From positions 124,001 through 188,000 of the forward strand of contig NZ_JBFRXN010000003.1 in NCBI RefSeq assembly GCF_040947875.1: a DNA stretch of 64,000 bases, given 5' to 3'. The DNA is from Pseudomonas sp. MYb118. GTDB taxonomy: Bacteria > Pseudomonadota > Gammaproteobacteria > Pseudomonadales > Pseudomonadaceae. Of the stretch, positions 1 through 64,000 are shown piece after piece (the first letter of the stretch is position 1; each line of letters begins with the position of its first letter). A program made the translations under genes and the position numbers. The notes below the pieces were generated by a model. That model did not search any database. It was not told the DNA's origin and saw only the letters and a program-made list of their open reading frames with translations.

Positions 1-286
1 AGGAAAAGATGTCGATGGTCTGGGTCGACAGCGGGTGCGCGGATTTGATTTCCTCCTCGCTGAGCACCACGTAGCGACCCTTTTCATATTGCACACCCTT
101 GACGATGTGTTCCTTGGTGACTTCCTTGCCGGTCACCTTGTTGACGCGTTTGTAGCCCACAGGGTCCATGCTGCGGCTGTCCAGCCAGTCGAAATCCACG
201 CCCTGGGAGGACGTCGCCGAGACCAGCGCCACGGGGATATGCACCAGCCCGAAACTGATTGCGCCTTTCCAGATTGCCCGTGCCAT
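1..286 (-). CDS. ku: Non-homologous end-joining protein Ku (5' part, runs off the window)
   Basis: The minus strand from the ATG at 286 encodes 95 residues beginning MARAIWKGAISFGLVHIPV, the characteristic start of bacterial Ku, followed by DFDWLDSRSMDPVGYKRVNK and a KGVQYEKGRYVVL segment of the Ku core beta-barrel. Bacterial Ku forms a homodimeric ring that binds double-strand DNA ends and recruits the ligase LigD for non-homologous end joining in the cytoplasm. Only about a third of the usual 270-300 residues lies in the window; the 3' part is off the left edge. No LigD gene is visible here. Identification rests on the N-terminal signature, which is distinctive. Confidence 0.9.
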   Translation of the reverse strand, partial: MARAIWKGAISFGLVHIPVALVSATSSQGVDFDWLDSRSMDPVGYKRVNKVTGKEVTKEHIVKGVQYEKGRYVVLSEEEIKSAHPLSTQTIDIFS

Positions 287-433
287 GGTCGTCTACTCGC
301 GAGTGATGATCAGGTGACCCGCGGCCCGGCGCAAAAGTTTCAGCGGCGTGCAGCTCGGGCCGGCCGGGGGCTCAACTTCGTGTTACATGTTGCCGGCAAG
401 GTTTGGGTTAACAAAAGCGAACCCTGGGCGTAG

Positions 434-457
434 CGTGATATCGAAGGCTTTATCACG
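434..457. promoter_or_regulatory. 7-bp inverted repeat upstream of the small secreted protein gene
   Basis: CGTGATA at 434-440 and TATCACG at 451-457 form a perfect inverted repeat with a 10-base spacer, ending a few bases before the ribosome-binding region of the gene at 472. It could be an operator or an RNA hairpin at the start of the message. No regulator can be assigned. Confidence 0.35.
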
Positions 458-471
458 TAGCGAGGCGTCCC

Positions 472-822
472 ATGAACCGATTTGCGCTTGGCCTCGTGGC
501 GATGGCATTGACTGGCGCACTGAGCACGCTCGCCCAGGCGCAAGTCCCATCGCCCGCCAACCCGGTGTTGCTGGCCCAAAGCCCCACGGGAGCCACCAGC
601 AACCCCTACAACAGCCCGATTCGCCGGGCCAACCCCAACAGCATGCAGGGCACCCAGCCCAGTGCGCCGACGATTCGCGGGCCCAATACCGTGCCGGTGC
701 CCCGGCCGCCGACGCTGGACAATGGCGGCATAGGCAACCGTTACCCGCAGGATCGCACCGTCCCTGCCAGCCCACCGAAATTCATCCCCAACCCGCCATC
801 TCGCGATGCGAACACCCGTTAA
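472..822 (+). CDS. Small secreted proline-rich protein of unknown function
   Basis: A 116-residue protein with a clear Sec signal peptide (MNRFALGLVAMALTGALSTLAQA, cleavage expected after AQA near residue 23). The mature part is about 93 residues, very rich in Pro, Asn, Ser and Arg (for example NPYNSPIRRANPNS and PVPRPPTLDNGGIG), with no recognisable fold or catalytic motif, so it is probably disordered and periplasmic or secreted. It lies 18 bp upstream of the sugar dehydrogenase gene and is likely co-transcribed with it. I do not recognise a named family. The signal peptide and the tight spacing support it as a real gene. Confidence 0.75.
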   Translation: MNRFALGLVAMALTGALSTLAQAQVPSPANPVLLAQSPTGATSNPYNSPIRRANPNSMQGTQPSAPTIRGPNTVPVPRPPTLDNGGIGNRYPQDRTVPASPPKFIPNPPSRDANTR

Positions 823-840
823 TCACAAAAGGAATCGTGC

Positions 841-1992
841 ATGCTGCGTAAAACCCTGTTGGCTACCTTCTGCGCCAGCGTCCTGATCGGCGCTGGCATG
901 CCCGCATTCGCGGCAACCTCCCAGTCACTCAAAAGCGAGCAGGGCACCCTTGAGGTCACGCCGATTGCCAAGGGCCTGGATCACCCCTGGGCCCTGGCTT
1001 TCCTGCCGGACCAGAAGGGCATGCTGGTGACCGAAAAGTCCGGCAACCTGCGCGTGGTGACGGCCGACGGCAAGCTTTCGGCGCCCATCAGCGGCGTACC
1101 GAAGGTCTGGGCCCGGAGCCAGGGTGGTCTGCTCGACGTAGTGCTGTCGCCGGACTTTGCGCAGGACCGCACCGTTTACCTGTCCTACGCCGAGGGCGGT
1201 GGCGAAGGCGGCACAGCGGGCACGGCGGTGGGGCGCGGGCAGTTGTCGGCAGATCTGACCCAGCTGAACAACTTCAAAGTGATCTTCCGCCAGGAGCCCA
1301 AGCTCTCCACCGGCAACCATTTCGGCTCGCGCCTGGTGTTCGACCGCGATGGCTACCTGTTCATTTCCCTGGGCGAAAACAACGACCGGCCCACCGCCCA
1401 GGACCTCGACAAGCTGCAAGGCAAGATCGTGCGCATCTACCCCGATGGCAAGGTGCCCGACGACAACCCCTTCGTGGGTCAGTCCGGCGTGCGTCCGGAA
1501 ATCTGGTCCTATGGCCAGCGCAACCCGCAGGGCATGGCGCTCAACCCGTGGACCGGCGTGCTCTGGGAAAACGAACACGGCCCCAAGGGCGGCGATGAAC
1601 TGAACATCATTGAGCGCGGCAAGAACTACGGCTGGCCGCTGGCGACCCACGGCATCAACTATTCCGGGCTGGCGATCCCCGAAGCCAAGGGCAAGAAAGC
1701 CGAAGGCACGATCGCGCCGCACCACGTCTGGGAAAAGTCCCCGGGCCTGAGCGGCATGGCCTTCTACGACGCAGACCGCTTCAAACCGTGGCAGCACAAC
1801 GTGTTCATTGGCGCTCTGGCGACCCAGGAGCTGATTCGCCTGCAATTCGACGGCGACCGCGTGGTGCACGAAGAGCGCCTGATGGGCGAGCTGAACCAGC
1901 GCATCCGCGACGTGCGGCAGGGGCCGGATGGTTATCTGTATGTGCTGACGGATGACAGTGATGGGGTGTTGTACCGCGTGGGTTTGAAGTAA
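841..1992 (+). CDS. PQQ-dependent aldose sugar dehydrogenase (soluble glucose dehydrogenase family)
   Basis: 383 residues with a signal peptide ending AFA-A near residue 25. The mature protein follows the six-bladed propeller family of soluble PQQ aldose dehydrogenases (YliI/Asd): LDHPWALAFLPD near the start, the GNHFGSRLVFDRDGYLFIS blade with the catalytic-base-type His, then WSYGQRNPQGMALNP, ENEHGPKGGDELN and GKNYGWP, all typical motifs. The family oxidises aldoses to lactones in the periplasm with PQQ and calcium, passing electrons to the respiratory chain. Length matches the family. It is the second gene of a likely two-gene unit with the secreted protein upstream; a REPIN follows the stop by 8 bp. 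The physiological sugar cannot be read from sequence. Confidence 0.9.
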   Translation: MLRKTLLATFCASVLIGAGMPAFAATSQSLKSEQGTLEVTPIAKGLDHPWALAFLPDQKGMLVTEKSGNLRVVTADGKLSAPISGVPKVWARSQGGLLDVVLSPDFAQDRTVYLSYAEGGGEGGTAGTAVGRGQLSADLTQLNNFKVIFRQEPKLSTGNHFGSRLVFDRDGYLFISLGENNDRPTAQDLDKLQGKIVRIYPDGKVPDDNPFVGQSGVRPEIWSYGQRNPQGMALNPWTGVLWENEHGPKGGDELNIIERGKNYGWPLATHGINYSGLAIPEAKGKKAEGTIAPHHVWEKSPGLSGMAFYDADRFKPWQHNVFIGALATQELIRLQFDGDRVVHEERLMGELNQRIRDVRQGPDGYLYVLTDDSDGVLYRVGLK

Positions 1993-2000
1993 CCGAACCC

Positions 2001-2104
2001 CTGTAGGAGCGAGCTTGCTCGCGATAGCGGCGTATCAGTCAATGTTGATGTGTCTGACACACCGCTATCGCGAGCAATCGAGCGTCGACCGGCTGCTCCT
2101 ACAG
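2001..2104. repeat. REPIN (inverted REP pair), right half altered
   Basis: A left REP (CTGTAGGAGCGAGCTTGCTC, 2001-2020) and an inverted right REP (from GCTATCGCGAGCA to CTCCTACAG) flank an approximately 30-bp loop. The right half carries an irregular stretch (CAATCGAGCGTCGACCGGC) where other copies have CAAGCTCG, so this copy is degenerate. Confidence 0.85.
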
Positions 2105-2112
2105 GTGTGGCG

Positions 2113-2559
2113 TTAGATGCACTTTTGCAGGCGCCACGCATCGGTGTGGTCCTGGTAATAGCCATGGCGCAGGGCAAAGCGCCGGTAGCCGTTGCGCTCG
2201 TACAGCGCCAGCGCCGCCGGGTTATCGACGCGTACCTCCAGGCGCAACACACCACAGCCGTGCGCCGCGGCACAGGTTTCCAGGTGTGCCAGCAACCGCC
2301 TGCCCAACCCGCCGCCACGTGCCTGCTCGGCGATGGCAATCGAATACAGGCGCGCCACCGTGCCACCCCGACGAAACAGCAGCATCGCATAGCCGAGCAA
2401 TGGCTCGTCCTGGGCCAGCACCCACAGTTGCCCATGGCCCCGATGGATCAGCCGGTGAAAGCTGCGACGGCTCAGCCGATCAGTGCTGAAGCATTGCTGT
2501 TCCAGCGCCAGCAACGCCGGCAGATCCTCTACAACCGCCAAGCGAAAAACAGTACTCAT
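2113..2559 (-). CDS. GNAT-family N-acetyltransferase
   Basis: 148 residues from the ATG at 2559 (MSTVFRLAVVEDLPALLAL). The reading frame extends upstream, but GGCGG just before this ATG and the GNAT fold beginning at FRLAVVEDLPALLALE fix the start. The acetyl-CoA site appears as ARLYSIAIAEQARGGGLGRRLL (the R/Q-x-x-G-x-G/A loop) near residues 80-100, and the C-terminal NPAALALYERNGYRR motif is typical of RimI-like members. It is divergent from, and 92 bp away from, a RimK-like ATP-grasp gene. Fusion or adjacency of GNATs with this ATP-grasp class suggests that it acetylates an amine of the ligase product or of a shared target. The substrate is unknown. Confidence 0.85.
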   Translation of the reverse strand: MSTVFRLAVVEDLPALLALEQQCFSTDRLSRRSFHRLIHRGHGQLWVLAQDEPLLGYAMLLFRRGGTVARLYSIAIAEQARGGGLGRRLLAHLETCAAAHGCGVLRLEVRVDNPAALALYERNGYRRFALRHGYYQDHTDAWRLQKCI

Positions 2560-2651
2560 ATGACCGCCGTAAAAGTTGCGTAACGAAACGAGACTTTCGA
2601 AAAAGTTCGTGCTTAATAGCAATGGTCTTGTTCTCCAACGGATCAATCACT

Positions 2652-4226
2652 ATGTCAGCGGTACAGGGTCATTGGCGCGAAGTATCCGGGCAAAGTTTGC
2701 CGGCAGCAACTTATTTAAACCCAGGTGTGAGAACTTCCAGTCAACTGATGATCATCGTCGAACGCAAGGAAGACTGGGCGTCTTACTTTCCCAGCGAAGA
2801 CATTGTCAGCGCCCAGGAATACCTCGAACAGACCCGTGACACCGACCAGGGCAAACGGGTCCAGGTGATCAACCTGTGCCGCAGCTACAAGTACCTGGGC
2901 CACGGCTATTACTGCTCGTTGCTGGCCGAGGCGCGGGGGCACAAGGTGATTCCGTCGGTGCGGACCATCAGTGAGCTGACGCGCAAATCGTTGTACGGCC
3001 TGGCGCTGGACGATCTGGATAAAACCCTGGAAAAAGCCCTCAGTCATCATCTTTACAGCGACACCGAAGGTTTTACCCTGACGCTTTATTTTGGTCAGAC
3101 GCATATCGAGCCACTTCAGGATCTGGCCCGGCAATTGTTTGAAGTCTTTCCATGCCCGATTCTGTTAGTTGAGTTTCGCCGAACTAACGGTTGGCACATC
3201 GAAGGCATAAAGTCCGGCGCGTTGCACAAGTTGCGCGAAGACCAGGAAGATCAATTCGCCCACTCGCTCGACAGTTTCAGTCGCAAGATCTGGCGCATGC
3301 CGCGCTCACGGCGGGTGGCCCGTTATGACCTGGCGATCCTGCATGACCCGCAGGAAGCGTTGCCGCCGTCCAACCCGAGGGCCCTGGACAATTTCGTACG
3401 GGTCGGCAAGACACTGGGTATCGACGTCGAGCTGATCGAGCGCAAGGACTACGCGCGCATCGCCGAATACGACGGCTTGCTGATCCGCGAGACGACCAGC
3501 GTCGACAACCACACCTACCGTTTCGCCAAGAAAGCCGAAAGCGAAGGGCTGGTGGTGATGGACGACCCGACCTCGATCCTGCGTTGCACCAACAAGGTCT
3601 ACCTGACCGACCTGCTCAAAAGCCATCAACTGGGCATGCCGGCCACCGAAATCCTCTACAAGGAACGACCGCAGGACGTCGAGCGCGTCGGCGAGCGCCT
3701 GGGTTTTCCGCTGGTGCTGAAGATCCCCGACGGCTGTTTTTCCCGCGGGGTGATCAAGGTCGAAAGCCAGCAAGCCTTGCTCGAAGCGACCGCCGAATTG
3801 TTCGAGCATTCGGTGCTGTTGCTGGCCCAGGAGTTTTTCTACACCGAGTACGACTGGCGCATTGGCGTGCTCAACCGCAAGCCGATCTTCGCCTGCCAAT
3901 ACTTCATGTCCAGGGGCCATTGGCAGATCTACAACCACAAGGCCAAGGGCCAGGACATCAACGGTGAATGCCGCACCCTGGCGGTCCACGAAGCGCCGCG
4001 TGCCGTGGTGGAACTGGCGGTGAAGACCGCCAACCTGATCGGCGATGGCCTCTACGGCGTGGACCTCAAACAGTCCGGCGACAAGGTGGTGGTGATCGAA
4101 GTCAACGACAACCCGAACCTGGACGCCGGCATCGAAGACGCCTATCTGCAAGACGACCTGTACTCGCTGGTGCTGGAAGAGTTCGTGCGCCGCCTGGAAC
4201 TCAAGCGCCGCGGCCAGGCCTGGTGA
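2652..4226 (+). CDS. RimK-like ATP-grasp ligase with RLAN N-terminal domain
   Basis: About 524 residues from the ATG at 2652 (MSAVQGHWREVSG). An ATG at 2748 (MIIVERKEDW) is a serious alternative because neither has a strong ribosome-binding site. Residues ~35-210 match the RLAN-type alpha/beta domain found fused to RimK-like enzymes (YKYLGHGYYCSLLAEARGHKVIP). The C-terminal ~300 residues are an ATP-grasp: FPLVLKIPDGCFSRGVIKV (lysine and flexible loop), LLAQEFFYTEYDWRIGVL, and the metal site VVVIEVNDNPNLDAGIED. ATP-grasp enzymes of this class join a carboxylate to an amine through an acyl-phosphate, usually adding amino acids to a peptide or protein. It lies 7 bp upstream of the CorA-like gene, so the two are co-transcribed. 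The substrate is not known. Confidence 0.88.
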   Translation: MSAVQGHWREVSGQSLPAATYLNPGVRTSSQLMIIVERKEDWASYFPSEDIVSAQEYLEQTRDTDQGKRVQVINLCRSYKYLGHGYYCSLLAEARGHKVIPSVRTISELTRKSLYGLALDDLDKTLEKALSHHLYSDTEGFTLTLYFGQTHIEPLQDLARQLFEVFPCPILLVEFRRTNGWHIEGIKSGALHKLREDQEDQFAHSLDSFSRKIWRMPRSRRVARYDLAILHDPQEALPPSNPRALDNFVRVGKTLGIDVELIERKDYARIAEYDGLLIRETTSVDNHTYRFAKKAESEGLVVMDDPTSILRCTNKVYLTDLLKSHQLGMPATEILYKERPQDVERVGERLGFPLVLKIPDGCFSRGVIKVESQQALLEATAELFEHSVLLLAQEFFYTEYDWRIGVLNRKPIFACQYFMSRGHWQIYNHKAKGQDINGECRTLAVHEAPRAVVELAVKTANLIGDGLYGVDLKQSGDKVVVIEVNDNPNLDAGIEDAYLQDDLYSLVLEEFVRRLELKRRGQAW

Positions 4227-4233
4227 GCGGTCG

Positions 4234-5157
4234 ATGATCAAGAGCTTTCAACTCCATCACGGCGCGTTGCAGGCGGTCGAGCGCCTGGACGCCGAAGTCA
4301 TGCTGTTCAGCAACCCGGATGCCGCCGAGCGCGACTTGCTGCACAGCCATTTCAAGCTCGATGAACACGCGTTGGCTTCGGCACTGGACCCGGACGAGGT
4401 GTCGCGCATCGAGTTTCACCCCGACAACCTGTTCCTGATCTGGAAGCGCCCGGAGAATTACTCCGGCGCCGACAGCCTGGCGTTCGAAGTGTCGTCCTGC
4501 GGCCTGCTGTTCAGCACCCAGCGTCTGCTGGTGATTGCCACCGATGATTCGCCCCTGCATGGCCTGGGCACCCGCCAGCGTCTGAACACGCCGCTGGATG
4601 TGCTGCTGGATTTGCTGTTCAACAACATCCATCACTACCTGGGGCACCTCAAGGTCATCAAGCTGGTCGCACGGGAGTTGCAGCAAAAATTCAACCGCTC
4701 GATGCAGAACCAGCATCTGATCCAGATGTTCAACCTGAGCGAAAGCCTGATCTATTACATCAACGCAATTCACAGCAACGGCGCGGTCCTGACCCGCCTG
4801 CGCAATCACGCCGAAAAACAACGCTTCAGCGCCGAAGCGATCAGCCTGATCGACGACCTGATCATCGAAAACAACCAGTGTTACAAGCAGGCGGAAATCT
4901 ATTCCACGGTGTTCTCTGGGCTGATTGAGGCCCGCGGCAACCTGATGAACAACAGCATGAACAACCTGCTGCGCAAGCTGACGCTGATCAACGTGGTGTT
5001 CCTGCCGCTCAACCTGATCGCCAGCATCGGCGGCATGTCCGAGTTCAGCATGATGACCGCGGGCACGCCGTGGTGGATTTCCTACCCGTTGTTCCTCGGC
5101 GCGATGATGGCGGGTGCCGGGGTGATGGTGCTGGGGTTGCGGCGGTTGGCCAAATGA
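4234..5157 (+). CDS. CorA-family divalent cation transporter with GMS in place of GMN
   Basis: 307 residues starting 7 bp after the ATP-grasp stop. A long cytoplasmic N-terminal domain (about 245 residues, helical in its second half) is followed by two C-terminal membrane helices, NVVFLPLNLIASIGGMS and WWISYPLFLGAMMAGAGVMV, which is the CorA topology. CorA proteins are homopentameric channels for Mg2+, Co2+ or Zn2+. The signature at the end of the first helix is normally (Y)GMN; here it is GGMSEF, so the Asn of the selectivity filter is replaced by Ser. This, with the unusual neighbours, makes the transported ion uncertain. It ends 14 bp before a REPIN that may act as transcript terminator. 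Confidence 0.85.
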   Translation: MIKSFQLHHGALQAVERLDAEVMLFSNPDAAERDLLHSHFKLDEHALASALDPDEVSRIEFHPDNLFLIWKRPENYSGADSLAFEVSSCGLLFSTQRLLVIATDDSPLHGLGTRQRLNTPLDVLLDLLFNNIHHYLGHLKVIKLVARELQQKFNRSMQNQHLIQMFNLSESLIYYINAIHSNGAVLTRLRNHAEKQRFSAEAISLIDDLIIENNQCYKQAEIYSTVFSGLIEARGNLMNNSMNNLLRKLTLINVVFLPLNLIASIGGMSEFSMMTAGTPWWISYPLFLGAMMAGAGVMVLGLRRLAK

Positions 5158-5170
5158 TTCCACGCCGTCC

Positions 5171-5260
5171 CTGTAGGAGCGAGCTTGCTCGCGATGACGG
5201 AGTATCAGTCAATATTGATGTGTCTGACACACCGCATCGCGAGCAAGCTCGCTCCTACAG
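5171..5260. repeat. REPIN
   Basis: An inverted pair of REP sequences (CTGTAGGAGCGAGCTTGCTC at the left, GAGCAAGCTCGCTCCTACAG at the right) around a ~40-bp loop, between the CorA-like gene and the ilvA leader region. Confidence 0.92.
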
Positions 5261-5271
5261 GGTCGGCAGTG

Positions 5272-5301
5272 TTGACATATTGAGGATTACCCAGCTAACT
5301 T
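5272..5301 (+). promoter_or_regulatory. Candidate sigma-70 promoter of the ilvA leader transcript
   Basis: TTGACA at 5272-5277 is a perfect -35 box. TAACTT at 5296-5301 is a plausible -10 at 18-bp spacing. If correct, transcription would begin about 5308, at or just before the ATG of the leader peptide (5309), implying a leaderless or nearly leaderless leader mRNA. The -10 match is only moderate. Confidence 0.45.
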
Positions 5302-5308
5302 CACCCCC

Positions 5309-5374
5309 ATGACTTCCACCGTACTGCGCTGCCAGCCAAGCATTATTACCGCCATTCCTCATATGGCGGGCTAG
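5309..5374 (+). CDS. Ile/Thr-containing leader peptide of ilvA (attenuator peptide)
   Basis: A 21-codon ORF starting MTSTVLRC and ending PSIITAIPHMAG, followed by TAG. It contains three Ile codons in a five-codon stretch (5342, 5345, 5354), three Thr, one Val and one Leu, and lies directly upstream of a factor-independent terminator in front of threonine deaminase. The last codons contain GGCGGG (5365-5370), complementary to the left arm CCCGCC (5395-5400) of the terminator. Ribosome stalling at the Ile codons would free GGCGGG to form an antiterminator; a ribosome reaching the stop codon would cover it and let the terminator form. This is the classical attenuation layout, inferred from sequence. 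No clear ribosome-binding site precedes the ATG. Confidence 0.7.
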   Translation: MTSTVLRCQPSIITAIPHMAG

Positions 5375-5392
5375 CTCACGACTGCAGCACCC

Positions 5393-5416
5393 AACCCGCC
5401 CTAGAGGCGGGTTTTT
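5393..5416 (+). terminator. Attenuator terminator of ilvA
   Basis: AACCCGCC (5393-5400), loop CTAGA, GGCGGGTT (5406-5413) followed by a T run to 5416: a compact factor-independent terminator located between the leader peptide stop and the ilvA ribosome-binding site AGGAGA. Its left arm can alternatively pair with GGCGGG in the leader ORF. Confidence 0.8.
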
Positions 5417-5458
5417 ACTTTCTGTCTCCGGGGTTTTCAAACGTGTCAGGAGACGACC

Positions 5459-6466
5459 ATGCCCACCACGCTCGCCCAGCAGACCCTGCTTGAGCACTAT
5501 GTGAAAAAGATCCTCGCCGCGCCGGTCTACGAGCTGGCGGTGCGCACGCCCTTGCAGGAGGCGCCGGCATTGTCCGAGGCGCTGGGCAACCGGATTCTGC
5601 TCAAGCGCGAGGACTTGCAACCGACCTTTTCCTTCAAGATCCGCGGTGCCTACAACAAGCTGGTGCAACTCGGCGAAGAACAGAAGTCCCGCGGCGTGAT
5701 CACCGCATCGGCCGGCAACCATGCCCAGGGTGTGGCACTGGCCGCGCGGGAACTGGGGATCGCGGCGACCATCGTCATGCCCAGCACCACGCCGCAGTTG
5801 AAGGTGATAGGCGTGCGCAGCCGTGGCGCCGAGGCGGTGCTGCACGGGGAGAGTTTTCCGTTTGCGCTGGCGTATGCGCTGGAGCTGGCCGAACGCACCG
5901 GGCGTACCTTCGTTTCGCCGTTCGACGACCCGGACGTGATCGCCGGGCAGGGCACCGTGGCCATGGAAATCCTGCGCCAGCACCAGGGCGAGCTGGATGC
6001 GATCTTCGTTCCGGTGGGCGGTGGCGGGTTGATTGCGGGCATCGCGGCGTACGTCAAATACCTGCGCCCCGAGGTGCGCATCATCGCCGTCGAGTCGGAG
6101 CATTCGGCGTGCCTGCAAGCGGCGATGAACGCCGGCGAGCGGACGGTGCTGCCCAGTGTCGGCACCTTCGCCGATGGCGTGGCTGTGGCGCAGATCGGTG
6201 CCTTCGGCTTTGAGGTGTGCCAATTCTGCGTCGATGAAGTGCTGACCGTCAGCAACGATGAGCTGTGCGCGGCGATCAAGAACATCTACGACGACACCCG
6301 TTCGATCACCGAGCCTTCCGGCGCGCTGGCCGTGGCCGGGATCAAAAAGTACGTGGCCCGCCACGGCGTCCAGGGGCAGACACTGATCGCCATCGACTCG
6401 GGAGCCAACATCAACTTCGACAGCTTGGGCCATGTAGCGGAGCGTGCGGCCCTGGAGGCCGTTTAG
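5459..6466 (+). CDS. ilvA: Threonine ammonia-lyase, catalytic domain only
   Basis: 335 residues, ATG at 5459 preceded by AGGAGA. PLP fold type II: the Schiff-base lysine motif SFKIRGAYNKL (near residues 59-69), ASAGNHAQGVA, the glycine loop VPVGGGGLIAGIA and SGANINF near the C-terminus. It converts threonine to 2-oxobutyrate, the first committed step of isoleucine synthesis. Sequence is of the biosynthetic IlvA type (LPSVGTFADGVAV, EPSGALAVAGIKKY), but the usual enzyme is about 500 residues with C-terminal ACT-like allosteric domains. This one stops right at the catalytic/regulatory boundary (HVAERAALEAV) and a REPIN follows 16 bp later. Ile feedback through the ACT-like domain is therefore not expected; attenuation may substitute. 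Confidence 0.9.
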   Translation: MPTTLAQQTLLEHYVKKILAAPVYELAVRTPLQEAPALSEALGNRILLKREDLQPTFSFKIRGAYNKLVQLGEEQKSRGVITASAGNHAQGVALAARELGIAATIVMPSTTPQLKVIGVRSRGAEAVLHGESFPFALAYALELAERTGRTFVSPFDDPDVIAGQGTVAMEILRQHQGELDAIFVPVGGGGLIAGIAAYVKYLRPEVRIIAVESEHSACLQAAMNAGERTVLPSVGTFADGVAVAQIGAFGFEVCQFCVDEVLTVSNDELCAAIKNIYDDTRSITEPSGALAVAGIKKYVARHGVQGQTLIAIDSGANINFDSLGHVAERAALEAV

Positions 6467-6482
6467 AACAGCCCGCAATCCC

Positions 6483-6574
6483 CTGTGGGAGCGGGCTTGC
6501 TCGCGATAGCGGTGGGTCAGTTAGCACATATGTTGGCAGGTACACCGCCATCGCGAGCAAGCCCGCTCCCACAG
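6483..6574. repeat. REPIN
   Basis: An inverted REP pair (CTGTGGGAGCGGGCTTGCTC left, GAGCAAGCCCGCTCCCACAG right) just downstream of the short ilvA, at the place where the regulatory-domain coding sequence would otherwise lie. Confidence 0.92.
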
Positions 6575-6584
6575 GCCTGCGCGT

Positions 6585-6625
6585 TGCAATTTGCAGGCGT
6601 AAAAACCGGCATTCCTGCAATTTGC
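6585..6625. promoter_or_regulatory. Two TGCAATTTGCA boxes exactly 30 bp apart
   Basis: The near-palindrome TGCAATTTGCA occurs at 6585-6595 and 6615-6625, in the same orientation and 30 bp (about three helical turns) apart, about 170 bp upstream of the DUF1652 gene. This is the pattern of a cooperative operator, but no regulator can be named. Confidence 0.35.
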
Positions 6626-6791
6626 ATGATGGCCTTTAGGGTTGGCCCGCCTAACCCGTTGATTTGCCGATGAGCTGCACAGCGAAATCCGGGGCATGTT
6701 TTATGCTGTAGCTGTCTGTAAAAACTGGCCGGGTTTTACAGAGTCAGTCCTTAACCATATCTGGCTGTCGCACACTCAGGAGAGGGTCGTC

Positions 6792-7058
6792 ATGTTTCTG
6801 TCTGCCTTGGAACTTCGCAACATCATCGAAAGCAGTTTTCTCCCCAAACGCTGCCAATGCACACTGTCTTCGGACTTGTTGATGTCCGTCAAAGTGTTTG
6901 CCGACGGGCAGACTGACCAGGTGGATTTGTTCGTGAGCGGCATCGACGCCACCGCGCTCAACAGTTGCCGGGAAATCAACAACCTGATCGCCGGGCTGCG
7001 TTCGGGCATACCGCAGCCCATGGACACGGCGCAGCATTCGAACTATCAGTCGCTGTAA
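6792..7058 (+). CDS. DUF1652 domain protein
   Basis: 88 residues, ATG at 6792 with the ribosome-binding site AGGAGAG. The sequence MFLSALELRNIIESSFLPKR followed by C-x-C and SVKVFADG...DLFVSGID is the DUF1652 family, small cytoplasmic proteins nearly restricted to Pseudomonas and usually present in several copies per genome. Family length is 80-100 residues, so this is complete. Function is unknown; no catalytic or membrane feature is visible. It stands alone, convergent with the DUF2790 gene. The reading frame continues upstream to 6696 but that part lacks a ribosome-binding site and family similarity. Confidence 0.8.
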   Translation: MFLSALELRNIIESSFLPKRCQCTLSSDLLMSVKVFADGQTDQVDLFVSGIDATALNSCREINNLIAGLRSGIPQPMDTAQHSNYQSL

Positions 7059-7080
7059 CCTGCTTTTTTTCGTTTCAATG

Positions 7081-7106
7081 CGGGTCTGGCTGCGTCGCCA
7101 GACCCG
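7081..7106. terminator. Hairpin between convergent genes (possible bidirectional terminator)
   Basis: CGGGTCTGGC (7081-7090), loop TGCGTC, GCCAGACCCG (7097-7106) is a perfect 10-bp stem between the stop codons of two convergent genes. There is no U tract directly after the stem on either strand, so it may serve as a transcript-end stabiliser or a weak terminator. Confidence 0.5.
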
Positions 7107-7126
7107 TTGTCGTTGGCCGCGTAAAA

Positions 7127-7387
7127 CTAGCCGCCCTGTTCAGTGCAGGCCTGGGACAGTTTGCGGTATGAAATCTCTGCGGGCTTGCCTGCCGTGTCGA
7201 TGTACTTCATGTCGGCCGTCACTACCTTGCATTCCAGGGTCGGTGGCTCGCTGAGCGATACCACTTTGGCCACCTGCAACGGCATGCCGTATTCGTAGGG
7301 CACCGCTTGCGACTCGTCGGCCTGGGCCAGCCCGGTGAAACCGGCGCAGGCGAGGGCGGTGGTCATCAGTAAAGTACGCATCTTCAT
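7127..7387 (-). CDS. DUF2790 family small periplasmic protein
   Basis: 86 residues with a signal peptide (MKMRTLLMTTALACAGFTGLAQA). The mature part (about 63 residues) contains the family pattern VPYEYGMPLQVAKVVSL...CKVVTADMKYIDTAGKPAEISYRKLSQAC, with two cysteines that may form a disulfide. DUF2790 proteins are short exported proteins typical of Pseudomonas, often found in several paralogues and linked in annotation to copper or stress responses; their function is not established. The start is supported by GGGAGATGAACG just upstream. It is transcribed toward the DUF1652 gene and divergently from the porin gene. Confidence 0.82.
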   Translation of the reverse strand: MKMRTLLMTTALACAGFTGLAQADESQAVPYEYGMPLQVAKVVSLSEPPTLECKVVTADMKYIDTAGKPAEISYRKLSQACTEQGG

Positions 7388-7730
7388 CGTTCATCTCCCG
7401 TGCTCAACTCGACAGGGGCGTCGAGGCTGCCGCACTGGGCGTCAGAGGAGTCTGAGGGCGTGCGGTCCAGTGAAGTGTTGGACAGCAGGGTTAAGCGATG
7501 GTTAACCCGGCTGAATGCCGCCTGTCGCACAGGGAGATTGTGTCAGGCGTCCCACGGCGCTGGACTGCCCGGCGCCCTGGTCCGACTAAAGTCGTCTACA
7601 CCGCGTAACAGCCAACTGCCATCATCGCACCTCACCCCGCGTGTCCCTTTCATCCTGGCCAGTTCCTGTCCGGGATGACGCTATTTATTGGTCTGCGCCC
7701 TGCGCAAACGCTGCACTGTTGGAGTTTTTC
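7388..7730. other. 343-bp non-coding region between DUF2790 and porin genes
   Basis: Divergent promoter region. It contains one inverted repeat, GGGTTAA (7490-7496) and TTAACCC (about 7502-7508), which is a candidate operator. I see no convincing sigma-70 boxes, no small ORF with a ribosome-binding site and no RNA gene. Confidence 0.5.
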
Positions 7731-9032
7731 ATGCGTCCCCCTTTTCAATTGATCACCGCGCGCCAGGCATTCGGCTTCGGCGCCCTGGCCCTGTGCGCGA
7801 GTTTTACCGCCCAGGCGCGCGCCAGCGGTTTCATCGACGACACCACGGCGAAAATCGAATCGCGCACGGTGTATTTCAATCGTGATTTCCGGGATGGGCA
7901 CACGTCCACAGAGCAGGGCGCGTCCAAGCGTGAAGAGTCGGCGCAGGGCTTCATTCTCAATCTGCAATCGGGTTACACCGAGGGCACGGTGGGCTTTGGT
8001 GTCGACGCGCTGGGCATGCTCGGCATCAAGCTCGATTCCAGCGCCGACAGCAGCAACAGTGGTCTGCTGCCATCCACCGGGCACAATCCGCGCGGCTCCG
8101 TGGACCAGTACGCCAAGCTCGGCCTGACTGCCAAGGTGCGGGTGTCGCAGAGCGTGTTGAAGTACGGCGCGCTGCTGCCGGATGTGCCGCTGCTCAAGTA
8201 CAACGACGGTCGCCTGCTGCCGACCATGTTCAATGGTGCGCAACTGACCTCGAAGGAGATCAAGGACCTGACGTTCATGGCCGCGCGCCTGGACAAGTAC
8301 ACCGCCCGGGATTCCACCGATGCCCAGGACATCCGCGTGCACTGCAAGAACAAGCGTTACGCGTGCAACATCACCGCCGATCATTTCGACATGTATGGCT
8401 TTGACTACAAGATCAATGACCAGCTGACGGCGCAGTACCACTACGCGGAACTCGAAGACATCTACCGCCAGCACTTTGTCGGCTTGCTCGCCAGCCAGCC
8501 GCTGGGCGAAGGTGTGCTCAAGGCCGACCTGCGCCTGCTCAAGAGTGCCGACAGCGGCGCCGAACGCGCCGGCTCCATCGACAACCGTGCACTGAGTGGC
8601 ATGCTGGCTTATGCCATCAGCGGCCACACCTTCAGCGCCGGCTGGCAGCGCATGAACGGCGATAACTCGATGCCGTACCTGGATGGCACCAACCCGTACC
8701 TGGTCAACTATGTGCAGGTCAACGACTTCGCCGCCGCGCAGGAGCGTTCCTGGCAGTTGCGTTATGACTATGACTTCAAGGCCATCGGCCTCAATGGCTT
8801 GAGCTTCCTGACCCGTTATGTGAACGGTGACCACATCAAGGTGCTGGGCAGCGACCAGGAAGGCAAGGAATGGGAACGCGACAGTGAGCTCAAGTACGTG
8901 GTGCAGAGCGGCACGTTCAAGGACGTCAGCTTGCGTCTGCGCAATGCCACCTACCGCACCAACTACGAAAAATTTGCCCGGGATGTCGATGAGACGCGGT
9001 TGATCATCAGCTACAATTTTTCGGTGCTGTAG
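7731..9032 (+). CDS. OprD-family outer-membrane porin
   Basis: 433 residues from the ATG at 7731 (GGAG lies about 7 bp upstream); the frame is open further upstream without a start signal. A signal peptide of ~33 residues ends near ARASG. The mature sequence begins GFIDDTTAKIESRTVYFNRDFR, the conserved N-terminal strand of OprD porins, and continues as alternating amphipathic strands (AQGFILNLQSGYTEGTVGFGVDALG, GSVDQYAKLGLTAKV) ending in ISYNFSVL with the aromatic-rich last strand. OprD channels are 18-stranded monomers that admit basic amino acids, peptides or small carboxylates. Substrate cannot be assigned. It is the only gene in its unit and is followed by a REPIN array. Confidence 0.92.
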   Translation: MRPPFQLITARQAFGFGALALCASFTAQARASGFIDDTTAKIESRTVYFNRDFRDGHTSTEQGASKREESAQGFILNLQSGYTEGTVGFGVDALGMLGIKLDSSADSSNSGLLPSTGHNPRGSVDQYAKLGLTAKVRVSQSVLKYGALLPDVPLLKYNDGRLLPTMFNGAQLTSKEIKDLTFMAARLDKYTARDSTDAQDIRVHCKNKRYACNITADHFDMYGFDYKINDQLTAQYHYAELEDIYRQHFVGLLASQPLGEGVLKADLRLLKSADSGAERAGSIDNRALSGMLAYAISGHTFSAGWQRMNGDNSMPYLDGTNPYLVNYVQVNDFAAAQERSWQLRYDYDFKAIGLNGLSFLTRYVNGDHIKVLGSDQEGKEWERDSELKYVVQSGTFKDVSLRLRNATYRTNYEKFARDVDETRLIISYNFSVL

Positions 9033-9047
9033 GGCCTGACAGGGCGC

Positions 9048-9609
9048 CATCGCGAGCAGGCTCGCTCCCACAGGGGGTTGGTGTTGGAATGCGGATTTGT
9101 GCATGACACCCAAACCTGTAGGAGCGAGCTTGCTCGCGATTAGGCCGGCACATTCAACATTTCTGGCGACTGACACACCGCCATCGCGAGCAAGCCCGCT
9201 CCCACAGGGGGTTGGTGTTGGAATGCGGATTTGTGCATGACACCCAAACCTGTAGGAGCGAGCTTGCTCGCGATTAGGCCGGCACATTCAACATTTCTGG
9301 CGACTGACACAGCGCCATCGCGAGCAAGCTCGCTCCTACAGTGGGTTGGTGCTGGAATGCAGATGTGTGCATTACACCAAAACCTGTGGCAGCGAGCTTG
9401 CTCGCGATGAGGTCGGCACATTCAGTATTTTTGGTGCCTGTCATGCCGCTATCGCGAGCAAGCTCGCTCCTACAGGGGGTTGGTGTTGGTATGCAGATGT
9501 GTGCATGGCACCAAAACCTGTGGGAGCGAGCCTGCTCGCGATGAGGGCGGCACATTCGACATTTTTGGTGCCTGAGATGCCGCTATCGCGAGCAGGCTCG
9601 CTCCCACAG
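9048..9609. repeat. Tandem REPIN array: half REP plus four units of 134 bp
   Basis: After a lone right-hand REP (about 9048-9075), four complete REPINs start at 9116, 9250, 9384 and 9518, exactly 134 bp apart. Each has the ~92-bp inverted pair plus a ~42-bp linker of the form GGTTGGTGTTGGAATGC...ACACCCAAACC. Units 1 and 2 are nearly identical; units 3 and 4 have diverged in linker and loop. Exact periodicity shows duplication of the whole REPIN+linker rather than independent insertions. Confidence 0.93.
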
Positions 9610-9617
9610 TGGGGTGG

Positions 9618-10559
9618 TCATTGCGACAACTGCCGCCGATACGGTAAGTCCGGCCCGGTCTTGCTGCAGGTCAGTGCGGCGGCCTGTACGGCGAACTTGA
9701 GCATGGCGTCGATCTGCTCGCGGGTCAGTTGCTGTACGCCTTCCACCGAGTCCAGTTGCTGCTCGGTCAGCCAGGTGATCAACGCTGCCTGGAAGGTATC
9801 GCCTGCGCCTACAGTGTCGGCGATTTTCACTTGGGCGGCCGGGACCGACCAGGTGCCGTGCCGACGACTGAACACCGCCGCGCCGTCGCCGCCTCGGGTC
9901 AGGAACACGACCTGGCAGCGATGCTGCAACCAGCCCTCGATCACCTGCGCCGGGTCCTGTTCGGGGTAGAGCAGGTGCAGGTCCTCGTCGCTGACCTTGA
10001 TCAGGTCCGCCAACGGCACCAGCGTCGCCACCCGTGAACGCCACAGCTCGATGTCGGGCTGCGGGTTGAGGCGTACGTTGGGGTCGAGGCTGATCAGGCG
10101 TTTACCGCTTTCGCGTTGCACCAGCGCCAGCAGGGTGTCGGCAATCGGCTGTACCACCAACGAGTACGAACCCACGTGCAAGCCGCGCACTTCGGCACCG
10201 AGGTTGGGCAGGTGCTCGATCTGCAACTGCCGGTCCGCGCAGCCTTCGCCGCGGAAGCTGTATTGCGGCGAACCATTGGCGCCCAGAGCGACCATGGCCA
10301 AGGTGGTCGGCGCGGCAAAATCCAGCAGGTAGTCGGCGCGTACGCCTTCAGCCTGCAACACCTTAAACAGGCGCCGGCCCAGGTAGTCGGTGGACAGCCC
10401 GGCGAACAGCGCCGCATCCACGCCCAGGCGGCGCAAACCCACGGCGACGTTGAACGGCGAACCGCCGGCAATCGCCTTGAAATTCACGTTGGACGCCAGC
10501 CCGTTGGCGTCCTCTTCACTGAAGAAATCGAACAGCGCTTCGCCACACACCAGATACAT
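9618..10559 (-). CDS. mtlZ: Fructokinase of the polyol operon (PfkB family)
   Basis: 313 residues from the ATG at 10559 (MYLVCGEALFDFF). Ribokinase/PfkB fold: the N-terminal GG motif AIAGGSPFNVAVGLRRLG near residues 31-48, the second PfkB signature DTVGAGDTFQAALI with the catalytic Asp, and PLADLIKVSDEDL. It phosphorylates the fructose produced by mannitol dehydrogenase to fructose 6-phosphate in the cytoplasm. It is the last gene of the mtlEFGKDYZ order known from P. fluorescens and begins 13 bp after the mtlY stop, so the two are translated from one transcript. The REPIN array begins right behind its stop codon. Confidence 0.93.
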   Translation of the reverse strand: MYLVCGEALFDFFSEEDANGLASNVNFKAIAGGSPFNVAVGLRRLGVDAALFAGLSTDYLGRRLFKVLQAEGVRADYLLDFAAPTTLAMVALGANGSPQYSFRGEGCADRQLQIEHLPNLGAEVRGLHVGSYSLVVQPIADTLLALVQRESGKRLISLDPNVRLNPQPDIELWRSRVATLVPLADLIKVSDEDLHLLYPEQDPAQVIEGWLQHRCQVVFLTRGGDGAAVFSRRHGTWSVPAAQVKIADTVGAGDTFQAALITWLTEQQLDSVEGVQQLTREQIDAMLKFAVQAAALTCSKTGPDLPYRRQLSQ

Positions 10560-10572
10560 AATTGTTCGCTCG

Positions 10573-12069
10573 TTAAAGGGTTGCGACATGCTGTTGATAG
10601 CGTTCATAGACCTGCTGGTTCGCCGCCACGTTGGCGGCGATCGGCAGGGTTTCGCTGGACGGATCGAGCGCCACGCAACGCTCGCACAAATCCGCCAGGC
10701 TGTCTTCCCGGCCATTGGCCCGGGCCCGGCACCACGCCGCCTGGATCGCCGCGCCGAGGGCGGCGGCTTCGCTGTGGGCGGTGCAGATGACCGGGGTGTT
10801 CATGATGTCGGCGACGATCTGCCGCCACACCGGGCTTTTCGCGCCGCCGCCGATCAGGCGAATGCGCAGCCCTTGTAAGCCATTGTGCCGCAACAGGTCC
10901 AGCCCGTAACGCAGGCCGAAGGTGGTGCCCTCGACCACGGCGCGGCACAGGTTGGCGCGGGTCAGGTTGGTCATGGTCAGGCCCAGGAGGCTGCCGGTGG
11001 CGTGGGGCAGGGCGGGCACACGCTCGCCGTTGAGGAACGGCAACATGCTCACGCCCTCGGCGCCGATGGGGGCCTGGGCCACCAGCTCGTTGAACTGCAC
11101 GATGTCGAGGTCGAGCAGTTCGCGGATCGCCCCGGTGGCGTTGGTCAGGTTCATGGTGCAGATCAACGGCAGCCAGCCGCCGCTTGACGAGCAGAAGGTC
11201 GCGACCACAGCGTCGGGGCTGACCTGCGGCTGGTCAGCGTAGGCGTACACGGTGCCGGAGGAGCCCAGGCTCATGGTGATCACGCCGGGCTGGATGTTGC
11301 CGGTGCCGATGGCGCCCATCATGTTGTCGCCGCCACCACTGGACACCAGCGCCCACGGGTTGAGGCCCAGTTGTTCGGCGATGTGCGGCAGCAGCAGGCC
11401 GACCGGCTGATGGGCTTCGATCAGTTCGGGCAACGCCGCTTCCAGCCGCCCACTCGGGTCGATGTCGCGCAGCAGTTCGATGTCCCACTGACGGCTACGC
11501 ACGTTGAAATAGCCGGTGCCCGAGGCGTCGCCGTATTCGCTGCAACTGCGGCCGGTGAGCCAGTGGTTGAGGTAGTCGTGGGGCAGCAGGATGTGAGCGA
11601 TGCGCTCAAACACATCGGGGTGATGCTGTTTGGTCCACAGCAACTTGGATACCGTGTAGCCCGGCGCGATGACCACGCCCAGGCGTTCCAGCGAGCCGAC
11701 CTCACCACCCAGGTAGGCGAGCAGGCGGTCGTTCTCCGGGGTGGTTTCAGTGTCGCACCACAGCTTGGCCGGGCGCAGCACCTGGCCCTGGTCGTCGAGC
11801 AGCACCAGGCCGTGTTGCTGGCCGGACACGCCGATGCCCTGGATGGCCTGGCCGTCGATGTTGGCGGCGGCCAGGGCCTGTTGGGTGGCTGACTTGAAAG
11901 CCTCCAACCACTGCGCGGTGTCCTGCTCGCGGCGGCCGTTGGCGGCGGTGATCAGGGTGTGCGGGGCGGCACCTTCCCCCAGGACCTGGCCGCTGGCCGC
12001 GTCGAGGACGATGGCCTTGGTGCCCTGGGTGCCGCAGTCGATGCCGAGGTAGAGCTGTTGGGTGGGCAT
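10573..12069 (-). CDS. mtlY: Xylulokinase
   Basis: 498 residues (MPTQQLYLGIDCGTQGTKAI), the FGGY carbohydrate kinase fold. The phosphate-1 motif LGIDCGTQGTKA is at the N-terminus, GVSGQQHGLVLLD supplies substrate contacts, and the C-terminal LRIRLIGGGAKSPVWRQIVADI motif is the adenosine site. It phosphorylates D-xylulose formed from D-arabitol by the operon's polyol dehydrogenase, giving xylulose 5-phosphate. Length is normal. A REPIN lies between this gene and mtlD upstream, which may uncouple expression of the two kinases from the transport/dehydrogenase part. Confidence 0.93.
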   Translation of the reverse strand: MPTQQLYLGIDCGTQGTKAIVLDAASGQVLGEGAAPHTLITAANGRREQDTAQWLEAFKSATQQALAAANIDGQAIQGIGVSGQQHGLVLLDDQGQVLRPAKLWCDTETTPENDRLLAYLGGEVGSLERLGVVIAPGYTVSKLLWTKQHHPDVFERIAHILLPHDYLNHWLTGRSCSEYGDASGTGYFNVRSRQWDIELLRDIDPSGRLEAALPELIEAHQPVGLLLPHIAEQLGLNPWALVSSGGGDNMMGAIGTGNIQPGVITMSLGSSGTVYAYADQPQVSPDAVVATFCSSSGGWLPLICTMNLTNATGAIRELLDLDIVQFNELVAQAPIGAEGVSMLPFLNGERVPALPHATGSLLGLTMTNLTRANLCRAVVEGTTFGLRYGLDLLRHNGLQGLRIRLIGGGAKSPVWRQIVADIMNTPVICTAHSEAAALGAAIQAAWCRARANGREDSLADLCERCVALDPSSETLPIAANVAANQQVYERYQQHVATL

Positions 12070-12108
12070 GGGGTGGTCCTTTGGGTGTCAGTTTTTCCGA
12101 GTCAAGCC

Positions 12109-12188
12109 AATCGCGAGCGGGCTCGCTCCCACAGGGATTTGTGTCTCACCATAGACCACGGTGGGAGCGAGCCTGCTCGCGATGACGG
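12109..12188. repeat. REPIN between mtlD and mtlY
   Basis: Inverted REP pair in the outward order (TCGCGAGCGGGCTCGCTCCCACAG then GTGGGAGCGAGCCTGCTCGCGA) with a short loop, inside the operon at the mtlD/mtlY junction. Confidence 0.9.
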
Positions 12189-12208
12189 CGGCACAGTCAC
12201 CACCGCAT

Positions 12209-13681
12209 TCAAGCAAGCACCCGCTCCAGCGTCGCCGAAACCCCCACCTCACGCAAACTATTGCAGCACCACTCGAACGCCGCGACAAACTCCGCTGAAC
12301 GAGGGATCGCCGTGCCAAAAATCTCTTCCACCGCCAACAACCGCTGGGTGATCAACGCATCATCAGCCACCAGCGCCTGGCAGAACGCCGCCCGTGGATC
12401 GGGAATCGAGTAGGTCACGCCGTTCTCATCGACCCCCTTCAGATACAGCGCCCACGCCGCCACCACCAGCGCTGCACGCCGGGTCTCGCGGCCATCGGCA
12501 ATCAGGCGGTTGATGGTCGGCACGGTGAACTTGGGAAACTTCGACGAACCGTCGGAGCACACGCGCTCCAGTTGATCGGCAATCGCCTGGTTGGAGAAAC
12601 GCTGCACCAGGGTGTCCTGGTAGTCGCCCAGGTCGATACCCGGCACCGGCGACAGTTGCGGTGTCACGTCCAGCTCCATGTAGGCGCGCATGTAGCGCAC
12701 GAACAGCGGGTCGTTCATGGTTTCGTGGACGAAGCGGTAACCCTTCAAAAAGCCCAGGTAAGTCAACGCCAGGTGGCTGCCGTTGAGCAGCTTGATCTTC
12801 ATCTCTTCATACGGTGTCACGTCGTCGGTGAACTGCACGCCCACGTCTTCCCAGGCCGGGCGGCCGTTGACGAACTTGTCTTCCAGCACCCACTGCACGA
12901 ACGGTTCGCAGACCACCGGCCAGGCATCGTCGACGCCGTGCTTGTCGGCCAGTTGCAGGCGGTGGGCCGTGCTGGTCATCGGCGTGATGCGATCGACCAT
13001 GGCGTTGGGGAAGCTCACATGCTCGGCGATCCAGTCACGCAGCCCGGCGTCCTGCAGCGCGGCAAACGCCAGCAGCGCCTTGCGGGTGACGGCGCCATTG
13101 TGCGGCAGGTTATCGCACGACATCAAGGTGAACGCCGGGGTGCCCGCTGCGCGGCGCTTGGCCAGGGCGGCGCAGAGGAAACCGAACACCGTGGTCGGCG
13201 CGTGCGGGTGCGCCAGGTCATGCTGGATCTGCGGCAGGTGGGCCATGAATTCGCCGTTGCTGTCGTCGATGCAGTAGCCGCCTTCGGTGATGGTCAGCGA
13301 GACGATACGGATCTCGGGGCTCGCCAGTTTGTCGATCAGCGCCTGGGCACTGTCTTCGGCCAGCAGCATGTCGCGGATGGCGCCGATCACCCGTACTTCG
13401 GTGTCATCGCTGTCGCCCAGCTCGAACAGCGTGAACAGGTAGTCCTGCTCTTTGAGATCATCGCGGGCGCGGCGGTCTTCGGGGCGCAGGCCGACGCCGC
13501 AGATCGCCCAGTCCAGGGCCTTGCCGGTGTTCATCAAGGCGTCGGTGTAATACGCCTGGTGGGCGCGGTGGAAACCGCCGACGCCGATGTGGGCGATGCC
13601 CTGGCGGGTGTCGCTCAGGTGGTAGGCGGGCAGGACCACTTCGGGGGCGAGGTGGTGCAGGTTTTGGCTATTGAGTTTCAT
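12209..13681 (-). CDS. mtlD: Mannitol 2-dehydrogenase
   Basis: 490 residues starting MKLNSQNLHHLAPEVVLP at 13681, the long-chain polyol dehydrogenase family. The NAD-binding motif HIGVGGFHRAHQAYYTD lies near residues 32-48, and the catalytic lysine region MKIKLLNGSHLALTYLG is present near residues 295-310. It oxidises D-mannitol to fructose (and D-arabitol to xylulose, D-sorbitol to fructose) with NAD+. Length equals that of the crystallised P. fluorescens enzyme class (about 490). It follows mtlK after 16 bp. The frame is open further upstream into mtlK, but the ATG at 13681 fits the family start. Confidence 0.95.
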   Translation of the reverse strand: MKLNSQNLHHLAPEVVLPAYHLSDTRQGIAHIGVGGFHRAHQAYYTDALMNTGKALDWAICGVGLRPEDRRARDDLKEQDYLFTLFELGDSDDTEVRVIGAIRDMLLAEDSAQALIDKLASPEIRIVSLTITEGGYCIDDSNGEFMAHLPQIQHDLAHPHAPTTVFGFLCAALAKRRAAGTPAFTLMSCDNLPHNGAVTRKALLAFAALQDAGLRDWIAEHVSFPNAMVDRITPMTSTAHRLQLADKHGVDDAWPVVCEPFVQWVLEDKFVNGRPAWEDVGVQFTDDVTPYEEMKIKLLNGSHLALTYLGFLKGYRFVHETMNDPLFVRYMRAYMELDVTPQLSPVPGIDLGDYQDTLVQRFSNQAIADQLERVCSDGSSKFPKFTVPTINRLIADGRETRRAALVVAAWALYLKGVDENGVTYSIPDPRAAFCQALVADDALITQRLLAVEEIFGTAIPRSAEFVAAFEWCCNSLREVGVSATLERVLA

Positions 13682-13697
13682 CGCAAATTCTCGCAAA

Positions 13698-14801
<1,104 letters not shown>

Positions 14802-14865
14802 GGTAGTGGGCCTCCACTTTTTATTCGGTTGTGCCTGGCAGGCTTGTCATGTGTGCATTCATCCC

Positions 14866-14955
14866 TTGTGGGAGCGAGCCTGCTCGCGATAGCGGTGGGT
14901 CAAACGCAGCCATGTTGGCGGGTGCACCGCATCGCGAGCAGGCTCGCTCCCACAG
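14866..14955. repeat. REPIN between mtlG and mtlK
   Basis: An inverted REP pair (TTGTGGGAGCGAGCCTGCTC left, GAGCAGGCTCGCTCCCACAG right) inside the polyol operon. Confidence 0.92.
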
Positions 14956-14989
14956 GGGTTTTCCATAAGGGATTGAAATTGGGGTTGAT

Positions 14990-15820
14990 TTATTTCACTG
15001 CACCAAAAGACAACCCACGCACCAACTGCTTCTGGCTGATCCAGCCAAAGATCAGGATCGGTGCGCAGGCCAGGGTCGAGACAGCGGACAACTTGGCCCA
15101 GAACAAGCCTTCGGGGCTTGAGTAGGAGGCGATCAGGGCGGTCAGCGGCGCGGCTTTCGAGGAGGTCAGGTTCAGCGACCAGAACGCCTCGTTCCAGCAA
15201 AGGATCAGCGACAGCAGCACGGTGGACGCCAGGCCGCCCTTGGCGATGGGCAGCAGCACCCGGAGCATTTCCTGGGCCAGGGTCGCGCCGTCCAGCCGGG
15301 CGGCTTCGAGGATGTCCTTGGGGATGTCCTTGAAGTAGGTGTACACCATCCACACCACGATCGGCAGGTTGATCAGCGTGTAGATCACGATCAGCGCCAG
15401 CCGTGTATCGAGCAGGCCGAACTGCTTGGCCAACAGGTAGATCGGCATCAGCACGCCCACCGGCGGCAGCATCTTGGTGGAGAGCATCCACAGCAGCGTG
15501 CGCTTGGTGTTGCGCGTCTCGTAAAACGCCATGGAGTAGGCCGCCGGCACCGCGATCAGCAGGCACAGGGCGGTGGCGCTGAAGGAAATCACCACCGAGT
15601 TCCAGGCGAAGCTGAAGTAATCGCTGCGCTCGTTGATGTGCAGGTAGTTTTCCAGCGTCGGCGTGAAGATGAACTGCGGCGGCGTGGCGAACGCGTCGAT
15701 TTCGGTCTTGAAGCTGGTCAGCACCATCCAGAAGATCGGGAAGAAGATCAGGATCGCGATGGCCCAGGCCAGGGTGCCCAGCAGCAGGCTTTGCAGGCGA
15801 CGGGATTGTTGAAGGGGCAT
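14990..15820 (-). CDS. mtlG: Polyol ABC transporter permease (MalG type)
   Basis: 276 residues (MPLQQSRRLQSLLLGTLAWA) with six predicted membrane helices. The EAA loop that contacts the ATPase is visible as EAARLDGATLAQEMLRVLLPIAKGG near residues 185-210, and the N-terminal helix begins LGTLAWAIAILIFFPIFWM. The C-terminus (LVRGLSFGAVK) is the conserved end of the MalG/carbohydrate permease family. It pairs with MtlF in the inner membrane and lies 10 bp after its stop codon. Confidence 0.93.
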   Translation of the reverse strand: MPLQQSRRLQSLLLGTLAWAIAILIFFPIFWMVLTSFKTEIDAFATPPQFIFTPTLENYLHINERSDYFSFAWNSVVISFSATALCLLIAVPAAYSMAFYETRNTKRTLLWMLSTKMLPPVGVLMPIYLLAKQFGLLDTRLALIVIYTLINLPIVVWMVYTYFKDIPKDILEAARLDGATLAQEMLRVLLPIAKGGLASTVLLSLILCWNEAFWSLNLTSSKAAPLTALIASYSSPEGLFWAKLSAVSTLACAPILIFGWISQKQLVRGLSFGAVK

Positions 15821-15830
15821 GGCGCGGGCC

Positions 15831-16757
15831 TCAGGCTTTGTCTGTCAGGTTTTTGCCGATCATGCGCACCAGCACGATGGCCGCGATGTTGGCGATCACC
15901 ACGGCGATCAAGCCGCCCGCCGAGGCCATGCCGACGTCGAACTGCACCAGCGCCTGGTTGTAGATCAGGTAGGCGAGGTTGGTCGAGGCATAGCCGGGGC
16001 CGCCGTTGGTGGTGGTGAAGATTTCGGCGAACACCGAGAGCAGGAAGATCGTCTCGATCATCACCACCACCGCAATCGGCCGGGCCAGGTGCGGCAGGGT
16101 CAGGTGCCAGAAAATCGCGATGGGACCGGCACCGTCCAGGCGCGCGGCTTCTTTCTGTTCCTGGTCGAGCGACTGCATGGCGGTCATCAGGATCAGGATC
16201 GCGAAGGGCAGCCATTGCCACGAGACAATGATGATGATCGACAGCAGCGGGTAGTGCGCCAGCCAGTCCACGGGCTGGGCGCCGAACAGCTTCCAGACGT
16301 AGGCGAGGATCCCCGACACCGGATGGAAAATCAGGTTCTTCCAGATCAGCGCGCCCACCGTGGGCATGATGAAGAACGGCGAGATCAGCATCACCCGCAC
16401 GATGCCACGGCCGAGAAAGTCGCTGGCTTCGAGCAGGGCGCTGATCAACACCCCCAACACTACGCTGATCAGCAGCACGCTGCCCACCAGCAACAGGGTG
16501 TTGGTGGCGCCGGGCATGAACCCCGAGTCGGTCAGGAAGTAGGTGAAGTTCTCAAGCCCGACGAATTCGTTTTCGCCGGGGTAGAGCAGGTTGTAGCGGA
16601 TCATCGAGAAGTACAGGGTCATGCCCAGCGGCACGATCATCCACAGCAGCAACAACGCCACCGAGGGGCTGACCAGAAACCAGCCGGGGTTGGCCAGCCG
16701 GTTCTTGCGCACCGGCTGGGGGATGTCCATGTGGGCTTTGGCGGTTGAGGTGTTCAT
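15831..16757 (-). CDS. mtlF: Polyol ABC transporter permease (MalF type)
   Basis: 308 residues from the ATG at 16757 (MNTSTAKAHMDIPQPVRKN); AGGA lies about 12 bp upstream, while an earlier in-frame ATG at 16778 has no ribosome-binding site. Six membrane helices, first near residues 32-52 (FLVSPSVALLLLWMIVPLG), and an EAA loop EAARLDGAGPIAIFWHLTLPHLARP near residues 210-235. It is the MalF-like partner of MtlG for mannitol, sorbitol and arabitol uptake. A REPIN separates it from mtlE. Confidence 0.92.
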   Translation of the reverse strand: MNTSTAKAHMDIPQPVRKNRLANPGWFLVSPSVALLLLWMIVPLGMTLYFSMIRYNLLYPGENEFVGLENFTYFLTDSGFMPGATNTLLLVGSVLLISVVLGVLISALLEASDFLGRGIVRVMLISPFFIMPTVGALIWKNLIFHPVSGILAYVWKLFGAQPVDWLAHYPLLSIIIIVSWQWLPFAILILMTAMQSLDQEQKEAARLDGAGPIAIFWHLTLPHLARPIAVVVMIETIFLLSVFAEIFTTTNGGPGYASTNLAYLIYNQALVQFDVGMASAGGLIAVVIANIAAIVLVRMIGKNLTDKA

Positions 16758-16790
16758 GGCAGTCACAATTCCTGGCATCGACGCAGGTCA

Positions 16791-16880
16791 CTGTAGGAGC
16801 GAGCTTGCTCGCGATGCGGTGTGTCAGGTTCATCAATGTTGGCAGACACATCGCCATCGCGAGCAAGCTCGCTCCTACAG
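16791..16880. repeat. REPIN between mtlE and mtlF
   Basis: Inverted REP pair (CTGTAGGAGCGAGCTTGCTC left, GAGCAAGCTCGCTCCTACAG right), 13 bp after the mtlE stop codon. A REPIN in this position can stabilise the abundant binding-protein message relative to downstream genes. Confidence 0.92.
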
Positions 16881-16893
16881 GGGGCGGGGGTTC

Positions 16894-18204
16894 TTACTTG
16901 GGATAACGCGCCCGCTTCATCTCGCGTTCGGTGGTTTGCTGGGCGGCGGCCAGGGCCTGGTCGACCGTGCTCTGGCCGATCAGCGCTGCCGAGAACAGCT
17001 TGCCGACCTGGGTGCCCACCGCCTGGAATTCGGGGATGGTCACCAGCTGGATGCCGATGTACGGCACCGGGCGGGCGCCGGGTTGGGCTGGGTTGGCCGC
17101 CTTGAGCGATTCGAGCGTGACCTTGGCGAAGGGCGCTGCGTTCATGTACTCCTCGCTGTAGGTCGAGGCGCGGGTGCCTGGTGGGACGTTGGCGATGCCG
17201 TCGGTTTTCGCCACCAGCGCGCCGTACTCCTTGGAGGTGGCCCAGGCGCTGAAGGTTTTCGCTGCGTCCTTGGCCTTGGAGCTGGTGGGGATCGCCAGCG
17301 CCCAGGAGTACAACCAGGCCGAGCCTTTGTCGGTGGTTTCGTGCGGTGCGTAGGTGAAGCCGACGTGGTCGCTGACCTTGCTCTGGGTCTTGTCGGTGAC
17401 GAACGAGCCGGCGACGCTGGCGTCGACCCAGATCGCGCACTTGCCGCTGTTGAACAGCGCGAGGTTCTCGTTGAAACCGTTGCTGGACGCGCCCGGCGGG
17501 CCGGATTTTTTCATGGTGTCGACGTAGAAGTTCAGCGCGTTCTTCCACTCGGGGCCGTTGAATTCCGGCTGCCATTTTTCATCGAACCAGCGCGCGCCGT
17601 AGGCATTGGCCACGGTAGTGATCAGCGCCATGTTCTCGCCCCAGCCGGCCTTGCCGCGCAGGCAGATACCGTATTGCTCCTTGTCCTTGTTGGTGAGCTT
17701 TTCGGCGAATTCGGCGATCTGGGTCCAGGTGGGGCGCTCGGGCATGGTCAGGCCGGCGTCCTTGAACAGGTCGGTGCGGTAGTAGGTGATCGAGCTTTCG
17801 GCGTAGAACGGCAGGGCGTACAGCGAGCCCTTGACCGACAGGCCTTCGCGCACCGAAGGGAACACGTCGTCGAGTGCGTAACTGGCCGGCAGGTCCTTCA
17901 TCGGCTCCAGCCAACCCTTGGCTCCCCACAGTGCGGCTTCGTACATGCCGATGGTCAACACGTCGAACTGTCCGCCCTGGGTGGCGATGTCGGTAGTCAG
18001 GCGCTGGCGCAGGACGTTCTCTTCGAGCACCACCCAGTTGAGCTTGATGTCCGGGTGCTCGGCCTCGAAAGTCTTCGAGAGCTTTTGCATGCGGATCATG
18101 TCGCTGTTGTTGACGGTGGCGATGGTCAGGGTCTGGGCGCCAAGGCTGACGCTGCTGAGGGTCATGCAGGTGAGGGCTAGCAGAGCTTTTACCGAAGGTT
18201 GCAT
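16894..18204 (-). CDS. mtlE: Periplasmic polyol-binding protein
   Basis: 436 residues; ATG at 18204 preceded by AAAAGGAGTGCACG. A signal peptide (MQPSVKALLALTCMTLSSVSLGAQ) leads into a solute-binding protein of the family-1 carbohydrate type: TLTIATVNNSDMIRMQKLSKTFEAEHPDIKLNWV, GQFDVLTIGMYEAALWG, and YALPFYAESSITYYRTDLF. It binds mannitol, sorbitol or arabitol and delivers it to MtlFGK. First gene of the operon; promoter region lies upstream of 18205. Confidence 0.94.
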   Translation of the reverse strand: MQPSVKALLALTCMTLSSVSLGAQTLTIATVNNSDMIRMQKLSKTFEAEHPDIKLNWVVLEENVLRQRLTTDIATQGGQFDVLTIGMYEAALWGAKGWLEPMKDLPASYALDDVFPSVREGLSVKGSLYALPFYAESSITYYRTDLFKDAGLTMPERPTWTQIAEFAEKLTNKDKEQYGICLRGKAGWGENMALITTVANAYGARWFDEKWQPEFNGPEWKNALNFYVDTMKKSGPPGASSNGFNENLALFNSGKCAIWVDASVAGSFVTDKTQSKVSDHVGFTYAPHETTDKGSAWLYSWALAIPTSSKAKDAAKTFSAWATSKEYGALVAKTDGIANVPPGTRASTYSEEYMNAAPFAKVTLESLKAANPAQPGARPVPYIGIQLVTIPEFQAVGTQVGKLFSAALIGQSTVDQALAAAQQTTEREMKRARYPK

Positions 18205-18443
18205 CGTGCACTCCTTTTCTGCGCCCGGCGGGCAGCAGAAGGACAGTTATTGTTTTTGTGTCTTCCATCGGTGGAAGAGGTGGGCTGATTACAGCCTTCA
18301 ATTGATGATGAGACAAATCATTCATCGCACTTGGACTGATACTTTTTTGCACTGGGGTTTTGTCGGGGAGGTGCGGGGGAGAGGGGTGTGGGCTTGCAGG
18401 GGTATTGAATCTGTACAGGTTTCAACCCTGTAGAAACCTTCCA
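18205..18443. promoter_or_regulatory. mtlE promoter/MtlR target region
   Basis: The 240 bp between mtlE and the REPIN behind mtlR contain the operon promoter. On the minus strand an A/T-rich stretch with TGCAAAAAAGTATCAG (about 18333-18348) resembles an AraC-type half-site region; no strong sigma-70 boxes are seen, as expected for an activator-dependent promoter. Exact sites cannot be fixed from sequence. Confidence 0.45.
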
Positions 18444-18532
18444 TTGTGGGAGCGAGCCTGCTCGCGATGCGGTGGATCAGCCAGCATGTAAGTGTCTGAC
18501 ACATCGCATCGCGAGCAGGCTCGCTCCCACAG
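18444..18532. repeat. REPIN downstream of mtlR
   Basis: Inverted REP pair (TTGTGGGAGCGAGCCTGCTC left, GAGCAGGCTCGCTCCCACAG right) between mtlR and the mtlE promoter region. Confidence 0.92.
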
Positions 18533-18560
18533 GGGGAGGGGGCACATTCACAGGGAGAGA

Positions 18561-19424
18561 TCAGCCCAGATTCTGCTCAGTCAACCGCTGCACCACCAGC
18601 CGCCGGTAGTGCGAAGGGGTCATGCCCTTGAGTTGCTGAAAGCGCCGGTTGAAGTTGGAAATGTTGTTGAAGCCCGACTCGAAACACACATCCGTCACCG
18701 GCTTGTCACCGTCGGCCAGCAGTTCGCAGGACTTGCTGATGCGCAGCCGGTTGACGAACTCGATGAAGCAGCGCCCGGTGGCCTGCTTGAATACGCGGCT
18801 GAAGTAGGTCGGCTTCATGCCCAGGTGCTCGGCCACTTCTTCCAGCGGCAGTTCGCGGGCGTAGTGGGCGAAGATGTAGTCCACGGCGCGGTTGGTGCGG
18901 TCGACGTTGTGCTCGTCGGCCAGTTGCGGACTGGTCGCGCCGGACAGCAACTGGTAGTCGTCGGAGCTGGCGAGCAGCTCCAGCAGAATGAAAAAGTGCC
19001 CCAGGCGCGTCACGCCCTGGGTGTCGGCGATGCGCTGCATCAGGGTCATGGCCTGGCGGATCGTGCGTTTGCAGCGGAATTCGATACCGTACTGGGCGCG
19101 CTCCAGCAGGGGCGCCAGGGTCTTGAGTTCGGCGAACACCTGGTGGCCGCTCTCGAACAGCTCGTCGGTGAAGTTGACCAGCATGTCGCGCTTGGGCACC
19201 ACTTCGTCCTCACCGACCTGGCTGATCCAGTTGTGGGGCAGGTTGGGGCCGGTGAGGAACAGGGTTTCCGGGTAGAAGTTGCCGATGTAGTCGCCGATGA
19301 ACACCTTGCCGGAGCTGGCGACGATCAGGTGCAGCTCGTACTCCTTGTGGAAGTGCCAGCGCACCAGCGGACAGGGGAAACCGTGCTGGCGATAGATGAT
19401 GGACAGGCCGTTATGGTCGTCCAT
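18561..19424 (-). CDS. mtlR: AraC-family activator of the polyol operon; 5' end probably frameshifted
   Basis: 287 residues from the ATG at 19424 (MDDHNGLSIIYRQHG). N-terminal cupin sugar-sensing domain (WHFHKEYELHLIVASSGKVFIGD) and C-terminal double HTH: PLEEVAEHLGMKPTYFSRVFKQ and VTDVCFESGFNNISNFNRRFQ, closing with GMTPSHYRRL. It activates mtlE transcription when polyol is present. In the P. fluorescens regulator I recall (about 301 residues), 14 residues precede MDDHNG. Here an ATG at 19467 would give MTRTARVTDPSYEL in frame only if one base (the T at 19434) is removed, so the normal start is out of frame. The gene may start at 19424, or there is a sequencing error or mutation. Confidence 0.9.
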   Translation of the reverse strand: MDDHNGLSIIYRQHGFPCPLVRWHFHKEYELHLIVASSGKVFIGDYIGNFYPETLFLTGPNLPHNWISQVGEDEVVPKRDMLVNFTDELFESGHQVFAELKTLAPLLERAQYGIEFRCKRTIRQAMTLMQRIADTQGVTRLGHFFILLELLASSDDYQLLSGATSPQLADEHNVDRTNRAVDYIFAHYARELPLEEVAEHLGMKPTYFSRVFKQATGRCFIEFVNRLRISKSCELLADGDKPVTDVCFESGFNNISNFNRRFQQLKGMTPSHYRRLVVQRLTEQNLG

Positions 19425-19556
19425 CAGCTCGTATGGAAGGGTCGGTCACGCGGGCTGTTCGGGTCATGTCGGGACGCTTTTTTTGTTATCGCGCCTCGAT
19501 CATGCCTCGTTCCCGCCGTTGAATGCCAGCGCGATGTGTGGGGTGCGTTGCGCCTG

Positions 19557-20399
19557 TTATTTATCAATCAGTCGGCGCGCATTGCGAAAGTTGGCCTCAC
19601 TGCAATACTTGACCAGATTGGACTCTTCAATAAAGTCGACATTGATGATGTTGCAGTTGTACACCCAGTCTTTTTTTGCTGGGTCGAACCAGCGGTTCAA
19701 GTATTCCTTGATGTCCACGGGCCCGCCGATATTGCTGTAACTTGTCGCGGACAGCGACCAGGGTGAATAAGAGGAGGGCGGAGAGTTCATGACTTGGGTG
19801 ATATGAGCTTGCACTTCTTCGGCGCTGGCATCGGTAATGCCACTCCACTCATGTTTGATTCGCACCATGAACCGGTTCTGGTCCAGTTGCGGGTGCTGGA
19901 AGGCGGCCACCCAGACCCGTTGAACCCGGCTCTGTTGTTTCAGTTCGCCCAGACTCAAGTATTGGTTGCGCACCGGAATCATCTGGTCGCCCAGGTGCGT
20001 GAGCATGAAACGGTTGAACTCCTTGTAGTCGAAGGGCTGCTTCAAATCGTGGAAATCCAGGACGATGAACTCGTCGGGGTTCTCCTGGAGAAAGCGCCGC
20101 ACCTGCATGACCAGGTTTTCCAGCGAGCGGGAAGAGCGGTAGCCGTTGTGCTGGAACCAGAAGGTGCCGACGCCGCGGGAGTCGCGTTCGTATTCGATCC
20201 GCGCATCCAGCACGCGTGCGCCGTTTTGCAGTTGCTCGTAAAAGGAGTTGTTCTGGCAGGCGACCCAATGTGCAATGCCCGGAGCGCTGTAAGTGGCTTT
20301 TTTATCGACGCCCGAATTATGCGCGCCCGGTAGAACCAATTGACTCAGGGTCAATAAGTCGATGCCCGCGGTGGTGGACATCCAGCGGTTGTTATTCAT
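19557..20399 (-). CDS. Phosphatidylinositol-specific phospholipase C-like protein (X domain)
   Basis: 280 residues. The PI-PLC X-domain pattern is evident: LVLPGAHNSGVD near residue 25 (first active-site His), ARVLDARIEYE near residue 65, FWFQHNGY near residue 80 (second His), and FLQENPDEFIVLDFHDL near residue 105. Bacterial enzymes of this class cleave phosphatidylinositol or GPI-type headgroups without calcium. There is no signal peptide, so secretion would need another route or the protein is cytoplasmic. It is flanked by mtlR and a glycosyltransferase, with REPINs nearby, and appears to be a single-gene unit. Similar proteins exist in other pseudomonads, generally uncharacterised. Confidence 0.8.
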   Translation of the reverse strand: MNNNRWMSTTAGIDLLTLSQLVLPGAHNSGVDKKATYSAPGIAHWVACQNNSFYEQLQNGARVLDARIEYERDSRGVGTFWFQHNGYRSSRSLENLVMQVRRFLQENPDEFIVLDFHDLKQPFDYKEFNRFMLTHLGDQMIPVRNQYLSLGELKQQSRVQRVWVAAFQHPQLDQNRFMVRIKHEWSGITDASAEEVQAHITQVMNSPPSSYSPWSLSATSYSNIGGPVDIKEYLNRWFDPAKKDWVYNCNIINVDFIEESNLVKYCSEANFRNARRLIDK

Positions 20400-20431
20400 T
20401 TGAATTTCCCTATTAACTTAAGACACACTTC

Positions 20432-20522
20432 CTGTAGGAGCGAGCTTGCTCGCGATAGCGGTATGTCATCCAACATTGATGTTGACTGATACGCCGCTAT
20501 CGCGAGCAAGCTCGCTCCTACA
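20432..20522. repeat. REPIN
   Basis: Inverted REP pair (CTGTAGGAGCGAGCTTGCTC left, GAGCAAGCTCGCTCCTACA right) between the PI-PLC-like gene and the glycosyltransferase gene. Confidence 0.92.
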
Positions 20523-20598
20523 AGGGTGGGTGTAAGTTATAGGTGGGCAAGTTGCAAGCCAAGTTCAGGCTTGCTACAGGAAGTATCTCGCCAGCAAC

Positions 20599-21891
20599 TT
20601 ACAAGTTGCGATTCTTCGCTTCGATCCACTGCGCCATGTATTGAGTACTTTTATGTTGGTGATGACGCAACATGCTGCCGGTAAAGTTGTCCCGGCGAAG
20701 TTGTGCCAGGTTGCGCCGGCAGTCCAGCAGTCTTTCGATCAGGGCCGGGCCGTGGACGGCCTGTCGATACCGCTCGCTCAACAGCGCCTGCCCTTGCGCC
20801 TGGGCGTCCAGCCATCGGGCTTCATCGTTGTACAGGCGCACGGCCTGGTCGGCGAACGCCTGCGCCGTGCAGGTCACCGCACCGGGCCAGCCGCTTGCGC
20901 CTTGCATGCCTTCGGCGCCGATGGGCGTGGTGACGTTGGGCGTGCCGCAGAGCATGGCGTCGATGATCTTGCCCTTGATGCCCGCACCGAACCGTAGCGG
21001 CGCCAGCAGCACTCGCGCCGCCGTCATCACTTGCAAGGCATCTTCTGCCCAGTTCATGACGTGGAAGCCCTGGGCCGCATTGTGCAGCGCCGTCGCCTTG
21101 GGCGGCGTGTAGGCCCCGTAAATGTGCAGTTGCGCGCCCGGCAGTTGCTGACGAATCAACGGCCAGACGGTGGACTTGAGCCAGAGCACCGCGTCCCAGT
21201 TGGGCGCGTGGCGGAAGTTGCCGATGCTGAGAAAGTGCGCACGTGAGGCGAAGGGCGCGGCTGGCACGCTGGGCGGTTCGACCATCAACGGGCACTCGTG
21301 CAGCAGGCTGCGCGGCACCTTGAACTGTTCGACCAGCAACTCGATTTCCACGTCGGAAATCATCAGGTTCAAGTCGCAGCGGTACAGCGCCGCGATCTCG
21401 CGCTTGGCCAGGTCGGTTTCGGCCATCAGCTCGAACTCTTCGCGCAGGGCAGGCGCAAACAGTTCGCTGAAGTCGTTGTCGTCGTCACTGGCGTTCAGGC
21501 GATCCTTGAGCCGTTGATGCCGGGCATGGCGCAGGCTTTGCAAATCCTGGGTGGCCAGCACGCGCAGGGCGTCGGGGCAGTGTTTCTCGACGCGCCAGCC
21601 GAACTGCTCTTCCATCATGAATTGCTCGAACAGCACGATGTCCGGGGCCAGTTCGCGCACGAACACGTCGAAGCTTTCGTTGTTCAGCTCGATCGGCACT
21701 TCGCGGATGCCCAGCGCCGTCAGGTCTTCCTGGTGTTCGCCGGCGCCGGCCGGGCTGCTGAACGTCACCTCCCAGCCCTGTTGCAGGAAGGTGTTCAGCA
21801 GTTGCATCACGTAGCCACCGGCCGCCGAAGACTTGGGTTCCGGCCAGACGTAACCGATGACCAGGATTCTGCTGGCGGGGGGCTGATTCAT
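20599..21891 (-). CDS. GT4-type glycosyltransferase
   Basis: 430 residues, GT-B fold. N-terminal Rossmann part: ILVIGYVWPEPKSSAAGGYVMQLLN (acceptor-side glycine loop). C-terminal nucleotide-sugar part: HFLSIGNFRHAPNWDAV, AQLHIYGAY, and APLRFGAGIKGKIIDAMLCGTPNVTT, which is the family's E/D-x7-E-like donor-binding region with the Gly-rich AGIKGK loop. It would transfer a sugar from a nucleotide donor to an unknown acceptor in the cytoplasm. No cluster of other polysaccharide genes is present, so the product cannot be guessed. The C-terminal ~60 residues are basic and helical. It is transcribed away from the signalling genes. Confidence 0.85.
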   Translation of the reverse strand: MNQPPASRILVIGYVWPEPKSSAAGGYVMQLLNTFLQQGWEVTFSSPAGAGEHQEDLTALGIREVPIELNNESFDVFVRELAPDIVLFEQFMMEEQFGWRVEKHCPDALRVLATQDLQSLRHARHQRLKDRLNASDDDNDFSELFAPALREEFELMAETDLAKREIAALYRCDLNLMISDVEIELLVEQFKVPRSLLHECPLMVEPPSVPAAPFASRAHFLSIGNFRHAPNWDAVLWLKSTVWPLIRQQLPGAQLHIYGAYTPPKATALHNAAQGFHVMNWAEDALQVMTAARVLLAPLRFGAGIKGKIIDAMLCGTPNVTTPIGAEGMQGASGWPGAVTCTAQAFADQAVRLYNDEARWLDAQAQGQALLSERYRQAVHGPALIERLLDCRRNLAQLRRDNFTGSMLRHHQHKSTQYMAQWIEAKNRNL

Positions 21892-21983
21892 GCGGGCATT
21901 CCTTGAAGCGGGGGGGCAGGGGTGAAAAACGCAGCGGTATTAAACCACGGCCGGGGCGATTCCCGGCCGTGTGCGGGCAAGGC

Positions 21984-22349
21984 TCATGCCTGGTTGAGGA
22001 TGCCCTTGACCTTGTCGCGCAGCTGGTCGATGGAGAACGGCTTGCCGATCACGTACATGTCGGCGGGCACCTCGATGCTCTCGGCATAGCCGCTGGCAAA
22101 CAGCACCGGCAGCGTCGGCCGCGCCTGGCGTGCCCGGCTGGCCAGTTCACGGCCGTCCATCACCGGCAGCCCGAAGTCGGTCATCATCAGGTGAATGACC
22201 TGGTTGCTGTCGTTGAGGTGCGCCAGGGCCTGTTCGCCGCCGTCGGCCTCCAATACCTTGAACTCCAGCTCTTCCAGGACATCTACGATCAGCATGCGCA
22301 CGATGTCGTCGTCTTCTACGACCAGGATGGTGGATTGTTCGGCAGACAT
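21984..22349 (-). CDS. Single-domain response regulator (receiver only)
   Basis: 121 residues from the ATG at 22349 (MSAEQSTILVVEDDDIVRML). Receiver domain: acidic pair EDD near residue 12, phospho-acceptor in MMTDFGLPVMDGREL near residue 58, Ser of LFASGY and Lys of IGKPFS. No output domain. It is divergent from the large hybrid kinase at 22625 and is likely a phosphoryl-group partner of it or of the nearby kinases. Similar stand-alone receivers with the same FGLP motif occur next to hybrid kinases in many pseudomonads. Confidence 0.9.
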   Translation of the reverse strand: MSAEQSTILVVEDDDIVRMLIVDVLEELEFKVLEADGGEQALAHLNDSNQVIHLMMTDFGLPVMDGRELASRARQARPTLPVLFASGYAESIEVPADMYVIGKPFSIDQLRDKVKGILNQA

Positions 22350-22624
22350 AATGGGGCTCTCAGAAGTGGGTTTTGCAGGTGCCGGTCGATCAAAAACGCC
22401 GGTCTCTTGCATGAGTAAGTGACGAAGCCCGACAAGTTCCCAGTTGCACTGGAAAAAGAATAGCTGCACACAGGAAGGCAAGGATAACGCGCTGCGCCTC
22501 GCGGGAGCAGTGGAATGTAGGATTTTGCACACATTGACGTCAGAAAAATGGATCCATGTGGCGAATTTCGGGCAAACTCCCTGCCATCCCTTACTTTATT
22601 CCCAATAGACGACAAGGCCCGCCC

Positions 22625-25600
22625 ATGACCACAGCGTCTTCGGTTGATGAACAACGCTTTCGTAAACTGCTGAGCCGCAACATCAGCCTGCCCCTGGGCG
22701 TCGGCGCACTCAGCGCGGTGTTCTTCGTCGCGCTGATCTCCTATCTGCTGTCGGTGATCCAGTGGGTCGAGCACACCGACCGGGTGATCAATAACGCCAA
22801 TGAAGCGGTGAAACTCACCGTTGACCAGGAAACCGGCATGCGCGGTTTCCTGCTCGGGGGCGACGAGAAGTTTCTCGAACCTTACGAAATGGCCAAGCCG
22901 AAGCTGGCGGTGACCATCAACACCCTGCTGGAATTGACTGCAGACAACCCGGTGCAAACCGACCGTTTGCACCAGATCCAGGCGTTGCAGAATGAATGGG
23001 GGGCGTATGCCCAGACCATGATCGACCTGCAGCGCTCCTCGGGCGATTATCGCGGTGCGGTGAAGGCCGGTCGTGGCAAGCGCTTGACCGACGAGGTGCG
23101 CAAACAGTTCGACGATGTCGTGGCCACCGAACAGCAATTGCGCGCCTCGCGCAATGCCGATGTACGCAGCACGACGATCTGGAGCATCACCCTTTACCTG
23201 CTGTTCATCGGTGCGATCAGCGCCTTGCTGGCCTACATCGGTCGCCGGGACCTGGTCGGCCTGTCGCAGAACTACGCCGCCAACCTTGCTGCCCAGGAAG
23301 CCAGCGCTCAACGCCTGGCGAAGCAGGCCTGGTTGCGCACCGGGCAGACTGAATTGGCCGGGCAAGTATTGGGGCAACTGTCGCTCAACCTGCTGGGCCG
23401 CAACATCCTGCAATTCTGCGCGCAGTACCTGGGCAGTGCGGTGGCCGCCATTTATGTACGCGAAGAGCACGGCGGCCTCAAGCGTGTCGCCACCTACGGC
23501 TTTTCCCGCGAGCAGGAAGCCCTGGACCAACACATCTACAGCGACGAAGGCATTGTCGGCCAGGTGGCACAGCAAGCGCGCCTGATTCGCCTGGACGCGG
23601 TGCCCGCCGATTATTTCAAAGTCAGCTCGGGTCTCGGCGAAGGCTTGCCGCAGAGCGTGCTGGTAGTGCCGACCAGCGACGACGAGCGGGTCAACGGCGT
23701 GATCGAACTGGGCTTTTTGCGCCCGTTGGATGACCGCGACGTCGAGTTGCTGGAGCTGATTGCCGGCAACATCGGCACCTCCATCGAGGCCGCCCGGTAT
23801 CGCCAGCGCTTGCAGGAAGTGCTCGCCGAAACCCAGCAGCTCAACGAAGAGTTGCAGGTGCAGCAGGAAGAGCTCAAGACCGCCAACGAGGAGCTGGAAG
23901 AGCAGTCGCGGATTCTCAAGGAGTCCCAGGCGCACCTGGAAACCCAGCAGGTGGAGCTGGAGCAGACCAACGAACAGCTGGCCGAGCAGGCGCAGACCCT
24001 GGCCGACCAGCGCGACGCCATGGACCTGAAGAACACCGAGCTCAACCAGGCGCAGGCGCAGCTGGAAGAGCGCGCCGAGGAGTTGCAGCGTTCGAGCAAG
24101 TACAAGTCGGAATTCCTCGCCAACATGTCCCACGAGCTGCGCACGCCGCTCAACAGTTCGTTGATCCTGGCCAAGCTGCTGGCGGAAAACCCCCAGGAAA
24201 ACCTCAGTGAGGAACAGGTCAAGTTCGCCGAGTCGATCTACTCGGCCGGTAATGACTTGCTCAACCTGATCAACGACATTCTCGACATTTCCAAGGTGGA
24301 AGCCGGCAAGTTGGAAATGCGCCCGGAGAACACCAGCGTGGCGCGCCTGCTGGATGGCCTGCGCGGGATGTTCCTGCCGCTGGCGGCGGACAAACAACTG
24401 GAGTTCGCCATCGACGTACAACCGGGTTCGCCGACGATGATCTTCACCGACCGTCAGCGCCTGGAGCAGGTGATCAAGAACCTGCTGTCCAACGCCGTGA
24501 AGTTCACCGAGCGCGGTGCGGTCAGCCTGACCGTGGCCAGCCAGCCCAACGACGGCATTGCCTTCATCGTTCGCGACTCCGGTATCGGCATTGCCGCCGA
24601 TCAGCAGGAGAGCATTTTCGAGGCGTTCCGCCAGGCGGACGGCACCACCAACCGGCGTTACGGCGGCACAGGCCTGGGCCTGTCGATTTCCCGAGACCTG
24701 GCGGCGTTGCTCGGCGGCACCATCAGTGTCACCAGCGAGCCGGGGCAGGGCAGCGTGTTCACCCTGGTGCTGCCGCAGCAGTACGTTGAATCGGCACCGG
24801 TGCGGGTTGCACCGGTGCCGGTTGCGCCGGCCGCCAGCCTGGCCATCGCCCCGGCTGCCGCGCTGGAGCCGTTGATTGCCCCGGTCGACATTCCTCGGTT
24901 CGAAGACGACCGTGGCAGGGCGCCGTTCAAGACCCGCAGCATTCTGGTGGTGGAAGACGAGCCGAACTTCGCGCACATCCTCTACGACCTGGCCCACGAA
25001 CTGGATTATCAGTGCCTGGTGGCCCATGGCGCCGATGAGGGTTACGAGCTGGCCAAGGACTACGTGCCCGACGCGATCCTGCTCGACATGCGCCTGCCGG
25101 ACCATTCCGGCCTGACGGTGTTGCAACGCCTGAAGGAAAACGCCGAGACCCGGCACATTCCGGTGCACGTGATTTCGGTCGAAGACCGGGTCGAAGCCGC
25201 CATGCACATGGGCGCCATTGGCTACGCGGTCAAGCCGACCACCCGCGAAGAGCTCAAGGACGTGTTCGGCCGCCTCGAAGCCAAGCTGACGCAGAAGGTC
25301 AAGCGCGTGCTGCTGGTGGAAGACGACGACTTGCAGCGCGACAGCATTGCCCGGCTGATCGGCGACGACGACATCGAGATCACCGCCGTGGGCCTGGCCC
25401 AGGACGCGCTGGAGCTGCTGCGCACGACGATCTACGACTGCATGGTCATCGACCTGAAGCTGCCGGACATGCTCGGCAACGACCTGCTCAAGCGCATGTC
25501 CACCGAGGAAATCTGCTCGTTCCCGCCGGTCATCGTCTACACCGGGCGCAACCTGACCCGTGACGAAGAGGCCGAGCTGCGCAAGTATTCGCGCTCGATC

Positions 25601-26116
25601 ATCATCAAGGGCGCGCGCTCCCCGGAACGCCTGCTCGATGAGGTCACACTCTTTCTGCACAAAGTCGAATCCAAGTTGTCCCATGAACGGCAGACGATGC
25701 TCAAGACCGCGCGCAGTCGCGACAAGGTCTTCGAGGGCCGCAAGGTGCTGCTGGTGGACGACGATGTGCGCAACATCTTCGCCCTCACCAGCGCGCTGGA
25801 GCAGAAGGGTGCCGTGGTGGTCATTGGCCGCAACGGTCGTGAAGCAATCGAGAAACTCGACGAAGTCGAGGACATCGACCTGGTGTTGATGGACGTGATG
25901 ATGCCGGAGATGGACGGGTACGAGGCCACCAGCCTGATCCGCCAGGACCCGCGCTGGCGCAAGCTGCCGATCATCGCCGTGACGGCCAAGGCCATGAAGG
26001 ACGATCAGGAGCGCTGCCTGCAGGCCGGCGCCAACGATTACCTGGCCAAGCCCATTGACCTGGATCGCCTGTTCTCGTTGATTCGTGTGTGGTTACCGAA
26101 GATGGAAAGGATTTAG
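22625..26116 (+). CDS. Hybrid histidine kinase: CHASE3-GAF-HisKA-HATPase-three receivers
   Basis: 1163 residues from the ATG at 22625. Membrane helices near residues 24-48 and 184-205 enclose a periplasmic CHASE3 domain (NANEAVKLTVDQETGMRGFLLGG). Then come a GAF domain (~240-395), a long coiled coil of Glu/Gln heptads (~400-495), HisKA with the phospho-acceptor in FLANMSHELRTPLNS (~500), HATPase_c with N box NLLSNAVKF and G boxes RDSGIGIA and GTGLGLSIS, and three receivers with acceptor Asp in AILLDMRLPDHSG, CMVIDLKLPDMLG and LVLMDVMMPEMDGYE. Three receivers suggest several output branches. It overlaps the CheR gene by one base and heads an operon with CheR, CheB, another kinase and a receiver. 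Confidence 0.93.
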   Translation: MTTASSVDEQRFRKLLSRNISLPLGVGALSAVFFVALISYLLSVIQWVEHTDRVINNANEAVKLTVDQETGMRGFLLGGDEKFLEPYEMAKPKLAVTINTLLELTADNPVQTDRLHQIQALQNEWGAYAQTMIDLQRSSGDYRGAVKAGRGKRLTDEVRKQFDDVVATEQQLRASRNADVRSTTIWSITLYLLFIGAISALLAYIGRRDLVGLSQNYAANLAAQEASAQRLAKQAWLRTGQTELAGQVLGQLSLNLLGRNILQFCAQYLGSAVAAIYVREEHGGLKRVATYGFSREQEALDQHIYSDEGIVGQVAQQARLIRLDAVPADYFKVSSGLGEGLPQSVLVVPTSDDERVNGVIELGFLRPLDDRDVELLELIAGNIGTSIEAARYRQRLQEVLAETQQLNEELQVQQEELKTANEELEEQSRILKESQAHLETQQVELEQTNEQLAEQAQTLADQRDAMDLKNTELNQAQAQLEERAEELQRSSKYKSEFLANMSHELRTPLNSSLILAKLLAENPQENLSEEQVKFAESIYSAGNDLLNLINDILDISKVEAGKLEMRPENTSVARLLDGLRGMFLPLAADKQLEFAIDVQPGSPTMIFTDRQRLEQVIKNLLSNAVKFTERGAVSLTVASQPNDGIAFIVRDSGIGIAADQQESIFEAFRQADGTTNRRYGGTGLGLSISRDLAALLGGTISVTSEPGQGSVFTLVLPQQYVESAPVRVAPVPVAPAASLAIAPAAALEPLIAPVDIPRFEDDRGRAPFKTRSILVVEDEPNFAHILYDLAHELDYQCLVAHGADEGYELAKDYVPDAILLDMRLPDHSGLTVLQRLKENAETRHIPVHVISVEDRVEAAMHMGAIGYAVKPTTREELKDVFGRLEAKLTQKVKRVLLVEDDDLQRDSIARLIGDDDIEITAVGLAQDALELLRTTIYDCMVIDLKLPDMLGNDLLKRMSTEEICSFPPVIVYTGRNLTRDEEAELRKYSRSIIIKGARSPERLLDEVTLFLHKVESKLSHERQTMLKTARSRDKVFEGRKVLLVDDDVRNIFALTSALEQKGAVVVIGRNGREAIEKLDEVEDIDLVLMDVMMPEMDGYEATSLIRQDPRWRKLPIIAVTAKAMKDDQERCLQAGANDYLAKPIDLDRLFSLIRVWLPKMERI

Positions 26117-26949
26117 TGGAAGCGACGTATCCAGAAAAGCACAGCAGTGAGATCGAACTGCGGCTGTTGATCGAGGCGATCTACCTCAAGTACAGCTATG
26201 ACTTTCGTGATTACTCCGGGGCGTCGATCAAGCGTCGCGTCCTGCATGCGTTGAGTCAGTTCGAGTGCGCGACCATCTCGGCGCTGCAAGAGAAGGTGCT
26301 GCACGACCCCACGGCGTTCATGCAGTTGCTGCAATTGCTGACGATCCCGGTCAGCGAGATGTTTCGCGACCCTTCGCACTTCCTGGCGATCCGCCGGGAG
26401 GTGGTGCCGCTGCTCAGGACCTACCCCTCGATCAAGATCTGGATCGCCGGGTGCAGCACCGGGGAAGAGGTGTATTCGATGGCCATCCTGCTGCGCGAGG
26501 AAGGCCTGCTCGAGCGCACCATCATCTACGCCACCGACATCAACCCGCGTTCGCTGGAGAAGGCCAAGCAGGGGATCTTTTCCATGGAAAACGTCCGCGC
26601 CTACACTCATAACTACCAGCAGGCCGGTGGCCAGCGCTCGTTCGCCGATTACTACACCGCCGCCTATGGCTACGCGATTTTCGACAAGAGCCTGTGCGAA
26701 AACGTGACCTTCGCCGACCACAGCCTGGCGACCGACAGCGTGTTTTCCGAAACTCAGTTGATTTCGTGTCGTAACGTGTTGATTTACTTTAATAAAAAAC
26801 TGCAGGATCGTGCGTTCGGGCTGTTTCACGAATCGCTGTGTCATCGCGGTTTCCTGGTGCTGGGCAGCAAGGAAACCCCGGACTTTTCCAGCTTCGGCAA
26901 CCAGTTCGAACCCTTGGTCAAACAAGAACGGATCTACCGTAAATCATGA
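26116..26949 (+). CDS. CheR-type protein-glutamate methyltransferase
   Basis: 277 residues from the GTG at 26116, which overlaps the upstream stop (TAGTG) and has AAAGGA in place. Contains the CheR N-terminal helical domain (FRDYSGASIKRRVLHALSQFE) and the SAM-binding domain with IAGCSTGEEVYSMAIL, IYATDINPRSLEKAKQGIF and the LISCRNVLIYF motif. CheR enzymes methylate glutamates of chemoreceptors. No chemoreceptor, CheA or CheW is encoded here, so the target is probably a component of this kinase cluster or a receptor elsewhere. It is translationally coupled to the kinase before it and overlaps CheB by 4 bases. Confidence 0.92.
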   Translation: MEATYPEKHSSEIELRLLIEAIYLKYSYDFRDYSGASIKRRVLHALSQFECATISALQEKVLHDPTAFMQLLQLLTIPVSEMFRDPSHFLAIRREVVPLLRTYPSIKIWIAGCSTGEEVYSMAILLREEGLLERTIIYATDINPRSLEKAKQGIFSMENVRAYTHNYQQAGGQRSFADYYTAAYGYAIFDKSLCENVTFADHSLATDSVFSETQLISCRNVLIYFNKKLQDRAFGLFHESLCHRGFLVLGSKETPDFSSFGNQFEPLVKQERIYRKS

Positions 26950-27539
26950 ACAGTGCAGCCGAACTTCCTCGGGTAAAGGCCATCGTGATCGGTGCCTCAG
27001 CGGGCGGTGTGGAGGCCTTGCTGGGCATCCTCGGGCCGTTGCGTGAAGGCTTTGCGCTGCCGATCATCGTGGTGCTGCACTTGCCGGACGAGCGTCGCAG
27101 CCAGTTGGCCGAGGTGTTCGCCCGGCGTGTGCCGATGCGCGTCGAGGAAGCCGGCGACAAGACCCCGGTCGAGGCCGGCACGCTGTATTTCGCCGCACCG
27201 GGTTATCACCTGTCGGTGGAACATGACCACAGTTTTTCCCTGAGCCTGGAGGACCGCGTGCATTATTCGCGACCGGCCATCGACTTTCTGTTCGAATCGG
27301 CGGCCGATGCCTACGGCCCGGCCCTGGCGGCGGTGCTGCTGACCGGCGCCAACCGCGATGGCGCGCATGGCCTGGCGCAGGTCAAGCGGCATGGGGGGCT
27401 GACCATCGTGCAGGACCCGGCCGATGCGCAGGTCGCAACCATGCCTCTGGCGGCGCTGGACACCCATCAGCCTGACCATGTCCTCCCCATCCACGGCATT
27501 GGCCGTCTGCTTGCCGAGCTGGAACGAATCGCATGCTAA
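26946..27539 (+). CDS. CheB-type methylesterase, catalytic domain only
   Basis: 197 residues. The catalytic domain of CheB without the usual N-terminal receiver: nucleophile in IGASAGGVEALL near residue 17, His in VVLHLPDERRS near residue 43, and the Asp in LLTGANRDGAHGLAQVK near residue 138 (canonical TGMGxDGAxGL; here TGANRDGAHGL). It removes methyl or amide groups from glutamate side chains. The absent receiver implies control by something other than direct phosphorylation, for example by the flanking kinases. Overlaps CheR (ATGA) and the next gene by 7 bases. Confidence 0.92.
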   Translation: MNSAAELPRVKAIVIGASAGGVEALLGILGPLREGFALPIIVVLHLPDERRSQLAEVFARRVPMRVEEAGDKTPVEAGTLYFAAPGYHLSVEHDHSFSLSLEDRVHYSRPAIDFLFESAADAYGPALAAVLLTGANRDGAHGLAQVKRHGGLTIVQDPADAQVATMPLAALDTHQPDHVLPIHGIGRLLAELERIAC

Positions 27540-28714
27540 GTAACATCCAAGCCAAACTGCTGATCGTCGACGATCTGCCGGAAAACCTGTTGGCGCTCGA
27601 AGCGCTGATCAAGCGTGAGGATCGTCAGGTCTTCAAGGCGTTGTCGGCCGACGAGGCCTTGTCGCTGCTGCTGCAACATGAATTCGCCATGGCCATCCTC
27701 GACGTGCAGATGCCCGGCATGAACGGTTTCGAGCTGGCCGAATTGATGCGTGGCACCGAGAAAACCAAGCACATCCCGATCGTGTTCGTCAGCGCCGCCG
27801 GCCGCGAACTGAACTACGCGTTCAAGGGCTACGAAAGTGGCGCCGTGGACTTCCTGCACAAGCCGCTGGACATCCATGCGGTCAAGAGCAAGGTCAATGT
27901 GTTCGTCGAGCTGTACCGCCAGAGCAAGGCCATGCAGCAGCAGGTCGAGGCGCTGGAACGCAGTCGCCGCGAGCAGGAAGCGCTGCTCAAGCAGTTGCAG
28001 AGCACCCAGCTGGAATTGCAGCAGGCGGTGCGCATGCGTGATGACTTCATGTCGATCGTCGCCCATGAGGTGCGCACGCCGCTCAATGGCCTGATTCTGG
28101 AGACGCAGCTGCGCAAGATGCACTTGGCCCGGGATAACGCCTCGGCGTTCACCCTGGACAAGATGCATGCGATGGTCGATCGCGACGAACGGCAGATCAA
28201 GAGCCTGATTCGCCTGATCGAAGACATGCTCGATGTGTCGCGCATTCGCACCGGCAAGTTGTCGATCCGCCCGACACTGTTCGATTTGTCGGAGCTGGTT
28301 CGCACCTTGTTACAGAATTTCGCTGCACAGATCGACGCCGCCGAGTGCACGGTTTCCCTGGACGCGGCGCAACCGGTGCTGGGCAATTGGGACGAATTTC
28401 GCATTGAGCAGGTGATTTCCAACCTGCTGACCAACGCATTGCGCTACGGTGCCAGAAGCCCGATCAGTGTGAAGGTGTACAGTGTGGGGCAGCAGGCACG
28501 GGTGGAAGTGCGCGATTTCGGGATCGGTATTGGCGAGGAGAACCAGAAGCGCATTTTCCAGCAGTTCGAACGGGTGACGGCCAAACACGCGGTCGCCGGG
28601 CTGGGCCTGGGGTTGTTTATTTCAGAACAGATCGTGACCGCCCATGGCGGCACCATCACCGTCGAGAGCCGGATTGGCGAAGGCGCCCTGTTTCGCGTTT
28701 GTCTGCCGCTGTAG
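27533..28714 (+). CDS. Receiver-histidine kinase (REC-HisKA-HATPase)
   Basis: 393 residues. N-terminal receiver (LLIVDDLPENLLALEAL, acceptor in MAILDVQMPGMNGFEL near residue 60), a coiled-coil linker (~125-165), HisKA with His in MSIVAHEVRTPLNGL near residue 183, and HATPase with NLLTNALRYG, RDFGIGIG and GLGLGLFISEQI. No membrane segment, so it is a soluble kinase, probably receiving phosphoryl groups or protein input through its receiver from the upstream hybrid kinase. It overlaps cheB-like by 7 bp and is followed after 77 bp by a single receiver gene. Confidence 0.93.
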   Translation: MLSNIQAKLLIVDDLPENLLALEALIKREDRQVFKALSADEALSLLLQHEFAMAILDVQMPGMNGFELAELMRGTEKTKHIPIVFVSAAGRELNYAFKGYESGAVDFLHKPLDIHAVKSKVNVFVELYRQSKAMQQQVEALERSRREQEALLKQLQSTQLELQQAVRMRDDFMSIVAHEVRTPLNGLILETQLRKMHLARDNASAFTLDKMHAMVDRDERQIKSLIRLIEDMLDVSRIRTGKLSIRPTLFDLSELVRTLLQNFAAQIDAAECTVSLDAAQPVLGNWDEFRIEQVISNLLTNALRYGARSPISVKVYSVGQQARVEVRDFGIGIGEENQKRIFQQFERVTAKHAVAGLGLGLFISEQIVTAHGGTITVESRIGEGALFRVCLPL

Positions 28715-28791
28715 GAAAACAGCCGGACGCACGCAACCTCTGATCGACCCCACGGTCGTATCAGCAGCTATTGACCGAACAAAGGCTTCCC

Positions 28792-29169
28792 ATGAGTGAA
28801 GATGCACAAGACGTCGTACTGATCGTCGAAGATGACCCCTCGATTCTGATGGTGCTGTCGGCCTATCTATCGGGGGAGGGTTATCGGGTGCTGCAGGCCG
28901 AAAACGGCGAGCAGGCCTTCGCGATCCTGGCGAGCAAGCCACACCTGGACATGATGATCACCGATTTCCGCCTGCCGGGCGGGATCTCCGGCGTGCAGAT
29001 CGCCGAACCCGCAGTCAAGCTGCGACCGGAGCTGAAGGTGATCTTCATCAGCGGCTACCCACAGGAAATCCGCGAGACCGACAGCCCGATCACGCGCAAG
29101 GCGCCGATCCTGGCCAAACCGTTCGACCTGGATGTGTTGCAGGAATTGATGCAGGACATGTTGGAGTAG
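28792..29169 (+). CDS. Single-domain response regulator
   Basis: 125 residues from the ATG at 28792 (MSEDAQDVVLIVEDDPSILM). Acidic pocket EDD, acceptor in DMMITDFRLPGGISGVQI near residue 55, Ser in FISGYP and Lys in ILAKPFD. Output domain absent. It ends the kinase/CheR/CheB operon and presumably is one of its phosphorylation targets. A REPIN follows its stop by 8 bp. Confidence 0.9.
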   Translation: MSEDAQDVVLIVEDDPSILMVLSAYLSGEGYRVLQAENGEQAFAILASKPHLDMMITDFRLPGGISGVQIAEPAVKLRPELKVIFISGYPQEIRETDSPITRKAPILAKPFDLDVLQELMQDMLE

Positions 29170-29177
29170 GGATTTAC

Positions 29178-29328
29178 CTGTGGGAGCGAGCCTGCTCGCG
29201 ATAATTTTTGCGCACGATGATGGCTGCCTGATGCCCCGCGGTGTTTTCCAAACCATCGCGAGCAGGCTCGCTCCCACAGAGGGCGCGTGTTGCTTTTGAT
29301 CTTCTGTGGGAGCGAGCCTGCTCGCGAT
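29178..29328. repeat. REPIN plus one extra REP (left part of a split array)
   Basis: A REPIN at 29178-29279 (loop containing GGCTGCCTGATGCCCCGCGG) is followed by the linker TGCTTTTGATCTT and a single left-type REP at 29304-29328, after which the array stops. The same linker and a homologous loop reappear at 33704-33880, on the other side of the RHS/IS3 segment. Confidence 0.9.
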
Positions 29329-29416
29329 ATTCGTCCTACCTGTTATTTCTGTCAGTTGACGGCTGCGGCGCCAAGGCCATAAATGGTCCGATGTATTCGG
29401 CTGGCTGGGCCGTGCC

Positions 29417-32257
29417 ATGCATCGACACACACCGACTGTCGTCGTCCTCGATCCGCGTGGCGCTCTTGTCCGCGAGGTGGCCTATCACCGGCGTTCGGCT
29501 CAGGACGCCATCGAGCCGCGCATTCATCAGCATGTCCATGATGCCCTGGGCCACCTGGTGCAAAGTCGTGACCCCCGGTTTTTTGCCCGCTATGAGCGTG
29601 GCGTCTCGCCACTCGCCAACCAGGCCACGGTCTTCAGTCTGACATCCGGCGTGCTGCTTTCGGACAACGTGGACGCTGGCTGGCGATTGCATCTGGCCGG
29701 GGCGGCGGGCCAGGATCTGGAAAACTGGGATCCGACATTCAATCATCTGCGCACCACCTACGATGCATTGATGCGTCCGGTCAGCGAGTTCGAATCGACC
29801 TCCGGCGCGCAGCGACGCACGGCGTGTTTCACCTACGCCGCTGCTGATGCCCAAGCCGCCCGATACAATGGTTGCGGTCAACTGGTCCGCACCGACGACG
29901 GCGCCGGCAGCGTCTACATGAGGGCGTTCAGCCTGCTTGGCCAGTGCCTTGAGCATGGCCGGCGCTTTCTTGATGATCCGCAACCGCCCGACTGGCCCGA
30001 CGATGAAGCCGAACGTGATGCGCTGCTGGAGCCGCAATCGGCACTGACCCGCCTGCGCCATAACGCGGTGGGCGAATCGACCGGTCACGTCGATGCCATG
30101 GGCAATCAGTACAGGCAACGCCAGACGGTGGGCGGAGCGTTGTCCGGGGCAAGCATCCAGTTGCCGGGCAGTGACGAAGAGCTCGTGCTGGTCAGTGACA
30201 TTCACTACAGCATTTTTGGCGAAATAGCGCAGCAAACGGCCGGGAACGGTGTGATCACTCGCGCCACGTTCGAGCCCGAGACCGGCTGGCTGCAGACCCT
30301 GCACGCGCAGATCCCGGGTGAGGCGCCGCTGCAAAGCCTGGTGTATGCCTACGACCCGCTGGGCAATCCGCTGCGCATCAGTGATGAAGCCCAGCCGATC
30401 CGCTTTTTTCGCCAGCAGCGTGTCGCCGCCATCCAACTCTACCAATACGATACGCTCGGCCAACTGATCGAAGCCACGGGACGACAGCGGGCCAATGTGG
30501 CCTATGGGCCGCAGTTGCCGGCCTTTGTCTCGCCGCCGGATGCCAGCCAGTTGGAGCCGTATCGCCAGACGTTTGCCTACGATCCCGGCGGTAATCTGTT
30601 GACCCTGAATCACCACGCCGCCAGCGGTGACCGTACCGAGCGTACGGCGGTGGCAACGGCGAGTAACCGTAGCCTGCCGTGGGGCGAGGCGGGGCAGGCC
30701 CCGGGGGACGATGAGGTCGAGGCCGCTTATGACCCCAGTGGCAATCTGCGCGCTCTTCAGCGCGGCCAGGTGCTGCAATGGGACGCCCATCATCGCTTGC
30801 GCCAGGTTACCCAGGTGGCCCGGCGTGCGGCGGCCGACGACATGGAGCTGTATGCCTACGACAGCGACGGTCAGCGTGTCCGGAAAATCCGCACGGCAGC
30901 CGCCGCAAGCGTCAATCGACGCCAGGAAACCCGTTACTTGCCGGCGCTGGAAGTCCGCTCCAGCGCGGATGAAGTCTTGCAGGTCATCAGCCTCCAGGCC
31001 GGACGCTGCGCTGTACAGGTCTTGCATTGGGCTACCGGGCGGCCGACGGGCATTGCCCAGGATCAGCTGCGTTTCAGCCTGGCTGACCATCTGGGCTCCG
31101 GGACGCTGGAACTCGACCGGCACGGCGCGTTGATCAGCCACGAATTGCATTTCGCCTATGGGGGGACGGCTTGGTGGGCGGGCCGGGACAGCGTCGAGGC
31201 CGGTTACAAGACGCGCCGTTATTCAGGCAGGGAACGCGATGCGACCGGCCTTTACTACTACGGCGAGCGCTACTACATGCCCTGGCGGCAACGCTGGTTG
31301 AGCGCGGACCCCGGCGGGGTGGTGGATGGGTTGAACCTGTATCGAATGTTGGGGGGCAATCCGATCGGGTATGTGGATGTGGAGGGGTTGGCGAAGGTTC
31401 GCTTTCAAGAGGCCAGGGTACAAGCCTCCGGTCTTGTTCGGGGTGTGGTTGCGGCGACTGCCGGCTATGGTGCGAAGCAGCTGGCGCGAATGGCCTTGCA
31501 AGGTGTTTTGGGGCAAACGGTAAGGCTTCCTCTGGCGTTGATGACGGGGGCGGCAGCGGGTGTTGTCGGGGGCAGGACGGCCGCCCGTGTGCTGGGTAGT
31601 CGTGGCCAATCGGGCGCGTTGGCAACACTGGGAGCTGTGGGCGTCGGTATTGTGAGTGCCAGCGTGGGCGCCGTCGTCGGGCTCAATACACCCGACCCCA
31701 TCGGTGCCCTGCAAGGTGCAGCGAAAAACTGGGGCACTGGTGTCATGGGCAGTCTGGTTTCGGAAATAGGTCCTTCGCGCTCCAATGAAATCGACTCGGG
31801 ACGGTCGCTGGCGGTCAACACCGTTGCCAATCTGAGTGGGAATGTGGCCAAGGGTATGGTGTCGGCTCTGGTGGCGAATCAGGTTCATCCCATCGTGCGC
31901 ACTTTTGTGGGCGGGACCGTTAAAAACCTGGTGGCTGGCTCGATTCGCAAGGCAGGCAAGGTTCCCTCCCGGCTCAACCTGGGCAAAGGTATTCCACTGC
32001 GGCGGCCGACCCGCAAAGATGTCACGGATGCGGGAGCAACGCTGCTTCAACAGGCTACATCAAGCACGCTGTACAAGTTGGCCAATGCAGAGGTCGACCG
32101 AGGATTGACGTTCGTCATGGGGCCCAGGAGCGGTTCGGTCGTTGAGGATGGCCTTTATCGGATCAAACTCGCCAATGAGCTGGGGGCTGTCGGTAAATAC
32201 TTCCTGAAAAATCGACAGACCGGCGTTGTTGCGCCTTCCCCGGTGATACATGTCTGA
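29417..32257 (+). CDS. Orphan Tc-toxin C component-like RHS protein (TccC family)
   Basis: 946 residues. The start, HTPTVVVLDPRGALVREVAYHR, and NHLRTTYDALMRP are the TccC/RHS pattern of insecticidal Tc toxins. RHS/YD repeats run to about residue 600, followed by the hallmark core end YYYGERYYMPWRQRWLSADP and GGVVDGLNLYRMLGGNP (residues ~612-650), including the Asp residues expected for self-cleavage. In TccC this core forms, with TcB, a hollow cocoon containing the C-terminal toxin. The variable C-terminus here (~660-946) has a Gly/Ala-rich hydrophobic stretch (LALMTGAAAGVVGG, GAVGVGIVSASVGAVVG) and no toxin domain I recognise. No TcA or TcB gene is nearby. The ribosome-binding site is poor. 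Confidence 0.85.
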   Translation: MHRHTPTVVVLDPRGALVREVAYHRRSAQDAIEPRIHQHVHDALGHLVQSRDPRFFARYERGVSPLANQATVFSLTSGVLLSDNVDAGWRLHLAGAAGQDLENWDPTFNHLRTTYDALMRPVSEFESTSGAQRRTACFTYAAADAQAARYNGCGQLVRTDDGAGSVYMRAFSLLGQCLEHGRRFLDDPQPPDWPDDEAERDALLEPQSALTRLRHNAVGESTGHVDAMGNQYRQRQTVGGALSGASIQLPGSDEELVLVSDIHYSIFGEIAQQTAGNGVITRATFEPETGWLQTLHAQIPGEAPLQSLVYAYDPLGNPLRISDEAQPIRFFRQQRVAAIQLYQYDTLGQLIEATGRQRANVAYGPQLPAFVSPPDASQLEPYRQTFAYDPGGNLLTLNHHAASGDRTERTAVATASNRSLPWGEAGQAPGDDEVEAAYDPSGNLRALQRGQVLQWDAHHRLRQVTQVARRAAADDMELYAYDSDGQRVRKIRTAAAASVNRRQETRYLPALEVRSSADEVLQVISLQAGRCAVQVLHWATGRPTGIAQDQLRFSLADHLGSGTLELDRHGALISHELHFAYGGTAWWAGRDSVEAGYKTRRYSGRERDATGLYYYGERYYMPWRQRWLSADPGGVVDGLNLYRMLGGNPIGYVDVEGLAKVRFQEARVQASGLVRGVVAATAGYGAKQLARMALQGVLGQTVRLPLALMTGAAAGVVGGRTAARVLGSRGQSGALATLGAVGVGIVSASVGAVVGLNTPDPIGALQGAAKNWGTGVMGSLVSEIGPSRSNEIDSGRSLAVNTVANLSGNVAKGMVSALVANQVHPIVRTFVGGTVKNLVAGSIRKAGKVPSRLNLGKGIPLRRPTRKDVTDAGATLLQQATSSTLYKLANAEVDRGLTFVMGPRSGSVVEDGLYRIKLANELGAVGKYFLKNRQTGVVAPSPVIHV

Positions 32258-32329
32258 TCTGCGCAGTCATGAGGTTGACTGCCTGATGGCCTGCGGTGTT
32301 CTTGAGGCCTTTGGTTGTGGACATATCCG

Positions 32330-32441
32330 TTGCTGCGGTAACGGCCGCTTATGGTTTCGCCCTTACGGCGAGTCCCTTTTGGCAAGCGCCGGACTGCCGG
32401 CCCAGCCAAAAGGAACCAAAAACGCTCGCCCCAGCGTACGG
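32330..32441. repeat. Truncated pseudomonad intergenic repeat cut by IS3-family element
   Basis: The stretch GGTAACGGCCGCTTATGG ... CCAAAAGGAACCAAAAACGC is a sequence I recall as a widespread intergenic repeat of fluorescent pseudomonads. It ends at the left inverted repeat of the IS at 32442. The 70 bp before it (32258-32330) resemble a decayed REPIN loop (GACTGCCTGATGGCCTGCGG). Family assignment is from memory. Confidence 0.45.
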
Positions 32442-32506
32442 TGAACTGGTCTAATGATTCCGGACACTTCTTAAGGGCGATATTATTTCGCGAACTTGGA
32501 GGTTCC

Positions 32507-32812
32507 ATGAACGAAAGAAAAGTCTATACCCGCGAGTTCAAGCTGCAGGCTGCCAGCATGGTGCTTGATGATAACTGCCCGGTTCCAGACGTTTGTGCAT
32601 CGTTGGATATCGGGCCCACCGCTTTACGGCGCTGGGTCGATCAGGTTCGTAAGGAGCGTGAAGGGCAACCAGTCAAAGGCACCAAGGCAATTACTGACGA
32701 TCAGCGCCAGATCCAGGAGCTCAAAGCCAAGATCAAGCGGATGGAGATGGAAGCAGAAATCCTAAAAAAGGCTACCGCTCTCTTGATGTCGGATCCCGAT
32801 CGTTTTCGATGA
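32507..32812 (+). CDS. IS3-family transposase OrfA
   Basis: 101 residues from the ATG at 32507 with GGAGG upstream (CTTGGAGGTTCC). HTH of the IS3 OrfA type: KVYTREFKLQAASMVLDDN, DVCASLDIGPTALRRWVDQ, then a leucine-zipper helix (QIQELKAKIKRMEMEAEILKKA). A heptamer A_AAA_AAG at 32764-32770 lies in the correct phase (CTA AAA AAG) for a -1 ribosomal frameshift; the -1 frame is open from 32770 into orfB, giving an OrfAB fusion transposase. OrfA alone usually represses or modulates transposition. Confidence 0.92.
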   Translation: MNERKVYTREFKLQAASMVLDDNCPVPDVCASLDIGPTALRRWVDQVRKEREGQPVKGTKAITDDQRQIQELKAKIKRMEMEAEILKKATALLMSDPDRFR

Positions 32813-33645
32813 TCGCGGAGCTAAGAGAGTCATTCCCGACGGCCGTGGTGTGTCGTGTGTTCGATGTGAAGCGCAGCAGCTTTTACGAGTGGATTCAGCG
32901 GCGTGCCAAGCCACGAATCGAACGTGAAGAACTCAAATCGAAAGTCGTTGCATTGCACAACCAAAGCCGCGAAGCCATGGGCTCCAGGATGATCAGCAAG
33001 GGCCTGAAGTCCCAAGATATTGAAGCAGGAAGAAACCTGGTCAGAGCACTGATGAGGGAGGCCAACATTGTCAGTAAACAACGCCAGCCACATCCATTTA
33101 GATCCAAGGGCGTGGAGGCATTTGTCGCGCCTAATCGGCTCAAACGCAACTTCAAACCAACTGCAATCAATCAGGTTTGGTGCGGCGACGTTACCAGCCT
33201 GATGGTGGGAAAACGCTGGATTCATCTGGCCATCGTGATCGATTTGTATGCTCGCAGGGTCATTGGTTGGGCTTTCTCTCTGGTCAATGACGCCAACCTG
33301 GTCAGCAAAGCGCTACGCATGGCAACAGCGGTACGGACGTGTCCTCCAGGGCTGGTGTTTCACTCGGGTCAGGGCTGTCAGTACACCAGCCACAAATGTC
33401 AAGATGAGCTGACGCGCCACGGCATTTTGCAAAGCATGAGCCATCGGGGCCAATGCTGGGATAACGCCCCAACAGAGCGTTTTTTCGGCACACTGAAGTC
33501 AGAGTGGGTACCTCGCAATGGCTACAACCTGATCGAGGAGGCGAAAACGGACATGGTGCGCTTCTTCATGTACTACAACCGCACCAGGCTCCACAGCTAC
33601 AACAACTACCTGTCGCCAATAGCCATGGAGCAAAAAGCGGCATAG
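32809..33645 (+). CDS. IS3-family transposase OrfB with catalytic Asp replaced by Gly
   Basis: 278 residues, overlapping orfA by 4 bp (ATGA). rve-type integrase core: first Asp in NQVWCGDVTSLM near residue 125, third acidic residue in WDNAPTERFFGTLKSE near residue 225. The second position normally reads HSDQG; here it is VFHSGQGCQYTS, with a GGT codon (Gly, residue 187) at 33367-33369. That Asp coordinates catalytic metal, and a single A-to-G change (GAT to GGT) explains the loss. Unless this subgroup uses a different residue, the transposase should be inactive. Otherwise the ORF is full length and intact. Confidence 0.92.
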   Translation: MIAELRESFPTAVVCRVFDVKRSSFYEWIQRRAKPRIEREELKSKVVALHNQSREAMGSRMISKGLKSQDIEAGRNLVRALMREANIVSKQRQPHPFRSKGVEAFVAPNRLKRNFKPTAINQVWCGDVTSLMVGKRWIHLAIVIDLYARRVIGWAFSLVNDANLVSKALRMATAVRTCPPGLVFHSGQGCQYTSHKCQDELTRHGILQSMSHRGQCWDNAPTERFFGTLKSEWVPRNGYNLIEEAKTDMVRFFMYYNRTRLHSYNNYLSPIAMEQKAA

Positions 33646-33683
33646 CCACCGTAATCGGTGTCCGGGATTACTTGACCAGTTCA

Positions 33684-33880
33684 TGCTCGCTCCTACAGGG
33701 GGTTGCGGGATGCTTTTGATCTTCTGTGGGAGCGAGCCTGCTCGCGATGGTCGTCAACGATGACGCGGGCTGCCTGAATGCCCGCGGTGTCCGGTCTACC
33801 ATCGCGAGCAAGCTCGCTCCTACAGGGGATTGCGGGATGCTTTTGATCTTCTGTGGGAGCGAGCCTGCTCGCGATGATGG
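33684..33880. repeat. Truncated REP, REPIN and single REP (right part of a split array)
   Basis: The IS abuts the last 15 bp of a REP (GCTCGCTCCTACAG, to about 33698). A full REPIN follows at 33724-33825 and a left-type REP at 33851-33875. The linker TTGCGGGATGCTTTTGATCTT recurs with a period of 127 bp. It matches the array left of the RHS gene. Confidence 0.9.
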
Positions 33881-33913
33881 TTAACGATGACGGGGGCTGT
33901 CTGAGGATTGGTT

Positions 33914-35584
33914 TTAGACTCGGATCATTTCCCGCACCTTTGCGGTCAGCAGGTCGAAGGTGAAGGGTTTGGTGATCATTTGCATGCCGGGGTCGAGGAA
34001 GCCGCCGCGGACGGCGGCGTGTTCGGCGTAGCCGGTGATAAAGAGGACTTTGAGGTCGGGGCGGTATTGGCGGCCGATTTCTGCCAGTTGGCGGCCGTTC
34101 ATGCCGGGCAGGCCGACGTCGCTGATCATCAGGTCGATGCGCTGCGTCGAGTCGAGGATCGGCAGGGCGCCGTCGGCGTCGGCGGCTTCGACGAAGGCGT
34201 AGCCGAGGTCGCTCAGTACGCTGCTCACCAACACCCTGACGGCCGGGTCGTCTTCGACGATCAATACGGTTTCGCCCGCCTGGGCGAACAGGGTGGGGCT
34301 GATGTGCGTCGGGCTGTCCAGCGGTAGGTCACCGCCAAAACGCGGCAGATACAGACGGACCGTGGTGCCTTTGTCCACCTCGCTCTCGATGGAGACATGC
34401 CCGCGCGACTGCTTGCTGAAGCCATAGATCATCGACAGGCCCAGGCCGGTGCCCTGGCCGATCGGTTTGGTGGTGAAGAACGGGTCGAAGGCGCGGTTGA
34501 TCGTGCTTTGTGGCATGCCGCAACCGTCGTCGCTGACGCTGAGCACCACATAGTCGCCTGGGGCGAGGTTGGCGTGGGCATCGGTGAAGTCACGACCCAG
34601 GTGCTGATTGTGGGTGCGCACCACCAGTTTGCCACCGTCGGGCATGGCGTCGCGGGCGTTGATCACCAGGTTGAGCAGGGCGCTTTCCAGTTGATTGCGG
34701 TCGGCCTCGGCCACCCACAATTCCTTGTCCAGTTGCATGTCCAGGCGAATGCTTTCGTCGATGCTGCGGTGCAGCAGCTCGCCCATGGACGCCACCAGCT
34801 CGTTCATTTCCACCGGTTTGGAATCCAGCGACTGGCGCCGGGAGAAGGCCAGCAGGCGGTGGGTCAGGCCCGCCGCGCGGTTGGCCGAGGTTACGCCGAG
34901 GTCGATCAGGCTGTCCAGATCCTCGGTGCGTCCGCGGGCCAGGCGCCGGCGCAGCAGTTCCAGGCTGCCGATGATGCCGGTGAGCATGTTGTTGAAGTCG
35001 TGGGCGATGCCGCCGGTGAGCTGGCCGACGGCTTCCATCTTCTGTGACTGACGCAGCGCCTCTTCGTTGTGGCGCAGCTCGGCGGTGCGCTCCTCGACCT
35101 GTTGTTCCAGGGTTTCGAGGGTGGTTTGCAGGCGCAGTTCACTCTGGCTCAGGTCCACCAGCCGGTCCCTGGCTTCGTACTGTCGCCTGCGTCCGCGCAA
35201 GGCGGTGCTCACCAGGCTGATCAGGGTGACGGGGTGGAAAGGACGTTCGAGGAAAGTGACGTTGCCCAGTTGCGCGCCAAACTTCGAGCCGTGGCTGTGT
35301 TCGGGGCCGCCACGGTGGGTCATCAGCACGATGGGCAGGTCCGACCAGGCCGGTTGCTGCTCGATCAGGTCGAACAGCGGCTCCATGTCCGCGCCGAGCA
35401 AGGCTTCGGACGAGATCAACAGCAAGCCTGCACCCTGTTCCAGTTCAGCGCACAGGCCGATCAGGTCACGGGTGACGACACCGGCATACCCTGCTTCATT
35501 GAGCATCATCAGGGCGATCTGGCTGTCCCGTCCGAGCGGGGCGAGGATGATCGCGCGCTCGGACTTCGATGAGCGAAGCGTCAC
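33914..35584 (-). CDS. Hybrid kinase with degenerate N-terminal receiver and C-terminal receiver
   Basis: 556 residues from a GTG at 35584 that overlaps the KaiC-like stop (GTGA). Residues 1-125 have a receiver fold, but the acceptor position reads LLLISSEALLG and the acidic pair is missing (IILAPLGRD), so it is a pseudoreceiver. Then a coiled coil, HisKA with the His in LTGGIAHDFNNMLTG near residue 200, HATPase (ALLNLVINARDAMP, DDGCGM, GTGLGLSMIYGF), and a C-terminal receiver with Asp in DLMISDVGLPGMNG near residue 490 and Lys in ITKPF. Translational coupling to the KaiC-like gene indicates a joint system. Confidence 0.92.
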   Translation of the reverse strand: MTLRSSKSERAIILAPLGRDSQIALMMLNEAGYAGVVTRDLIGLCAELEQGAGLLLISSEALLGADMEPLFDLIEQQPAWSDLPIVLMTHRGGPEHSHGSKFGAQLGNVTFLERPFHPVTLISLVSTALRGRRRQYEARDRLVDLSQSELRLQTTLETLEQQVEERTAELRHNEEALRQSQKMEAVGQLTGGIAHDFNNMLTGIIGSLELLRRRLARGRTEDLDSLIDLGVTSANRAAGLTHRLLAFSRRQSLDSKPVEMNELVASMGELLHRSIDESIRLDMQLDKELWVAEADRNQLESALLNLVINARDAMPDGGKLVVRTHNQHLGRDFTDAHANLAPGDYVVLSVSDDGCGMPQSTINRAFDPFFTTKPIGQGTGLGLSMIYGFSKQSRGHVSIESEVDKGTTVRLYLPRFGGDLPLDSPTHISPTLFAQAGETVLIVEDDPAVRVLVSSVLSDLGYAFVEAADADGALPILDSTQRIDLMISDVGLPGMNGRQLAEIGRQYRPDLKVLFITGYAEHAAVRGGFLDPGMQMITKPFTFDLLTAKVREMIRV

Positions 35585-37084
35585 GGCGCTTCGTCCGCGA
35601 GCAACGGCTGGCTGGCGCCCAGGTAGGTCGGAACACCGCGCAACACGCCCTGGAAGGCATCCAGGGGTTCGCCGATGGTCATGCCTTTGGCGCTGATGCG
35701 GTACTCACGAATGGTAGATTCATGGCTGCCGGTGCGTTTCTTGATGATCGAGATCGCCCGGCGCACCTGCCCGATTGCTTCGAAATACCGCAGCAGGATG
35801 ACGCTGTCGGCCAGGTAGGTGATGTCCACCGGGGCCATCATGTCGCCGACCAGACCGTGCTGGGCGACGGTCATGAAGGTCGCCGCGCCCTTGCGGTTGA
35901 GGTACAGCAACAGCTCGTGCATGTGCAGCACCAGGGCGTTCTCTTCCGGCATTGCTGCCTGGTAGCCGTTGAGGCTGTCGATGACCACGGTCTTGATGTG
36001 GTGCTCGTCGACGCAGCGGCGCACCCGGTGGGAGAACTCGCCAGGGGACAGTTCGGCGGCGTCCACTTGCTCGATCAACAGGTTGCCGGTGTCCTGCAGT
36101 GCCTTGAGGTCGATGCCGATGTTGCGCATGCGTTCGAACAGCAGGCCCAGCTCTTCATCGAAAATGAACAGCGCGGCCTTCTCGCCGCGATTGACCGCCG
36201 CCGCCGCGTAGATCAGCGCGATCAGCGATTTACCGGTCCCGGCAGGGCCAAGAATCAGCGTGCTGGAACCGGTTTCGATGCCGCCACCGAGCAGCGCGTC
36301 CATTTCCTTGATGTCGCTCTTGAGCTGCGTGCGCACGTACTCGCCGCGGTGTTCGGCGGCCACCAGGCGCGGGAACACGTGCACGCCATCGCCCATGATG
36401 GTGAAGTCGTGAAAGCCGCCGCGGTATTTCTGGCCACGGTACTTGACCACGCGAATGCGGCGGCGCTCGGCGCCGTAGTTGGGGGTCAGTTCCTCCAGGC
36501 GAATCACGCCGTGGGCGACGCTGTGCACGGTTTTGTCCAGGGATTCGGTGGTCAGGTCATCGAGCAGCAGTACCGTGGCGTCGTAGCGCACAAAGTAATG
36601 CTTGATTGCCAGGATCTGCCGGCGATAGCGCAGTGAGCTTTGCGCCAGCAGGCGGATTTCCGAGAGGCTGTCGAGCACCACGCGGGTCGGCTTGAATCGC
36701 TCGACCGCTTCGAAAATCTGCTTGGTGGTTTCCCCCAGTTCCAGGTCCGAGGAATACAAAAGGCTTTGCTGGGATTCGCTGTCGAGCAGGCTTTCCGGTG
36801 GCGTGAGCTCGAAGATATGGATGTGCTCATCCGAGATCCCAGCCATGAGACGACGCGCCCTGGCGCAGCTCGCGCTCGGTTTCGGACAGGGTGATGTACA
36901 ACGAGCGCTCGCCGGCTTGGGCGCCGGCCAACAAGAATTGCAAAGCGACGGTGGTTTTGCCGGTACCGGGTTCACCCTCCAGCAAAAATACATGACCACG
37001 GGACAGGCCGCCGGCGAGGATGTCATCGAGACCCTCGATACCGGTGGCGGCTTTTGCATTGATCAACTCGTTAGATGTAGACAA
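35581..37084 (-). pseudogene. KaiC-like double-RecA ATPase, interrupted by one frameshift
   Basis: Two frames together encode a ~500-residue KaiC-type protein. The first (37084 to about 36840) starts at a TTG with AGAGGA upstream (LSTSNELINAKAATGIEGLDD) and contains Walker A GEPGTGKTTVALQF. It runs to SSHGWDLG and a stop at 36827. The second frame resumes at ISDEHIHIFELTPPESLLD (about 36838 downwards) and holds the rest of domain 1 (RVVLDSLSEIRLLAQ) and domain 2 (ETGSSTLILGPAGTGKSLIAL, KTVVIDSLNGYQ). A net +1 or -2 change in 36830-36845 (sequence TGGGATCTCGG on the coding strand) restores one frame. KaiC-like proteins of proteobacteria are autophosphorylating ATPases of poorly known role; the partner kinase gene follows directly. 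Confidence 0.85.
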
Positions 37085-37198
37085 AGAATGTCCTCTCGTG
37101 ACTCGAAATGGTGAGGCAACGGACCGCAAAGGCCTGATGGGGCTGCCTTTTCACTTGACCATTGGTCGCGATGAGCGTTCCACGGTTCATCCGACTTT

Positions 37199-38254
37199 TT
37201 ACAGGCCCTGCTGCAAGGCCGGATCGTCGGGATTGAGCTGTTCGAGCTGGGCCTGGAGGATCTGCACGTTCTGCAACTGGCCGCTTTCCTTCCAGTAGTT
37301 GATCAACAGTACCCGCGCCTTGCGGTCGGCCGGATGACGCTGGACGATTTCCTGCAATTGCTTCTGCGCCGCTTCCAGTTCGTGCTCGCCGTGCAGGGTG
37401 GTGGCCAGGTCGTAGCGGTAATGTTTGTTGTCCGGCTCCAGCTCCACGGCCTTGGACAGGCCGAGCAGGGCGAACTCGCTCTGGCCGTGATGCAGCAGCC
37501 ACATCCCCAGGGCGTGTTGCAGGTAGGCGGAATCGGGTTGGGCCTTGAGCTGTTTGGCCAGCAGCAGGCGGGCGGCTTCGCTCTGGCCTTGCTTGTCGAG
37601 CACTTCGATCTGCATCACCAGCGCCGGCAGATTGTCCGGGGCCAGGCGCAGGGTGTTGTCCAGCGCCTGTTGCGCGGCTTTGTATTCGCCGTTGTGCAGG
37701 TGCAGCCGGGCCAATTGGTACTGGTTCTCGGCACTTTCCGGCGCTTGCACCAGCACCTGTTCCCAGGCGTCGATGGCTTGTTCCAGCGGCCCGAAATACA
37801 AGCCCAGCTCATCCGGCGAAAGCCCCAGCAGGGCGTTGACGGCGGCCAGCCGCACGCTTTGTTCGCTGTCATCGAGCATCGGCCCCAGCAGCAGGCTGCG
37901 CTGGCCGTTGGGCACCAGGGCGCTGATGCTGTTGATGGCGGCGATGCGCACTTCGGGGGCTTGGTGTTGCAGGTCGGCGTCCGCCAGTTTCAGCGCCACC
38001 GAGCTTGGGTAGTTGGGCAGTTCGGCGTGCAGCCAGACCCGGCGCTTGGGCGAGATGTCGGGGCGGCCCAGTTGCTGATAGAGCACCCGCGCCGCGCCCG
38101 GTTGGCCGTTGCGTGCCTGGGTCAGCGCTTCACTGTAGCCACGCCTGATCGCTTCCGGCACCACCGGCGTGGTGCTGCGCAGCAACAGCCAGGCGACGCC
38201 AAGGGCGAGCAGGGCACAGAGGCCGATGATCAGGTAGCGACGGGGCAGGGGCAT
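37199..38254 (-). CDS. Membrane-anchored TPR/HEAT repeat protein
   Basis: 351 residues. One N-terminal membrane helix (YLIIGLCALLALGVAWLLL, residues 7-26) without cleavage site, then helical repeats: HEAT-like units (~65-150, EVRIAAINSISALVP, QSVRLAAVNALLGLS) followed by about five TPRs (~155-345, for example NQYQLARLHLHNGEYKAAQQAL). It is likely anchored in the inner membrane with the repeats exposed to the periplasm and acting as a protein-protein scaffold. No enzyme motif. It lies 114 bp upstream of the KaiC-like gene on the same strand and could be part of that unit, but the gap leaves room for a separate promoter. Confidence 0.85.
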   Translation of the reverse strand: MPLPRRYLIIGLCALLALGVAWLLLRSTTPVVPEAIRRGYSEALTQARNGQPGAARVLYQQLGRPDISPKRRVWLHAELPNYPSSVALKLADADLQHQAPEVRIAAINSISALVPNGQRSLLLGPMLDDSEQSVRLAAVNALLGLSPDELGLYFGPLEQAIDAWEQVLVQAPESAENQYQLARLHLHNGEYKAAQQALDNTLRLAPDNLPALVMQIEVLDKQGQSEAARLLLAKQLKAQPDSAYLQHALGMWLLHHGQSEFALLGLSKAVELEPDNKHYRYDLATTLHGEHELEAAQKQLQEIVQRHPADRKARVLLINYWKESGQLQNVQILQAQLEQLNPDDPALQQGL

Positions 38255-38353
38255 GCAGGTATCCGGAAGCTGACAATCGGTTACAAAAGCTGTCAGCTTC
38301 GGTCAGGCAGGGCCGTGAGTCAAACCCGACGGCCCTGAAAAGTGCTCAGCTGC

Positions 38354-40309
<1,956 letters not shown>

Positions 40310-40356
40310 GGGGTTGCCTCTTGTTATAGGTATGACTGATGCACCGCCATCCCCCA

Positions 40357-40459
40357 CTGTGGGAGCGAGCCTGCTCGCGATGATTGACCAGGCACCGCAG
40401 GGGTGTCAGGCAGCCATCATTTTCGTTGACGTCCATCGCGAGCAGGCTCGCTCCCACAG
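40357..40459. repeat. REPIN between bdhA and aacS
   Basis: Inverted REP pair (CTGTGGGAGCGAGCCTGCTC left, GAGCAGGCTCGCTCCCACAG right) with a longer loop, inside the 3-hydroxybutyrate operon. Confidence 0.92.
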
Positions 40460-40491
40460 GGGGGGGCAGGAGCCGAAAAGGGGGCTGCCAA

Positions 40492-41265
40492 TTATTGCGC
40501 CAACCACCCACCATCAATATTCCACGCCGCGCCACGCACCTGGCTGCCGGCTTCGCTGCACAGGAACAGCACCAGCTCGCCCAGTTGCGGCGGGGTGACG
40601 AATTCCAGTGACGGTTGTTTCTCTGCCAGCAAGTCATGCTGCGCCTGCTGCGGGTCGGTGCCGGCGGCGATGCGGTCGTCGATCTGCTTTTGCACCAGCG
40701 GCGTCAGCACCCAGCCCGGGCAGATGGCGTTGCAGGTGACGTTGCTGGTGGCGGTTTCCAGGCCGACCACCTTGGTCAGGCCGATCACCCCATGTTTGGC
40801 GGCGACGTACGCGGCCTTGCCCACCGAGCCGACCTGGCCGTGTACCGAAGCGATGTTGATCACCCGGCCCCAATCCTTCTTGCGCATGCCCGGCAGGCTC
40901 AGGCGCGTGCTGTGGAATACCGACGACAGGTTGATGGCGATGATCGAATCCCAGCGCTCCACCGGGAACTCTTCCACCGCGGCCACGTGCTGGATGCCAG
41001 CGTTGTTGACCAGGATGTCGACACCGCCGAACTCACGCTCGGCGTAGGCGATCATGTCGGCGATCTGCGCCGGGTCGCTGACGTCGGCCGGGTGATGGCC
41101 AACCTTGCCGCCGAACTGCCCAACTTCGGCGATCACCTGCGAGGCATCGCCGAAGCCGTTGAGAATCAGGTTGGCGCCGGCCTTGGCCAGGCTCAGGGCA
41201 ATGCCCAGGCCGATGCCGCTGGTGGAGCCGGTAACCAGTGCGGTCTTGCCGGTAAGAGTGGTCAT
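40492..41265 (-). CDS. bdhA: (R)-3-hydroxybutyrate dehydrogenase
   Basis: 257 residues from the ATG at 41265 (MTTLTGKTALVTGSTSG; GAGG upstream). Short-chain dehydrogenase: NAD-binding TGSTSGIGLGIA, structural NNAG (LVNNAGIQHVA), catalytic triad Ser in NIASVHG, Tyr and Lys in KAAYVAAKHGVIG, and the tail NAICPGWVLTPLVQKQIDD plus IDGGWLAQ typical of 3-hydroxybutyrate dehydrogenase. It oxidises (R)-3-hydroxybutyrate to acetoacetate with NAD+. Begins 7 bp after the permease stop, so co-transcribed. Confidence 0.94.
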   Translation of the reverse strand: MTTLTGKTALVTGSTSGIGLGIALSLAKAGANLILNGFGDASQVIAEVGQFGGKVGHHPADVSDPAQIADMIAYAEREFGGVDILVNNAGIQHVAAVEEFPVERWDSIIAINLSSVFHSTRLSLPGMRKKDWGRVINIASVHGQVGSVGKAAYVAAKHGVIGLTKVVGLETATSNVTCNAICPGWVLTPLVQKQIDDRIAAGTDPQQAQHDLLAEKQPSLEFVTPPQLGELVLFLCSEAGSQVRGAAWNIDGGWLAQ

Positions 41266-41272
41266 GAATACC

Positions 41273-42664
41273 TCACACAATGCCAGTGGCGTAGAAAACA
41301 CCGATCACCACGAAGACCGCCAGGGTCTTGATCAGCGTAATACAGAAAATGTCTTTGTAAGCTTCGCGGTGGGTCAGGCCGGTCACCGCCAGCAGGGTGA
41401 TCACGGCGCCGTTGTGCGGCAGGGTGTCCATGCCGCCGCTGGCCATCGCGGCCACCCGGTGCAGCACTTCCAGCGGAATGTTGGCCGCGTTGGCGGCTGC
41501 AATGAAGTCATTGGCCATGGCCGCCAGCGCGATGCTCATGCCGCCCGAGGCGGAGCCGGTGATACCGGCCAGCAGGGTCACGGTGATGGCTTCGTTGACC
41601 AGCGGGTTGGGGATGCTCTTGAGCCAGTCGGCCAGCACCAGGAAGCCCGGCAGGGAAGCGATCACTGCGCCGAAACCGTATTCCGAAGCGGTGTTCATCG
41701 CCGCCAGCAGCGCACCGCTGACCGCGCTCTTGCTGCCTTCGGCCAGCTTGCTGCGAATCGCCTGGAAGCCGAACACCAGCACCATCAGGATGCCCACCAG
41801 CAACGCTGCCTGCACCGCCCAGATGGCGGTCAGCTTGGCGATTTCGGTGGTCACCGGCGCGGCCATGCCCGGCAGCGCCAGGCTGTGGGTCTTGCCGTAC
41901 CACTGCGGAATCCACTGGGTGAACAGCAGGTTCATGATGCCCACCGCCAACAGCGGCGACAGGGCGACCCACGGGTTGGGCAGCTTGATGTCGGCGGCGG
42001 TTTCCGGCTCGTTGCGCAGTTCGGTGCCATAACCTTCACCGGCGCGCTGGGCCTTGTTGCGCATGTGCTGCAGGAACAGCATGCCGGCGCTGAATACGAA
42101 AATCGTGCCGATCAAGCCCAGCCACGGCGCCGCCCAGGCGGTGGTGTTGAAGAAGGTGCTGGGGATGATGTTCTGGATCTGCGGGGTGCCGGGCAGGGCG
42201 TCCATGGTGAACGAGAACGCACCGAGGGCGATGGTCGCCGGGATCAGGCGCTTGGGAATGTTGCTCTGGCGGAACATCTCGGCGGCGAACGGGTAGACCG
42301 CAAACACCACCACAAACAGCGAAACACCGCCGTAGGTGAGCAGGGCGCACACCAGCACGATGACCAGCATCGCCTGGCGCGTGCCGAGCAGGCGAATGGC
42401 GGCGGCGACGATGGAACGCGAGAAGCCCGACAGCTCGATCAGCTTGCCGAACACGGCGCCGAGCAGGAACACCGGGAAATACAGTTTGATGAAGCCGACC
42501 ATTTTTTCCATGAACACCCCGGTGAAGGCGGGGGCGACGGCGGAAGGGTCGGTGAGCAGTACGGCGCCGAGGGCGGCGATGGGGGCAAAGAGGATAACGC
42601 TGTAGCCGCGGTAGGCAGCGAGCATCAGCAGCGCCAGGGCTGCCAAGGCGATGATCACACTCAT
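41273..42664 (-). CDS. GntP-family permease, probable 3-hydroxybutyrate transporter
   Basis: 463 residues with 12-13 hydrophobic helices (MSVIIALAALALLMLAAYRG at the N-terminus). GntP family features: TYGGVSLFVVVFAVYPFA near residue 112, SFTMDALPGTPQIQNIIPS near residue 155, and GSASGGMSIALAAM near residue 375. GntP members import organic acids by H+ or Na+ symport. Position as first gene of a bdhA-aacS operon, with the same gene order in P. aeruginosa (PA2004-PA2003), supports (R)-3-hydroxybutyrate as substrate. Sigma-54 promoter at 42721-42736 lies 57 bp upstream of its ATG. Confidence 0.9.
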   Translation of the reverse strand: MSVIIALAALALLMLAAYRGYSVILFAPIAALGAVLLTDPSAVAPAFTGVFMEKMVGFIKLYFPVFLLGAVFGKLIELSGFSRSIVAAAIRLLGTRQAMLVIVLVCALLTYGGVSLFVVVFAVYPFAAEMFRQSNIPKRLIPATIALGAFSFTMDALPGTPQIQNIIPSTFFNTTAWAAPWLGLIGTIFVFSAGMLFLQHMRNKAQRAGEGYGTELRNEPETAADIKLPNPWVALSPLLAVGIMNLLFTQWIPQWYGKTHSLALPGMAAPVTTEIAKLTAIWAVQAALLVGILMVLVFGFQAIRSKLAEGSKSAVSGALLAAMNTASEYGFGAVIASLPGFLVLADWLKSIPNPLVNEAITVTLLAGITGSASGGMSIALAAMANDFIAAANAANIPLEVLHRVAAMASGGMDTLPHNGAVITLLAVTGLTHREAYKDIFCITLIKTLAVFVVIGVFYATGIV

Positions 42665-42720
42665 GGTGTGTCTCCTGGGATTGTTATTTTTGTGTGGGTG
42701 AAGCTGTGGGGAGGGGCTTT

Positions 42721-42736
42721 AGCTAGATTTGTGCCA
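42721..42736 (-). promoter_or_regulatory. Sigma-54 (-24/-12) promoter of the 3-hydroxybutyrate operon
   Basis: On the minus strand TGGCACAAATCTAGCT shows GG and GC separated by exactly 10 bases, the invariant -24/-12 spacing, with TGGCAC matching the consensus fully and TAGCT approximating TTGCT. It faces the permease gene, and the next gene upstream encodes a sigma-54 activator. Confidence 0.8.
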
Positions 42737-42797
42737 TGTATGTAACATGTTGAAATATAAGGATATTTTTATTTTTTGGAGTAGTGTTTCGGATTTT

Positions 42798-42815
42798 TGT
42801 CTCTGATTTGAGACA
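42798..42815. promoter_or_regulatory. Candidate enhancer site UAS1 for the sigma-54 activator
   Basis: TGTCTC, 6-base spacer TGATTT, GAGACA: a perfect inverted repeat 61 bp upstream of the -24 element, the usual distance for an enhancer-binding protein dimer site. Confidence 0.65.
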
Positions 42816-42835
42816 TTTGTTGATTGGGAGGGCCT

Positions 42836-42907
42836 CATCGCGGGCAAGCCCGCTCCTACAGAGTTTGCGGTGAACCCATAACCTGTAGGAGCGGGCTTGC
42901 CCGCGAT
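42836..42907. repeat. REPIN between the two enhancer-like sites
   Basis: Outward-facing REP pair of the GCGGGCAAGCCCGCTCCTACAG type (left) and CTGTAGGAGCGGGCTTGCCC (right), located between UAS1 and UAS2. Confidence 0.9.
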
Positions 42908-42933
42908 TGGATCTGTCTACCAATGGAGATGCA

Positions 42934-42951
42934 TGTCTCTTTATTGAGACT
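42934..42951. promoter_or_regulatory. Candidate enhancer site UAS2
   Basis: TGTCTC, spacer TTTATT, GAGACT: same half-sites and same 6-base spacing as UAS1 with one mismatch. Its centre is 136 bp (about 13 helical turns) from UAS1, and it overlaps the last codons of the activator gene. Confidence 0.5.
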
Positions 42952-44356
42952 CTGCAATCCCCAAAGCCACCATCTTCTTGTACAAGGTCGACCGCCCCAG
43001 CCCCAACCGCGCCGCCGCCTCAACCACCTTGCCCCCACATTGCGCCAGGGCCGACTCGATCAATTGCCGGTCGAACCGCTCCCGCGCCTGGCTGAACGTC
43101 TCATGGCCCAGCGCCTCGACCACCACCGGCGTCGCACGCTGCACCGGTGCAAACGTACCGATGGCCCCGCGAATATCCTCGGCATTGAGCTGTAAGTCAT
43201 CACTGAGCAGCGCGGCGCGCTCCAGCACGTTGCGCAGTTCGCGGATGTTGCCGGGCCAGGCGTGCTGGCCCAGCAGTTCCAGGGCCTCGGCGTTCAATTC
43301 ATGCTGGCTGCGCAGCTCTTCAAGGATCGCCTCGCTCAGGGCCGGCAGGTCATCGAGGCGATCGCGCAGCGGCGGCACCTGGATCGGCAGTACATTGAGC
43401 CGGTAGTACAAGTCGGCGCGGAACTCGCCGCGCTTGATCGCTGCTTCAAGGTCGATGGAGGTCGCGGCGATGACCCGCACATCGCTCTGGATCACTTCAT
43501 TGGAACCCACCGGCTCGAATTCCTTTTCCTGCAACACCCGCAGCAGTTTGCTTTGCAGCGGCAGGGGCATGTCGCCGATTTCGTCGAGGAACAGCGTGCC
43601 GCCCTGGGCGATCTGCAACTTGCCGGCGCGGGCCTTGCGGTCTGCACCGGTGAAGGCGCCGGGGGCGGTGCCGAAGAATTCCGCTTCCAGCAAGGCTTCG
43701 GGAATCGCCGCGCTGTTGATGCTGACGAAGGCCTTGTGCGCACGCGGCGAGGCGCCGTGGATCGCCTGGGCCAGCAATTCCTTGCCGCTGCCGGTTTCCC
43801 CCAGCAGCAACACCGGCGAATCGGTACTGGCGCTGCGTCGGGCGCGGCGTTTGACCTCCAGGCTGGCAGCGCTGGTGCCGATGAAGTGGGCGAAGTTGTA
43901 CTTGGTCTGCCGTGCCCGCAGCAGCGAGCGGGTCGAGGCCAGTTCTTCCTGCATGCTCATGTAGCGCTTGAGCATCGGCGACAGGCTGCGCAGCTCGTCG
44001 AACAGGGCAAAGCCGATGGCGCCGATGACCACGCCGGCGTCATCGTGGATCGGCAGGCGCATGACCACCAGCGGCTCCTTGGGCGTGTCCTGCATGTCCA
44101 GCAGGATCGGCCGGCCGGTGCGCACCACCTCGCGCAGCAGGCTGCCGGGGATCACGCTTTCACAGGCCTTGCCGATGGCGAACTCGGCCGACTCCAGGCC
44201 GAAACGCCGGGCATAGCGCTCGTTCATCCAGACGATGTTGGCGTCGCGATCGACAATCACCGTGCCTTCGCTGGATTGCTCGATGATTTCGAACAGCGAG
44301 CGGATTGCCAGGAGGCGGACGCGTTGGTAGTCCTTCAGGCTTTCGGTGGAATTCAT
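42941..44356 (-). CDS. hbcR: Sigma-54-dependent activator of 3-hydroxybutyrate catabolism (PAS-AAA+-Fis)
   Basis: 471 residues from the ATG at 44356 (MNSTESLKDYQRVRLLAIRS); upstream in-frame sequence is REPIN-derived. N-terminal PAS sensor (~18-130, EGTVIVDRDANIVWMNERYA), AAA+ domain with Walker A LLGETGSGKELLA, the sigma-54 contact loop GAFTGAD, Walker B GGTLFLDEIGDMP and arginine-finger region RADLYYRLN, then a C-terminal Fis-type HTH (KVVEAAARLGLGRSTLYKKM). The orthologous P. aeruginosa regulator PA2005 controls bdhA with RpoN. It needs no phosphorylation domain; the PAS domain likely senses a metabolite. It lies directly upstream of the operon it should control. Confidence 0.9.
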   Translation of the reverse strand: MNSTESLKDYQRVRLLAIRSLFEIIEQSSEGTVIVDRDANIVWMNERYARRFGLESAEFAIGKACESVIPGSLLREVVRTGRPILLDMQDTPKEPLVVMRLPIHDDAGVVIGAIGFALFDELRSLSPMLKRYMSMQEELASTRSLLRARQTKYNFAHFIGTSAASLEVKRRARRSASTDSPVLLLGETGSGKELLAQAIHGASPRAHKAFVSINSAAIPEALLEAEFFGTAPGAFTGADRKARAGKLQIAQGGTLFLDEIGDMPLPLQSKLLRVLQEKEFEPVGSNEVIQSDVRVIAATSIDLEAAIKRGEFRADLYYRLNVLPIQVPPLRDRLDDLPALSEAILEELRSQHELNAEALELLGQHAWPGNIRELRNVLERAALLSDDLQLNAEDIRGAIGTFAPVQRATPVVVEALGHETFSQARERFDRQLIESALAQCGGKVVEAAARLGLGRSTLYKKMVALGIAESQ

Positions 44357-44394
44357 GTCGGTGAATCCTGGATTTGTGTTGTCTGGTCGGGCGT

Positions 44395-44478
44395 CATCGC
44401 GGGCAAGCCCGCTCCTACAGGGGGGCAGTGTTTTCATTAACACCGCATTCCACTGTGGGAGCGGGCTTGCCCGCGATG
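44395..44478. repeat. REPIN
   Basis: Outward REP pair (CATCGCGGGCAAGCCCGCTC left, GAGCGGGCTTGCCCGCGATG right) between hbcR and the yejF stop. Confidence 0.92.
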
Positions 44479-44503
44479 GCCGCGACACGGTCGCCAATTA
44501 TGC

Positions 44504-46075
<1,572 letters not shown>

Positions 46076-46120
46076 GTCGAATGCTCGCTGGGTGACGTGG
46101 GCTGAGGCTCAAGAGCGTGC

Positions 46121-47143
46121 TCAAGAGCGAGGGTCAAATGCATCGCGCAACGCCTCGCCAATGAATACCAGTAGGGAAAGGATCAGCGCCAGGGTGAAAA
46201 ACGCCGTCAGGCCCAGCCAAGGCGCTTGCAGGTTCTGCTTGCCCTGGCCGATCAGTTCGCCCAGCGAGGCGCTGCCCGCCGGCATGCCGAAGCCGAGGAA
46301 GTCCAGGGCGGTCAGGGTCGAGATCGCGCCGGTGAGGATGAACGGCAGGTAGCTCAGGGTCGCGTTCATCGCGTTGGGCAGGATGTGCCGCACGATCACC
46401 TTGCGGTCGGTGAGGCCCAGGGCGCGGGCCGCCTTGACGTATTCCAGGTTGCGTCCGCGCAGGAACTCGGCGCGCACCACGTCCACCAGGGCCAGCCAGG
46501 AGAACAGCGCCATGATCCCCAGCAGCCACCAGAAGTTCGGCTCGACGAACCCCGAGAGGATGATCAACAGGTACAGCACCGGCAAGCCCGACCAGACCTC
46601 CAGCAAGCGCTGGCCGAGCAGGTCGACCCAGCCGCCGTAGTAGCCTTGCAGCGCGCCGGCGGCGATGCCGATCAGCGCACTGACGAAGGTCAGCATCAGC
46701 GCGAACAGGATCGACACCCGCGCGCCGAAGATCACCCGCGCCATGACGTCACGGGCCTGGTCGTCGGTGCCCAGCCAGTTGACGCTGGACGGCGGGCTCG
46801 GCGCGGGTTTATTGAGGTCGTAGTTGGGCGTGTCGTCGCTGAACGGGATCGGCGGGAACAGCAGCCAGCCGCCGTCCTTCTTGATCAGTTGCTGCACGTA
46901 GTCGCTGCGGTAGTCGGCCTGGAACGGCAGTTGCCCGCCGAATTCCTGCTCGGTGTAGCGCTTGAACACCGGGAAGTACAACGAGCCCTGGTAGCTGACC
47001 AGCAGCGGCTTGTCGTTGGCGATCAGCTCGCCGCCCAGGGTCAGGATGAACAGGCCGACGAACAGCCACAGCGACCACCAGCCACGGCGGTTTTTCTTGA
47101 AACGCTCGAAGCGCCGGCGCGCCAACGGTGAAAGCTTGAACAT
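46121..47143 (-). CDS. yejE: Peptide ABC transporter permease
   Basis: 340 residues from the ATG at 47143 ([20 protein letters not shown]). One N-terminal helix (WWSLWLFVGLFILTLGGELIA), a ~95-residue periplasmic insertion characteristic of YejE (SYQGSLYFPVFKRYTEQEFGG), then five helices with the EAA-type loop YVKAARALGLTDRKVIVRHILPNAMN near residues 240-265. DppC-like inner-membrane subunit. Its ATG overlaps the yejB stop. Confidence 0.94.
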   Translation of the reverse strand: MFKLSPLARRRFERFKKNRRGWWSLWLFVGLFILTLGGELIANDKPLLVSYQGSLYFPVFKRYTEQEFGGQLPFQADYRSDYVQQLIKKDGGWLLFPPIPFSDDTPNYDLNKPAPSPPSSVNWLGTDDQARDVMARVIFGARVSILFALMLTFVSALIGIAAGALQGYYGGWVDLLGQRLLEVWSGLPVLYLLIILSGFVEPNFWWLLGIMALFSWLALVDVVRAEFLRGRNLEYVKAARALGLTDRKVIVRHILPNAMNATLSYLPFILTGAISTLTALDFLGFGMPAGSASLGELIGQGKQNLQAPWLGLTAFFTLALILSLLVFIGEALRDAFDPRS

Positions 47144-48204
47144 CAGGCGTTCCTCGCGGCGAAGTCGATACGCGGGTCGACCAGGGTGTAGCACAGATCC
47201 CCGACCAGTTTGATCAGCAGGCCGAACAGGGTAAAGATGAACAGCGAGCCGAACACCACCGGGTAATCGCGCGATACCGCCGCCTCGTAGCTCATGCGGC
47301 CCAGGCCGTCGAGGGAGAAGATCACCTCGATCAGCAGGGAGCCGGCGAAAAACACGCTGATGAACGCCTGCGGGATGCCCGACACCACCAGCAGCATGGC
47401 GTTGCGGAACACGTGGCCGTACAGCACGCGGCGCTCGCTCATGCCTTTGGCGCGGGCGGTGACCACGTACTGACGGGTGATTTCATTGAGGAACGAGTTT
47501 TTCGTCAGGATCGTCAGGGTGGCGAAGCCGCCGATCACCAGCGCCGTCACCGGCAGCACCAGGTGCCAGAAGTAGTCGGCGATCTTGCCCACGGTGGACA
47601 GCGATTCGAAGTTGTCCGAGACCAGCCCGCGTACCGGGAACCAGTTCAGCGACGTACCGCCGGCAAACACCACGATCAAAAACATCGCGAACAGGAACGC
47701 CGGCATGGCGTAGCCGATGATGATCGCCGTGCTGCTCCAGATATCAAAATGGCTGCCGTGGTGCACGGCCTTGCGGATGCCCAGCGGGATCGACACCAGG
47801 TAGGTGATGAGCGTGGCCCAGAGCCCGAGGGAGATGGTCACCGGCATTTTCTGCAGGATCAGGTCGGTGACCGTGGCGCCGCGGAAGAAGCTCTTGCCGA
47901 AATCCAGTTGCGCGTAGCTCGTGAGCATCAGCCACAGGCGTTCGTGTGCCGGTTTGTCGAAGCCGTACTGTTTTTCGATTTCCTTGATCAGTTGCGGGTC
48001 GAGGCCGCGACTGGCCCGCGAGCTGCCGCTGGCGATGTCGCCGGAGCCGCCGCCGACACTGGCGCCGCCAATGCCTTGCAGGTGCGCGATGGCCTGTTCC
48101 ACCGGGCCGCCGGGTGCGGCCTGGACGATGACGAAGTTGACCAGCAGGATGATCACCAGCGTCGGGATGATCAGCAGCAGGCGCCGCAGAATGTAAGCCC
48201 ACAT
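47143..48204 (-). CDS. yejB: Peptide ABC transporter permease
   Basis: 353 residues from the ATG at 48204 ([20 protein letters not shown]), DppB-like. The long loop after helix 1 contains a Gly/Ser-rich insert ([20 protein letters not shown]) and [20 protein letters not shown]; the EAA loop is [25 protein letters not shown] near residues 250-275; the C-terminus [16 protein letters not shown] is the family ending. Start overlaps the yejA stop (TGATG), giving translational coupling. Confidence 0.94.
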
Positions 48205-50069
48205 CAGTGCGGCCCTCCGGGTTGGCCGCGCTTGATCAACTCGGCGGTCATCTGCTGGTTGGTCAAGGGCGTAGTGCTGACTTCCCACCAGCTCTCGATG
48301 GCTTCGTCATTGGCCGCCTGCACGCTGGGGATGCCGAAGCGGTTCCACCACACGGTCGAACTGCCCGGCGGGTAATAGTTGGGAATCCAGTAGTAGTTCC
48401 ATTGCAGCACGCGGTCCAGCGCATGGGCGTAGCGCAACATGTCGGCCTGGGTGGTAGCGCGCACCAGACCCGCCACCAGGGTGTCGACCGCCGGGTTCTT
48501 CAGCACCATGTAGTTGTTGGAACCGGGGTCGTTGGCCGCTGAAGAACCGAAGTAGTTGTTCAGTTCGTTGCCCGGCGAGGTGGTGACCGGGTAGCCGGTG
48601 ACGATCATGTCGTAGTCCCGGGACATCAGCCGGTTGACGTACTGCGAGGAGTCGATGCGGCGGATGTTGAGTTCGATGCCGATCTGTTTCAGCGTGCGCT
48701 TGTAGGGCAGCAGCAGGCGGTCCATGCCGTTCTGGCTGACCAGGAAGGTAAAGCTCAGCGGCTTGCCGTCGGCATTCACCAGTCGGTCGCCGTCGGGTTT
48801 CCAGCCGGCCTGTTCCAGCAGCGCCAGGGCTTGCAGTTGCTTGTCGCGGATCACGCCGCTGCCGTCGGTTTTCGGCGCTTCGAAGACCTGGGTGAACACT
48901 TCGTCAGGGATCTGCCCGCGCAGGGGTTCGAGAATCGCCAACTCGGCGGCATCCGGCAGCTCGCGCGCGGCCAGGTCGGTGTTGGAGAAGAAGCTCTGCT
49001 GGCGGATGTAGAGGTTGCGCATCATCTGCCGGTTGCTCCACTCGAAATCCCAGAGCATCACCAGGGCCTGACGCACACGGCGATCCTGGAACAGCGGGTT
49101 TTGCAGGTTGAACACGAAACCTTGCGCCGATTGCGGGGCATTCTGCGCCAGGTGGGCCTTTTGCAGGCGGCCGTCGCTGAGGGCCGGGCTGTCGTAACCG
49201 ATGGAATACCCGGTGGCGGAAAATTCGCGGTTGTAGTCGTAGGCGCCGCCACGCAGGACCTGGCGTGCGACGTCGGTGTCGCCGAAGTACTCGATGCTGA
49301 AACGGTCGAAGTTGTACAGGCCACGGCTGACCGGCAGATCCTTGCCCCACCAGTTGGGATTGCGCTCGAACGTGATGCTGCGCCCGGAATCGACCTTGCT
49401 CACCTTGTACGGGCCACTGCCCAGCGGCGGCTCGTAACCGCCGCCACCGGCGAAGTCGCGGGTTTTCCACCAGTGCTCGGGAAACACCGGCAAGGTGGCG
49501 ATGTCCAGGGGCAGGGTGCGGTTTTCGTTGCTGCTGAAGTCAAAGCGCACCGTCAGGGGCGACTCCACGACCACGCCTTTGACGTCGGCGAACTGCGTGC
49601 GATAGCGCAGGCTGCCCTGGGTCATCAGCAGATTGAAGGTGTAGCGCACGTCTTCGGCGGTGATCGGCTGGCCATCGGCGAAGCGGGCCTTGGGGTTGAG
49701 GTAGAAGCGTAGCGACAGGCCGTCGTCCGAACGCTCCATTTTCTGTGCGACCAGGCCATACACGGTGTAGGGCTCGTCGAGCGAGCGCTGGGCCAGCGGC
49801 GAATAGAGCCAGCCGTCGATCTGGGTCACGCCGATGCCTTTGTCTATATACGGCAGGATATGGTCGAAGTGGCCGATTTCCACGGCCGAACGGCGCATGG
49901 TCCCGCCTTTGGGCGCGCGCACGTTGGTGTAATCGAAATGACTGAAACCGGCGGGGTATTTCGCCGGTTCGCCGTAAACGGTCAGGGCGTGTTGCGGTGT
50001 GGCGGCAGTGGCTGGCAAACCCGGGAGCAAGGCCAGGGTGATCAACAGTGAAGATAAAAACAATCGCAT
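48204..50069 (-). CDS. yejA: Periplasmic peptide-binding protein
   Basis: 621 residues with a signal peptide ([22 protein letters not shown]). SBP family 5: [44 protein letters not shown], and [27 protein letters not shown] near residue 330, which is the family's hallmark. Length and the [21 protein letters not shown] region fit YejA rather than OppA. First gene of yejABEF, likely importing oligopeptides. The promoter should lie in the 222 bp to 50291. Confidence 0.93.
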
Positions 50070-50291
50070 TGTCGGCCTTGTGGCGTGAGTCTGGGGTGAC
50101 GGCGGTTGGCTCGCAGATTACCGGGCAGTAAACCACATTGCCATGTCGTCCGGGGATCGGCGACGTGATGGCAGCGTGTTACCTGTCATTTGTGACAGTA
50201 GACAGGGCGCAGGCGGGGGCGCCAACTATCACCGGCGATTCTGGAGTTCGCATCACTGTCTATCTGATCGAGTCGGCGAAGGAGTCTGGTC
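50070..50291. promoter_or_regulatory. Divergent intergenic region with a palindrome
   Basis: Between yejA (minus) and the unknown gene (plus). CTGTCA (50183-50188), TTTG, TGACAG (50193-50198) is a perfect 6-bp inverted repeat, about 95 bp before the plus-strand start, and could be an operator for either gene. No other feature is clear. Confidence 0.4.
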
Positions 50292-51194
50292 ATGGTTAAC
50301 GATCCCAAAAAAACCTACCTTGAAATCAAGAGGGCGTTCACGCGCAGTGTGTTTCTCAGGGAGATCAATGATCCCTGGTCCGTCATCGTGCCCATCTGGA
50401 CGGATGCGAAAGTCAGGGATGAGTACACGTTGCATTTGTTGGGCACTTTGGTGCCGGGAGAACCGAGCGAAGAAACGCTGGTGTACAACGACAGGGTGAC
50501 CGCGGCGGATTTGAGCAGAGGTTTCGTCCAGATTGATTTGGGCAAGAATATGCTCATGGAATACGCTGATCAAACCAATATCCTTGTAAAGTTTGCAGCC
50601 ATGGTTCAAGGCAAGATGACGCACTTTCCATGGATTCGTTACCGGCTGAATAAAACCCACCACGCACTGACACTGTTCGACCGTGGCCAGTTTGAAGGCT
50701 GGGATCAAGGCGCCGAAACCACCCCCGCTGATTTCACATTCATCACATTGAACGACAAGCCATGCCTGTGCTTTAACGTTGAAGAAGAGTTGCCCAGGAA
50801 GGTCATCATCTCGAAGAGTTTCAACCTGGTGCCGGGTAAGAAATACATCGTTGAAGCCGGCATCCAAATGCTCAGAACTGACCCGATGGAATTCATCTAT
50901 GTCATCCTGAAGGAAGAAAAGCACGAGACCTGGTGGGTGTTTCAAAGTCATCTGGATCGACCTCACTACATTGAGCTGGGTGTTACGGGTGCTCGGTCCG
51001 GCTCTACCACGATTGAAATTGTTGCCAGCGATACGACGGAGAAGGGGCAGGGGAACACCCACTCTTTTGCAATCACTGATATTGCTGTTTACGAGGCCAA
51101 TTCGCTGTGGTGGGAACCGGAGTGGGACCAGGAGTGGAATGTCGAGGACGAGCCCCCTGTCAAAGAGCCAGAGGCGGAGCCGGCACAGGCGTGA
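50292..51194 (+). CDS. Unknown protein with a jelly-roll-like domain
   Basis: 300 residues, no signal peptide or membrane helix. I do not recognise the family. The N-terminal ~125 residues look like a beta-rich domain (WSVIVPIWTDAKVRDEYTLHL). Residues ~130-278 have the pattern of a galactose-binding-like jelly roll: FDRGQFEGWDQG at the start, a central FNLVPGKKYIVEAGIQML, and the closing FAITDIAVYEANS, as in many carbohydrate-binding modules. The C-terminus is acidic and Trp-rich (LWWEPEWDQEWNVEDEPP). Codon use appears less GC-rich than its neighbours, suggesting accessory origin. It ends before a strong bidirectional terminator. Carbohydrate binding is only an inference from the strand pattern. 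Confidence 0.7.
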   Translation: MVNDPKKTYLEIKRAFTRSVFLREINDPWSVIVPIWTDAKVRDEYTLHLLGTLVPGEPSEETLVYNDRVTAADLSRGFVQIDLGKNMLMEYADQTNILVKFAAMVQGKMTHFPWIRYRLNKTHHALTLFDRGQFEGWDQGAETTPADFTFITLNDKPCLCFNVEEELPRKVIISKSFNLVPGKKYIVEAGIQMLRTDPMEFIYVILKEEKHETWWVFQSHLDRPHYIELGVTGARSGSTTIEIVASDTTEKGQGNTHSFAITDIAVYEANSLWWEPEWDQEWNVEDEPPVKEPEAEPAQA

Positions 51195-51212
51195 GGTGGC
51201 AGTGCACACAGT

Positions 51213-51250
51213 AAAACGCCGCTGATCCGGAAAGATCAGCGGCGTTTTTT
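51213..51250. terminator. Bidirectional factor-independent terminator
   Basis: AAAACGCCGCTGATC (51213-51227) and GATCAGCGGCGTTTT (51234-51248) form a 15-bp perfect stem with a 6-base loop, T run on the right and A run on the left, between convergent genes. Confidence 0.92.
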
Positions 51251-51274
51251 ACCGGGTGCCACTCAGGGCGTGGA

Positions 51275-51556
51275 TCAGTCCTGGCGACTGGTCACTTCCA
51301 GCAGGTGGTAACCGAACTGGGTTTTCACCGGGCCTTGCACTACGTTGATCGGTGCGCTGAAAACCACGGTGTCGAATTCCTTGACCATCTGGCCTGGACC
51401 GAACGAACCCAGGTCGCCGCCCTGGCGGCTGGACGGGCAAGTGGAGTTGGCCTTGGCCACTTCGGCGAAGTCGGCGCCGCCTTCGATTTGCGCTTTCAGT
51501 TCGTTGCACTTGTCTTCGCTGGCAACCAGGATGTGACGGGCAGTGGCTTTAGCCAT
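51275..51556 (-). CDS. ppiC: Parvulin-type peptidyl-prolyl isomerase
   Basis: 93 residues from the ATG at 51556, with AAGGAG upstream. A single rotamase domain without signal or anchor: MAKATARHILVASEDKCNELK, GADFAEVAKANSTCPSS, GGDLGSFGPGQMVKEFD, and VQGPVKTQFGYHLLEV, all parvulin hallmarks, with the active-site His pair in RHIL and GYHLL. Length matches E. coli PpiC (93). It catalyses cis-trans isomerisation of prolyl bonds in the cytoplasm. Monocistronic. Confidence 0.95.
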   Translation of the reverse strand: MAKATARHILVASEDKCNELKAQIEGGADFAEVAKANSTCPSSRQGGDLGSFGPGQMVKEFDTVVFSAPINVVQGPVKTQFGYHLLEVTSRQD

Positions 51557-51641
51557 GGGTAAATACTCCTTCAACGTTCAGTAAAGTGCCGAGCCTACCG
51601 GATTGTGTGGCCCATTTCTCGTCAAAGTTCCTGGGAAATGC

Positions 51642-52523
51642 TTACAGGCCGACGTCGCGCAGGCGCTCGGCGTGGCGCACGTACAACTCGACCGGGTCGA
51701 TACCCCTGCGCACCCGGCCACTCAACTGATTGATGACGTCCAGGTGGTCCAGCGGATAGTCCGAGCGGATCACGGTGCCCAGGTGCGAACTGAATCGCCC
51801 GACCATGCCGTCGTTTTGCTCGGCTTCGGTGTTGAAATAACGGGAAAAAGCCCTGCACATCGTGTTCAGTGGGTCGAGTGGATTGATCCCCTCGTCACCG
51901 ATATTGCCCTGTAGCGTGCCGCTCCAGGAGTAGTAGCGAACCCCGTTGACCAGCTCGCGACCCTTGCCACCCCAGGTTTTCGGCAGTCCCTGAGGGTATT
52001 TCCGGTTGAATGCGCACACCTCTTCCGTGGTTATCGCGTTCAGTGCAGCGACCGCGTTCTGTGGCAGCTTCGGGCTACCGCTCAATAGCGACAGGAAATC
52101 GGCGAACAGGGTCGCCACCTCTTCGGCGGTCTGCTCTGCAAGATGGCCGGGTATCAACGCCCTGTGCAAAAAATCAGCCAGCTCCGAACCCTGGTTCGGT
52201 CCGCTGACCGACGTCACCGAAGCGACAACCTGCGGCGCGACCGCCGCGGCATACCGCGCCGCCAAGGCGCCCTGGCTGTAACCGATCAGGTTGACCTTTT
52301 GCGCACCGGTCCCTTCCAGCACCCGCTCGATCTGCGCCAACAACTGATCGCCACGTGCTTCGTTGCTATGGGTAACCGACAAATGCGGAATGAACACCCT
52401 TGCGCCACACGTGCGCAATGCTTGCTTGATGTCATGAAACAGTCCGAAGGAGCCGATCTGGTCAAAACCGAACAGGCCGTGAACCAGCAGGATGGGATAG
52501 AGAGTGCTTGCATTCCGTTGCAT
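51642..52523 (-). CDS. Triacylglycerol lipase, family I.1-like, without signal peptide
   Basis: 293 residues from the ATG at 52523 (MQRNASTLYPILLVHGLFGF; AAGG 7 bp upstream; an ATG 6 bp earlier is possible). Alpha/beta hydrolase: oxyanion motif LLVHGLFGFD, nucleophile Ser in NLIGYSQGALAARY near residue 92, catalytic Asp in EAEQNDGMVGRFSSHLG near residue 240, and His in YPLDHLDVINQL near residue 262. These match the Pseudomonas/Proteus lipase families. There is no signal peptide and no lipase foldase gene nearby, so it resembles the foldase-independent, Proteus-like subgroup. Single gene unit on the minus strand. Confidence 0.88.
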   Translation of the reverse strand: MQRNASTLYPILLVHGLFGFDQIGSFGLFHDIKQALRTCGARVFIPHLSVTHSNEARGDQLLAQIERVLEGTGAQKVNLIGYSQGALAARYAAAVAPQVVASVTSVSGPNQGSELADFLHRALIPGHLAEQTAEEVATLFADFLSLLSGSPKLPQNAVAALNAITTEEVCAFNRKYPQGLPKTWGGKGRELVNGVRYYSWSGTLQGNIGDEGINPLDPLNTMCRAFSRYFNTEAEQNDGMVGRFSSHLGTVIRSDYPLDHLDVINQLSGRVRRGIDPVELYVRHAERLRDVGL

Positions 52524-52749
52524 GTTCATACCTTTTCGCGAAAGTTCGAGGATGTGCGAGAGGCCCACTCTAAAGCACTCGTACGGTCGCAGGATGTATG
52601 AAAAAGCCGCTGTAAAAGCGCGAAAACGGAATAGGTGGGGCGTGAATTTTCAAAGAGGGTGATGGGGTTTTTCGGATTGTGCGGACATCCTTTCATCGGA
52701 GGTAGCTCAGAGCTATGCAATGACCTACCTCCTCGATGTCATTTGCCTG
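52524..52749. other. Intergenic region with a nested hairpin
   Basis: 226 bp between DAHP synthase stop and lipase start. GGAGGTAG (52698-52705) and CTACCTCC (52725-52732) are complementary, and inside them TAGCT-CAG-AGCTA (52703-52715) forms a competing small hairpin. No U tract follows on the minus strand, so termination is doubtful. No small gene is evident. Confidence 0.4.
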
Positions 52750-53823
52750 TCAGCAACGGGAGGCTCGCAACCGCTGCGCTGCATCGCGCAACAGTTCTTC
52801 CGTGCCGCTCCAGCCCAGGCAGCCATCGGTCACCGACACGCCGTACTTGAGTGAAGCCGACAATGGCTGGCAGCCCTCGAACAGATGGCTCTCGATCATC
52901 ATGCCGATCAGCGAGCGATCACCTTGCAGGCGTTGTTCCAGCACATCGTTGAACACGGCCGGTTGACGCAGTGGGTCCTTGCCGCTGTTGGCGTGGCTGC
53001 AGTCGACCATGATCCGTGCCGGAATTTTCAGCTTGGTCAGGTCGGCGTTGATCTGGGCAACGCTGGCGCGGTCGTAGTTGGGGCCGCGATGGCCGCCGCG
53101 CAGCACCAGGTGGGTGTCGGGGTTGCCCGGGGTCTGAATGATTGCCGGGTGGCCCTGGCTGTCGACGCCGAAATGCCGGTGCGGGTGGGCGGCCGAGCGC
53201 ATGGCGTCGCTGGCTACGCCGACGCCGCCGTCGGTGCCGTTCTTGAAGCCGACCGGCATGTTCAGGCCGCTGGCCATTTCCCGGTGGATCTGCGATTCGG
53301 TGGTGCGCGCGCCGATGGCGACCCAGCTCAGCAGGTCGTCGAAGTAGCCGGCGGCCATCGGTTGCAGCAACTCGGTGGCGACCGGCAGGCCCAGGCGCAG
53401 CATTTCGCGCATCAGTTCGCGCGACAGGGTGAGGCCGGCGGCCATGTCGTCGCTGCCGTCCAGGTGCGGGTCGTACGCCAGGCCTTTCCAGCCGACGGTG
53501 GTGCGCGGCTTTTCCACGTAGGCGCGCATGACCAGCAGCATTTCATCGCTGACTTCGTGGGCGAGGCGGGCGAGGTTGCCGGCGTATTCCAGGGCCGATT
53601 GCGGGTCGTGGATCGAGCAGGGGCCGACGATGACCAGTAAACGGGAGTCTTCACCGTTGAGGATGGCGCGGACGGCGTCGCGGTGGGTGGCGACCTGGCG
53701 GGCGAGGTCATTGCTCAGGGGCAATTGCTGTTTGAGTTGCAATGAGCTTGGCAGGCGCAGGGTCAGCGCTTCGTTGGCAGGGCTCAGGGTGGATAGCGGC
53801 AAAGCAGAGACGGATGAGTTCAT
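52750..53823 (-). CDS. 3-deoxy-7-phosphoheptulonate (DAHP) synthase, class I
   Basis: 357 residues from the ATG at 53823 (MNSSVSALPLSTLSP; AGGA upstream). AroF/AroG-type signature: LLVIVGPCSIHDPQSALEYA, MRAYVEKPRTTVGWKGLAYDPHLDGS, SWVAIGARTTESQIHREMASGL, MPVGFKNGTDG, MVDCSHANSGKD and IGMMIESHLFEG, with the metal-binding Cys (PCSI), His and Glu. It condenses PEP and erythrose 4-phosphate, the first step of aromatic amino-acid synthesis. N-terminal extension of ~45 residues is where allosteric Tyr/Phe/Trp control resides in this class. Which amino acid inhibits cannot be read. The 480 bp upstream hold a leader-peptide and terminator system rich in aromatic codons. Confidence 0.93.
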   Translation of the reverse strand: MNSSVSALPLSTLSPANEALTLRLPSSLQLKQQLPLSNDLARQVATHRDAVRAILNGEDSRLLVIVGPCSIHDPQSALEYAGNLARLAHEVSDEMLLVMRAYVEKPRTTVGWKGLAYDPHLDGSDDMAAGLTLSRELMREMLRLGLPVATELLQPMAAGYFDDLLSWVAIGARTTESQIHREMASGLNMPVGFKNGTDGGVGVASDAMRSAAHPHRHFGVDSQGHPAIIQTPGNPDTHLVLRGGHRGPNYDRASVAQINADLTKLKIPARIMVDCSHANSGKDPLRQPAVFNDVLEQRLQGDRSLIGMMIESHLFEGCQPLSASLKYGVSVTDGCLGWSGTEELLRDAAQRLRASRC

Positions 53824-53871
53824 GTTCAGGCTTCCTGGGCGAGCGGCGGGTTCGTTCCCGCGCACTCGGCC

Positions 53872-54024
53872 CTACAGGGGTGTTCGACAATTGGCCAAAT
53901 TGGCTGCGTGTGTGTGCTTGCCACCAATGGGTGACCGATCGGAGGCGGCAGGCTGTCCCGAACGGAGGCTGCTAAATCGCCAGGCGGTAAAGGTGTCGTA
54001 GCGGTAATAGGTGGCGTAGTTCAT
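53872..54024 (-). CDS. Second aromatic-rich small ORF upstream of DAHP synthase
   Basis: 50 codons starting MNYATYYRYDTFTAWRF: four Tyr in the first nine residues, then Phe, Trp and Phe by residue 17. GAGGA lies 9-10 bp before the ATG, a better ribosome-binding site than most genes here. The remaining 33 residues have no special composition, ending CRTPL-TAG at 53872. It begins just after the U-rich 3' end of the terminator and is in the same frame as DAHP synthase, 48 bp beyond its stop. It looks like a second regulatory leader peptide, or a remnant of one. That is inference from composition and position. Confidence 0.6.
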   Translation of the reverse strand: MNYATYYRYDTFTAWRFSSLRSGQPAASDRSPIGGKHTHAANLANCRTPL

Positions 54025-54072
54025 GTCGTGAATCCTCAAAATGTCTGGTTGTTGCAAAAAAGGGTGGGGCTG

Positions 54073-54111
54073 AAAAAACAAAACCCCCGGTCGGGAGGCC
54101 GACCGGGGGTT
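54073..54111 (-). terminator. Attenuator terminator in the DAHP synthase leader
   Basis: On the minus strand AACCCCCGGTCGG, a 4-base loop, CCGACCGGGGGTT, then TTGTTTTTT: a 13-bp GC-rich stem and U tract between the first leader peptide and the second small ORF. In the plus direction it lacks a T run. Confidence 0.88.
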
Positions 54112-54157
54112 GAGAAATCTCTGGTGGCGACCCGTTCAAGTGGGCGCCATTTGGGTA

Positions 54158-54286
54158 TCAGGCGCGCCAGTGGCTAAACCAATACCCAAAATAAAAGCTG
54201 ACCGAAGCACAAACACCGTTCGCCCGGGCAGCCGCAACCGAGCGCGGGGCGCTGGCGGTACGAAGCTGTGAGAGGGCGTTGAACAT
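54158..54286 (-). CDS. Aromatic leader peptide of DAHP synthase
   Basis: 42 codons from the ATG at 54286 with GGAGAC upstream. Residues 31-40 read FYFGYWFSHW: three Phe, two Tyr and two Trp in ten codons, directly before the stop codon at 54158. It precedes a strong terminator 47 bp downstream and lies about 18 bp after the predicted transcription start, which is the full attenuation arrangement. The codons TTTGGGTAT can pair with ATACCCAAA just behind the stop codon (9 bp), giving a 1:2 hairpin that a stalled ribosome would disrupt. The N-terminal 30 residues are unremarkable. Control by charged tRNA(Phe/Tyr/Trp) is inferred. Confidence 0.78.
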   Translation of the reverse strand: MFNALSQLRTASAPRSVAAARANGVCASVSFYFGYWFSHWRA

Positions 54287-54310
54287 GGTCTGTCTCCGAT
54301 GGATGGACCG

Positions 54311-54340
54311 AGCTTACTAGAGGCCGGTAGGCGGATTCAA
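54311..54340 (-). promoter_or_regulatory. Predicted sigma-70 promoter of the DAHP synthase leader
   Basis: On the minus strand TTGAAT (54340-54335) and TAAGCT (54316-54311) at 18-bp spacing; start would fall near 54304, giving a short 5' untranslated region before the leader peptide. Confidence 0.6.
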
Positions 54341-54425
54341 TCAGAAATTGCTATCAATCGCCGATGGCGTTTGCTATCGCTTGGGTGTGAAACTTCCAAC
54401 TCATCAACCCGCGCCCAGTCGAACC

Positions 54426-54890
54426 ATGACCTCCCAGACCTTCGCCGCCGAACTGCAATGGCGCCCGGCAACGGCCACCGACCTGGCCTTCGCCCGCGAC
54501 CTGACGTGCCAGAACATGCTGCGCTATTACATCCAGCACGACCTGTTGTGGCAGGACGAAGCCTTCGACGTGGCCTGGGCCGGGCGGGACAATCGGGTGA
54601 TCGTGCACGGCGATGCCCGGCTGGGGTTCGTCAGCCTCAGTCGTGACGCCAGGGCCCTGTACATCCGCGAGTTGCACATCGTCGAAGCGTTTCGGGGGCA
54701 GGGTGCCGGTTCCTGGGTGTTCGATCAGGTTTTGGCCCTGGCCGGCCTGGAACGACGCCCGGCCCTGCGCTTGACCGTGTTTGAAAATAATCCGGCAAAA
54801 AAGCTTTACAGCAGAAAGGGCCTGGCGGTGGTCGGCAGGGACGAATGTTTCCTCAGAATGCAGTGCGACATTGCCTGCGCAAATCGCTGA
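54426..54890 (+). CDS. GNAT-family N-acetyltransferase
   Basis: 154 residues from the ATG at 54426 (MTSQTFAAELQWRPATATDL). GNAT fold: WRPATATDLAFARDLTCQNM at the start, ALYIRELHIVEAFRGQGAGSWVFDQVL with the acetyl-CoA loop (R-G-Q-G-A-G) near residues 80-106, and LTVFENNPAKKLYSRKGLAVVG near residue 120. Substrate unknown. No ribosome-binding site is obvious, and an in-frame TTG at 54348 is a less likely start because it lies over the divergent promoter of the aromatic leader. Single gene, 125 bp before gacA. Confidence 0.85.
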   Translation: MTSQTFAAELQWRPATATDLAFARDLTCQNMLRYYIQHDLLWQDEAFDVAWAGRDNRVIVHGDARLGFVSLSRDARALYIRELHIVEAFRGQGAGSWVFDQVLALAGLERRPALRLTVFENNPAKKLYSRKGLAVVGRDECFLRMQCDIACANR

Positions 54891-55015
54891 GACACATATA
54901 AGACGAGCCTTTCAAGATGTATTGAAACTTTTTATCTGGCGCTTGCCGCTAGGTCTGCCAAGCGCTTTTTGCTAAGGTGTCGGCAACTCAACAAGACCAA
55001 TCACGAGGTGTCTGC

Positions 55016-55657
55016 TTGATTAGGGTGCTAGTAGTCGATGACCATGATCTCGTTCGTACAGGCATTACACGGATGCTGGCTGACATCGACGGCCTGCAAG
55101 TGGTCGGCCAGGCGGAGTCCGGGGAAGAGTCCCTGCTCAAGGCGCGTGAGTTGAAACCCGATGTGGTGCTGATGGACGTGAAGATGCCTGGCATCGGCGG
55201 TCTGGAAGCCACCCGAAAGTTGTTGCGCAGCCACCCCGATATCAAGGTGGTCGCGGTCACGGTGTGCGAGGAAGACCCGTTCCCCACCCGACTGCTGCAA
55301 GCCGGCGCCGCCGGTTACCTGACCAAGGGCGCGGGCTTGCCGGAAATGGTCCAGGCCATTCGCCTGGTGTTCGCCGGGCAACGCTACATCAGCCCGCAGA
55401 TCGCCCAGCAACTGGCGATCAAATCCTTCCAGCCGACCAACGATTCGCCGTTCGATGCCTTGTCCGAGCGGGAAATCCAGATTGCCCTGATGATCGTCGG
55501 CTGCCAGAAAGTGCAGATCATTTCCGACAAGTTGTGCCTGTCGCCCAAAACCGTAAACACCTACCGTTACCGAATTTTCGAAAAGCTTTCGATCAGCAGC
55601 GATGTCGAGTTGACGCTGCTGGCGGTTCGTCACGGCATGGTTGATGCCAGCCTCTGA
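55016..55657 (+). CDS. gacA: Global response regulator GacA
   Basis: 213 residues from the TTG at 55016, giving [20 protein letters not shown] and the exact length of Pseudomonas GacA; an upstream in-frame ATG at 54977 would add 13 unrelated residues. Receiver with Asp in [13 protein letters not shown] (residue ~54) and a LuxR-type HTH ([36 protein letters not shown]). Phosphorylated by GacS, it activates rsm small RNA genes and so secondary metabolism and biofilm traits. The residue near 105, in GYLTKGAG, and [17 protein letters not shown] fit the family. uvrC follows after 2 bp. Confidence 0.96.
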
Positions 55658-55659
55658 AA

Positions 55660-57483
55660 ATGACCGAAACCTTTGATCCAAGCGCGTTCCTGTCGACCGT
55701 CAGTGGACGCCCCGGCGTCTACCGCATGTTCGACAGCGAGGCGCGTCTGCTCTATGTCGGCAAGGCCAAGAACCTCAAGAATCGCCTGTCGAGTTACTTC
55801 CGCAAGACGGGCCTGGCCCCCAAGACCGCCGCGCTGGTGGCGCGTATCGCCCAGGTCGAAACGACGATCACGTCCAATGAAACCGAAGCCCTGTTGCTCG
55901 AGCAGACGCTGATCAAGGAATGGCGTCCGCCGTACAACATCCTGCTGCGCGATGACAAATCCTACCCGTACGTGTTTTTGTCCGACGGCCAGTTCCCACG
56001 CCTGAGCATTCATCGCGGGGCGAAGAAGGCCAAGGGCAAATACTTCGGCCCCTATCCCAGCGCCGGGGCGATCCGCGAAAGCCTGAGCCTGCTGCAAAAG
56101 ACCTTTTTCGTCCGCCAGTGCGAGGACAGCTACTACAAGAACCGCACGCGCCCGTGCCTGCAATACCAGATCAAGCGCTGCAAGGCGCCTTGCGTCGGGT
56201 TGGTGGAGCCCAAGGTGTACGCCGAAGACGTGCGCCACTCGGTGATGTTTCTCGAAGGGCGCAGCAATGCCCTGACCGACGAATTGTCGGCGGGCATGGA
56301 AGAGGCGGCGATCAACCTCGAATTCGAGCGCGCCGCCGAACTGCGTGACCAGATCGGCCTGCTGCGCCGGGTCCAGGATCAGCAGAGCATGGAAGGCGGC
56401 TCGGGCGATGTCGACGTGATCGCTGCGTTCGTCAACCCGGGCGGCGCCTGCGTGCATCTGATCAGCGTGCGCGGCGGCCGGGTGCTGGGCAGCAAGAACT
56501 TCTTTCCGCAGGTGGGTATTGAAGAGGACGTCTCCGAAGTCATGGCGGCGTTTCTCGGCCAGTACTTCGTCAGCAGTCCCGAGCGGGACTTGCCGAGCGA
56601 ACTGATCGTCAACGTGGTTCACGAAGACTTCCCCGCGCTGATCGAGGCCATTCACGAGCTGCGCGGTCGCGAACTGACCATCAGCCACCGGGTGCGTGGC
56701 ACGCGGGCACGCTGGCAACAACTGGCGGTGACCAACGCCGAACAGGCCCTGGGCGCACGCCTGGCCAACCGCCAACACGTGGCCGCGCGTTTCGACGCCC
56801 TGGCCGAAGTGCTGAACCTGGATGAACCGCCGCAGCGCCTTGAGTGCTACGACATCAGCCACTCCAGCGGCGAAGCCACCGTGGCCTCCTGCGTGGTGTT
56901 CGGCCCGGAAGGCCCGATCAAGGGTGATTACCGACGCTATAACATCGAAGGCGTGACCGCCGGCGATGACTACGCGGCGATGCACCAGGCGCTGACCCGC
57001 CGCTTCAGCAAACTGAAGGACGGGGAGGGCAAGCTGCCCGACATCCTCCTGGTGGACGGCGGCAAGGGCCAGTTGTCCATGGCCCGCGACGTGCTCAACG
57101 AGCTGGCGGTGCCGGACCTGATCCTGCTCGGCGTGGCCAAGGGCGCTACGCGCAAGGCCGGTTTCGAAACCCTGTACCTCAACGATGCCGCCCACGAATT
57201 CACCCTGCGCGGCGATTCCCCGGCGCTGCACCTGATCCAGCAGATCCGCGACGAGGCCCACCGGTTCGCCATCACCGGCCACCGCGCACGCCGTGGCAAA
57301 ACCCGCCGCACGTCTACACTCGAAGGCGTTGCGGGGGTAGGGCCGACGCGTCGGCGCGACTTGTTGAAACATTTTGGTGGATTGCAGGAGCTGTCTCGTG
57401 CCAGCATCGAAGAAATCGCCAAAGCCCCCGGGATCAGTAAAAAGCTCGCAGAGTTGATTTATGCAAATCTGCACAGCGAGTAG
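55660..57483 (+). CDS. uvrC: Excinuclease ABC subunit C
   Basis: 607 residues. GIY-YIG nuclease domain ([27 protein letters not shown]), UVR motif ([28 protein letters not shown]) near residue 210, the RNase H-like C-terminal nuclease ([34 protein letters not shown]) and a terminal helix-hairpin-helix pair ([20 protein letters not shown]). It incises on both sides of a lesion in nucleotide excision repair with UvrB. The gacA(uvrY)-uvrC-pgsA order is conserved across gammaproteobacteria. Confidence 0.97.
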
Positions 57484-57515
57484 AATGCCCCCTCACCTCG
57501 TAGCCAGTTGTGCCG

Positions 57516-58076
57516 ATGAATATCCCTAATCTGATTACCGTTCTACGCGTCCTGCTTATTCCGATCTTCATTTTACTGTTCTACCTGCCTTACCAATGGA
57601 GCTACGCGGCCTCCGCCTCGGTCTTCGCCTTTGCTGCCGCCACCGACTGGCTGGACGGCTACCTGGCGCGCCGCCTGGAGCAAAGCACGCCCTTCGGCGC
57701 GTTCCTTGACCCGGTAGCGGACAAACTGATGGTCGCCGTGGCCCTGGTGCTGCTGGTGCAGGAACACGGCAACCTGTGGCTGACGCTGCCGGCAGCGGTG
57801 ATCATCGGCCGCGAAATCGTCGTCTCGGCCCTGCGCGAATGGATGGCCGAAATCGGCGCCCGTGCCCACGTCGCCGTCTCCAACCTGGGCAAATGGAAAA
57901 CCGCCGCGCAAATGCTCGCGCTGGTCATCCTGCTGGCCAACCCGTCGCACTTCACCTTCTGGGTGCTGCTGGGCTACGTCTTGCTGATGATCTCCGCCGG
58001 CCTGACCCTGTGGTCGATGGTCCAATACCTGCGCGCCGCCTGGCCACATCTGAAGATCGACGTGGAAAAGAAATAA
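57516..58076 (+). CDS. pgsA: CDP-diacylglycerol-glycerol-3-phosphate 3-phosphatidyltransferase
   Basis: 186 residues from the ATG at 57516 ([19 protein letters not shown]). CDP-alcohol phosphotransferase motif D-x2-D-G-x2-A-R-x8-G-x3-D-x3-[21 protein letters not shown] followed by [11 protein letters not shown]. Four to five membrane helices. It makes phosphatidylglycerol phosphate, the precursor of PG and cardiolipin, in the inner membrane. Confidence 0.97.
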
Positions 58077-58096
58077 AACTTTTTTGAATCAAGGGC

Positions 58097-58124
58097 TTGA
58101 CGGGGCTTCTGGATTCTATAAAAT
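58097..58124 (+). promoter_or_regulatory. tRNA-Gly promoter
   Basis: TTGACG (58097-58102) and TAAAAT (58119-58124) with 16-bp spacing lie 15 bp upstream of the mature tRNA 5' end. Confidence 0.7.
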
Positions 58125-58139
58125 GCGCCACACCAAGAC

Positions 58140-58215
<76 letters not shown>

Positions 58216-58251
58216 AACATAGCATTGCAGCTTTCGCTGTAATGATCGTAG

Positions 58252-58275
58252 AAAGGACCTTCGGGTCCTTTTTTC
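58252..58275 (+). terminator. Factor-independent terminator after tRNA-Gly
   Basis: AAAGGACC (58252-58259), loop TTCG, GGTCCTTT followed by further T residues: a compact terminator 37 bp behind the tRNA. Confidence 0.88.
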
Positions 58276-58403
58276 GTTTCTGTTCATCGTGGGCCGTTGA
58301 AGGTCATGCCTTAAGGTGGCAGTGATCATTTACAGCATTACGCTGGATTGGCGCTGTAACAATTTCGGATGTATGTGCGGCTGCTGATACAGAAGAAGGG
58401 CAT

Positions 58404-58437
58404 TATACTTTGGCAAATTTTGTCAAAACGGGACAAA
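58404..58437 (+). promoter_or_regulatory. parDE promoter -10 and operator
   Basis: TATACT (58404-58409) is a good -10 box. TTTGTC (58419-58424) and GACAAA (58432-58437) form a perfect 6-bp inverted repeat around the start of transcription and just before the ATG at 58441, where the ParD ribbon-helix-helix protein would repress its own operon. No clear -35. Confidence 0.6.
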
Positions 58438-58440
58438 GCC

Positions 58441-58677
58441 ATGAGTACCATGAACGTCTCCCTGCCGGACGCCCTCAAGTCATTTGTCGATGATCAGGTA
58501 AGTCTGCGTGGTTACAGCACTAGTAGTGAATACGTCAGGGAGCTGATTCGCAAGGATCAGGATCGCCAGCATCTGCGCGGCTTGCTGATGGCCGGGGCTG
58601 CCTCGGCATCTATGGACGTCGCGGATCGTGATTACTTCGACTCCTTGCGTGCACGGGTGAGAACCGCTCAAGGATGA
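58441..58677 (+). CDS. parD: ParD-type antitoxin (ribbon-helix-helix)
   Basis: 78 residues from the ATG at 58441 (MSTMNVSLPDALKSFVDDQV). The N-terminal beta strand and helices match ParD/CopG antitoxins (SLPDALKSFVDDQVSLRGYSTSSEYVRELIRKDQ), with an extended C-terminus (~45-78) that would wrap the toxin. Overlaps the toxin start by 4 bp (ATGA), the usual coupled layout. It should repress its promoter together with the toxin. Confidence 0.9.
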   Translation: MSTMNVSLPDALKSFVDDQVSLRGYSTSSEYVRELIRKDQDRQHLRGLLMAGAASASMDVADRDYFDSLRARVRTAQG

Positions 58678-59003
58678 AGGCTAAACCCGTCATCCCGCGC
58701 GCCTTGGCTGGGCAGGATGTCGAGGAATCCATTCGTTATTACCTTCACGAGAAAGCTGAGCAAGCGGCACTGGATTTCATTGACGACTTGGAGCGTGCCT
58801 ATGCCCATATCGGTCGTCATCCAGCCTCAGGTATCTCTCGCTATTCCCATGAGCTCGAATTGCCTGGGTTGCTTTGCTGGCCTTTGAGGCGCTATCCCTA
58901 CCTGGTGTTTTACATAGAGCGTGATGATCACATCGACGTCTGGCGCGTTCTGCATGGATCGCGGGATATTCCGGAGTGGTTGACCGATAGTCATGACGCT
59001 TGA
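58674..59003 (+). CDS. parE: ParE-type toxin (RelE/ParE superfamily)
   Basis: 109 residues (MKAKPVIPRALAGQDVEESI). Pattern of ParE: RALAGQDVEESIRYYLHEKAEQAALDFIDDLERAYAHI, GRHPASGISRYSHELELPGLLCWPL, RRYPYLVFYIERDDHIDVWRVLHGSRDIPEWL. ParE toxins inhibit DNA gyrase or, in relatives, cleave mRNA. The module sits next to tRNA-Gly and convergent with a LacI gene whose stop codon is 2 bp away. Complete and apparently intact. Confidence 0.9.
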   Translation: MKAKPVIPRALAGQDVEESIRYYLHEKAEQAALDFIDDLERAYAHIGRHPASGISRYSHELELPGLLCWPLRRYPYLVFYIERDDHIDVWRVLHGSRDIPEWLTDSHDA

Positions 59004-59004
59004 G

Positions 59005-60018
59005 TTAGATGAATGTGTTCTTTTGTCCTGACGGGGCCGCCGAGCTTTTACGTATCGTCAGCTCAAAAGGCAGGATCACATGCTGCTGTGGATTGGTCTT
59101 TTTCTCGATCAGGTTGATCAGCATTTCCACGGCCTGGCGGCCAAAGCCTTCGGCTGGCTGAGCAATCGTGGTCAGTGGCGGATCGCAGTAATGTGCCAAT
59201 GGAATGTCATCGAATCCCACCAGAGAGATATCTTCAGGCACGCGCAGGCCTGCTTCCTTGATGCGCTTGAGCGCACCAATGGCCATCTCGTCATTCTCAC
59301 AAAACAGCGCTGTAGGGCGGTCTTGCATCGTCAGCAGGGAGGCGGCGCCATCGTAGCCCGCGCGTAAGCTGAAGTCGCCGTGGCAAATAATCGTCGGGTC
59401 GGTGGGGATGCCTGCCTGATCCAGGGCGGCCAGGTAACCCGCGACACGATCCTGCGTCAGGGGACTACTTTTAGGGCCCTTGATCAGGCCTATCCGGCGA
59501 TGGCCCAGACTGATCAAGTGTTCGGTCATGGCCTTGGCGGCCGCATGGTTGTCGAGGCTGATGGTGGGGTGTCGTCCGCCCTTGATGACTTCACAGGCAT
59601 TGACCATCGGTGGGGGCTCAGCGCTGTCGGCCGGGAAGGGGTCGTAGGCGCGCAACTGAATCACACCATCGGCCTGGTGTGCGTAGACCAGATCGGCAAA
59701 CTCACGCTCGATGTCTTCGCGGCCTTGGGTATCGCACAGCAGCAGTCGGTAACCGGCGGCTTGGGCAGCCAGTTGTGCGCCGCTGATCACGCGGGCGAAA
59801 AAAGTATTGGCAATTTTCGGAACCAGGATCACCAGGTTGGCCGTGCGCCGTGAACGGAACTGTACGGCCATCAGGTTGGGGCGATAACCCGCTTGTTCGA
59901 CGGCGGCGTTGACCTTGTCCCGGGTAGCCTGGCGCACGCAGTCGGGTGATTTCAGGGTGCGCGATACGGTAGCCACCGAGACACCGGCGAGCCGGGCAAC
60001 TTCACGAATATTGGACAA
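59005..60018 (-). CDS. LacI-family transcriptional regulator
   Basis: 337 residues from a TTG at 60018 (coding LSNIREVARLAGVS; GAGG 6-7 bp upstream). The frame is open to 60135 but LacI proteins normally start a few residues before the HTH. HTH: IREVARLAGVSVATVSRTLKS; hinge RPNLMAVQFRSRRTANLVILVP; then a periplasmic-binding-protein-like sensor domain ending FELTIRKSS. It very probably represses the divergent sugar operon through the palindrome at 60138-60161 and may autoregulate. The inducer is unknown. Confidence 0.9.
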   Translation of the reverse strand: MSNIREVARLAGVSVATVSRTLKSPDCVRQATRDKVNAAVEQAGYRPNLMAVQFRSRRTANLVILVPKIANTFFARVISGAQLAAQAAGYRLLLCDTQGREDIEREFADLVYAHQADGVIQLRAYDPFPADSAEPPPMVNACEVIKGGRHPTISLDNHAAAKAMTEHLISLGHRRIGLIKGPKSSPLTQDRVAGYLAALDQAGIPTDPTIICHGDFSLRAGYDGAASLLTMQDRPTALFCENDEMAIGALKRIKEAGLRVPEDISLVGFDDIPLAHYCDPPLTTIAQPAEGFGRQAVEMLINLIEKKTNPQQHVILPFELTIRKSSAAPSGQKNTFI

Positions 60019-60137
60019 AAGCACCTCATCTTCAAACTCTGCGTCGGGCGAGCTTAACAGCAGCTCGGTCGTCACTGAAATCTTTGCAGCTGCCGTTTCT
60101 GATTTGACAGCCTGCGGGGCAGCGCATAAATTCACGG

Positions 60138-60161
60138 AAAAATGTAACCGGTTACATTTTT
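60138..60161. promoter_or_regulatory. LacI-family operator, perfect 24-bp palindrome
   Basis: AAAAATGTAACC followed by its exact reverse complement. The core TGTAACCGGTTACA has the central CG and the half-site form typical of LacI/GalR operators and lies between the divergent regulator and oxidoreductase genes. Confidence 0.88.
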
Positions 60162-60204
60162 CTTCAGGCAGCCATTCAGCGGGCTCGAACAGAGAAGATC
60201 AGTG

Positions 60205-61371
60205 ATGAGCGCAGTGATACCTAAAATAAGAATGGGCTTTGTCGGTGGAGGAGAGGGGTCGTTCATCGCCCAGGCCCATCGTCAGGCTGCGGGGCTCGAT
60301 GGGCGCTTTGAGTTGGTGTGCGGTGCATTCAGTCGCGACGCGCAGAATAACCTGCGCACGGGTAGTCAACTGGGGCTGGCGCCATCGCGTTGCTACAGCA
60401 CCTGGCAGTTGATGCTGGAGACAGAGCAGGCGCTGCCGGCCGAGCAGCGCATGGAACTGCTGGTGATTGTCACCCCCAATCATCTGCATGCGCCGGTAGC
60501 CAGCGAAGCCTTGGCCGCTGGCTTCCATGTGTTCAGCGAGAAGCCTGCGGCGTTGAACCTGGCGGAACTGCGAGCTTTACAAACCCGCTTGCACAACAGC
60601 GACCGGCTCTATGGTTTGGCTCACACGTACCTGGGTTACCCCATGGTCTGGCAGGCGCGGGAAATGGTGCGCGGCGGCGTAATCGGCAGCGTGCGCAAGG
60701 TTCTGGTGGAGTATGCCCAGGGCTGGCTCAGCCAGGATGTGGCCGCGCAGGGCAACAAGCAGGCCGAGTGGCGGGGGCAGCCAGCGTTATCCGGGTTGGG
60801 TGGCTGCATCGGCGATATCGGCACCCATGCTTTTTCCTTGGCGGAGTTTGTGGCCGGTCAAGCTGTCACTCATTTGTGTGCCACCCTGGGTGTGCACATT
60901 GAAGGCCGTCAGTTGGATGACGACGCCTCCATGCTGTTCAAGATGGAGCAGGGCGCCAGTGGCGTGCTGATCGCCAGCCAGGTCTGTGCGGGCGAAGAGA
61001 ACCCGCTGAGCATTCGGATCTACGGCGACAAGGGCGGCCTCGAGTGGCGCCAGGAACAACCCGCCAGCCTGATTCATCGCTCACTGGACCAACCGATGCG
61101 CGTGTTGCGCTCCGGCACCGGGCAGCCGTGGTTGTGCGATGCCGCGACCCAGCGTATGCGCTTGCCCGCCGGCCACCCCGAAGGCTACCTGGAAGCCATG
61201 GCCAACCTGTATGGCGATTTTGCCCAGGCCATACGCGGGGAAGTCGAAGGCCATACCGCGCCCGGTGTGCCGGGGATCGAGACAGGCCTGCGGGGCATGG
61301 CGTTTATCGAGACAGCCATTGCCAGTCACAACAGTCATGCCAAGTGGACCCTCCTGGAGTGCAGCGTATGA
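60205..61371 (+). CDS. Gfo/Idh/MocA-family oxidoreductase
   Basis: 388 residues from the ATG at 60205. N-terminal Rossmann fold (IRMGFVGGGEGSFIAQAHRQAA), the HVFSEKPAALNLAEL motif with the EKP lysine near residue 110, and GGCIGDIGTHAFSLAEFV near residue 200 with the catalytic-type D/H. Members oxidise or reduce sugars, inositols or amino sugars with NAD(P). The long N-terminal signature GFVGGGEGSFIAQAHR is the subgroup paired with sugar isomerases of the AP-endonuclease-2 family, which is the next gene. First gene of the operon; stop overlaps the next ATG. Confidence 0.92.
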   Translation: MSAVIPKIRMGFVGGGEGSFIAQAHRQAAGLDGRFELVCGAFSRDAQNNLRTGSQLGLAPSRCYSTWQLMLETEQALPAEQRMELLVIVTPNHLHAPVASEALAAGFHVFSEKPAALNLAELRALQTRLHNSDRLYGLAHTYLGYPMVWQAREMVRGGVIGSVRKVLVEYAQGWLSQDVAAQGNKQAEWRGQPALSGLGGCIGDIGTHAFSLAEFVAGQAVTHLCATLGVHIEGRQLDDDASMLFKMEQGASGVLIASQVCAGEENPLSIRIYGDKGGLEWRQEQPASLIHRSLDQPMRVLRSGTGQPWLCDAATQRMRLPAGHPEGYLEAMANLYGDFAQAIRGEVEGHTAPGVPGIETGLRGMAFIETAIASHNSHAKWTLLECSV

Positions 61372-62444
61372 ACCAGCAGACAACTCAAGGCCTGCGTGGC
61401 CCTGGGATATTCCTGGCGCAGTTCATCGCTGATGAAGCGCCTTTTGACAACCTGGCCAGTATCGCCCAATGGGCCTCGTCCCAAGGCTACAAAGCGATCC
61501 AGCTGCCGACCCTTGGTACGCGCTATATCGACCTTGAACGCGCAGCCGAAAGCCAAAGTTATTGCGATGAACTGAAGGCCGTGTGCGCGGCTGCCGGGGT
61601 GGAAATCAGCGAGCTGTCGACTCACCTGCAAGGGCAATTAGTGGCCGTGCACCCGGCGTTCGATGCGCTGTTCGATGACTTCGCGCCGGTTCATCTGCGG
61701 GGCCGACCACAGGCGCGCACCGAGTGGGCGATCGAGCAATTGAAGCTGGCGGCGCGTGCAAGCAAGCGACTTGGCCTGACGGCGCACGCGACCTTTTCAG
61801 GCGCCTTGCTCTGGCCTTACATGTACCCCTGGCCACAGCGCCCCGCCGGTCTGGTGGAGCAGGGATTCGCCGAGCTGGCCAGGCGCTGGTTGCCAATTCT
61901 CGACTGCTTCGATGAGGCCGGTGTCGACCTGTGCTACGAAATTCACCCCGGTGAAGATCTGCATGACGGTGCTTCATTCGAGCGTTTTCTCGAGGCGGTC
62001 AACCATCATCCCCGCGCGGCCATCCTTTATGACCCCAGCCACTTGTTGCTTCAGCAAATGGACTACCTGGGGTTTATCGACCGTTACCACTCACGTATCC
62101 GCATGTTCCACGTCAAGGATGCGGAGTTACGACCCGATGCGCGCTCGGGTGTTTATGGCGGTTACCAGGGCTGGGTCGAACGCCCGGGACGGTTCCGTTC
62201 ACTGGGGGATGGCCAGATCGACTTCAAGTCGATTTTCAGCAAGCTCACCCAATACGGCTTCACCGGCTGGGCGGTGCTCGAATGGGAATGCTGCCTGAAA
62301 GATTCCGCCCAGGGCGCCGCTGAAGGCGCAGCGTTCATTCGCGAACACATGATTACCCGAAGCCAAAAGGCCTTTGACGACTTTGTCAGCGTCGCCAGCG
62401 ATGTGGCTTCCAACCGGCGTTTGCTCGGATTGCCTGACGCCTGA
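61368..62444 (+). CDS. Sugar phosphate isomerase/epimerase-like TIM-barrel protein
   Basis: 358 residues, ATG overlapping the upstream stop (ATGA). Xylose isomerase-like TIM barrel (AP endonuclease family 2): FDNLASIAQWASSQGYKAIQLPT, GLTAHATFSGALLWPY, metal ligands expected in LCYEIHPGEDLHDG (Glu ~185), ILYDPSHLLLQ (Asp/His ~222) and RIRMFHVKDAELRPDARSG (His/Asp ~253), and AVLEWECCLKD (Glu ~310). It likely isomerises or dehydrates the keto-sugar made by the oxidoreductase. Substrate unknown. Confidence 0.9.
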   Translation: MNQQTTQGLRGPGIFLAQFIADEAPFDNLASIAQWASSQGYKAIQLPTLGTRYIDLERAAESQSYCDELKAVCAAAGVEISELSTHLQGQLVAVHPAFDALFDDFAPVHLRGRPQARTEWAIEQLKLAARASKRLGLTAHATFSGALLWPYMYPWPQRPAGLVEQGFAELARRWLPILDCFDEAGVDLCYEIHPGEDLHDGASFERFLEAVNHHPRAAILYDPSHLLLQQMDYLGFIDRYHSRIRMFHVKDAELRPDARSGVYGGYQGWVERPGRFRSLGDGQIDFKSIFSKLTQYGFTGWAVLEWECCLKDSAQGAAEGAAFIREHMITRSQKAFDDFVSVASDVASNRRLLGLPDA

Positions 62445-62486
62445 GTTTCACCTCTTTCCTTCAATAACAATAAGACGGAGGCTGTT

Positions 62487-63737
62487 ATGACGTGGATGAG
62501 TGCGCGCTTGAGCGCCATGATGTTTATGCAGTTTTTTATCTGGGGTGGCTGGTTCGTCACGCTGGGCACATTTTTGTCCAGCCAGTTAGGCGCCACCGGA
62601 GGCCAGATCGGCATGGCGTTTTCGACTCAGTCCTGGGGCGCGATCATTGCTCCGTTCGTGATCGGGCTGATCGCTGACCGTTTCTTCAACGCCGAACGCA
62701 TTTTGGCGGTGCTGCATCTGGTCGGGGCGGTGTTGCTCTATCAGCTCTATCGGGCCTCGGATTTTGCCGCGTTCTATCCCTACGTGCTGGCGTACATGAT
62801 GATCTATATGCCGACCCTGGCACTGGTCAACTCCGTTGCCTTCCGGCAGATGCGCGACCCGGCCCTGGAGTTCTCGCGCATTCGGGTGTGGGGCACCGTG
62901 GGCTGGATTGTCGCCGGTGTGGTGATCAGTTTTGTCTTTGCCTGGGACTCGAAAGCCGCGATTGCCAGCGGTGGCCTGCGCAACACCTTCCTGATGGCTG
63001 CGCTGGCGTCTCTGGTGCTGGGCGTCTACAGCTTCACGCTGCCGAATACCGCGCCGCTCAAAGCGGAGCAAACGCGAACCGGCTTCAGGCAGATGCTCGG
63101 CCTCGATGCCCTGGGCCTTTTGAAAGACCGCAGTTACCTGGTGTTTTTCATTGCGTCGATCCTGATCTGCATCCCGCTGGCGTTCTATTACCAGAATGCC
63201 AACCCTTTTCTGGCCGACATCGGCATGACCAATCCTACGGCGAAGATGACCATCGGGCAGGTCTCCGAAGTCCTGTTCATGCTTTTGCTGCCTCTGTTCA
63301 TTCATCGCTTCGGGATCAAGATTGCCTTGTTGATGGGCATGCTCGCGTGGGCCCTGCGCTACGTGTTGTTTGCCTACGGTAACAACGCCGACCTGGCCTT
63401 CATGCTGTTCACCGGTATCGCCCTGCACGGCATCTGCTACGACTTTTTCTTTGTGTCCGGGCAGATCTACACCGATGCAAAAACCCCGGAGCGTTTCAGG
63501 AGTTCGGCGCAGGGATTGATTACCCTGGCCACCTACGGCGTGGGCATGCTGGTCGGCTTCTGGGTCGCGGGCCACATCTCCGATTATTACGCCACTGCGG
63601 CGGGTCATCAGTGGCAGAGCATCTGGTTGTTCCCGGCGTTCTTTTCCCTGGCCGTGGTGCTGGTATTCATGTTCGCCTTTCGTGATGCACAACCCGCGCC
63701 GCCAGCGTCTGCCAAGGAGCGATCGGCGACGAGTTGA
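62487..63737 (+). CDS. MFS permease, nucleoside/H+ symporter (NupG/XapB-like) type
   Basis: 416 residues with about 12 membrane helices; GGAGG before the ATG. NHS-type pattern: MMFMQFFIWGGWFVTLGTFL in helix 1, FVIGLIADRFFNAERILAVLHL, PTLALVNSVAFRQMRDP, FSRIRVWGTVGWIVAG near residue 130, and the late LHGICYDFFFVSGQIYTD and RSSAQGLITLATYGVG. This family imports nucleosides in enterobacteria, but its members also appear in sugar-derivative operons such as this one, where it presumably imports the substrate of the two enzymes upstream. Last gene of the operon. Confidence 0.9.
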   Translation: MTWMSARLSAMMFMQFFIWGGWFVTLGTFLSSQLGATGGQIGMAFSTQSWGAIIAPFVIGLIADRFFNAERILAVLHLVGAVLLYQLYRASDFAAFYPYVLAYMMIYMPTLALVNSVAFRQMRDPALEFSRIRVWGTVGWIVAGVVISFVFAWDSKAAIASGGLRNTFLMAALASLVLGVYSFTLPNTAPLKAEQTRTGFRQMLGLDALGLLKDRSYLVFFIASILICIPLAFYYQNANPFLADIGMTNPTAKMTIGQVSEVLFMLLLPLFIHRFGIKIALLMGMLAWALRYVLFAYGNNADLAFMLFTGIALHGICYDFFFVSGQIYTDAKTPERFRSSAQGLITLATYGVGMLVGFWVAGHISDYYATAAGHQWQSIWLFPAFFSLAVVLVFMFAFRDAQPAPPASAKERSATS

Positions 63738-64000
63738 TGTCAACCCCCGCTGGGAAATGACGATGGGCGGGGCTGGAAAAGCCGGATGGCGAATCGGATG
63801 TTCTTCAGACCCCGCGTCAGCCTTATTCCCAGCGCTCGGTGGCGGCATCGCACTGTCAATCAGCGAACGAAAACTCAGTTTGTTGAGTCGCTTTGAACGG
63901 CTGCCTGCCTTTGGGTAATGCCATTGGACGATGGCTTTTCGTCGTTTCAACTTCGGGAATCTGCAGTTGCTTCAACACTCCGGCGCGAGCAAGCTCACTC
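63738..64000. other. Non-coding tail with a degenerate REP at the window edge
   Basis: No convincing gene start or stop. The last 26 bases (GCGCGAGCAAGCTCACTC) resemble the right half of a REP with a C-to-A change and are cut by the window end. Confidence 0.5.

Follow-up and report, generated by a model that had tools for sequence, protein, structure and literature searches.

Ribosome-mediated (leader-peptide) transcription attenuation is a well-established kind of control in which, as in trpL and pheL of E. coli, the position of the ribosome on the cognate codons selects either the terminator or the antiterminator; in trpL, the antiterminator is a direct 2:3 pairing. Attenuation of trpE and trpGDC in P. 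putida is said to have been described by Olekhnovich and Gussin in 2001. An aromatic leader peptide in front of a DAHP synthase gene is on record in Corynebacterium glutamicum, where aroF is preceded by the aroR leader with Phe-Tyr-Phe (Neshat et al. 2014, PMC11802643; PMC4046766); there, stalling under Phe limitation is reported to raise transcription, Tyr reportedly being without influence (PMC11802643). The report on the uORFC-13-1 motif of Acholeplasma describes an upstream ORF with an adjacent terminator stem before aroF and recalls an attenuation hypothesis for E. coli aroF (PMC8632094). Tandem attenuators, mgtM and mgtP, with two short ORFs, each linked to a signal, are reported for mgtCBR of Salmonella (PMC3641672). 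No aromatic attenuator upstream of a Pseudomonas DAHP synthase gene turned up among the matches listed in the literature searched, which was represented in part by excerpts and left most subscription journals outside. As for P15, an RNA catalogued by Rfam as an sRNA, published accounts call it an RNA of unknown function in P. fluorescens, in a 2017 paper that also reports a rise of its level in an hfq mutant (PMC5627042), suspect it, from synteny, to be a riboswitch (PMC2527527) and indicate that another screen missed it (PMC2375449).

The window, that is, the entire stretch of 64,000 nucleotides of Pseudomonas sp. MYb118 DNA analyzed here, carries a minus-strand leader region with aroF (52750..53823(-), ATG at 53823) on one side and a divergent ORF for a GNAT-type acetyltransferase on the other. 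NCBIfam aroFGH (442.6 bits) and Pfam PF00793 (261.4 bits) identify the 357-amino acid product of aroF as a DAHP synthase of type I, as the preliminary description of this DNA had it. Further neighbors, at 54977-57483 (+), presumably encode a GacA/UvrY-type response regulator and UvrC. The leader contains two conserved ORFs, each with a ribosome-binding site (hereinafter leader 1 and leader 2). It appears highly probable (roughly 85%), judging by sequence comparison and modeled folds, that this region is a ribosome-mediated transcription attenuator that would tie aroF to the charging of aromatic tRNAs, and that P15 would be its terminated transcript. What computation shows in this regard is that both ORFs and their codons are conserved, that alternative helices recur in other families and that the element is linked to a single aroF paralogue. 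The preliminary description, which proposed an aromatic leader-peptide attenuator before DAHP synthase, was right in kind, given the conserved leader, the terminator and what now looks like an antiterminator, but it was incomplete, having missed both the identity with P15 and the second leader ORF.

The first leader ORF, P15 and their distribution

Leader 1 is an ORF of 42 codons (54158..54286(-)) that is preceded by GGAG, encodes the peptide MFNALSQLRTASAPRSVAAARANGVCASVSFYFGYWFSHWRA and ends with SFYFGYWFSHWRA, so that the previously noted C-terminal FYFGYWFSHW is confirmed. In all of the 56 loci compared (the window, 54 other loci of the genus and G093, a genome from another family), an ORF ends in an aromatic run with Gly-Tyr-Trp. 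At the codon level, this conservation of aromatic residues among relatives, on which the preliminary description had staked its proposal, is complete for Gly-Tyr-Trp (56 of 56); the residue that follows is Phe in 54 loci and Tyr in two, the second Trp of the run is kept in 39 and lost in 17, and the N-terminal part is variable in both sequence and length. With its ribosome-binding site and codons for the end products of the pathway, leader 1 is the kind of short ORF that is expected of a leader-peptide attenuator. As to the earlier suggestion that all three aromatic tRNAs act at once, Phe, Tyr and one Trp codon of the run are kept in all 56 loci, but the second Trp is not, and simultaneous control by Phe, Tyr and Trp tRNAs is not established. 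By the pairing map, a ribosome located at the Trp codon would already reach the 5' edge of the pairing segment C' (see below), so that the Phe and Tyr codons would be better placed.

The Gly of the run, which is kept in 56 of the 56 loci, goes beyond what charging alone would need and could be taken to indicate that leader 1 is a sequence-specific arrest peptide (GYWF) instead of a sensor of codon charging. However, the GGG is part of segment A, which pairs with B, the residues before the run and after Phe differ between lineages, and Phe and Tyr interchange at several positions of the run, all of which makes an arrest peptide very improbable. The peptides of leader 1 and leader 2 have no family match in NCBIfam or Pfam, and their homologues (60 and 105 for the two leaders) are, among the matches listed, unnamed, 'hypothetical' or 'uncharacterized', apart from one stray label. 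Upstream of the ORF (54314..54340(-)), the promoter-like boxes described before, TTGAAT (54340-54335) and TAGTAA (54319-54314), are indeed present, and a loose TTGANN-N15-18-TANNN[TA] pair precedes leader 1 in 43 of 55 loci, but the sigma-70 scan called no promoter.

The end of leader 1 and the region following it are covered by a full-length match to Rfam RF00627, P15 (54084..54200(-); 129.3 bits, E 5.6e-28, against a gathering score of 70). The two are the same element, although Rfam lists an sRNA gene, and the P15 'sRNA' is read here as the putative terminated product of the aromatic attenuator. A weak match of 25 bits on the opposite strand (54071-54109 (+)) arises solely because the terminator stem is palindromic.

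P15 scores above the cut-off in 55 of the 95 genomes, and all 55 are among the 59 genomes of the same genus; G093 yields a weak match. In four members of the genus (G014, G027, G041 and G042), P15 and this aroF paralogue are both absent, and each of these genomes has a single DAHP synthase match, which shares 52-54% identity with the query; two matches each are found in the five other genomes searched (G000, G001, G012, G019 and G093). No small ORF with a ribosome-binding site was found in the 660 nt upstream of the second DAHP synthase paralogue in the genome from which the window comes. Judging by these loci, the element follows one DAHP synthase paralogue. An order-wide search (E <= 1e-125) gave a match in 19 of 194 genomes (four from the same genus, four from other genera of the family and 11 from two other families), and leader 1 is present in all four loci of the other genera and in all 11 loci of the two other families. 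The class-wide search (E <= 1e-118; matches in 7 of 369 genomes) contributed three new loci; in L237, which is labelled as belonging to the same class only, the leader ends YFYGYWFSRYGV and the terminator is present, and in two class-wide loci from very small genomes neither leader nor terminator was found.

When eight loci from other families or other genera (L108, L109, L111, L113, L114, L116, L154 and L185, with L001 as the control) were scanned for P15, the cut-off was reached by L108 alone (1171-1288, 70.6 bits); since leader 1 is present in the others, the Rfam model of P15 looks narrow. When named genomes were scanned with a pattern for the cores of the two leaders, at least 120 stretches matched, which are selected by pattern and give no measure of frequency; these come mostly from Pseudomonas and Stutzerimonas, with Denitrificimonas, Halotalea and Alloalcanivorax included among the matches listed. 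Two records that bear the names Pantoea sp. Ap-967 and Paucimonas sp. in their titles (L181 and L140) also carry a locus of the Pseudomonas type; they might be mistitled or contain transferred DNA.

The catalogue entry in Rfam, the altered level in the hfq mutant (PMC5627042) and the near-invariance of the terminator arms in the alignment would all fit a trans-acting sRNA that overlaps a small ORF by chance and is conserved for pairing with other mRNAs. Such an sRNA would not be expected to have conserved aromatic codons and alternative helices or to lie always before one aroF paralogue; in 170 of 175 loci, DAHP synthase starts at a distance of 40-320 nt downstream of the leader 2 element (in the other five, the sequence is too short for this distance to be scored). 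As the sole explanation of P15, this is highly unlikely; nevertheless, the rise in the hfq mutant leaves room for a trans role, which P15 may have alongside attenuation.

The terminator and the candidate antiterminator

An intrinsic terminator, detected by the terminator scan and in the alignment, lies between the leader 1 ORF and aroF (54073..54111(-)). It consists of a stem of 13 pairs (54111-54082), 10 of them GC, and a T-run, i.e. the GC stem and U-tract that had been reported. Terminator-like sites number three in the 1 kb scanned (two of these are nested in the 54111-54082 stem), compared with a shuffle mean of 1.0. The terminator is located before the DAHP synthase gene, as claimed, but some 250 nt ahead of where aroF starts (53823), with the second small ORF, previously overlooked, in the gap. 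No second intrinsic terminator after leader 2 was found by the scan on the minus strand in 53700-54700.

The segments that might take part in alternative pairing are all on the minus strand: A, TTTGGGTAT, within the aromatic codons (54182..54190); C', TGGCGCGCC, in the last leader codons (54161..54169), derived from cross-family comparison, folds and pair counts; B, ATACCCAAA, the partner of A (54150..54158), delineated, like A, in the alignment; C, TGGCGCCCA, the partner of either C' or D (54141..54149), from pair counts; and D, CGGGTCGCCACC, the partner of either C or the upper terminator (54123..54134), from folds and pair counts. The 9-bp hairpin across the stop codon, formed by A (54190-54182) opposite B (54158-54150), is present as described, and its core, GGGTAT:ATACCC, is largely kept among 63 aligned relatives, but the outer three pairs are often broken (in 24, 30 and 38 of the 63); the A:B helix is 80.7% paired, a weak signal given that 21 of 500 shuffles reach as much.

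The preliminary description reported no obvious antiterminator, and by eye there is no good complementary match between A and the left terminator arm. An antiterminator can nonetheless be found, in the form of a predicted relay of pairings that emerges from cross-family comparison and folding, in which C':C would free D for pairing with the terminator. Another pairing, GCCACTGG:CCGGTCGGC, which appeared in one fold of the window, was dropped since other families pointed to C':C and D:terminator. By eye, C':C is found with different letters as GGCACGCC/GGCGTGCC in L113, GGTGTGCC/GGCACACC in L114-L116, GGCGTGCC/GGCACGCC in L109 and GCGCGCCTG/CAGGCGCGC in L111 and L154, and D:terminator as GTGCTGCC/GGCAGCAC in L090 and GGTTGCC/GGTAACC in L115 and L116. 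As for covariation of the stems, which had been suggested as a check, both pairings recur across families with different letters, but the covariation is weak inside the Pseudomonadaceae, where most D:terminator pairs vary little.

In the 63 aligned sequences, 89.7% of the cells of the read-through structure are paired (shuffles, 87.0%, sd 0.3; slid controls, 36-50%), compared with 92.5% for the termination structure (shuffles, 91.4%, sd 0.2; slid controls, 36-65%), and none of the 500 shuffles reach the paired fraction of either structure; the small excess over the shuffles stems from the fact that many pairs hardly vary. For the read-through structure, the count of pairs changed on both sides is reached in 25 of 500 shuffles and that of pair types in 55 of 500; for the termination structure, pair types are reached in 284 of 500 shuffles, and its covariation score is matched at a slide of -3.

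In the modeled folds, RNA that starts just past the aromatic run folds into C':C with D:terminator in 22 of 23 representatives (L186 fails), and RNA that starts 12 nt past the leader stop folds into C:D with the terminator in 15 of the 23; with the ribosome edge in the latter place, the termination fold is not seen in L107, L109 and L111-L116. When the aromatic codons are masked, C':C with D:terminator forms in 157, 141 and 113 of 158 distinct sequences (out of 159; L056 could not be scored) for transcripts ending 3, 0 and 5 bases before the G-run, respectively; the shuffles that pass at the same three lengths number 120, 122 and 96 of 790 (12-15%), and the window's own sequence fails at the shortest length. 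With C' masked, C:D and the upper terminator stem form in 146 of the 158. The definition of C' was revised after the failing loci had been inspected; the stop-based rule, which places C' wrongly where leader 1 ends early, gave 113 of 158, against 283 of 3160 shuffles. Folding and cross-family recurrence together point to an antiterminator that depends on the ribosome position, in a fold that varies with the transcript length.

Under the attenuation model, scarcity of charged Phe-, Tyr- and perhaps Trp-tRNA would cause the ribosome to stall on FYFGYW and mask A; C' would then be free to pair with C, releasing D, which would pair with the upper terminator, and the polymerase would read through. 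With plentiful aromatic tRNA, the ribosome at the stop codon would mask C', C would pair with D, and the terminator would form. Without translation, A:B would keep C' in a loop, so termination would be expected in this case as well. That ribosomes translate and stall here in the cell, and that transcription terminates or reads through, we infer from sequence, as we do the role of leader 2 considered below.

The second leader ORF

The read-through transcript would bear, before aroF, the Tyr-rich leader 2, an ORF of 50 codons that was identified from the ORF list and the comparison of loci (53872..54024(-), with GAGGA at 54037-54033). It encodes MNYATYYRYDTFTAWRFSSLRSGQPAASDRSPIGGKHTHAANLANCRTPL, lies between the terminator and aroF and is present in 56 of 56 loci (55 in the first scan, and L081 also positive on inspection). 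Many of its codons are kept at the base level, and the element TGGCGATTT (Trp-Arg-Phe, TGG CGA TTT; 53974..53982(-)) is identical in all of the 55 loci scored. This element, including the CGA and TTT codons, is unchanged base for base even in loci whose peptide is otherwise mostly different, with L111 as the one exception; leader 1 has TGG-TTT-A in common with it. Of the 11 loci from the two other families, eight carry leader 2, with Leu for Trp in L111 (CTGCGATTT); the three where it was not found are L107, L109 and L112, so that it seems to be a separable module.

Outside the part fixed by the search pattern, the nearest start of leader 2 is an ATG with a ribosome-binding-like site in 114 of the 120 pattern-scan stretches listed (L130, L153, L205, L209, L220 and L223 lack the site at the nearest start); under a looser rule, such an ATG is found in 167 of 168 loci, the exception, L164, being a shortened sequence in that set and intact in the pattern-scan set. 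The 97 distinct N-termini of leader 2 have a mean of 3.5 Tyr in 13.1 codons, with a minimum of one. The Tyr tract is expanded to GYVGYGYGYGYGWRF in L115, compared with YFVGYGYSWRF in L116. Near the 3' end of leader 2, a CGAACAC motif (window 53886-53880 (-)) is seen again in Halotalea and in most of the loci that have the short form. In the long form of leader 2, two mutually exclusive candidate hairpins, CGxTCGG:CCGATCGG and GCCGCC:GGTGGC, looked plausible by eye, and the first of these appears in the long-group consensus fold.

The most probable role of leader 2 is to add another layer of aromatic control. In a more specific and tentative version, to which we would give somewhat less than an even chance, two sensors of aromatic charging would be stacked, with leader 1 gating transcription and leader 2 acting on aroF again, probably at the level of translation, and P15 would be a by-product of the first gate. 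If leader 2 worked as a translational attenuator, the TGGCG region would pair with the aroF start, and a stall at Tyr or Trp would free aroF translation. Such pairing is in excess among 80 representatives (own, -12.05; permuted, -11.43; p 0.0012), and long single pairings with the aroF start reach 12 bases in L065 and eight in L142. However, the excess is driven by 24 representatives with a short leader 2 (p 0.003), with none detected in the 56 long-form representatives, the window's kind (p 0.41), moving the element window by nine bases improves the score (z -4.84 compared with -3.26), and no pairing is seen in L154 and L061. Moreover, there is no fixed mRNA partner of TGGCGATTT over the 55 loci: the best site differs among loci, lying in the leader 1 ORF, which offers the longest stretch, in 39, at the aroF start in five, in late leader 2 in five, in C-D in four and in the terminator in two. 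The null result for the long form and the better score of the shifted window reduce translational attenuation to an alternative that has some support but is rather unlikely.

Alternatively, leader 2 could act through coupled re-initiation at aroF, through premature termination or decay upon stalling, or as a small protein. Such roles would be compatible with the location of the end of leader 2 close to or across the aroF start in L115 and L116, with the hairpin (53837..53872(-)) that the consensus folds of both length groups predict after the leader 2 stop and ahead of the aroF ribosome-binding site and with the base-level conservation of many codons, but are not helped by a peptide that matches no family in NCBIfam or Pfam; they are possible, at less than even odds.

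Comparison with known systems

If P15 is read as the putative terminated transcript of an aromatic attenuator, a Pseudomonas 'sRNA' that is widespread but listed without a function gains one that can be tested. A pseudomonad may, in this manner, use tRNA charging to adjust at the first step how much flux enters the aromatic compounds as a whole, and leader 2, rich in Tyr and with a nine-base element that hardly varies, opens a direct test of two-layer attenuation. Because the leader may limit aroF expression, it could be of practical use where pseudomonads are engineered for aromatics.

Like the window, the uORFC-13-1 motif combines an upstream ORF with a terminator stem before a DAHP synthase gene, but it is a different motif that, in the excerpt at hand, is reported only in Acholeplasma and environmental sequences. 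The Salmonella mgtCBR mRNA shares with the window the two short ORFs in one leader; there, the signals are ATP and proline, whereas in the window both ORFs are aromatic-rich and precede a biosynthetic gene, with a switch suggested by the comparisons for leader 1 only. The aroR leader of Corynebacterium glutamicum likewise encodes an aromatic peptide before a DAHP synthase gene, but in a distant bacterium and as one leader, the available excerpts describing neither a pairing relay nor a second leader. In trpL and pheL of E. coli, as would be the case here, the ribosome position on the cognate codons decides between terminator and antiterminator. These, along with trpE and trpGDC of P. putida, are single leaders, whereas in the window C':C is predicted to free D for the antiterminator. 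Thus, next to a known kind of attenuation, what appears to be new at this locus is the putative relay switch and the second leader.
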